From the NCBI GenBank assembly GCA_019310525.1, contig JAFDEE010000029.1, positions 1-32,425 of the forward strand: a stretch of DNA of 32,425 nt, given 5' to 3'. Position numbers and translations under genes: made by a program. A model generated the notes under the pieces. It did not search any database, was not told the DNA's origin, and worked only from the letters and a program-made list of their open reading frames with translations. Origin of the DNA: Deltaproteobacteria bacterium (lineage in GTDB: Bacteria > Desulfobacterota > DSM-4660 > Desulfatiglandales > HGW-15). Within the stretch, counting starts at the first letter, position 1. Each line of letters begins with the position of its first letter. Shown one piece after another: positions 1 through 32,425 of the stretch.

Positions 1-119
1 TAATGTATTTGCGCTTATTGTCCATCACAGCTTATCGCTTTTACCAAAAAACTTAGGGGTTCCATTTTCTTTCGATCCGCCTTGCCGCGTACGGATCCCC
101 ATGCCCGATTCCGGCCTTC

Positions 120-134
120 ATCCGGCCTCCGGAT
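120..134 (-). terminator. Short perfect hairpin after hom, weak terminator candidate
   Basis: ATCCGG, a three-base loop and CCGGAT form a perfect 6-bp stem 13 bases past the hom stop codon. A second stem (GATCCG/CGGATC) lies further on, at about 82-106. Neither is followed by a run of T on the minus strand, so intrinsic termination is uncertain. Nothing else is recognisable in 1-146. Confidence 0.25.
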
Positions 135-146
135 TCAGCGGCCTCT

Positions 147-1451
147 TTAGCCCTCTTCCACCCTGATCACCATGGTCTTGGCGGTCAAGACGTCCAACTT
201 ATCGATCAGTGCCATGGCCTTCCGCACACTGCTCTCCCTGGCCTCATGGGTCAGCATGACCACCGGCACCGAGCCGTTCGCCTTCCTGCCCTTCTGGATC
301 ACTGAGTAAAGGCTGATGTCATGATCTCCCAGGATGCCCGAGATCTTTGATAATACGCCGGGCTGGTCCATGGCGGAAAAGCGAAAATAGTATGGACACC
401 GGATTTCCTCCACGGGGCGAATGATGAGGTCAGACCCCCGCGGGCAGGCATGTCCGAGGGGAGGGATCAGGTTGTTGCTTCCTCCCTTTATCTCCCTGGC
501 GAGGGAGATGATGTCGGAGACCACGGCGCTGCCCGTTGGCTTCCTGCCCGCACCGAGACCATAGTAAAGGTTAGGCCCCACGAAATCCCCTTCCATGTAA
601 ATGGCATTGAAGACCCCGTTTACGTTGGCCATGATGTGATCCCGGGGGATCATGGTAGGATGAACCCTGGCCTCGACGCTCCCGTCAAAGTTTCTGGCGA
701 TTGCGAGCAGCTTCAGGCAGTAACCGAATTCTCCCGCGAAGCGGATATCCTCGGGAGTAAGCCTGTCGATCCCTTCCCGGTAGATACTGCTGAAGGGGAC
801 AGGAACTCCGAAGGCGAGGGAGATCAGAATTGCTAGTTTGTGTCCGGCATCCGTGCCGTCCACGTCGAGGGTGGGGGGATCCTCCGCGTATCCCAGTTCA
901 ACGGCCTCCTGTACGGCCCGGTCATAGGGCAGCCCCTTTTGGGTCATCCGGGTCAGGATGTAATTGGACGTCCCGTTCAGGATCCCCATAATCGTGTTGA
1001 TCCGGTTGGCGGACAGCCCCTCCCTCAGGGATCGAATGATGGGAATGCCGCCGCCCACGCTGGCCTCAAAGGCCAAGCCTACCCCGTATTCTTCCGAGGC
1101 CCTGTAGATCTCCTCGCCGTGTTCCGCCAGGAGGGCTTTGTTGGCGGTCACCACATGCTTTCCCTTGGCCATGGCGGCAAGGATATAGTCCTTGGACCGG
1201 GTGAGGCCCCCGATGAGTTCAACGACGATCTGGATCTCGGGATCATTGATGATATCCAGGGCGTCCGTCGTCAGGAGGTCGCGGTCAACAGCCACCCCCC
1301 TGTCCGTGTCAATGTCCAGGTCGGCGATCCTCTTCAGCAGGATCTCGGAGCCCACACGGTTTCGAATGACTTCCCGGTTCTTAAGCAGGATCTCCGCGGT
1401 CCCCGATCCGACCGTCCCAAAACCGATGATTCCTACGTGAATCTTCGACAT
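147..1451 (-). CDS. hom: Homoserine dehydrogenase
   Basis: This enzyme reduces aspartate 4-semialdehyde to homoserine with NAD(P)H, the branch point towards threonine and methionine, in the cytoplasm. The 434-residue protein has the expected order: an N-terminal nucleotide-binding fold with GFGTVGSG (about 10-17), TANK with the conserved Lys105, the catalytic-domain motif NGTSNYIL (159-166), DAGHK with Lys205, and a C-terminal ACT domain (about 355-430) that normally gives feedback control by threonine. Length is typical of the ACT-bearing form. The ATG start is preceded by a GAGG-type ribosome site. It is the last gene of a minus-strand run, 72 bases after alaC. No aspartokinase is in the window. 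The assignment is secure. Confidence 0.96.
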   Translation of the reverse strand: MSKIHVGIIGFGTVGSGTAEILLKNREVIRNRVGSEILLKRIADLDIDTDRGVAVDRDLLTTDALDIINDPEIQIVVELIGGLTRSKDYILAAMAKGKHVVTANKALLAEHGEEIYRASEEYGVGLAFEASVGGGIPIIRSLREGLSANRINTIMGILNGTSNYILTRMTQKGLPYDRAVQEAVELGYAEDPPTLDVDGTDAGHKLAILISLAFGVPVPFSSIYREGIDRLTPEDIRFAGEFGYCLKLLAIARNFDGSVEARVHPTMIPRDHIMANVNGVFNAIYMEGDFVGPNLYYGLGAGRKPTGSAVVSDIISLAREIKGGSNNLIPPLGHACPRGSDLIIRPVEEIRCPYYFRFSAMDQPGVLSKISGILGDHDISLYSVIQKGRKANGSVPVVMLTHEARESSVRKAMALIDKLDVLTAKTMVIRVEEG

Positions 1452-1523
1452 TCTCCCTCACCTCTCCCCTCTTGTATCCTTCCCCTGACACGCCGCCCTC
1501 TCCACCGACTCCAGCTCTTCATG

Positions 1524-2696
1524 CTACCTGTTCATGACCTGTCGGATCCCACGGATGGCCTGGTTGATCCGATGGGGGTTTTCCACCAGAGCGAACCTGA
1601 CGTGATCATCCCCATACTCTCCGAAACCTATTCCAGGGGATACCGCCACCTTGGCCTCCCTGATGAGCATCTTGGCGAACTCAATGGAACCCATCTCCCG
1701 GAAAAGATCCGGGATCCTGGCCCACAGGAACATGGTCCCTTTCGGTTTTTCCACCGGCCATCCGATTCGATTGAGGCCCTCTACGAGGACGTCTCGCCTT
1801 TGGCGGTAAATCCCAACGATCTCGTCCACGCAATCCCTGGGACCGTTCAACGCGATGATGGCGGCGATCTGGATGGGCTGAAACATACCGTAGTCCAGGT
1901 AGCTCTTTATCCGCCTAAGAGCCGCCACCATATCCCTGTTTCCGACACAGAAACCCACCCTCCAGCCGGGCATGGAGTAACTCTTGGAGAGGCTGAACAA
2001 CTCCACCCCGATCTCCTTTGCTCCCGGGACCTGGAGAAAACTCGGAGGGCTGTATCCATCGAAAACGAGATCTGCATAAGCAAAATCGTGGATGACCATC
2101 ATGCGATGCTCCCGGCAGAACTCCACGATCTTTTCGAAGAATTCCCTGTCCACCACGGCCGTTGTGGGGTTGTGGGGATAGGAGAGAATCAGCATCTTAG
2201 GATTGGGCCAGGTCTGCTTGGTGGCCGTTAGCAGGTCATCAAAAAAATCCCTCTCCGGTCCAATGGGGATGCTCCTCAGGTCTCCCCCCGCAATGATTAC
2301 GGAGTAAGGGTGGATGGGGTAGGTCGGATTGGGCGCAAAAACCACGTCCCCCGGACTGGTTGTTGCAAGCACCAAGTGGGAGAGCCCTTCCTTGGCCCCT
2401 ATGGTGGCGATGGCCTCCTCCTCGGGATCCACCTCTACATCGAAACGCCTCTTGTACCAGGCTGCGATCGCCTCCCTGAGTTTCCTGATCCCGGCCGAGG
2501 CAGAGTACCTGTGGTTGCGTTCCTTCCGGGCGGCTTCCACCAGCTTGTCCACGATATGTTTTGGCGTGGGAATATCCGGGTTTCCCATGCCCATGTCGAT
2601 GATATCCTCCCCCTTTCGTCTCAGTTCCATTTTGAGGGTATCCACCACCTGGAAGACATAGGGGGGCAAACGAACCATTCTGCTGAATTCACGCAT
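1524..2696 (-). CDS. alaC: PLP aminotransferase, AlaC type (glutamate-pyruvate)
   Basis: A class I/II fold-type I aminotransferase that probably makes alanine from pyruvate and glutamate. From the chosen start it has 390 residues. The internal aldimine lysine is Lys238 in [15 protein letters not shown]. The cofactor loop reads YPHNPTT rather than the commoner NPTG, which is characteristic of AlaC/YfdZ proteins. The aspartate of [12 protein letters not shown] should contact the pyridine nitrogen. I place the start at 2696 (MREFSRM) because AGGAG sits nine bases upstream; an in-frame start nine codons further out lacks this. It precedes hom by 72 bases, so a shared transcript for amino acid synthesis is likely. 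Related LL-diaminopimelate or aspartate aminotransferases are the alternatives. Confidence 0.87.
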
Positions 2697-2867
2697 GAAC
2701 GAATTCTCCTTCCGAAATGTCAATGTGACAGAGTGGGCACTTTACACGAACAGGGGTTCCTCGTCAATGATGAGGTTCGGGAAGTGGGAGAAGTACTTTG
2801 TCCCGAATGCTTCCGCAGGATCAGTTCCCCTCAAGCCTTCATCGTCCAGCGTCCCCGGGTGATGTCT

Positions 2868-5021
2868 TCACGGCACATCCATGGGATACCGGAACAGGGA
2901 ATCCAAAGCGGCCTTTAAAGCCGCATGTTCCGGAAGCGAAAGATCCGGATCCCTGTCCAGCACCCGCCTGGCGGCCTCCCTTGCCCGAAAAAGCAAGTCC
3001 TGCTCCCTTAAGACTTCTTCCAGGTCCAGTTCCCCGATCCCCGCCTGTTGAAGGCCGGTTAAATTCCCGGGTCCCCGTAGTTCCATGTCTTTGCGGGCGA
3101 TGTAAAATCCGTCACTGCTCTGCTCGATGATCTTCAACCGCGACAAGACACGCTCGGGCAGGTTCCGTGACACCACTAGAAAACAGGTTCCCTCTTCCTT
3201 GCCCCTTCCCACTCTTCCCCGGAGCTGGTGAAGCTGGGCCAGGCCGAAACGCTCCGGGTGTTCGATCACCATAACCGTGGCATTGGGGACGTGGATGCCC
3301 ACCTCGAGTACAGTGGTTCCCACGAGCAGATCGATGCGACCCTTCCGGAAATCCTCCATGACGGACTCCCGTTCCCCTTGAGCCATCCTCCCGTGGATCA
3401 AACCGACCCGGAAAGGGGGATGGAGGAGACGAAGCAACCTTTCCGCCATATCCTGGGCGCCCTTCAACCCATTACCCTCAGGGCCCTCAATGGCGGGGCA
3501 GACCACGAAACATTGCCGGCCCTTTTTAAGGGCCTCCCTGACTGCATCGAAAACGATCCTCTTCTCGTTTTCCGTGACGATCCGGGTCTTCACAGGACGG
3601 TACCCCGGGGGACGGGCATCGATGATAGAGATGTCCATATCCCCATAAAGGGTCATAGCCAGGGTCCGTGGAATAGGAGTTGCGGACATTACCAGCTGGT
3701 GAGGACTTTTCCCCTTGCGAAGGAGGGCGGCCCGTTCCCTGACCCCGAAACGGTGCTGCTCGTCGATGATGACCAGTCCCAGGTCGGGAAATTCCAGGGA
3801 TTCCCGCAGGAGGGCGTGGGTCCCGATCACCAGATCCACAGTGCCTCCCGCCGTGGTCCCGGGGAACCTCCCCCGTCCCCCACCGCCGTTCTCTCCGGTT
3901 ACGAGCAATGGACGCAGCCTCATTTCACGGGCAATCCCTGAGAAGAACTCCATGTGCTGTTCCGCCAGGATTCTGGTAGGAACCATAAGAGCGGCCTGTT
4001 TGCCGTTCAATGCTGCAATGTGGACCGCCGCGGCCGCTACCGCGGTCTTGCCGCAACCAACATCACCGAGAAGCAATCGGTTCATGGGAACGAGCCGTGC
4101 AAGGTCTGCCGAGATATCCCTGATGGACCTTTGCTGGGCCGGGGTCAGGGTGAAGGGAAAGATATCACGAAGGCGATCCATCAGGCCTGGCGGAACGGAG
4201 AGGGTCGGAGCGCACTTCTTCTCTCGGTCCCTTTTCAGAAACTGGAGTGCCGCTGCCACCAGGAAGAAGCGGTCGAAGAGAAGACGCCGGTGGAAGGGGG
4301 TTTGGAAACGGTTTAGGGTCTCGAAGGGCCAATCGGATGAAGGCCTGTGAACGAATTTCAAGGCCTCGGCCAGACCGGGAAGGTTCAGGTCCAGGAGGAC
4401 CTCCCCGGGGACGGGATCGACCAGTTCCTCTGCATAGTCCTCAAGGGTCCTTTCCATGATCGTTCCAAGGAGACGGTTCGAGACACCCTTGACAGAGGAA
4501 TAGACAGGTACGTATCCCTTCAGGGGCCCGCTGGAAGGCCTCCGGGTTCCCCCCAGCAGGGTCACGTCGGGGTGGATCATCTGGTACCGTCCCCCCTTAC
4601 CCCGCTTTATTCGTCCGTATACCAGTAGCCGGGTTCCCGGGGTCGAAAGAGACGCGAGAAAACCTTTCCGGTAGTGAAACCAGAGGAGATCCAGGGTCTC
4701 GTCCCCTTCCCTGATCCGGATCCTGAAAAGCCTCTTTCGGCCTCGATCGTACCTTTCCTCCTTTCCGAAGAGAACCTGCCCTGAAACCTGGAGCGGCACA
4801 CCTTCCCCGGCATGGGCCCAGGACGAGACCCCTCGTCGGTCTTCATAACGTAGCGGGAGAAAGAGGAGGAGGTCGATTATGCTGTGAAGGCCTTTGCGGG
4901 CGAGGGATTCGGCCCTCTTCGCGCCTATGCCCTTAAGGGAAGAGAGGGGGTAAAAGAGCCGTTGAAACGACTTCAAAGACGGCGCCGCTTTCAGGGTTCG
5001 GCCCGTTCGAGGAGGTGACAC
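2868..5021 (-). CDS. recG: ATP-dependent DNA helicase RecG
   Basis: RecG remodels stalled replication forks and Holliday junctions. The 717-residue product has an N-terminal helix-hairpin-helix-like segment (SLKGIGAKRAESLARKG), an OB-fold wedge domain (about 75-160), Walker A GDVGCGKT (about 319-326), Walker B DEQH (about 420-423), the superfamily 2 motif SATPIPRTLA, and the C-terminal QLRGRVGRG and TRG-region residues. I choose GTG at 5019-5021: GGAAGGAG lies five bases before it, and it falls two bases after the pcm stop, implying translational coupling. The longer frame to 5069 begins with TTG inside pcm and lacks this signal. A 171-base gap separates it from alaC. Confidence 0.95.
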   Translation of the reverse strand: MSPPRTGRTLKAAPSLKSFQRLFYPLSSLKGIGAKRAESLARKGLHSIIDLLLFLPLRYEDRRGVSSWAHAGEGVPLQVSGQVLFGKEERYDRGRKRLFRIRIREGDETLDLLWFHYRKGFLASLSTPGTRLLVYGRIKRGKGGRYQMIHPDVTLLGGTRRPSSGPLKGYVPVYSSVKGVSNRLLGTIMERTLEDYAEELVDPVPGEVLLDLNLPGLAEALKFVHRPSSDWPFETLNRFQTPFHRRLLFDRFFLVAAALQFLKRDREKKCAPTLSVPPGLMDRLRDIFPFTLTPAQQRSIRDISADLARLVPMNRLLLGDVGCGKTAVAAAAVHIAALNGKQAALMVPTRILAEQHMEFFSGIAREMRLRPLLVTGENGGGGRGRFPGTTAGGTVDLVIGTHALLRESLEFPDLGLVIIDEQHRFGVRERAALLRKGKSPHQLVMSATPIPRTLAMTLYGDMDISIIDARPPGYRPVKTRIVTENEKRIVFDAVREALKKGRQCFVVCPAIEGPEGNGLKGAQDMAERLLRLLHPPFRVGLIHGRMAQGERESVMEDFRKGRIDLLVGTTVLEVGIHVPNATVMVIEHPERFGLAQLHQLRGRVGRGKEEGTCFLVVSRNLPERVLSRLKIIEQSSDGFYIARKDMELRGPGNLTGLQQAGIGELDLEEVLREQDLLFRAREAARRVLDRDPDLSLPEHAALKAALDSLFRYPMDVP

Positions 5022-5023
5022 CG

Positions 5024-5671
5024 TTACTCCTTCCAGCCGTGGACACCGATGAGATCTACGAACCGGCAACCCCCCAGGTTCTCCCGTTCGAACCTGTTCT
5101 TGGTCCTGACCACCTTGATCAGATCCTGACCGAACTTGTTCCCGATCGGGATAACCAGTCGCCCGCCCTCAGCCAGTTGTTCGAGAAGAGGATCAGGGAT
5201 CTTGGGAGCCCCGGCTGTGACGATGATGGCGTCATAGGGAGAAAACTCCTTCCATCCCAGGGTGCCGTCGCAGGCCCTGTAAAGAATGTTGGTGTATCCC
5301 AAGCGGTCCAGAATTTCCTTTGCCCTTTCAAGGAGAGGGCGAATCCGCTCGATGGTGTATACGGTCCGGGAGAGCTCGGCCAGCACGGCCGTCTGGTAAC
5401 CGCTCCCCGTGCCCAGTTCCAGGGTCCGCTCCTTTCCGGTCAGATCCAAGGCCTGTGTCATAAGGGCGACGATATAGGGCTGGGAGATGGTCTGCTTGTG
5501 TCCGATGGGAAGGGGATGGTCATTGTATGCCTCTCCGACCAAGGCCTCTTCCACGAAGAGATGGCGATGGATCTTCCCCATGGCCCTCAGGACGTTCTCA
5601 TCCGTGATTCCCCGGGGAATCAGCTGGTTCTTCACCATCCTTTCTCTGGCGACGCGGTAATCGTGGTTCAT
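5024..5671 (-). CDS. pcm: Protein-L-isoaspartate O-methyltransferase
   Basis: The enzyme methylates L-isoaspartyl residues formed by ageing of Asn and Asp, starting their repair with S-adenosylmethionine. The 215 residues match the usual length. The substrate-side motif GHKQTISQPYIVA (58-70) and SAM-binding motif I LELGTGSGYQ (84-93) are intact, as is the post-I segment VYTIERI. The ATG start has GAGGA nine bases upstream. It lies 40 bases after the small secreted protein gene and two bases before recG, so the three are probably cotranscribed. Pcm is often placed with stress and stationary-phase genes, but no such partner is obvious here. Confidence 0.94.
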   Translation of the reverse strand: MNHDYRVARERMVKNQLIPRGITDENVLRAMGKIHRHLFVEEALVGEAYNDHPLPIGHKQTISQPYIVALMTQALDLTGKERTLELGTGSGYQTAVLAELSRTVYTIERIRPLLERAKEILDRLGYTNILYRACDGTLGWKEFSPYDAIIVTAGAPKIPDPLLEQLAEGGRLVIPIGNKFGQDLIKVVRTKNRFERENLGGCRFVDLIGVHGWKE

Positions 5672-5711
5672 GATCCTGCTTCCTCAAGGGCCACGGTGGA
5701 ATCCGAAGGCC

Positions 5712-6218
5712 CTATGGATTGGCCGAGAGGAAATCGGCGATGAAGGTATCTATTCCCTTGGAAAGGTGCTGCCGGAGGAATTCCGGGGCGGCACGGACCA
5801 GGATGGCCCTGGATTCCCAGGTGGGAGCCCAGAACACGACTCTCGGCCTACGTGCCAAATGACTTTGTTGTTGCAACCGGATCGAGAGAAGTACCACGGC
5901 GAGATCTTCGCTCGGCCCTTCCGAAAAGGCCAGCCCCACGACCAGCCAGCCGAAAGGATAATTCCCGGACCGGCTGTAGCGGTCAAATTGCCCCTTTGGA
6001 AAAATCCTTATCCCCGCCCGGGCCAATTGTTTCTCGATGCTCATCTTGAGGGATTCCGCCGTGATCCCCTCCATCGAACCGCTCAGTACAACATCCACGT
6101 AGACGCCCTTGAGCCCTTCCAGGCTCCTGGCGACCATCTCCTTTGCGCTGGCGGGAGCCGGGAGAAATACGACAAAAACAAGCACCGCCGCGATCAGCGC
6201 CGTTCCTTTTCTGAACAT
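5712..6218 (-). CDS. Small secreted protein of unknown function
   Basis: I do not recognise this as a named family. The 168-residue product begins with a clear Sec signal peptide: MFRKG, then a hydrophobic stretch, then APASA with likely cleavage before KEM. The mature part reads as a compact alpha/beta domain. It has a segment of the form GITAESLKMSIEKQLARAGIRI, two beta strands (WLVVGLAF and LAVVLLSIRL), an arginine-rich patch and a tryptophan pair (VFWAPTW), and it ends FIADFLSANP. No lipobox is seen. The start at 6218 is preferred because AGGAGG lies six bases upstream; the neighbouring ATG at 6224 touches the AGGAGG. It sits between mpl and pcm. A periplasmic location is inferred from the signal peptide. 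Confidence 0.75.
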   Translation of the reverse strand: MFRKGTALIAAVLVFVVFLPAPASAKEMVARSLEGLKGVYVDVVLSGSMEGITAESLKMSIEKQLARAGIRIFPKGQFDRYSRSGNYPFGWLVVGLAFSEGPSEDLAVVLLSIRLQQQSHLARRPRVVFWAPTWESRAILVRAAPEFLRQHLSKGIDTFIADFLSANP

Positions 6219-6294
6219 CTCCATCCTCCTTCCAGTTCCTTCAAAGGAGCTACCGTCCCCGGTATGCACCTTCCCCAAGGCACACCAACACTCC

Positions 6295-7779
6295 TTATCT
6301 TTGCGGAACAGGAAAATTGTCCATTCTTTTCAAAAGCCTGTCAATGAGGTTATCAAAAGATCCGTTGGACATTACCAGGACGACGTCCCCCCTCTTGATT
6401 CCGCCCAGAAGGGCCCTGAGAAGACTTTCGGTATCCGGATGGTAGGTGGCCTGAACTCCCCTTTGAAGCAAGTCGGCGACCAGCTTTTTTGAAGAAAAAC
6501 GCTCCTGTAGCGGGACCTTTTCCATCATTGGGGGCTCGGGGATCAGGACCCGATCGGCCGCGTTGAAAGATTCGGCGTACCTGGCCTGGAATACCCTCCT
6601 TCGGCTCGAATTGGACCGGGGTTCAAAGACCGCCACGATTCGGCGGCCCCTGTATTTTTCTCTCACCGCCCGGAGGGTCTCCCGGACCGCCGTGGGATGG
6701 TGGGCGAAATCGTCCAGGACCAGCACCCCTCCCTTTTCCCCGCGGATCTCCTGCCGTCTCTTTACCCCGAGAAAAGAGAGTGCAGCCTCTGCCGTTACGG
6801 CAGGGGCCTCCCCAAGGAACGCTGAAAGGGCCACAGTGGAAAGCAGGTTGTGGATGTTGTGATCCCCGTAGACCGGGGTCTTGATTCTGAGATACTCATC
6901 CCCATCCATGAGGATCCTGAACCGGGTCCCGTTTTCCCGGACCTCCACATCCACGGCCCTCCAGTCCACATCCGAACCAAACCCGTAAGTGATGACCCGG
7001 CAGGGGGCTTTTTCCACCTCGGCCCGTACAAGGGGATCGTCCCCGTTGGCCACGATAACCCCGGAAGAGGGAAGGATACGGATCAGTTTTCGAAAACTCT
7101 CCAGGACATGCTCCAGATCCCGGTAGATATCCGCATGGTCGAACTCGATGCTTGTAAGCACCGACGCCCAGGGTGCATAGTGGAGGAACTTGGGTCCCTT
7201 GTCAAAAAAAGCGGTGTCATACTCATCTCCCTCCACCACGAAGTAAGGACCTTTGCCGAGCTTAAAACCGGTGGAAAAATTGAGGGGAATTCCCCCTATC
7301 ATGAATCCGGGATCCATCCCGCTTCTCTCCAGGAGCCAAGCTATCATGGAACTGGTCGTGGTCTTGCCATGGGTGCCGCACACAACGATAGGTCTCTTCT
7401 CCTCGATGGCAAAGATCTTCAAGGCCTGGGGAAAAGAGAGATAGGGAATACCCAGCCTGGCGAGTTCCAGGGCCTCAGGGTTGAGCCTGGTAATGACGTT
7501 GCCTACGATGACTAGGTCCGGTCGGGGATGGAGGTTGCGGGGGGCATAACCTTCCCGGATGGGAATACCCAGTTTTCGGAGAAAATCGCTCATGGGCGGG
7601 TATACATTCTGATCAGAACCCTTGACCTCGTAGCCTTTCTCTTTCAAGATTCCGGCAAGGGAAGCCATTCCCGTGCCGCAGATACCCATGAGGTGGATGG
7701 ATCGAAGGTTTCCAGGGATCCGATTGAGCCCGGGGGAAAGCTTTGCATAGGGTGCAGGGCATGAACCCTCCATATTCAT
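6295..7779 (-). CDS. mpl: UDP-MurNAc:L-Ala-gamma-D-Glu-meso-DAP ligase
   Basis: Mpl attaches recycled murein tripeptide to UDP-N-acetylmuramate, saving synthesis by MurC, MurD and MurE. The product (494 residues from 7779) has the MurC-like N-terminal domain HLMGICGTGMASLAG, the Mur ligase ATP loop CGTHGKTTTSSM (about 134-145), EGDEYDTAFFDKGPKF, which is diagnostic of Mpl versus MurC, and the C-terminal domain motif DDFAHHPTAV. Start: GGAG six bases ahead of ATG at 7779 favours this codon; ATGs at 7791 and 7773 and a weaker frame to 7806 are alternatives. It implies a meso-DAP cell wall. It is first in the minus-strand run and divergent from rpmB. Confidence 0.93.
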   Translation of the reverse strand: MNMEGSCPAPYAKLSPGLNRIPGNLRSIHLMGICGTGMASLAGILKEKGYEVKGSDQNVYPPMSDFLRKLGIPIREGYAPRNLHPRPDLVIVGNVITRLNPEALELARLGIPYLSFPQALKIFAIEEKRPIVVCGTHGKTTTSSMIAWLLERSGMDPGFMIGGIPLNFSTGFKLGKGPYFVVEGDEYDTAFFDKGPKFLHYAPWASVLTSIEFDHADIYRDLEHVLESFRKLIRILPSSGVIVANGDDPLVRAEVEKAPCRVITYGFGSDVDWRAVDVEVRENGTRFRILMDGDEYLRIKTPVYGDHNIHNLLSTVALSAFLGEAPAVTAEAALSFLGVKRRQEIRGEKGGVLVLDDFAHHPTAVRETLRAVREKYRGRRIVAVFEPRSNSSRRRVFQARYAESFNAADRVLIPEPPMMEKVPLQERFSSKKLVADLLQRGVQATYHPDTESLLRALLGGIKRGDVVLVMSNGSFDNLIDRLLKRMDNFPVPQR

Positions 7780-7800
7780 CAGGGACTCCATAAAAATTAT

Positions 7801-7829
7801 TTGCAAAAATGATTCAATATGGTTAGACT
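7801..7829 (+). promoter_or_regulatory. Possible sigma-70 promoter for rpmB
   Basis: TTGCAA and TAGACT are separated by 17 bases, each matching four of six consensus positions, in an A/T-rich patch between the divergent mpl and rpmB. Two short GC hairpins (GCGGA/TCCGC and CTGCC/GGCAG) lie between it and rpmB and could be leader structure. The same A/T patch may also carry the mpl promoter on the other strand. The call is weak. Confidence 0.3.
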
Positions 7830-7974
7830 ATATATTTTGCGTAGTCGATATCCAGATCCTTTTCCTTTCCTACCGGGCGGAGCCTCCGCGGGGTGGCCTG
7901 CCGGAGGGCAGTACTGGAATACCAAATTAGATCCGGGGAAAGGTTGATCCTGCTTTTTCAAAAGGAGATGATCC

Positions 7975-8163
7975 ATGTCAAAGGTATGTGAAATCTGCGG
8001 GAAAAGACCCCAAGTTGGATATAATGTCAGCCATGCCCACAACAAAACGAAAAAACGATGGTATCCGAATCTCCAGAAGGTGAGGGTCCAAAAGAATGGA
8101 AGAACCGTCAGGATGAAGGTCTGCACCAGTTGCATCAAATCCGGGTTCATCACCAAGGCCTAA
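7975..8163 (+). CDS. rpmB: 50S ribosomal protein L28
   Basis: A 62-residue large-subunit ribosomal protein. It starts [10 protein letters not shown] and has paired cysteines CEIC (5-8) and CTSC (50-53), so this is the zinc-binding (C+) form of L28. It contains the family segments [20 protein letters not shown] and [16 protein letters not shown] strong ribosome site, GGAG, lies seven bases before the ATG. It stands alone on the plus strand between mpl and the convergent rel gene, and a hairpin follows immediately. Because C+ and C- ribosomal protein paralogs exist in some bacteria, a second zinc-free copy elsewhere is possible but cannot be seen here. Confidence 0.97.
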
Positions 8164-8177
8164 ACCTTTAGCAGGAT

Positions 8178-8220
8178 GTTGAAAAACGTAGCGAGCGCAG
8201 TAGTTTTTCAACTGAAAAAC
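8178..8220 (+). terminator. Three-armed hairpin repeat between rpmB and rel
   Basis: GTTGAAAAAC (8178-8187) and GTTTTTCAAC (8203-8212) are a perfect 10-bp inverted pair with a 15-base loop. The right arm also pairs perfectly over 8 bp with TGAAAAAC (8213-8220), so two alternative hairpins share one arm. It begins 15 bases after the rpmB stop and ends four bases before the convergent rel stop, so it may end transcripts from both sides. There is no T run outside the stem. The TTGAAAAACGT core is shared with the two larger repeats at 13329 and 23483. Confidence 0.5.
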
Positions 8221-8223
8221 GTC

Positions 8224-10365
8224 TCACAACCTCTCAACCAGCAGGACGTTCTTCACCCTCTTGAGGGCATTGATGATTTCCTGCAAGTGCCGGTAATCCG
8301 TGATCTCTACCGTAAAGACCGAGATCCCCTTGTGGTCCACCGTGGTCTTAACATCCGCCTGAAGGATATTGCCGTCCTTTTGGGCGATTGCGGCGCTGAC
8401 CTCGGCCAGGACCCCTTTGCCCTCCAGGGTGGTCACCTTCAACTTGACCGCATGTACTTCCTCCGCCGAGCTCTCCCACACGACGTCCACCAGGCGCTCC
8501 GGGTTAGCCTCCTTGATGTGGCGGCAATCGTGCTTGTGGATTGTCACTCCCCTTCCGCGGGTGATAAAACCGATGACCGGCTCACCAGGAAGAGGATTGC
8601 AACAGTTGGCGAAACGGACCATCATGTGGTCCACACCCTTTACCTTGATGCGCCGGGTGCTCTTCTTCCGCTTGATCCGCGAAACCATCTTGCTGACGAT
8701 CCCATGGACCTTCTCCTCTTCTATCCCCAGCTTGGGTTTGAGCCGGCCGATGACCTGGCGGACTGAAACCTTTCCGTAACCGATGTTGGCCAGCAGATCC
8801 TGGACCGTGTGAAAGGAGAATTCCCTGGCCAGGGCCGCCAGGGGTTCGCTTTTTTGAAGGTTGGGCAGGTTGATATGGTTCTGCTCCAGGGCCTTTTCCA
8901 GGATTTCTCTCCCCAGAGTGATGCTCTGGTCCGTTTCCTGTCCCCTGATCCAGTGCCTGATCTTCGTCTTGGCACGGGAGGTCTTCACAAAATCCAGCCA
9001 GTCCTTGCTTGGATGGGCCTTCGCGGAGGTGATGATCTCCACCATATCACCATTCTTGAGCTGGTATCGCAAAGGGACCATCCGTCCGTTCACCCGGGCA
9101 CCGGCGCACTTGTCCCCCACCTCGGAGTGGATGCTGTAAGCAAAATCCACGGGCGTGGCCCCCCGGGGGAAGGCCTTCACTTCTCCCCGGGGCGTGAAAA
9201 CATAGACCTCGTCGGGAAAGAGGTCCATGCGTACGGATTCCATGAACTCCCTCGGGTCCTTGAGGCTCTTCTGCCACTCCAGGAGCTGCCGCAACCAAGC
9301 GAACTGCCTCTCATCCTCCCTGCTCGAAGAAAGGCCCTCTTTGTATTTCCAGTGGGCGGCGATTCCCTCCTCAGCCACCCTGTCCATCTCCCAGGTGCGG
9401 ATCTGGATCTCCATCCGCTGACCCAGAGGTCCAATCACCGTGGTATGGAGAGACTGGTACATGTTGGCCTTGGGCATCGAGATATAATCCTTGAAACGCC
9501 CGGCCACCGGCTTCCACATGGAATGAATAAGACCCAGGATCTCATAACATTCCCTCAGGGAATTCACGATCACCCGGAAGGCTACAACGTCGTGGACCTG
9601 ATTGACGTTCAGGTTCTGGTCCCGCATCTTTCTGTAGATGCTGTAAAAATGCTTGTGTCTTCCTTTGATGGTGGCCTTGATATTGGCCTCTTCAAGCTTC
9701 CTGGAGAGAAGGGCCTTGACCTCCTCAATGAACTTTTCCCGGGCCCCCCGCCGCATGGCCAGTTCCGTCTTGATCATCTCGTAAATGGCGGGCTCCAGGT
9801 AAAAAAGACAGAGATCTTCGAGGCTGGATTTCAACCAATAGATCCCCATCCGTCCCGCGAGGGGGGCATAGATATCCAGGGTCTCCCGTGCGATCAACAC
9901 CTGTTTTTCGGGCGGCTGGAATCCGAGGGTCTGCATGTTATGGAGCCTGTCGGCGAGTTTTACGATAATGACCCGGATATCGGTGGCCATAGCGAGGATC
10001 ATCTTGCGCATGTTTTCGGCCTGCCGTTCCTCCCGGGTCGTGAACTGCATTTGGCCGATCTTGGTGACCCCGTCTACGATCTTGGCCGTTTCGGTGCCGA
10101 ACAGGCGCTCGATCTCGGAGAGTTCGGCGTCCGTATCTTCGATGGTGTCATGGAGGAGGCCGGCCGCCACGCTGGTCACATCCATCTTCATCTGGGTCAG
10201 GATATAGGCGACCTCAAGGGGATGGGAAAGGTAGGGTTCCCCGGAAAGGCGGATCTGTCCCTGGTGGACCTTGGCTGAGTAAACATAGGCCTTCTCCACC
10301 AGGCTGATTTCAGCGTTCGGGTTGTAAGACAGGAGCTGCCCGGTGATATCATTTAACCGAATCAT
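8224..10365 (-). CDS. rel: Bifunctional (p)ppGpp synthetase/hydrolase, Rel/SpoT family
   Basis: It makes and degrades the stringent-response alarmones ppGpp and pppGpp. The 713 residues show every domain in order: the HD hydrolase domain with LLHDTIED (HD at 72-73) and [10 protein letters not shown]; the synthetase domain with RFKDYIS (290-296) and YQSLHTTV; the TGS domain (about 385-445) with [16 protein letters not shown]; a helical and zinc-finger-like region with CCNPLPG; and a C-terminal ACT domain (about 640-713). The RxKD synthetase signature is that of bifunctional Rel rather than monofunctional RelA, which carries ExDD. The hydrolase motifs are also intact. The ATG overlaps the end of proS by 17 bases and has no good ribosome site, suggesting translational coupling. 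Confidence 0.95.
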
Positions 10366-12076
10366 AGAGCTGCTTGATCTGATCCCTTATCAGGGCGGAG
10401 GCATTTTCGAGGGGGATCAACCGGCTCTCCGACTCCCGCCGGAGCTTCAGTTCCACCTGGCCGTTCTTGAGGTTCCGCATACCAATGGTCACGCGGATGG
10501 GGGTCCCCAGGAGATCGGCATCCTTGAACTTGATCCCTCCCCGAACATCCCGGTCATCCAGGAGTACATCCACCTCCCTGTCCACGAGGTCCTTGTAAAG
10601 TTCCTCCGCGGCTCCGGCCACCTCCGGCTCGTGCATCTGGAGGGGCAGGATCACCACCTCGAAGGGCGCGATGGGGATGGGGAAAATGATCCCGTTTTCG
10701 TCGTGATTCTGCTCAATGGCGGCTGCCACGGTGCGGCCTACGCCGATACCATAGCAACCCATGATAATGTAACGCTCCTGCCCGTTCTCGTCCAGGTAAA
10801 CGGCCCGCATGGCCCGGCTGTACTTGGTTCCCAGTTTGAAGACGTGTCCGACTTCGATCCCCCTCTTAAAACGGATCTCCCCCCCGCACTTGGGGCACGG
10901 ATCCCCGGGAGAGATGACCCGTAGATCCCCGAACCGGTCCACCTTGAAGTCCCTTTCCAGATTAACGTTCCGGAGATGGAGGTCCTCCCGGTTGCCCCCC
11001 GTCACAAAATTCCGCATGCTCCGGAGGGCCTGATCCGCAACTATCTTGATCTCCAGTCCCACGGGCCCCGCAAAGCCCATAGGGGCGCCGGTCACTTCCT
11101 CCACGGTCCGGGGATCCGCCAGCTCCACCTCATCCGCCCCGAGAAAGTTCTTCAATTTGATCTCGTTCAGTTCGTGGTCCCCCCGGACCAGGGCGGCCAC
11201 GGGCTCCCCGTCAGCGAGAAACAAAAGGGTCTTGACGAGCTGTCGAGGGGCCACGGAGAGAAAGGCGGTGACTTCTTCCACTGTCCTCTGATTCGGGGTC
11301 TCCACTTCCTCCAAGGCCTTCAGCTTCTCCTCGGTCGCTGGGTCCGAAGATTTTTCCGGAGCCACTTCCGCCTTTTCCAGGTTCGCAGCGTAGTTGCATT
11401 CCGTGCAGCTCACGATCTGGTCCTCTCCGGTGTCGGCCAGCACCATGAACTCGTGGGAAAAGCTACCCCCGATAGCTCCGGAGTCGGCCTCCACGGCCCT
11501 GAACTTCAGACCGCACCGCCGGAAGATGCGCTCGTAGGCCTCGTACATGAGCCGGTAACTGTGGTCAGCTCCCGCCTCGTCCGCATCGAAACTGTAAGCA
11601 TCCTTCATGATGAATTCACGGCATCGCATGATACCGAACCTGGGCCGGATTTCATCGCGGAACTTGGTCTGGATCTGGTAAAGATTGATGGGCATCTGCT
11701 TGTAAGACTGGATTTCACGCCGCACGAGATCCGTGATGACCTCTTCATGGGTCGGACCCAGGCAGGCGTCCCGGTTGTGACGATCCTTGAACCGAAGCAG
11801 TTCACGGCCGTAAAAGTCCCACCTGCCGCTCTCCATCCACAATTCAGCCGGTTGAACGGACGGCATAAGGAGTTCGATGGCGCCGGCCCGGTTCATCTCT
11901 TCCCGTATAATATTTTCCACCTTCCGGATCGCCCGCAGACCCGCGGGAAGGTAAGTATAGATGCCGGAGGTGAGTTTTCTGATCAACCCCGCACGAAGCA
12001 TCAATTGGTGGCTGACGACTTCGGCCTCCGCGGGAACTTCCTTATAGGTCGGAATAAAGTACTGGGAGTATCGCAT
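10349..12076 (-). CDS. proS: Prolyl-tRNA synthetase (bacterial type with editing domain)
   Basis: Charges tRNA-Pro with proline. The 575-residue length, the N-terminal [23 protein letters not shown] and the class II motif 2 region [25 protein letters not shown] mark the bacterial ProS form. The inserted YbaK-like editing domain (about 220-390) contains the family's [12 protein letters not shown] segment. Motif 3 is [18 protein letters not shown], followed by the anticodon-binding domain. I choose ATG 12074-12076 because homologs start MRxSQY; the frame extends four codons to a TTG at 12088. GGAAAGG lies 13 bases before the ATG, which is rather far. ispG is 115 bases upstream and rel overlaps downstream. 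Confidence 0.96.
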
Positions 12077-12191
12077 AGGGTAATTCAAACCTTTCCATTC
12101 GTTTTTCTGATGCCTTTTTCACATATCGGCGGCAGAACCCCTGAACCGGTCCGGAGTCGGCCTCATAGTCTTTGAAACTCCACAACCCTGC

Positions 12192-13277
12192 TCAATCCTG
12201 CGCCAAGCCCTGCTCGACAAATTTCAAGACCTCCCCGACCAGCACCGAGGCAAGATCCTCCTCCGGGACCTTTCTCACCAACCGGCCCTTCTTGAACAGG
12301 ATCCCCTGTCCCCTTCCGCCCGCGATCCCGACGTCCGCCTCCCTGGCCTCTCCCGGACCGTTCACGATACAGCCCATGATAGCGACCTTGGGAGAGGCCT
12401 GGATTCCCGAAAGGGCCTTTTCCACCTTTTGGACCAGCCCGAAGAGATCTATTTCACATCGGCCGCAGGTGGGGCAACTCACGATCTCAGGGCCCCGGTG
12501 CCGCAAATCCAAGGCCCTCAGGATCTCATAGGCCACCCTCACCTCTTCTGCAGGGGGTCGTGAAAGGGAAACCCGCAAAGTATCCCCGATGCCTTCAAGC
12601 AGGAGAACCCCTATTCCGATAGCACTCTTTACCGTACCGGAAATCAAGGTTCCGGCCTCCGTGACTCCCAAGTGAAGGGGATAGTCCGTACGCCGGCTCA
12701 GAAGTTCGTAAGCCGCAATCGTATCCAGCACGTTGGAGGACTTCAGGGAGATCTTTATCTCTCGATAGCCCATGTCTTCGAACATCTGGATGTGGGAAAG
12801 GGCGCTCTCCACCATCGCCTCCGGAGTGGGTCGTCCGTATTTCTCCAGGATCTCCCGTTGAAGAGATCCCGAATTCACCCCGATCCGGATGGGGACCCTT
12901 CTCCTCTCCGCCGCCCGGATGATTTTTTCCAGCGGCCCTATCCCCCCGATATTGCCTGGATTGATTCTCAACCCGTCCGCCCCTGCCTCCAGTGCACGGA
13001 GGGCCAGACGATGATCGAAGTGGATATCGGCGATCAAGGGAGGAGAGGCCTTCTCCTTGATCCTGCCGAAGGCCTCGGCAGCCTCCAGGTCCGGCACGGC
13101 CAGTCGGACGATCTCACACCCCGCCTCTGCGAGTTCCTCTATTTGCTCAAGCGTGGCGGAAACGTTCCTCGTATCCGTGTTGGTCATGGATTGGACCGCG
13201 ATGGGCGCGCCCCCGCCGATCGGAACCCTTCCGACACGGATCTGCCGTGTTTCTCTTCTTGTTTCTCTCCCCTTCAC
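12192..13277 (-). CDS. ispG: 4-hydroxy-3-methylbut-2-enyl diphosphate synthase
   Basis: IspG (GcpE) is the [4Fe-4S] enzyme converting MEcPP to HMBPP in the MEP isoprenoid pathway; it needs a ferredoxin or flavodoxin as electron source. From the chosen start it has 361 residues. The cluster ligands are Cys268 and Cys271 (SCPTCGRC), Cys303 (MGCIVNGPGE) and Glu310, with the same spacing as E. coli Cys270/273/305/Glu312. The substrate-binding barrel motifs VQSMTNTDT and RINPGNIGG are present. GTG at 13275-13277 is preferred because GGAGGA lies six bases upstream; the open frame continues to a TTG inside a dispersed repeat and is unlikely to be translated there. It leads the ispG-proS-rel group. 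Confidence 0.95.
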   Translation of the reverse strand: MKGRETRRETRQIRVGRVPIGGGAPIAVQSMTNTDTRNVSATLEQIEELAEAGCEIVRLAVPDLEAAEAFGRIKEKASPPLIADIHFDHRLALRALEAGADGLRINPGNIGGIGPLEKIIRAAERRRVPIRIGVNSGSLQREILEKYGRPTPEAMVESALSHIQMFEDMGYREIKISLKSSNVLDTIAAYELLSRRTDYPLHLGVTEAGTLISGTVKSAIGIGVLLLEGIGDTLRVSLSRPPAEEVRVAYEILRALDLRHRGPEIVSCPTCGRCEIDLFGLVQKVEKALSGIQASPKVAIMGCIVNGPGEAREADVGIAGGRGQGILFKKGRLVRKVPEEDLASVLVGEVLKFVEQGLAQD

Positions 13278-13328
13278 CGGCCTTCCTCCTCCCGGCACTA
13301 AAAAAATCTCCCAGACCTCCCCACGCGA

Positions 13329-13495
13329 GACCTTTGAAAAACGTCCCCTTTTGCCCAATCTCTACGTCAGGCTCAAATTTTAATCCTCAAAATACCTCAA
13401 TGTATGGATGCTTGTCCCGCTTGGTATCCTAAGCGGGGCGGTTAAAATTTTCGCCTTCCTTGACCTTGAACAAAATTGAACGTTTTTCAAAGGTC
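13329..13495. repeat. Dispersed palindromic repeat, copy 1
   Basis: A 167-bp element bounded by a perfect 16-bp inverted repeat, GACCTTTGAAAAACGT at 13329-13344 and its complement at 13480-13495. With one mismatch the match extends five bases further on each side. Inside are a second pair of complementary AAATTTTAA-type tracts and a central hairpin, CCCGCTT/AAGCGGG (13416-13437). The last 46 bases match copy 2 (23633-23678) with only two differences. It has no open frame of its own. A flanking target-site duplication is not evident. It lies between pfk and ispG, about 50 bases before the ispG start. Confidence 0.85.
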
Positions 13496-13765
13496 TCACG
13501 CTCCGGAATCTTCTCCTCTTCACGCGACAACCGGGCCCCCCGGGCCCTCCCCACAAGGTGAAAAGGCCCCGGCTCTTCCTGGACCGTCCTGCGCCGAAAT
13601 TTCGCCCTGATCAGGGGGGTACTTCCAGGGAAGATTCCAAAAAAGGGGGCCGGAAAAGACAGCCATGAAAAGGCGGCCCTCCGGCATACGCCGAATCCGT
13701 TTGCGGCTGGGAGGGGGTTCCTGTCCCGGCTATGGGCCTGGCTTCGGAGAAGCGGAATCCCATGG
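13496..13765. other. Gene-free stretch between repeat and pfk
   Basis: No credible coding frame is seen. The only long frame crosses from the pfk end into the repeat and has no family features. It contains a GGGCCC-ccc-GGGCCC doublet near 13540 and a short GCTTC/GAAGC hairpin (about 13741-13753), 13 bases after the pfk stop, which could be a weak terminator. Together with 13278-13495, the pfk-ispG gap is 488 bases. Confidence 0.5.
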
Positions 13766-14941
13766 TCAATACAGGAACATGGGTTTCCCGCCCACGTGCC
13801 ATACCTTGGGCCTGTATTCATCTAGGTCATAGAGTTCTTTCACATCCACCCGCTTCTGCCCCATGGTCACGGTGCTCAGGGGAATATCCGTATAAGCACC
13901 CCTGCTCAAGGCAATGAGGCGTCCGAAGGTTTTTCTAAGGAAAAGGTCGATCGCCATATTGGCATAGTTGACCGCCACCATAAGATCCAGGGAATCGGGT
14001 GTTCCGCTTCTCATCAAGTAGGAGAGCCGCTGGTTCAGGACGTTCTCTCCCGTGAGTTCCTTCAGGAGTTGTCCGGTTTCCTCCCCTATACCGCCCAGTT
14101 TACGGTGGCCGTAAGCATCGCAATCCCCGGAGAGCTTCATTTCTCCCTGGATCATCCGCGCCCCTTCCGAGATGGTGATCATGGCATAATTCTTTGGATT
14201 GGCCCGCTTGTCCACCATGATCAATTCCGCCAAGCGGTTCGGATCAAAGGGGACCTCGGAAATGATGGCCCTGTCAACACCGGCCAGATAGGCGGAGATC
14301 AAGGAGGTCTCACCACAATACCTTCCGAAAAGCTCAATGACCGCTATGCGTTCGTGGGATCCTGTGGCGGTCCGGAGGGCATGGATGAATCCGACGCTAC
14401 GGGTCACCGCCGTCGAGAAACCTATGCAGTAATCGGTCCCGAAGACGTCATTGTCCATGGTCTTGGGGATGGCTATGACAGGGAAGCCCTCCCGGTGAAG
14501 ACGCTCCGCGAAACTCAAGGTATCATCCCCACCGATAGGGATGATGCAATCGACACCCAGCTTTTCAAGGTTTTTCAGAACTACGTCTGTCAGGTCCAGA
14601 ACCTGGTCCGCGTCCTTGAATCTTTCCTGTAGAAATGGAGGGACATCCTTTTTCCGGGCGGCACTCGGATTAGTTCTGGACGTATGAAGATAGGTCCCCC
14701 CGGATCGGTCGATCGTTCGAACTTCCGGCGGGTTGAGTTCCTGGAGGTACTTGAATCCCACCCGGGGATCTTCAGGATCGTATCCCAGGATTCCGGCCCA
14801 TCCCCGTCGGATCCCCAAGATCCGGATCCCTTCTTGATGGGACCTGTATACTAGAGTCTTGATGCAGGGGTTTAGACCCGGCACATCTCCGCCGCCGGTC
14901 AGCACCGCGATGATGGGCTTTTTGGGGGTTGTCTTGGCCAT
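13766..14941 (-). CDS. pfkA: 6-phosphofructokinase with pyrophosphate-type active site
   Basis: A 391-residue PfkA-fold enzyme phosphorylating fructose 6-phosphate. Motifs in order are the phosphoryl-donor loop [11 protein letters not shown] (15-25), PIGGDDT (135-141), [12 protein letters not shown] (159-170) with the catalytic Asp163, and GRYCGE (207-211 region). Two positions decide the phosphoryl donor. Asp140 replaces the glycine of GGDGS, and Lys160 replaces the glycine of PGTIDND in E. coli PfkA. In this family Asp plus Lys go with pyrophosphate use, so it is probably a reversible PPi-dependent enzyme. GAGGAGGG lies six bases before the ATG. It is divergent from the aminotransferase gene. 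Donor specificity is inferred, not proven. Confidence 0.9.
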
Positions 14942-15028
14942 CAGTGACCCTCCTCTTTCGGGCTGCGAAAAGCCGCCGGCATGGCGAGAGTTATTCTAAA
15001 TCATGTCGCGAGGGAAGGAAAGCGATAA

Positions 15029-15052
15029 TTTCCCCCTCCTCCGGCGGGGAAA
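15029..15052. repeat. Perfect 7-bp inverted repeat in pfk-aminotransferase gap
   Basis: TTTCCCC (15029-15035) and GGGGAAA (15046-15052) with a 10-base spacer lie midway between the divergent pfk and aminotransferase genes. The position would suit an operator for either gene or a leader hairpin. No function can be assigned. Confidence 0.35.
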
Positions 15053-15074
15053 CGAATGTATACTATTCCAGGTC

Positions 15075-15103
15075 TTTACAAAAGGGAAAACTTGGACTAA
15101 TCT
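15075..15103 (+). promoter_or_regulatory. Possible sigma-70 promoter for the aminotransferase
   Basis: TTTACA (five of six to consensus) is followed after exactly 17 bases by TAATCT, a poor -10. An overlapping alternative, TTGGAC with CATAAA 16 bases on, is about equally plausible. Either would give a short leader before the ATG at 15141. Confidence 0.35.
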
Positions 15104-15140
15104 CGATCGACACCATAAAAGCGAAGAAGGAGAATGGAAG

Positions 15141-16322
15141 ATGACCCTTGCAAAAAAGATCAGCGCCTCCTTGGAGAAGTCCTCCTGGATCAGAAAGATG
15201 TTCGAAGAAGGTTTGAAGCGAAAGGCCAAGTACGGGGCTGAAAACGTCTTTGACTTCAGCCTGGGAAACCCTGACCTGGAGCCTCCTGAAAAATTCAAGG
15301 AGGTGCTTAAGACCCTCATCGAAGATTCCCGACCCGGGCTCCACGGGTACATGCCCAATGCAGGTTTTCCCGAAACCCGTGAGGCCGTGGCTAGGTATCT
15401 CCGAACTTACAACGAGCAGGACTTCACTGCGGACGACATCGTCATGACCTGCGGGGCCGGAGGAGGATTGAACGTGGTGTTCAAGACCATCCTGGATCCG
15501 GGTGACGAAATAATCATCTCCGCCCCTTACTTCGTGGAATACAACTTTTACGCGGATACCCACAATGGGGTTGTGAAACTGGTGAAAAGCAATCCGGATT
15601 TCTCCCTGAATCTTGGGGCCATAGAGGAGGCTGTAACCGAAAAGACCAAGGTCATCTTGATCAACTCTCCCCATAATCCCACCGGGAGGATCTACCCCAA
15701 GGAGGACATTGAGGCCCTGGCTCGACTTCTCGCGAACAAGAGCTCCGAACTGGGACATGTCATCTACCTGCTCTCCGACGAACCTTACCGCAAGATCGTT
15801 TACGACGGCGTGGAGGTGCCGAGCATTTTCGATGCTTACGATGATAGTTTCGTCGTCACCTCCTTCTCAAAGGATCTTTCCCTGCCCGGTGAAAGAGTAG
15901 GATATATCGCAGTGAACCCCCGCATGAAAGAAAAAGATCAGATCATGGCCGGGCTGATCCTCTGCAACCGCATCCTCGGCTTCGTCAATGCGCCGGCATT
16001 CATGCAAAGGGCCGTCACCTTTCTGATGGAGGAGAGCGTGGACATCTCCATCTACCAGAGACGGCGGGACATGCTTTACGACAACCTCACCTCATTTGGG
16101 TACGAGATTCCCAAACCCGAAGGGGCCTTCTACCTCTTCCCCAAATCCCCCATTGAAGACGACGTCTCCTTTGTGGCCGCCCTCGCGGAGGAAAACATTC
16201 TGGTAGTCCCCGGAAGCGGGTTCATGGGGCCGGGCCACTTCAGGATCTGCTACTGCGTGTCGGACAAGACCATTGAGAATTCCCTTCCGGGATTTGAAAG
16301 GGTGATCAAGAAATATATCTAG
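15141..16322 (+). CDS. Class I PLP aminotransferase (aspartate aminotransferase-like)
   Basis: A fold-type I aminotransferase of 393 residues. The PLP lysine is Lys244 in SFSKDLSLPGERVG, the pyridine-contacting aspartate is in SDEPYRKIVYDG, and NSPHNPTG is intact. FSLGNPDLEPP near the N-terminus matches the subgroup often labelled pyridoxal phosphate-dependent aminotransferase, with probable aspartate, aromatic or alanine substrates. I choose ATG 15141 (MTLAKKIS) because AAGGAG lies eight bases upstream. The frame is open back to 15003 but that stretch has no family similarity and holds the promoter region. A 268-base gap separates it from the NIL ferredoxin. Substrate cannot be read from the sequence. 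Confidence 0.87.
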   Translation: MTLAKKISASLEKSSWIRKMFEEGLKRKAKYGAENVFDFSLGNPDLEPPEKFKEVLKTLIEDSRPGLHGYMPNAGFPETREAVARYLRTYNEQDFTADDIVMTCGAGGGLNVVFKTILDPGDEIIISAPYFVEYNFYADTHNGVVKLVKSNPDFSLNLGAIEEAVTEKTKVILINSPHNPTGRIYPKEDIEALARLLANKSSELGHVIYLLSDEPYRKIVYDGVEVPSIFDAYDDSFVVTSFSKDLSLPGERVGYIAVNPRMKEKDQIMAGLILCNRILGFVNAPAFMQRAVTFLMEESVDISIYQRRRDMLYDNLTSFGYEIPKPEGAFYLFPKSPIEDDVSFVAALAEENILVVPGSGFMGPGHFRICYCVSDKTIENSLPGFERVIKKYI

Positions 16323-16340
16323 TTTCCAAAATACCTATGC

Positions 16341-16415
16341 GGATGGGCATCCCCTAAGAGTTGGGTCCCGGGTTATCGGTTCCCGGCTTTTCATCCAAGC
16401 CGCCGGGTGCCCGGG
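16341..16415 (+). other. GC-rich alternately pairing region before NIL ferredoxin gene
   Basis: GGATG-gg-CATCC (16341-16352) follows the aminotransferase stop. Then come four arms: CCCGGG (16367), CCCGGC (16382), GCCGGG (16402) and CCCGGG (16410). They can pair in more than one way; CCCGGC/GCCGGG is a perfect 6-bp stem, with GGCTT/AAGCC nested inside. No T run follows. It may be the aminotransferase terminator or a leader for the next gene. The rest of 16323-16590 holds nothing I recognise. Confidence 0.3.
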
Positions 16416-16590
16416 TGAAATGTTGCAAAGCCCCCTCCACACCGTGGTTCTCCTTCGGAAAATGTGAAATGCCGCGGAGTGGATACCCTTTGGAAAAGAG
16501 GGGCCGTTTTTCTTACGGGGAGGAAGGATTCTCTTCTCTTTCAAGTGACCGGGGGCAAAGCATTTCCCTTCTCAAGGAGAAAGAAAGGCC

Positions 16591-17016
16591 ATGTATTCCA
16601 AGGTTCTGTCCTTGCGATTTCCGGCTGGGGTCGTGAACGAACCCATTGTTTGCAACCTGGCCAAGCAATTCGATCTCACCTTCAACATTCTCAAGGCCAC
16701 CATCTACCCCCGCCGGGAAGGCCTGGTGGTGATGGAATTGAGGGGACACCGGAAGAACTTCCAGAAGGGGATCCGGTACCTCAAGAGTCTGGGAATGAAG
16801 GTGGAGAGCGTCGATCAGGACATCAAGAGGGACGAGGAGAAGTGTTACCACTGCGGAGCATGCACTGCCGTGTGTCCCACCGGCGCCTTACACGTAAAAC
16901 GGCCTGAAATGGAAGTTGTATTCGAAACGGACCGATGCAGCGCTTGCGAGCTGTGCGTACCGGCCTGCCCGGCCAGGGCCATGGAGGTGAAATTCGACCG
17001 AAGCCTGATCGAATAA
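16591..17016 (+). CDS. NIL domain protein with two [4Fe-4S] clusters
   Basis: A 141-residue cytoplasmic iron-sulfur protein. Residues 1-77 form a NIL domain, the small alpha/beta ligand-binding fold also found at the end of methionine importer ATPases. The C-terminal part carries two ferredoxin motifs: CYHCGACTAVCP (about 85-96) and CSACELCVPACP (about 117-128). Homologs in methanogens take part with a DUF39 partner in sulfide incorporation into homocysteine, so a role in sulfur transfer or in electron supply to a sulfur enzyme is plausible. No DUF39 gene is in the window; the next gene is mnmA, itself a sulfur-insertion enzyme. A GGAG ribosome site lies upstream of the ATG, with a rather long spacer. 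The exact reaction is unknown. Confidence 0.88.
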   Translation: MYSKVLSLRFPAGVVNEPIVCNLAKQFDLTFNILKATIYPRREGLVVMELRGHRKNFQKGIRYLKSLGMKVESVDQDIKRDEEKCYHCGACTAVCPTGALHVKRPEMEVVFETDRCSACELCVPACPARAMEVKFDRSLIE

Positions 17017-17046
17017 AAATTCCCCCCTTATCCCTCCATTGACTTG

Positions 17047-17103
17047 TTCCGGCGGCGCTGCGGGCCGCCGGAATGCCGAGATGAGCTGTTTTCCCATCTC
17101 GGC
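17047..17103 (+). terminator. Two back-to-back perfect hairpins
   Basis: TTCCGGCGGC (17047-17056) pairs perfectly with 17064-17073 around a 7-base loop. One base later GCCGAGATG (17075-17083) pairs perfectly with 17095-17103 around an 11-base loop. They sit between the NIL ferredoxin and mnmA. There is no T run, so they may be a factor-dependent terminator, an RNA processing or stability element, or a leader of mnmA. Confidence 0.45.
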
Positions 17104-17156
17104 AATATCCCAGAGCCCGGTCGGTCTTTATTCAACCGGTTTTCCCCCGAAATCCA

Positions 17157-18245
17157 ATGGAAAAGAAACCCAGCACAGTCATCATGGCCCTTAGCGGCGG
17201 GGTGGACAGCTCCCTTGGAGCTGCGCTCCTGAAGCAAGCGGGATGGAAAGTCACCGGCGTGCACTTTCTGCTTCCAACCACTTCCACCCTTGCAGAAAAA
17301 AAGGTGCATCGGGCCGCGAGAGTCGCACGGCGGATCGGCATCCCTTTCGAAACCATTGACCTGAGGGACGACTTTACCCGCAAGATCATCCGCCCTTTCC
17401 AGGAGGCTTACCTCAAGGGGGAGACACCTAACCCCTGCGCCCTCTGTAACTCTCTCATCAAATTCGAAACCCTCCTGGGATTCGCCCGGGAAAAAGGAAT
17501 CGATTGCGTCGCAACCGGGCACTATGCCCGGGTACGACGGAATGCGGAGGGTCTTTACGAACTCCGAAGGGGGATCGAGCCCGGGAAAGAGCAGTCCTAT
17601 TTCCTGCACCGCCTCAACCAGAAATTCCTTTCCAGGATCCTCTTTCCCCTCGGGAACCTCACCAAGCGGGACGCACGGGAAATGGCACGGCGCTTTGAGC
17701 TGCCAACCGCTTCGGAACCCGAAAGCCAGGAAATCTGCTTCATCCCTGGAAACGACTATCGGGCCTTCCTGGAGCGAAACGTGGGAAAACATATTGTCAG
17801 TAAAGGAGATATCGTCAACCTGGAAGGAGAAAAAGTAGGGGAACACCTGGGGACATATCGTTATACCATCGGCCAGAGGCACGGGCTGGGAATCGCCTCT
17901 TCCCGGCCTTATTACGTCAGGGAGATCCGGGCAGTTGAAAACCTCCTGGTGGTGGGAAGGAAGGAAGATCTCCTCACAGACCGTCTCGAAGCGGAGGACT
18001 TCAACTGGGTGGAGGGAAAACCCGATGAAGGAGAACTGGATCTTACGGCCCAGATTAGATACAGGCACCGGGCGGCACCCGGGAGGTTGAGAATCCTGGG
18101 AAAGGGCCGTGTCGTCTTCAAATTCAGGGAGCCCCAGTGGGCCGTTACGCCCGGCCAGGCCCTTGTCTGCTACGATGGGGACAGGGTGGTCGGGGGTGGA
18201 TGGATCCGGACCGGAACCTTCAGCCCCCCAGATAGGCCTTCTTGA
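17157..18245 (+). CDS. mnmA: tRNA-specific 2-thiouridylase MnmA
   Basis: MnmA activates U34 of Lys, Glu and Gln tRNAs with ATP and inserts sulfur to form 2-thiouridine. The 362 residues include the PP-loop LSGGVDSS (12-19), NPCALCN (92-98) with the catalytic-type Cys97, GHYAR, the K-E-Q-SYFL segment (144-150), ESQEICFIP with Cys194, and the C-terminal beta-barrel domain (RYTIGQRHGLGI onward). Cys94 occupies the place of Asp99 in E. coli MnmA, so three cysteines (94, 97, 194) are available, as in forms proposed to hold an Fe-S cluster. No clear ribosome site precedes the ATG. It follows the NIL ferredoxin by 140 bases, and its end overlaps livF by 26 bases on the other strand. Confidence 0.95.
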   Translation: MEKKPSTVIMALSGGVDSSLGAALLKQAGWKVTGVHFLLPTTSTLAEKKVHRAARVARRIGIPFETIDLRDDFTRKIIRPFQEAYLKGETPNPCALCNSLIKFETLLGFAREKGIDCVATGHYARVRRNAEGLYELRRGIEPGKEQSYFLHRLNQKFLSRILFPLGNLTKRDAREMARRFELPTASEPESQEICFIPGNDYRAFLERNVGKHIVSKGDIVNLEGEKVGEHLGTYRYTIGQRHGLGIASSRPYYVREIRAVENLLVVGRKEDLLTDRLEAEDFNWVEGKPDEGELDLTAQIRYRHRAAPGRLRILGKGRVVFKFREPQWAVTPGQALVCYDGDRVVGGGWIRTGTFSPPDRPS

Positions 18246-18933
18246 CCTCGGGATTCTCCAGGAGTTCATGGGAAGGGCCCTGGAGCGCCAAATGGCCGTT
18301 TTCCAGCACGTAGGCCCTTTTTGCGAATTGAAGGGCCAGCCGGGCGTTCTGCTCCACCAGTAGAATGGCGGTTCCTTCCTCGTTGATCTCCTTGAGAGAA
18401 TCGAACACCGTCAGCATCAGCAGGGGGGCCAGACCCATGGAGGGTTCGTCCAGGAGCATGATCCGCCTGCCGCTCACGAAGGCCCTTCCAACGGCCAGCA
18501 TTTGCTGTTCTCCCCCACTCAGGGTGCCCGCCTTCTGGCCCTTCCGTTCCTCCAGGCGCGGGAAGATCCTGAAGACCCGCTGAATGTCCGATTCGACTCC
18601 CTCCCGGTCTTTCCTGGCAAAGGCGGCCAGCTTCAAGTTTTCCAGCACGGTGAGGTTTCCGAATAGGCGCCGTCCCTCCGGCACATGGGAAATGCCGAGT
18701 CGGCTCACCACCTTGTCAGCCGGGTACTTGAGCATGTCCTTCCCCTCGAAGGTCATCCGCGTTCCGGCCTCTACCGGCACGACCCTGGATATGGCTCGAA
18801 GCGTGGTGCTCTTCCCCGCGCCGTTGGCCCCGATGATGCATACGGTCTCCTTCTCCTCAATATTGAAATCGATCCCGTGCAGAGCAACGATCTTGCCGTA
18901 GGATACGCGAAGGTTTTCTACAGAAAGCAACAT
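18220..18933 (-). CDS. livF: Branched-chain amino acid ABC transporter ATPase LivF
   Basis: One of the two ATPases driving a LivHM-type importer. From ATG 18931-18933 it has 237 residues with Walker A GANGAGKST, the Q-loop region, the LSGGEQQ signature, Walker B IMLLDEPSMGLAP and the H-loop region replaced by LLVEQNARLAL, as is normal for LivF. The start falls one base after the livG stop, so translation is coupled; the upstream GGAGAGG is within the livG end. The gene is last in the livKHMGF operon and overlaps the end of the convergent mnmA by 26 bases. Substrate could be leucine, isoleucine, valine, or an amide or urea compound. Confidence 0.94.
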   Translation of the reverse strand: MLLSVENLRVSYGKIVALHGIDFNIEEKETVCIIGANGAGKSTTLRAISRVVPVEAGTRMTFEGKDMLKYPADKVVSRLGISHVPEGRRLFGNLTVLENLKLAAFARKDREGVESDIQRVFRIFPRLEERKGQKAGTLSGGEQQMLAVGRAFVSGRRIMLLDEPSMGLAPLLMLTVFDSLKEINEEGTAILLVEQNARLALQFAKRAYVLENGHLALQGPSHELLENPEVKKAYLGG

Positions 18934-18934
18934 T

Positions 18935-19705
18935 TTATTCCAACCTCTCCTTGCCAAGGTAGGCGTCGATGACCTTGGGGTTGTTTTGGATTTCTTCCGG
19001 GGTACCCTCTGCTATGACTTCACCGAAGACCAAGGTCTGGATGCGCTCGCAGAGTTCCATCACGACCTTCAGGCGGTGTTCGATGAGAAAAATGGCCAGG
19101 CCCAGCTCCTCGTGGACCTGGCGGATGATGCCCATCATGTCCACCAGCTCCTCGGGAGTCATCCCCACGGTGGGTTCATCCAGAAACAGGATCTTGGGTT
19201 CCATGGCCAAGGCCCGCGCCATCTCGACCCGCCTCTGGGCCCCATAGGGCAGATTGAGCACGACCTGGCTTGCGAATTGCTCGATCTTCATCATCTTCAT
19301 GAGCCGGAAAGCGATCTCCTCGCTCTCCTTTTCTTCCCTGTTTCGCTTGGCCGTTCCGAAGAAGGCCCCGGCCAGTCCATAGGTAAGCTTGGAGTAACGC
19401 GCCATCTTGATGTGCTCAAGAACGGTCATGTGCCTCCAAAGCCGCATTTCCTGGAAGGTCCTGCCCAGACCCCTCGAGGCGATCTCGTGGGGGAAGTGCC
19501 CGACGATATTCTCTCCATCCAGGTACACATCCCCTTGGCTCGGCCGGTAGACACCGGTAATGAGGTTGAAGATGGTGGTCTTTCCCGCGCCGTTCGGCCC
19601 GATCAGGCCCCGGATCTGGCCCGGCTCTATCTCCAGGTTGTAATCGTGGACCGCCCGCAGCCCGCCGAAGTAATGGGTCATATGGTCTACCCGAAGCAAC
19701 GCCAT
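18935..19705 (-). CDS. livG: Branched-chain amino acid ABC transporter ATPase LivG
   Basis: The larger of the paired importer ATPases, 256 residues from MALLRVDHM. It shows Walker [21 protein letters not shown] (a LivG hallmark around the Q-loop), the ABC signature in the variant form [16 protein letters not shown], Walker [14 protein letters not shown] and [14 protein letters not shown]. The start at 19705 has GAGGTG six bases upstream; the open frame runs back into livM but has no family features there. The gap from the livM stop is 14 bases and the gap to livF is one base, so both ATPases share a transcript. Confidence 0.95.
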
Positions 19706-19719
19706 GCCCGCACCTCTTT

Positions 19720-21015
19720 TCACATTCTTCTTTTCGGTTTCAAGATCTCCCGGACATCGAATTCCCGGAAAGCGATCAGCCCGGTCGGCCTGAAGATCAT
19801 CACCAGGATGAGCAGCAACGGAATGATGATCCACTTGTAGATCCCAAGAGGTCGGAGGGCCTCGCCCAAGATACTCATCCCTACGGCCCCCACTATGGAA
19901 CCCACCACCGAGTTCAATCCCCCGAGATAGACCATGGCCAGCACGTCGGCGAGTTTCTGGATCCCGAAATCCCCCGGATTGGCATATCGGATCACGTGGG
20001 CGTAAAGTCCCCCCGCCACGCCCGCCCAGAATGCCGCGAACATGAAGGTGACGACCTTGGTGCGCCTGGTATTGACCGTCATGGCATCGGCCGCCGATTC
20101 GTCATCTCGTACCGCGTTGGCGGCCTTCCCGAGGGTGCTCCTGACGAAGTTGTTAATGATCCAGACGCAGAGAACGGTCCAGATAAACACGGTCAGGAGG
20201 CTGGACCATCCCGGCTGGCTGCTCAAGCCCCTGGGGCCTCCGACGATTTCCAGGTTTTCGATCAGGCTCTTGACTATAAACATGAAGGCCAGGGAGATGA
20301 TGGCCAGGTAGTCCCCCCGGGTCCGAAAGGATGGAACGGCGATGACGAGGGCCCCGACGGAGGCCAACAGGCCTCCCAGGACCAGGGCGACCGGGTACAG
20401 ATAGGGCCCGATGGCGGGCGGAAGGAGGGGGGCGCCGAAAAGCTTGTCCTTCACGAAGAAAAGGACCGTGATCACCGACGCTCCGTAAGCCCCCAGGGCC
20501 AGGAATCCCGGGTGGGAACAAGAAAACTCTCCCATATAACCGTTCACCACGTTGAGGCTCAGGGTGATCATCACGGCGATCAGGCTGAGCTTTAGGGTGA
20601 GAAGCCTATAGGCGCTCACATCGGACCATATGTAAAAAACCGCGTAGAGCAACGCGAGATGAAGGACCGCCGAGACGCCATAGGGATATTGGATGAGTTT
20701 GCCAGCGATTCGGTTGGTCAAAGGGGAGAGGTACTTCGCAACCACTGAAATGGGAATTACGTAAATCAGCCCGACGAACATAAGGCATTTCGGGAGCAGC
20801 AAGGGTTTTTTCAGGATGAGGGTTACCCCGAAGAGCGCCGGGACCTTTTCCAGCCCCAGAACCTCCGATAGGGCGTCTCCCAGGTAGTACTCCAGCACCA
20901 CCGCCACCAGGGCCCCGAAGATCCAGCCCAGGACCGGAATCCCGGAAAACCACCTTCGAATTCTTCCCCTGCCCGTCGATTGGTCCGGAGAGATGGGGGA
21001 ATATGTTTTTTCCAT
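19720..21015 (-). CDS. livM: Branched-chain amino acid ABC transporter permease LivM
   Basis: Inner-membrane permease of 431 residues. It has an N-terminal extension with several hydrophobic segments (about 30-150), then the conserved core of about eight helices starting at LKLSLIAVMITLSLNVVNGYMGEFSCSHPGFLALGAYG. The cytoplasmic EAA-like loop is present (TLGKAANAVRDDESAADAMTVNTRRTKVVTF). ATG 21015 is preferred because AGAGGAAA lies just upstream; a frame 15 codons longer starts at an ATG-poor region. It is 63 bases after livH and 14 bases before livG. Confidence 0.94.
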   Translation of the reverse strand: MEKTYSPISPDQSTGRGRIRRWFSGIPVLGWIFGALVAVVLEYYLGDALSEVLGLEKVPALFGVTLILKKPLLLPKCLMFVGLIYVIPISVVAKYLSPLTNRIAGKLIQYPYGVSAVLHLALLYAVFYIWSDVSAYRLLTLKLSLIAVMITLSLNVVNGYMGEFSCSHPGFLALGAYGASVITVLFFVKDKLFGAPLLPPAIGPYLYPVALVLGGLLASVGALVIAVPSFRTRGDYLAIISLAFMFIVKSLIENLEIVGGPRGLSSQPGWSSLLTVFIWTVLCVWIINNFVRSTLGKAANAVRDDESAADAMTVNTRRTKVVTFMFAAFWAGVAGGLYAHVIRYANPGDFGIQKLADVLAMVYLGGLNSVVGSIVGAVGMSILGEALRPLGIYKWIIIPLLLILVMIFRPTGLIAFREFDVREILKPKRRM

Positions 21016-21078
21016 GTCGTTTCCTCTTCTCCTCATTCCGTTTGAAAAATCCTGCGACAAGTGAAGGCAGGAAGGCGC

Positions 21079-22002
21079 TCAAAGCCTGAGACGCGCGCTG
21101 TAAGGCTCTCCGAAAAAGCCGTGGGGCCTGAAGACGAGTATGAGCAGGATGATGGAATAGGCGATCAGGTCCCGCAGGGTGGAGGGAAAAATCATGGCCA
21201 CGAAGATTTCGATGAAGCCCAGCAGGAATCCGGCAAGGGTTGCTCCCATGATGGAACCCCTGCCCCCGAGGATGGCGGCCACGAAGGCCTTCCAACCATA
21301 AATGATACCCATATAGGGATCGAGGACCGGGTAGGCGACGCCGAAGAGGATGCCGGCCACGGCCGCCAAGGCCGATCCGATTCCGAAGGTCATGGCCGCG
21401 ATGGTATTCAAAGGGACGCCCATCAGGGGAACCACCACGTAGTCGAAGGCCATGGCCCGCATGGCCATGCCGTACTTGGTCCGCCTGACGAACTGATGGA
21501 GGGCCAGCATAAACATGACTGAGACGAGCACAATGACGATCTTTTTATTGGTCACGAATACGCCGCCCATATTGTAAGTGACGGTCTGGATCAAGGGCGG
21601 AAAACTGATCCGCCTGGCCCCGAAAAGGGCCAGGATGCCGGTCTCAAGGATGATTCCGATCATGAGCCCCGTAATGGCGGCCGAAGCCCTGGGGGCGTCC
21701 CTCAGGGGCCGGTAGCCGATCCGCTCCACCAGCATCCCCAGGAACGAATTGAGAAACATGGAGATCAGGATGGTCAAGACCAGGATCAACCAGTTGGGCA
21801 GGGTGTTTGCTCCGAGGGATGCCAGGGCGAGGATACAGGAGGCCACCCCGAAACCGATATAGGCCCCCACCATGAAGATGTCGCCATGGGCGAAGTTGAA
21901 GAGCATCAGGATGCTGTACACCATGGAGTATCCCAGGGCGATCAGGGCATAAAAACTCCCCCACTGAAGCGCGTTTACCAGGTTTTGGAGGAAGAAAACC
22001 AT
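21079..22002 (-). CDS. livH: Branched-chain amino acid ABC transporter permease LivH
   Basis: The second permease, 307 residues with about eight hydrophobic helices. Family motifs are LQWGSFYALIALGYSMVYSI and LMLFNFAHGDIFMVGAYIG near the N-terminus, and the cytoplasmic loop RRTKYGMAMRAMAFDYVVVPLMGV. AAGGAG lies eight bases before the ATG. It follows livK after a 154-base gap that holds a strong GC hairpin. LivH with LivM forms the membrane channel, receiving substrate from periplasmic LivK. Confidence 0.95.
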   Translation of the reverse strand: MVFFLQNLVNALQWGSFYALIALGYSMVYSILMLFNFAHGDIFMVGAYIGFGVASCILALASLGANTLPNWLILVLTILISMFLNSFLGMLVERIGYRPLRDAPRASAAITGLMIGIILETGILALFGARRISFPPLIQTVTYNMGGVFVTNKKIVIVLVSVMFMLALHQFVRRTKYGMAMRAMAFDYVVVPLMGVPLNTIAAMTFGIGSALAAVAGILFGVAYPVLDPYMGIIYGWKAFVAAILGGRGSIMGATLAGFLLGFIEIFVAMIFPSTLRDLIAYSIILLILVFRPHGFFGEPYSARLRL

Positions 22003-22028
22003 CGAGTGTTCTCCTTGTATTCGTGGAA

Positions 22029-22065
22029 GGGGCGGGCGTGGTCTTTTTCTTGCCCCACCCGCCCC
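22029..22065 (-). terminator. GC hairpin between livK and livH
   Basis: GGGGCGGG (22029-22036) and CCCGCCCC (22058-22065) form a perfect 8-bp stem. Several imperfect pairs extend it inward. A weaker CTCCCG/CGGGAG stem lies nearer livK. No T run follows on the minus strand. Such a stem may reduce read-through, keeping the binding protein more abundant than the permeases, and may protect the livK message end. Confidence 0.45.
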
Positions 22066-22156
22066 CGAGTGGTCGCTTCGTCGTCCCCGGGGTCTCCAGG
22101 GCCCGGGCGCTCCCGACTATTCCGGGAGAAAAGGGATCGCCCGCAAGCCTTGGACC

Positions 22157-23329
22157 CTATGGACAAACGGACTTGTAAAACTCGAATTCACCCTTCTCGC
22201 TGATCCGGACGATGACGGCGCACTTGATGGGATCCCCCTCCTCCGTGAAGGTCATCTTTCCGGTGATTCCGTGGAAATCCTTGATCTTGGCCATGGCATC
22301 CCTGACGGCCTTTCGGTCTTTCCCGATCCTCCCCGTGAGCTTGCCGCAACTCTCGATGGCCTTTTGGACGATGTGGAGGGAATCCCACGTCAGGGCGGCG
22401 ACATCATCAGGAACATATCCGTATTTTCCGCGGTACCGATCGATGAATTCCTTGGTCGCACCCGTGGCACCGGCCGCCGCGTAGTGGGTGCTGAAAAAGA
22501 GACCGTAGCAATCCTTGCCGCACAGGTTGACGGTCTCGGCCGAGCCCCAGCTGTCGCTCCCCACGATAGGCTTGTTGAAACCCAGCTCATGGGCCTGCTG
22601 AACGATCAGGGCCACCTCGTTGTAATACTGGGGGGTGAAGAGGACTTCGGCGCCCGACTTGATGATGTTGGTCAACTGGGAGCTGAAATCGGCGTCCTTG
22701 GTGGTGAAGCTCTCAAAGGCCACCACAGACCCGGGCCCGTGGATGTCTTCCCAGGCCTTCTTGAAAAACTCGGCAAGGCCCTTGGGATAGTCGCTGGCCA
22801 CGTCGTAAAGAACCGCGGCCTTCTTGAAGCCGAATTCCTTGGTGATGAAATTGGCCACCACCGGCCCCTGGAAAGGATCCAGGAAGCACCCCCTGAATAC
22901 AAAGGGGCGATCCTTGGTCGTGTCCGGATTCGTGGACCAGGGGCTGATCATGGGGGTCTTGTAATTGTCGGCCACTCCTCCCGCCGGCACGGCCTGCTTG
23001 GAGGACTGGGGACCAACGATGACCAGGACCTCGTCCTCCGTGATCATTTTGGTCTGGACCTTTACGGCCGATTCGGCCTTTGATTCATTGTCCTCGATGA
23101 CGAGTTCCACCGGATAGCGTTTTCCCCCAACCTCAATTCCCCCGGCGGCCTTGACGTCTTCAAGCCACATCTCCGCCGCGTACTTGGTACCCTCGCCCAC
23201 CTTGGGGATATCCCCTGTGAGGGGAGCATTAATTCCGATCTTGATGGTTTTCACTCTTCCCCAGGTGCATGGGGAAAGCAACAGACCGACAAGAAGAAAC
23301 AGGGTAATCGTTACCAGGCCTTTTTTCAT
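22157..23329 (-). CDS. livK: Branched-chain amino acid ABC transporter binding protein LivK
   Basis: Periplasmic type I binding protein of 390 residues that delivers substrate to LivHM. The N-terminus is a Sec signal peptide (MKKGLVTITLFLLVGLLLS, then PCTWG). LSPC is a poor lipobox, so a lipoprotein is possible but not favoured. The mature part begins KTIKIGINAPLTGDIPKVGEG, the standard opening of the Peripla_BP_6 family, with VGPQSSKQAVPAGGVADNYKTPMISPWSTNP binding-loop features. AAGGAG lies seven bases before ATG 23329; the upstream in-frame codons lack a site. It leads the operon. Ligand class (aliphatic amino acid versus amide, urea or aromatic acid) is not decidable by eye. Confidence 0.94.
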   Translation of the reverse strand: MKKGLVTITLFLLVGLLLSPCTWGRVKTIKIGINAPLTGDIPKVGEGTKYAAEMWLEDVKAAGGIEVGGKRYPVELVIEDNESKAESAVKVQTKMITEDEVLVIVGPQSSKQAVPAGGVADNYKTPMISPWSTNPDTTKDRPFVFRGCFLDPFQGPVVANFITKEFGFKKAAVLYDVASDYPKGLAEFFKKAWEDIHGPGSVVAFESFTTKDADFSSQLTNIIKSGAEVLFTPQYYNEVALIVQQAHELGFNKPIVGSDSWGSAETVNLCGKDCYGLFFSTHYAAAGATGATKEFIDRYRGKYGYVPDDVAALTWDSLHIVQKAIESCGKLTGRIGKDRKAVRDAMAKIKDFHGITGKMTFTEEGDPIKCAVIVRISEKGEFEFYKSVCP

Positions 23330-23927
23330 TGTATTCTCCTTTCCTCCGAAAAAAAGGTTGACGATATGCAATACCCTGCTCTCTGGCGGGTATCGGTTTC
23401 AAACTGGATGGAAAAACTATGGGAGATTGAGGTAATCCCTCTGGGTTATTAGAGATTAATTGGGTCTTCTGGGTTATATTTGAACCTTTGCAAAACGTCT
23501 GACTTCGCCCAATCTTCCGCCTCCGTCACGGCTACGGCGTCGTGACAAGCCCGCTCGACAGCCAGCGGGCAAGCTGCATCAGACTCAGATTTCAATCCTC
23601 GAAATACTTAATGTATTCCTGTGGTTGAAATATTCGTCTTCCTTGACCTTGAACAAAATCGAACGTTTTTCAAAGGTCCCATACCGGGAGGTAATTGCAC
23701 GTATTCACCAACCCAGGGGACCTTTCAGTAGAGTTGATGTGGAAACAGGAAATACACGATGTATATTTTCATATATGAATTTTGGCTTGATAGCACACAT
23801 GATGATCGTTTTCAATCCCTTTTTCCCCTCCCCTGACATTCCGCCTCAAGTTTTGCCTTGATCCTCCGATGCCTTTTACCCATAATCCCTGAAACCACCT
23901 TTCGAGGACTGATTTTCATTCAAGCCT
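23330..23927. other. Gene-free 598-base gap between livK and mtaB
   Basis: This divergent gap holds the leader and promoter area of livK, repeat copy 2 (23483-23678) and 249 bases before mtaB. Near livK there is an ATACCC/GGGTAT inverted pair (23371-23393), and the 10-mer TCTGGGTTAT occurs twice (23440 and 23468). No coding frame has family features; the 78-codon plus-strand frame starting inside the repeat is not credible. I could not identify a convincing promoter for either gene. Confidence 0.5.
23483..23678. repeat. Dispersed palindromic repeat, copy 2
   Basis: A 196-bp element ending in ACGTTTTTCAAAGGTC (23663-23678), whose complement appears with two mismatches at 23483-23498. It matches copy 1 (13329-13495) along most of its length, including CCAATCTcc, AATCCTC-AAATAC-AATGTAT and a near-identical last 46 bases. 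The left half carries extra sequence with two hairpins, GTCACG/CGTGAC (23525-23546) and GCCCGCT/AGCGGGC (23549-23570). Copy 1 also has a CCCGCT/AGCGGG hairpin, but at a different place in the element. Confidence 0.85.
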
Positions 23928-25241
23928 ATGGAAAAAACGACCTTCCGCATCATCACCTTGGGCTGCAAGGTGAACCAATACGAATCCGCCTACCTGAGGG
24001 AAGTCCTCCTTGGGGCCGGCTGGGTCGAAGCCCGCGACCGGGAAAAGGCGGATGTCTCCATCGTGAATACCTGCATCGTAACAGGGCGGGCCGCCTACCA
24101 ATCCCGCCAAGCCCTTCGAAAAGCCGTAAGGGAGAATCCCGGGGGCTGGGCCGCGGCGGTCGGATGCTATGCCCAGGTCTTCCCCGAAGAACTCCAGGAG
24201 ATCGAGGGGGTGCGCCTGGTGGCCGGAAACAGGGAAAAGATCCGCCTGCCTGCGCTCCTGATGAAATCAGTAAATTCGGGGGATCGGTTGTGCCTGCGGG
24301 AGGCGTTCATGCCAGAAGAAGATTTCGATCGGCTCCCCGTGTCCCGTTTCATGGACAGGACCCGGGCCTTTCTGAAGGTCCAGGACGGGTGCCGTTCCTT
24401 CTGCAGTTATTGTATCGTCCCCTATTCCAGGGGGCCCCTGAGGAGCTTGGAACCTGAGGACGTACTCACCGGTTTGCGTTCCTTCGCAAGGGAAGGGTAC
24501 CGGGAAGTGGTGCTGACCGGGATCCACCTTGGGAAATACGGGGTGGACCTCCGTCCGGCTGTGGATCTCAAGGGACTCCTGAAACGAATCGGGCGGGAAC
24601 GGCTCCCTTTGCGGATTCGATTGAGTTCCCTTCATCCCGACGAAATAGACAGGGAATTGATCGAGATGGCCGGTTCCGAAGGTTGGCTCTGTCCCCATTT
24701 CCACATTTCTCTCCAGAGCGGAGATGACGGTGTGCTGAAAAGGATGGGCCGACAATACAGGGCCCGGGATTTTTCAGACCTTGTTGCAGTCATTCATGAG
24801 ACCATCCCCCTTGCGGCCATCGGGGTGGACCTGATCGCGGGATTCCCGGGTGAAGGCCCCGAGGCCTTCAAAAACACCTACCGCTTGATAGAGAACCTGC
24901 CCGTATCCTATCTCCATGTCTTTCCGTTCTCCGCCAGGAAAGGAACCCCCGCGGCGGACTTCCCTGATCAAATCCGCCCCGGGGACATCAAGGAACGGGC
25001 CCGGGAGCTCCGCAGGCTGGGACAGAGGAAACGAAGGGCCTTCCACCAGTCTTGCATCGGCCGTATCCTTCCCGTATTGAGCGAAGGGTGGGAGAACGAA
25101 GACACGGGAATCGCCAGGGGTTGGACGGACAACTATGTGCCCGTTCGGTTCCCCTCCCCTGGAGAGGAAAGAAACCGAATCCTTCCCGTTTTACTGGAAA
25201 AAATGACCCCTCAAGGGGTGGTGGGGAAGGTGATTTCGTAA
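23928..25241 (+). CDS. mtaB: tRNA methylthiotransferase MtaB (ms2t6A37)
   Basis: A radical-SAM enzyme that adds a methylthio group to t6A at position 37 of ANN-decoding tRNAs. The 437 residues have the UPF0004 domain with Cys13, Cys49 and Cys80 (LGCKVNQYES, NTCIVTGRA, VGCYAQ), which bind the auxiliary cluster. The radical-SAM triad GCRSFCSYCIVPYSRG follows (Cys155, 159, 162), and then a C-terminal TRAM-like region (about 375-437). LGCKVNQYES and AAYQSRQALRK distinguish MtaB from MiaB and RimO. The start lacks a good ribosome site, but the next in-frame ATG is far inside. It converges on the 107-residue protein gene. Confidence 0.94.
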   Translation: MEKTTFRIITLGCKVNQYESAYLREVLLGAGWVEARDREKADVSIVNTCIVTGRAAYQSRQALRKAVRENPGGWAAAVGCYAQVFPEELQEIEGVRLVAGNREKIRLPALLMKSVNSGDRLCLREAFMPEEDFDRLPVSRFMDRTRAFLKVQDGCRSFCSYCIVPYSRGPLRSLEPEDVLTGLRSFAREGYREVVLTGIHLGKYGVDLRPAVDLKGLLKRIGRERLPLRIRLSSLHPDEIDRELIEMAGSEGWLCPHFHISLQSGDDGVLKRMGRQYRARDFSDLVAVIHETIPLAAIGVDLIAGFPGEGPEAFKNTYRLIENLPVSYLHVFPFSARKGTPAADFPDQIRPGDIKERARELRRLGQRKRRAFHQSCIGRILPVLSEGWENEDTGIARGWTDNYVPVRFPSPGEERNRILPVLLEKMTPQGVVGKVIS

Positions 25242-25369
25242 TCGCGGTATCCCTTTCCGAAGTAATCTACCAAAGAACGCCTGACCCGTGCCCGAATCCC
25301 GGGAATCCTCCTCACCATCGGATCCATCCTGCTCCTTCGGATTTCCCCATGTCACCTTTCCCGCCCACT

Positions 25370-25693
25370 CTACTCCCGGTTCCGGCCTTCCTCAGCCTCC
25401 GCCATAAGGCGCCCGACCATGCGGTTTACGGCATCGGGAAAATTCTCCACCGCCTCGGCGAGGTTACTGGCTTCTATGGCGCACTGAATCGGCACAGGAC
25501 GCCCGTCCGGGGCCATCAACTGGGTGTTTCCCATGAAAAGGACTTCCCGGTCTTCATCGGGGGTCCCGTCCGGCTTTACCGGGCTGAGCCGGTGAATCGC
25601 CCCGGTCTTCCCGTCCGTGTAAGTCTCCTCCAGGTAAAGGCCCTTCGGATCCATGTGGATCTCCACGAATGGTTTTCTTTCTTCTCCGCCCAT
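25370..25693 (-). CDS. Unknown 107-residue cytoplasmic protein
   Basis: I do not recognise the family. The product has no signal peptide or membrane segment. It begins MGGEERKPFVEIHMDPKGLYLEETYTDGK and continues with alternating short strands (IHRLSPVKPDG, REVLFMGNTQLM, PVPIQCAIEA). It ends in an acidic helix, NLAEAVENFPDAVNRMVGRLMAEAEEG. The layout suggests a small beta-rich domain plus a C-terminal helix. The start at 25693 has AAAGGA seven bases upstream. The frame stays open 58 codons further, but that part is proline- and glycine-rich and looks non-coding. It lies 255 bases after the M20 peptidase gene on the same strand. Confidence 0.65.
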   Translation of the reverse strand: MGGEERKPFVEIHMDPKGLYLEETYTDGKTGAIHRLSPVKPDGTPDEDREVLFMGNTQLMAPDGRPVPIQCAIEASNLAEAVENFPDAVNRMVGRLMAEAEEGRNRE

Positions 25694-25911
25694 GTTCTTT
25701 CCTTTCCGGTTTGGCAGGCGAGCCGGCAGACTCGCTGCGGGGTCCTTGTAAAAGACGGCTGCTTTGTGGCTCCCCGGTAAAGTTCCCGTTCCTCCCGGGT
25801 CCTGGGGAAGGTCAGGGGCCTGTCCAGCCGCCCGGTGATACCGGTCCCTACCGTGGGGATCGGTCATCCTGCAGCAAGTGTATCCTGTTGCTTTTCTTCT
25901 TCTCCTTTACA

Positions 25912-25939
25912 GGGGTAGGGATAAAAACGGCCCTGCCCC
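25912..25939. terminator. Hairpin just after the M20 peptidase gene
   Basis: GGGGTAGGG (25912-25920) and CCCTGCCCC (25931-25939) make a 9-bp stem with one non-Watson-Crick pair around a 10-base loop, starting nine bases past the peptidase stop. The loop, not the tail, carries the T run on the minus strand. It is a possible terminator separating the peptidase from the small gene. Confidence 0.35.
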
Positions 25940-25948
25940 TATTCCCTA

Positions 25949-27076
25949 TTACAGAGCGCACCAACGCCGGATGATCTCTTCATAGATCTCTGCGGCCGCC
26001 TCTATGCGGGACAGAAGGCAGAACTCGTCCGTCTTGTGGGCCATGGAGGGCTCTCCCGGCCCGAGGATCAGGGTAGGAGGATTTCCCAGGGCGGGCTTGA
26101 GAGCGGAGCCATCGGTGAAATAGGACACGCCCCGTTCACCGGGCGGCCCTTCCAGGTAAGGAGTGACTATCTCGAAGACTTCCCGGACCCAAGGATCCCG
26201 CGGATCCGTCCAAATGCTTTCAGCATCGATCCTGCGCTCGATTTCCACTTCTCCGCCCAGGGAGGTCCTGAGTTTTTCCACGATTTCCTCATGATCCTGA
26301 CCCGGGACGCTCCGAATGTCGATGCCGATGACCGCCAGGTCCGGGACCGAGTTCACATTGAGCCCGGCCGAAAAAGTGCCCACGTTCAGGGTTGGCCTCC
26401 CGAGCACCGGGTGAAGCACTCCCCCGAAATCGAATCTTTCCAGTGAAAGGACGGCCCTGGCCGCCTTATATATAGCGTTGACCCCCTGCTCCGGCATGGA
26501 GCCATGGGCCGTAACCCCCCTGGTGCGGGCTTCCAGGAACATGGCCCCCTTGTGCCCGAGGACCGGATAATTGGAAGAAGGTTCGCCGACCACGAGGGCT
26601 CCCGCCTCTCCCAGGTAACGGCTCCCGGCCAGGTGGATCGCCCCCACGCACCCTTGCTCTTCCCCTGCAGTCAACACCAGCTTAAGCCCGCCCCTTCCCG
26701 GAAGGATCGGAGAGAGACGCAGGGCGGCCAGGACCATGGCCGCGACACCCCCCTTCATGTCCGAGGATCCCCTGCCGTAAATCCTGTCTCCATCCACTTC
26801 TCCAGAAAAGGGATCCCGGGTCCAGGGTACATTCCCCAGGGGGACGGTATCCAGGTGCCCGGTGAAACAGACGGGTTTCGTTTCCCCGCTCTTTTCCTTG
26901 GAAGCCACCAGGTTCACCCGCCCTTCCCCCCACTCCTGATAACGGACGGAAAAACCTCCTTCCTCAAGGAGTCCGCCGATGTACCGTGCGCAGTCCACTT
27001 CCCCGCCCGGAGGGTTGACGGTCTGGAAGGCAAGGAGTTTTCGGGTAAGGGAAAGGGGTGTGGGGTCCCCGGGCAT
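25949..27076 (-). CDS. M20 family metallopeptidase (ArgE/DapE/ACY1 type)
   Basis: A cytoplasmic zinc-dependent deacylase or peptidase of 375 residues. The di-zinc and catalytic residues are in place: His74 and Asp76 (FTGHLDTVP), Asp106 (GSSDMKGG), Glu139-Glu140 (TAGEEQG), Glu165 (VVGEPSS) and His347 (MAHKTDEF). The dimerisation domain lies about 175-285 and includes the conserved His191 (TAHGSMPEQG). Members include acetylornithine deacetylase, succinyl-diaminopimelate desuccinylase, and aminoacylases. GEPSSNYPVLGHKG is closest to the ArgE/DapE group, but the substrate is not decidable. A weak GGA ribosome site precedes the ATG. A divergent 236-base gap separates it from the cysteine desulfurase gene. 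Confidence 0.9.
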   Translation of the reverse strand: MPGDPTPLSLTRKLLAFQTVNPPGGEVDCARYIGGLLEEGGFSVRYQEWGEGRVNLVASKEKSGETKPVCFTGHLDTVPLGNVPWTRDPFSGEVDGDRIYGRGSSDMKGGVAAMVLAALRLSPILPGRGGLKLVLTAGEEQGCVGAIHLAGSRYLGEAGALVVGEPSSNYPVLGHKGAMFLEARTRGVTAHGSMPEQGVNAIYKAARAVLSLERFDFGGVLHPVLGRPTLNVGTFSAGLNVNSVPDLAVIGIDIRSVPGQDHEEIVEKLRTSLGGEVEIERRIDAESIWTDPRDPWVREVFEIVTPYLEGPPGERGVSYFTDGSALKPALGNPPTLILGPGEPSMAHKTDEFCLLSRIEAAAEIYEEIIRRWCAL

Positions 27077-27312
27077 TATCCGTCCTTTCTCTTAAAAGGT
27101 GTGATCAATATTTCCACAATAGGGGAAGGTTAGGGGAAAATCAACAGCCTTCTTTCCGGTAAACACCCGGGAAGGAACCCTTATTGGGCTCCGGAAATGA
27201 TAGAATTTCGTTGTCTCATGCCCACCTTTTTGGTATAGGACTCCTCATCCCGCGGGCGGCCTGCCCTTAGGCCGGTTTTCCGCCTTCAACGTTTGGGTCG
27301 TCATTTTCGCCC

Positions 27313-28530
27313 ATGAAAAAGCACATTTACCTGGACAACGCCGCAACTTCCTTTCCCAAACCCCCCCAGGTCCTGGAGGCCATGACACACTTCATGAACG
27401 AGGTCGGAGCCAATCCCGGACGGGCGGGCCACGAGCTCTCCGTGGAGGCCGGCCGCATCGTGAGCAGGACCCGGCAAAGCCTGGCGACACTGTTCAACAT
27501 CCGGGAACCCGAGCGGATCGTTTTCACCCTCAACATCACGGAAGCAATCAACACCGTACTTTTCGGCTTCCTGAATCCCGGAGATCACGTAGTCACCACG
27601 GGCATGGAACACAACTCCGTGATCCGTCCTTTGAAAGAGCTGGAGCGGCGCTCCGTGATCAGCCTGGACATCGCCCCATGCGACCGGAAAGGTTTCCTGG
27701 ATATCGACGCCCTGCCCAGGCTTCTCCGTAAGAACACGGCCCTGATGGTACTGAACCACGCCTCCAATGTCTGCGGAACCCTGCAGGACGTGCGGGCCGT
27801 GAAGGAGAAGATCGGGGAAATCCCCCTTCTGCTCGACACCGCCCAGACCGCCGGCTGCTACCCCATTGACGTGGAGGCGGATGGCATCGATTTCCTGACC
27901 TTCACCGGTCACAAGGCCCTCATGGGGCCCCAGGGAACGGGGGGCCTTTACATCCGGGAAGGGCTCAGGGTCCGCCCCCTCAAGCTCGGAGGCACTGGGA
28001 GCGTTTCAGAGAAAATGATCCAGCCCGACTTCCTCCCGGACGCCCTGGAGAGCGGGACACAGAACAACGTGGGCATCGCCGGTCTGGGAGCGGCCGTGGA
28101 CTTCATCCTTGAAGAGGGGGTTGACAGGATCCGGGAACACGAAACGGCTCTTACCCGGGCACTCCTTAAGGCCCTCTTTCCACTTCAGGGCTTGACCATT
28201 TACGGGCCTCTCAAGCCGGAGGAGCAAACCGCCACTGTTTCCATTACCTTCGACAGCGTCCTTCCCGCCGGATCCCGGCACTTACCTTCCGGATGCGGAT
28301 CCATCAACCTGGCCTGGATGGAAGAAGGGATCTCACCGGCCCATGCCGGGAAAAAACTCGGCGCGGAATACGACATCCTCGTCCGCGTTGGTCTCCATTG
28401 CGCTCCCCTCGCCCATCAAACCCTCAATACCTATCCGGAGGGTACTGTGCGCGTAAGCATGGGATACTTCAACACCCTCGAAGAAATCGGATACGCCGCC
28501 GAGGCGATCAGAAAAATCACCGAAAGCTAG
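27313..28530 (+). CDS. Cysteine desulfurase family protein (class V aminotransferase fold)
   Basis: A PLP enzyme expected to release sulfur from cysteine as a protein persulfide. It has 405 residues: YLDNAATSFPKPPQV at the start, His100 (MEHNSVIRP) stacking on PLP, Asp175/Gln178 (LLDTAQTAG), Lys201 as the Schiff base (FTGHKALMGPQGTG), and the mobile-loop nucleophile Cys363 in RVGLHCAPLAH. That motif set fits the stand-alone SufS-like family seen near selenium, xdh or Fe-S genes rather than IscS. Residues about 316-340, between a beta strand (TVSITFD) and the helix preceding the catalytic loop, look like an insertion containing an extra Cys (SGCGS). No clear ribosome site is seen. No SufE or IscU partner is adjacent. 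Confidence 0.9.
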   Translation: MKKHIYLDNAATSFPKPPQVLEAMTHFMNEVGANPGRAGHELSVEAGRIVSRTRQSLATLFNIREPERIVFTLNITEAINTVLFGFLNPGDHVVTTGMEHNSVIRPLKELERRSVISLDIAPCDRKGFLDIDALPRLLRKNTALMVLNHASNVCGTLQDVRAVKEKIGEIPLLLDTAQTAGCYPIDVEADGIDFLTFTGHKALMGPQGTGGLYIREGLRVRPLKLGGTGSVSEKMIQPDFLPDALESGTQNNVGIAGLGAAVDFILEEGVDRIREHETALTRALLKALFPLQGLTIYGPLKPEEQTATVSITFDSVLPAGSRHLPSGCGSINLAWMEEGISPAHAGKKLGAEYDILVRVGLHCAPLAHQTLNTYPEGTVRVSMGYFNTLEEIGYAAEAIRKITES

Positions 28531-28659
28531 GATGTGTCCATCCATAAAGGGCCAGCCAATAAGCCGCTCAGCGTGTCGATTGGCACCTGCATCGCCGAAG
28601 TTCCCCTAAATACATTCCACCACGCATTTCCGGCAAACGAGGCATTTGCATAATCCAGG

Positions 28660-28688
28660 TTGAAATATGTTTATATTGTAGCTACAAT
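28660..28688 (+). promoter_or_regulatory. Sigma-70 promoter with palindromic operator over the -10 box
   Basis: TTGAAA (28660-28665) is followed after exactly 17 bases by TACAAT (28683-28688), each five of six to consensus. The perfect 14-bp palindrome ATTGTAGCTACAAT (28675-28688) covers the -10 box, an ideal place for a dimeric repressor. The predicted transcription start is near 28695, giving a leader of about 100 bases before the BamB-like gene. No regulator gene is adjacent, so the controlling protein is unknown. Confidence 0.65.
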
Positions 28689-28715
28689 GTAATTATCAAA
28701 TTCAAAACGAAACAC

Positions 28716-28797
28716 CATTCATTAAATCGTCCGCAGCTTTCAGCCTCCGGCACATGGGGGCTACGCCTTGGAGACCCAAAAAGGGAGTTAATAAATG
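28716..28797 (+). ncRNA. Structured 5' leader, candidate Moco/Tuco riboswitch
   Basis: Two helices can be seen. AGCCTCC (28742-28748) pairs with GGGGGCT (28756-28762) around a 7-base loop, with one G-U pair. CATTCATTAA (28716-28725) pairs over nine of ten positions with TTAATAAATG (28788-28797), closing the whole region and burying the start codon. Between them are CATGG, ACGCC and GGAGACC segments. From memory these resemble the molybdenum-cofactor RNA motif; only two bases separate ACGCC from TTGGAGACC's GG, as would fit the tungsten-cofactor variant that lacks the P3 stem. The downstream gene encodes a probable tungsten enzyme. The identification is tentative because I cannot run a covariance model. 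Confidence 0.4.
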
Positions 28798-30762
28798 AGA
28801 TACTCAGAGACAGGGTATAATTTAGAGATTGATCTATCCCGAGGAAGCATCGAGAAGGTGCCGACTGACCCGGGATTGACCGAACTTCACCTGGGGGGTC
28901 TGGGCACCAACGCCAAGATATTATGGGACAGGGTGCCACCTGAGGTAGAACCTTTTTCCCCGGATAATCTGCTGGTATTCAGCTCAGGTCTTTTAGTCGG
29001 CACACCTGCCTTTGGTGCCAATCGCACAATTATTTCTTCTATTTCTCCTCAGACCTTGTTGATGGGGTTTTCAATGATGGGAGGATTTTGGGCGCCGGAG
29101 TTGAAATTTGCCGGTTATGATAAAGTCATCGTTCGTGGAAAATCCCCCAAATTGGTCTACCTGTGGATTAATAATGATAAAGTAGAGATACGGGATGCCT
29201 CTCATTTAAAAGGTAAAAGCACTTATGAAACCGCGGAACTCATTCGTCAGGAATTGCACGAACCCAAAGCTCAGGTGCTCTCCATCGGGCTTGCCGGAGA
29301 AAACAGGGTCTATTTTGCTTCCATTGAGGCTGATAAAAGCAGTGCCAGTCGATTAGGGCTGGGTGCCATTATGGGAGACAAAGGGTTAAAGGCAATCGCA
29401 GTTCGCGGAACAAAGGACATCAATATCGCCCGACCTGCCGAATTCATTGAACTATGTAATGAAGTACTGGAAAAGATCCAGCATCGGCTGAATAATCCTC
29501 TCCAAGGAGTAATGCCCATTCATGCCAGGATTGGATCTCCACAGGAGATGGTCATACATGATGAGGAGTGGCACACCACAAGCTTCGCTTGGGGAAACGC
29601 CCGGCATCGGAGAAGAGACTTCTGGAACAAAGAAATCGAAAAGCAGTGGACTGAGACCTTGGAGAATGCCCGGAAGAGGTTGATAAGCTGCTATAACTGT
29701 CCGGTAAAATGCGCTGGATTAATCGAGCTGCCGGGATTTCCAACGTACGTGATGAAATGTTTCTCGAAACTTACTTATGTATTCGCTGCCATGGTTGATA
29801 ATCTGGATTTCGGTCTAAAAATAGCTTCCCGTGCCCAGCACTATGGAGTAGACGGGTACACGACCCCCCAAGTTATGGCCTTTGCCCTTGAACTTTATGA
29901 GGCCGGCATCCTGACTGATAAGGACATGGAAGGAATGCCCTCAGATCCTGAAGGAAAATTTTTCTGGCTGCTCGATAGAATTGTCAGGCGGGAAGGGATA
30001 GGAGATGCCCTGGCCGACGGTGTTTATTGGGCGGCCCGTCAGATTGGCAAAGGAGCAGAGGCATACGACCATAATACCATTAAAAAACATGAACAGATAC
30101 CCATCAAACTGGGAAAGCTGAACCCTATTTATTACCTGATGTGGTCTACAGGCGAGAAGGCGAATATCACCCAAATTGAAGGACAGGTCCCCCAGGGCCC
30201 TCTTCCCAAGGAAGTAAGAGAAGAATTTGTGAAGGACTGGATCCAGGTGCCTACCGGAAAAGAGGAAAAGTTCAAGCAGTTTATTTTGGAATGGGGTGAA
30301 CCGGGCACATCATTTCCGTATTATCCTTCTATCGACTTAATCTGTGACCTTGTCGAATGGCAGGAGACCATGCACTACATTGATGACTCCCTTGGGCTGT
30401 GCGCCGGCCTGTCTTCCTTTGGTTATAAACCCCCCTATCATATACACAATCAACCGCTTTTTATCTCATATGCGACAGGAATGGACATCGATGAAGATCA
30501 ACTATGGCAGCTGGCCGCCAGGAATCGAAATTTAGTCAGGGCCGTTAATATAAGAAGGGGATTAAGAAGGGAAGACGAACGTCCTCCCGAAGACCATTGG
30601 AAAAAGAGATTCCCCGAGTATGAAGCCAAGTTATTAGATGAGTATTACAGATTCAAGGGGTGGAACAGCCAGGGTATTCCGACAAAAGACACCCTGCACA
30701 AACTGGGGCTGGATTACGTATACAAAGATTTCGCAGATAGGGGAATCCTAAAAGATGAATAA
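28795..30762 (+). CDS. bamB: AOR-family tungsten enzyme, BamB-like (class II benzoyl-CoA reductase subunit)
   Basis: The 655-residue protein belongs to the aldehyde:ferredoxin oxidoreductase family, whose members bind a tungsten bis-pterin cofactor and one [4Fe-4S] cluster. The cluster ligands are Cys299, Cys302 and Cys306 (CYNCPVKC) and Cys536 (GLCAG). It resembles BamB along its length, and Glu251, His255, His260 and Cys322 coincide in number and identity with the BamB active-site residues as I recall them. BamB with ferredoxin-like BamC dearomatises benzoyl-CoA in strict anaerobes. No bamC-I gene is in the window. GGGAG lies seven bases before the ATG. The coding sequence is visibly richer in A/T-ending codons than its neighbours, suggesting separate acquisition. 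A different aromatic or alicyclic acyl-CoA substrate is possible. Confidence 0.85.
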   Translation: MRYSETGYNLEIDLSRGSIEKVPTDPGLTELHLGGLGTNAKILWDRVPPEVEPFSPDNLLVFSSGLLVGTPAFGANRTIISSISPQTLLMGFSMMGGFWAPELKFAGYDKVIVRGKSPKLVYLWINNDKVEIRDASHLKGKSTYETAELIRQELHEPKAQVLSIGLAGENRVYFASIEADKSSASRLGLGAIMGDKGLKAIAVRGTKDINIARPAEFIELCNEVLEKIQHRLNNPLQGVMPIHARIGSPQEMVIHDEEWHTTSFAWGNARHRRRDFWNKEIEKQWTETLENARKRLISCYNCPVKCAGLIELPGFPTYVMKCFSKLTYVFAAMVDNLDFGLKIASRAQHYGVDGYTTPQVMAFALELYEAGILTDKDMEGMPSDPEGKFFWLLDRIVRREGIGDALADGVYWAARQIGKGAEAYDHNTIKKHEQIPIKLGKLNPIYYLMWSTGEKANITQIEGQVPQGPLPKEVREEFVKDWIQVPTGKEEKFKQFILEWGEPGTSFPYYPSIDLICDLVEWQETMHYIDDSLGLCAGLSSFGYKPPYHIHNQPLFISYATGMDIDEDQLWQLAARNRNLVRAVNIRRGLRREDERPPEDHWKKRFPEYEAKLLDEYYRFKGWNSQGIPTKDTLHKLGLDYVYKDFADRGILKDE

Positions 30763-30876
30763 AAAGTGAGGAATGCTTCCGCTGACGATTATAAAAAACC
30801 TCTATGTATTCAAAAATGGAACGCAGGGCATCCTTAAGGCACGAAAAATATTGCCGATAAACCAGCTCCGATTTAA

Positions 30877-30910
30877 GTTGTTGATCTCACAACCTCTTCT
30901 TTTTCTTCTT
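30877..30910 (+). terminator. Weak terminator after the BamB-like gene
   Basis: GTTGT (30877-30881), a 7-base loop and ACAAC (30889-30893) are followed by a T-rich tract. The stem is only 5 bp. It lies about 115 bases past the stop. The rest of the 217-base gap 30763-30979 is A/T-rich with nothing recognisable. Confidence 0.35.
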
Positions 30911-30979
30911 GACAGGATAATATAGGGTTGTCCCCAAACTCTACAAACTGACTAAATTCATCGACCCCTGAGCTATCGG

Positions 30980-32179
30980 CTATGTGCAACGAGATGAACC
31001 ATCAGGCAAAGAAGTCAGCGTTGCCCAAAGATCTTGCACCTGGAGCGGATTGAAGATGCGGGCACCTCGGACCTGGAATTGCTGTTCGCCGTTATAAAGG
31101 ACCGCGCCGGTGGTGACACGGTCGACTCCCAATGCTTGGAACCGCTCCAGGCCTTTCACAAAGTCCGCGGAGAAGGTGGCCGCTGACTTGATTTCTGCCG
31201 GTATGAGCCTGCCCGCTTCTCTGATCAGAAGATCCACCTCATGGCCATGGGAGTCGCGGAAGAAATAGATCTCAGGCCTGATTCCCCTGTTGAGCGCTCC
31301 CTTGACAATGTCTGCAATTACAAGGTTCTCGTACAGGTTCCCGCGAAGGGGATCGCGGGAGGCCTGTTCTTCCGTGTGGATGCCCAGGAGGAAGGCAGCG
31401 AACCCCGGGTCTGTGAAGTATATCTTGGGAGACTTGATGACGCGTTTGCGGATATTCCTGAAAAACGGCGGGAGATCGAAAACAACATAAGACGCCTTCA
31501 ACACACTCAGCCAGTTTCTGATGGTCGTGGCGGATACGCCCACATCATTTGAAAGGGATGTGAGGTTGACAAGCTGGCCAACACGGCCTGCCAGCAGGGT
31601 GAGAAAGGTCTGAAACGGAGTCAGTTCGCGCAAATTGATGAGCGAACGCACATCCCGCTCCACATACGTCTGGAAGTAACCATTGTAGAACCTGCGCGGG
31701 GCCAACCCTTCTTCGTGGACGCGCGGAAAACATCCGCAGGCGATCAGCTCGAAGGCCCCCCAGGTGGACTTGTACCTGCGGAGTTCGGAAACAGAAAAAG
31801 GCCATAGCGTGAGCATGGCGGTCCGGCCGGCCAGGGACTGGGTGATCGCCTCGTGCAGCCGCGGCTGATGGCTCCCGGTAAGAATAAACATCCCCGGTCT
31901 CCCTGCTCCGTCCACGATGCCTTGGATATATGACAGCAACGCGGGAACGCGCTGCACCTCGTCCAGCACTGCGCCGTCTTTCATCCGGTTCAGGAACCCA
32001 CGGGGATCGGTCTCGGCCGCCATGCGCACGTCCGGGTCTTCCAGGGAAGAGTACGGCTTGTCCGGAAACGTCATCCGGACCAGGGTCGTTTTCCCCGACT
32101 GCCTGGGCCCCAGGACCGTGACCACGGGGTACTCGGCAGCCGATTCCACCAACTCTTGTGAGATCTCGCGGGTAATCAT
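30980..32179 (-). CDS. AAA+ ATPase with DUF4143 domain
   Basis: A 399-residue protein of the widespread ATP-binding/DUF4143 group of unknown function. The N-terminal AAA_14 ATPase has Walker A GPRQSGKT (24-31), Walker B VLDEVQ (71-76) and sensor-like LTGSHQ (100-105). After a winged-helix-like segment (SLSNDVGVSATTIRNWLSVLKAS) comes DUF4143, with LYENLV (Glu284), EVDLLI (Asp315) and PAEIKS (Glu329, Lys331). These match the pattern of a PD-(D/E)xK nuclease-like core. Family members are often solitary, patchily distributed and near mobile DNA. This one fits that habit, lying between the A/T-rich BamB-like gene and an insertion-sequence-like end. The ATG has no clear ribosome site. GC-rich coding contrasts with the preceding gene. 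Confidence 0.88.
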   Translation of the reverse strand: MITREISQELVESAAEYPVVTVLGPRQSGKTTLVRMTFPDKPYSSLEDPDVRMAAETDPRGFLNRMKDGAVLDEVQRVPALLSYIQGIVDGAGRPGMFILTGSHQPRLHEAITQSLAGRTAMLTLWPFSVSELRRYKSTWGAFELIACGCFPRVHEEGLAPRRFYNGYFQTYVERDVRSLINLRELTPFQTFLTLLAGRVGQLVNLTSLSNDVGVSATTIRNWLSVLKASYVVFDLPPFFRNIRKRVIKSPKIYFTDPGFAAFLLGIHTEEQASRDPLRGNLYENLVIADIVKGALNRGIRPEIYFFRDSHGHEVDLLIREAGRLIPAEIKSAATFSADFVKGLERFQALGVDRVTTGAVLYNGEQQFQVRGARIFNPLQVQDLWATLTSLPDGSSRCT

Positions 32180-32337
32180 GCCATTTTTCTACCACATCGC
32201 CGTGCAAAACGCAAATAAAAGTTTCTTACAGGCCTTGGCGTAGATTACCGGGATATTTGTGATAGAAAGGGGGTAATATTTCCGGAATAAATTGACAAAA
32301 GGGAGAAGGATGTTGGATTAAATGGGCCTAAGTGAGT

Positions 32338-32425
32338 ATTCCGGACGATTCCGGCACCCCATTCCGATTGATTCCGCCACCCTGTTCCGATCCATTGCGC
32401 CACCCCATTCCGGAGCATTCCGACA
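32338..32425. mobile_element. 23-bp tandem array, probable IS21-type insertion sequence end
   Basis: Units start at exactly 32338, 32361, 32384 and 32407. Each reads ATTCCG, four variable bases, ATTCCG, then [GC]CACCC[CT], with single changes (TTCCG in unit 3, ATTGCG in its second half). The fourth unit is cut by the window edge. Multiple ATTCCG/CACCC repeats of this length are typical of the terminal transposase-binding sites of IS21-family elements, so the element probably starts near 32333 and continues beyond the window. No transposase gene is visible here. 32180-32332 holds nothing else recognisable. Confidence 0.6.

Follow-up and report, generated by a model that had tools for sequence, protein, structure and literature searches.

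The solitary bamB gene on contig C29

The analysed stretch of DNA, hereafter the window, is the complete contig C29 with a length of 32.4 kb. It carries a bamB-like gene (28795..30762, forward strand) for a protein of 655 aa, which is predicted to be the tungsten subunit of a class II aryl-CoA reductase. Many strict anaerobes open aromatic rings by means of class II benzoyl-CoA reductase, whose tungsten subunit is BamB. The gene is a single, intact ORF that runs from ATG through the stop codon, and numerous stop codons interrupt the reverse strand opposite it. Upstream lies a gene for a class V aminotransferase of the cysteine desulfurase family (27313..28530, forward strand) and downstream, in convergent orientation, one for an AAA_14/DUF4143 ATPase (30980..32179, reverse strand), neither of which has a known link to BamB. 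The rest of the contig, with genes for RecG, RelA/SpoT, a class II tRNA synthetase, and a branched-chain amino acid transporter, is ordinary chromosomal DNA.

Searches (tblastn) with BamC and BamD-I queries recovered no bamC or other bam homologue in the 32.4-kb contig besides this bamB. Elsewhere in the window, the searches yielded nothing beyond weak matches of the ferredoxin type, the best of which (E 2.5e-6) was an ORF near 16.7 kb, a generic NIL-ferredoxin gene 12 kb from bamB. Because the contig extends 1.66 kb beyond bamB and the downstream gene is convergent, no co-transcribed bamC was cut off. The possibilities that bamC was lost at the contig end or is hidden on the opposite strand were also ruled out, as tblastn with 89 BamC queries was negative.

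The best promoter-like site before bamB (TTGAAA-N17-TACAAT, 28660..28688, forward strand) is located approximately 105 nt upstream of the start codon. It is a consensus match only, and the promoter scan is weak evidence, with 6 promoter-like sites observed versus 3.7 expected. The -10 element overlaps a perfect 14-nt palindrome, ATTGTAGCTACAAT (28675-28688), which forms the core of TTATATTGTAGCTACAATGTAA (28671-28692). This core is unique within the window. Its inner 12 nt were found in no other fetched locus examined except two that cover the same place. The palindrome is a possible operator in front of bamB. The gene and its two intergenic flanks form a low-GC stretch (28531..30979; GC 0.46, 0.47, and 0.41). 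The GC3 of bamB is 0.50, compared to 0.59-0.81 for the other genes in the window; the only genes consulted for a typical GC3 were those of the window and of contigs C53 and C14, and ten further members of the AOR family. No convincing insertion-marking repeats flank bamB.

Identity and conservation of the BamB protein

The Pfam domains AFOR_N (8.7e-69) and AFOR_C (4.1e-58) span the full length of the protein. Its top match among solved structures was BamB (PDB 4z3w; 1027 bits, residues 1-652), followed by the AOR of P. furiosus with 207 bits, and its identity to the crystallized BamB of G. metallireducens is 66-67% over the full length. An AlphaFold model calculated from 79 input sequences (pLDDT 92.9; an earlier model from 18 sequences was poor, with pLDDT 65.5) could be superimposed on chain A of 4z3w with a Z score of 57.5 and an rmsd of 1.0 Å over 650 aligned residues with 67% identity, whereas true aldehyde oxidoreductases deviated from the model by 2.3-2.6 Å at 26-28% identity. 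In phylogenetic trees calculated with FastTree and IQ-TREE, the protein is placed within the BamB clade, apart from the AOR-type enzymes of its own genome. Both a predicted Cys ligand to tungsten and the closest similarity, which is to BamB, set it apart from AOR, FOR, and GAPOR.

The residues assigned to Zn binding and the proton relay in the substrate pocket of BamB (PMC12096430) are all present, with the codons of E251, H255, E257, and H260 at 29545..29574 (forward strand, as are all codons listed here); E257 is the fourth Zn-site residue. C322 (29758..29760), also present, is predicted from sequence to ligate tungsten. A W ligand of this type is found in BamB and YdhV and in no other AOR-family members (PMC12096430). 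The four cysteines of the [4Fe-4S] cluster are in place as well, C299, C302, and C306 at 29689..29712 and C536 at 30400..30402. The protein shares its fold, the residue that ligates W, the cysteines of the cluster, and the residues of the Zn site with the BamB of G. metallireducens (Gmet_2087, PDB 4z3w). Across 107 BamB-like proteins, no variation occurs at C322, at H260, or at any of the four cluster cysteines, and E251 is retained in 94 of the 97 rows ungapped at this position. H255 is retained in just 73 of the 107 sequences and, because of this variability, is weak as a diagnostic residue on its own. A sequence-only reading of the window had listed 655 residues, E251, H255, H260, C322, and four cluster cysteines, and had assigned the protein to BamB. 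All residues were found at exactly those numbers, and the assignment holds: the protein neither branches outside the BamB clade nor has it lost the pocket residues, either of which that reading had named as grounds for rejection, and the model fits 4z3w to 1.0 Å.

The conservation of the gene extends beyond the catalytic residues. A comparison to its ortholog in another genome (locus L012) yielded a dN of 0.061 and a dS of 1.66 (dN/dS about 0.04); the window bamB is under strong purifying selection. Of the 225 near-invariant positions of bamC-linked BamBs, the window protein deviates at one by a conservative exchange (I61V), and the median of the linked proteins is also one. The window protein experiences the same constraint as those BamBs whose partnership with BamC is known or presumed, and the surface that would contact BamC is presumably covered by it. 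Judged by its sequence, the gene is an additional, well-preserved copy of bamB, and its product is an ordinary BamB. It represents a known enzyme in an uncommon gene arrangement and a new member of its family, not a new enzyme.

Bam genes and the benzoyl-CoA pathway in the same genome

The sequence-only reading had described the enzyme as standing alone, without BamC or other Bam genes. This is correct within the window only, as contig C53 of the same genome carries bamB-C-D-E-F. The C53 BamB is 77% identical to the window copy. The C53 BamC (bamC at G000:C53:23684-24205) shows 73% identity to a BamC from a Geobacter MAG and matches the crystallized BamC (4z3w_E, 3e-81). No second BamC with more than 37% identity was found in the genome, and hence any true BamC partner of the window protein must be the C53 BamC. 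Three further BamC-like proteins have 35-37% identity, and their genes adjoin, or are fused to, their own AOR. Genes for bamGHI were not found beside bamBCDEF on C53, and the best BamH-like gene (57%) is located on C18. In NaphS2, bamB-F and bamG-I occupy two loci (PMC2988823). This is a precedent for subunits of one Bam complex being encoded at separate loci, as proposed for the window gene, although the bamB of NaphS2 stays with bamC-F. The bamB of G. metallireducens is part of a bamBCDEFGHI cluster, whereas the window copy is solitary and its companion bamBCDEF lies elsewhere.

Contig C14 encodes Had and Oah, both above the curated cut-offs. Together with bamBCDEF on C53, these genes indicate that the organism has the central class II benzoyl-CoA pathway, for which the window gene would provide an additional catalytic subunit. 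The earlier proposals that the subunits may be encoded elsewhere and that the organism belongs to the anaerobic aromatic degraders are borne out at the gene level and supported, respectively. For class I benzoyl-CoA reductase, the genome contains a weak match below the cut-off only, and none of eight matches to benzoate-CoA ligase (TIGR02262) exceeds the cut-off. The presence of dsrA (570 bits) suggests an anaerobe that respires sulfur compounds.

Several other features of this genome (G000) were observed. It contains eleven AOR-family genes, among them one on C48 whose ORF continues into a BamC-like ferredoxin portion as a fusion and another on C40 that was scored with an in-frame TAG. The bamE gene (G000:C53:25748-28798; L093, about 5691-8828) contains one in-frame TGA, as do two other HdrA-like genes (C51:9379-12378 and C19:45836-48832), and these codons possibly specify selenocysteine. 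The BamF ORF (G000:C53; L093:9008-9706) additionally resembles the ferredoxin portion at the C terminus of BamH (~70%), as if the two were fused.

Distribution and origin of solitary bamB genes

A bamC gene follows within 1.5 kb downstream in 97 of 107 evaluable BamB loci, a set that is partly redundant, but not in the other 10. Among these ten, L012 and L103 are one gene, L040 has bamC further on, and L106 and L115 lie on contigs too short for good judgement. Linkage to bamC, which the window gene lacks, is usual but does not define the protein. The window BamB pairs with L012 (G011:C19; 89% identity, support 97.6/100), and L055 (G020:C46) joins the two with moderate support (SH-aLRT 76.7, UFBoot 88). 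Neither L012 nor L055 has a bamC within 1.5 kb downstream; like the window gene, both occur in genomes with bamBC elsewhere (G000:C53, G011:C60, and G020:C10). The three are nested in a clade with 100/100 support whose remaining members, the nearest being L013, are linked to bamC. A group consisting of the three solitary genes is the best tree, but an alternative that places the bamC-linked L013 by the window gene and L012 was not rejected. L055 differs from the window copy in having D at position 255 (H255D), in its greater divergence (15 deviations at the near-invariant sites), and in its adjoining glyoxalase-family gene; given this divergent member, the solitary group may be functionally non-uniform. 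The glyoxalase-family gene (L055:7884-8330) directly precedes bamB. ORFs of like size precede many bamC-linked bamB genes, and it is possibly an ancestral neighbour.

A recent duplication of the C53 bamB can be rejected, as an AU test excluded a grouping of the window gene with this companion (p about 1e-94). A grouping of L012 with its own companion in G011 was likewise rejected. The genes around the solitary bamB are unrelated among all three genomes, and the DNA similarity between the window gene and L012 begins just before the start codon and extends to near the end of the CDS but no further. At fourfold-degenerate sites their divergence is 0.53, compared to 0.65 and 0.71 for GroEL and 0.74 for MtaB of the same genomes; because dS is saturated for most pairs, the transfer is not datable. 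The low GC3, the similarity ending at the CDS, the differing neighbours, and the low fourfold divergence favour acquisition as a single gene. With moderate confidence we infer that the window bamB was probably gained in this way and did not arise from the clustered copy by duplication. L012 matches its neighbours in composition, unlike the window bamB. The bam genes on C53 have a GC3 of 0.38-0.52 versus 0.62-0.72 in the surrounding genes, and the had gene, with 0.70, is not low.

Function of the additional BamB

The reading that we consider probable is that the product of the window gene is functional and serves an ATP-independent class II aryl-CoA reductase as a second BamB, acting as an interchangeable catalytic head on the BamC encoded on C53. 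This BamB would take up W-bis-metallopterin and one [4Fe-4S] cluster and dock on the C53 BamC, and low-potential electrons would reach it through the C53-encoded complex. The ring of its presumed substrate, benzoyl-CoA or a close aryl-CoA, would then be reduced via the known E251/H260/C322 mechanism. Expression from its own promoter may lead to production under conditions that differ from those of the clustered copy, with separate regulation of the two, and the gene would have been gained by transfer as a single cistron. The explanation is supported by the BamB identity, the intact catalytic residues, purifying selection, the presence of the partner genes, and the lack of a close relationship to the companion. 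Several BamB paralogues are known from G. metallireducens (PMC1924859), Geotalea daltonii (PMC13119186), and D. multivorans (PMC5109826). As in the window organism, an extra BamB is present in addition to the Bam complex in G. metallireducens (BamB2/BamC2, Gmet_1802/1803), D. multivorans (BamB1/2), and G. daltonii (bamB1/3/4), where the paralogues have their own expression patterns. However, the paralogues of G. metallireducens and D. multivorans retain their own bamC, which the window paralogue lacks.

Within this explanation, the second BamB could be a plain isoenzyme or, as a sub-case, a substrate specialist that shares the BamC-F module. The latter, a tentative option, would convert another aryl-CoA, such as a benzoyl-CoA with a methyl or hydroxyl group, or work in reverse on a cyclic dienoyl-CoA. 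The placement of the window protein in a 100/100 clade distinct from the companion BamB, with the rejected grouping of the two, would be in line with such a specialization, and so would the expression of paralogous BamBs on different substrates in other species (PMC5109826). However, all catalytic residues and all but one of the near-invariant positions are as in ordinary BamBs, and no substrate-specific genes adjoin the window bamB.

It is unlikely that the enzyme works without BamC, either alone with soluble ferredoxin or with the ferredoxin-type subunit of another AOR (C77, C48, or C40). The absence of an adjoining bamC, the three BamC-like proteins in the genome, and the generic NIL-ferredoxin gene on the same contig would fit this scenario, and many enzymes of the AOR family consist of a single subunit (class I WORs, PMC13328260). 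However, aryl-CoA reduction at about -620 mV needs a bifurcating complex (PMC12096430), the sites conserved in BamC-linked BamBs show no relaxation, and the other BamC-like genes adjoin, or are fused with, an AOR of their own. Still less probable is a recently acquired or stranded gene that has no present function. A single gene of foreign-looking composition outside an operon might be such a relic, but the intact reading frame, the low dN/dS relative to L012, and the single change among 225 conserved sites argue against it. An assembly or binning artefact, with the whole contig or the junctions of bamB being foreign or chimeric, is very improbable. The genome is a draft of 158 contigs with an estimated contamination of 3.14%, and the GC3 of bamB differs from that of its neighbours; yet the nearest ortholog, L012, also lacks bamC in another assembly, the MtaB encoded in the window matches genomes of the same family at 54-59% versus 42-51% for other families, and in GC content the window (0.56) comes close to C14 and C53 (0.50-0.54). 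Finally, a mistaken BamB assignment of what is in fact an aldehyde oxidoreductase or a YdhV-type protein can practically be dismissed despite the shared AFOR domains and the Cys ligand to W that is also found in YdhV (PMC12096430), because the protein lies inside the BamB clade, its BamB score is far above that of the nearest AOR, and it reaches 209 bits with the YdhV-family model (PRK09849), below the curated cut-off of 868.

Returning to the second BamB as an interchangeable head, one could speculate that there is a BamB lineage that has lost its linked BamC and moves between genomes as a single-gene head, plugs into the resident Bam complex, and widens the range of aryl-CoA substrates, an extension that we regard as rather doubtful. 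If BamBs were exchangeable on one electron-delivery complex and were inherited or transferred alone, counts of bam clusters would underestimate the aromatic substrate range of an organism. From a lone bamB in a metagenome, one could then infer neither that the pathway is complete nor that it is missing.

Two further loci without adjoining bamC deviate in other ways. At L157:11381-13339 (G006:C690), bamB is located downstream of bamE-bamF in a rearranged bam locus, and no adjoining bamC was found. The bamC-less BamB of L125/L156 (G007:C707:8681-10633), the single strong BamB match in G007, adjoins a TetR-type regulator. In this protein E251 and H255 are replaced by Phe and Pro, respectively, and 18 near-invariant sites deviate; a change of function would be more plausible here than for the window gene.
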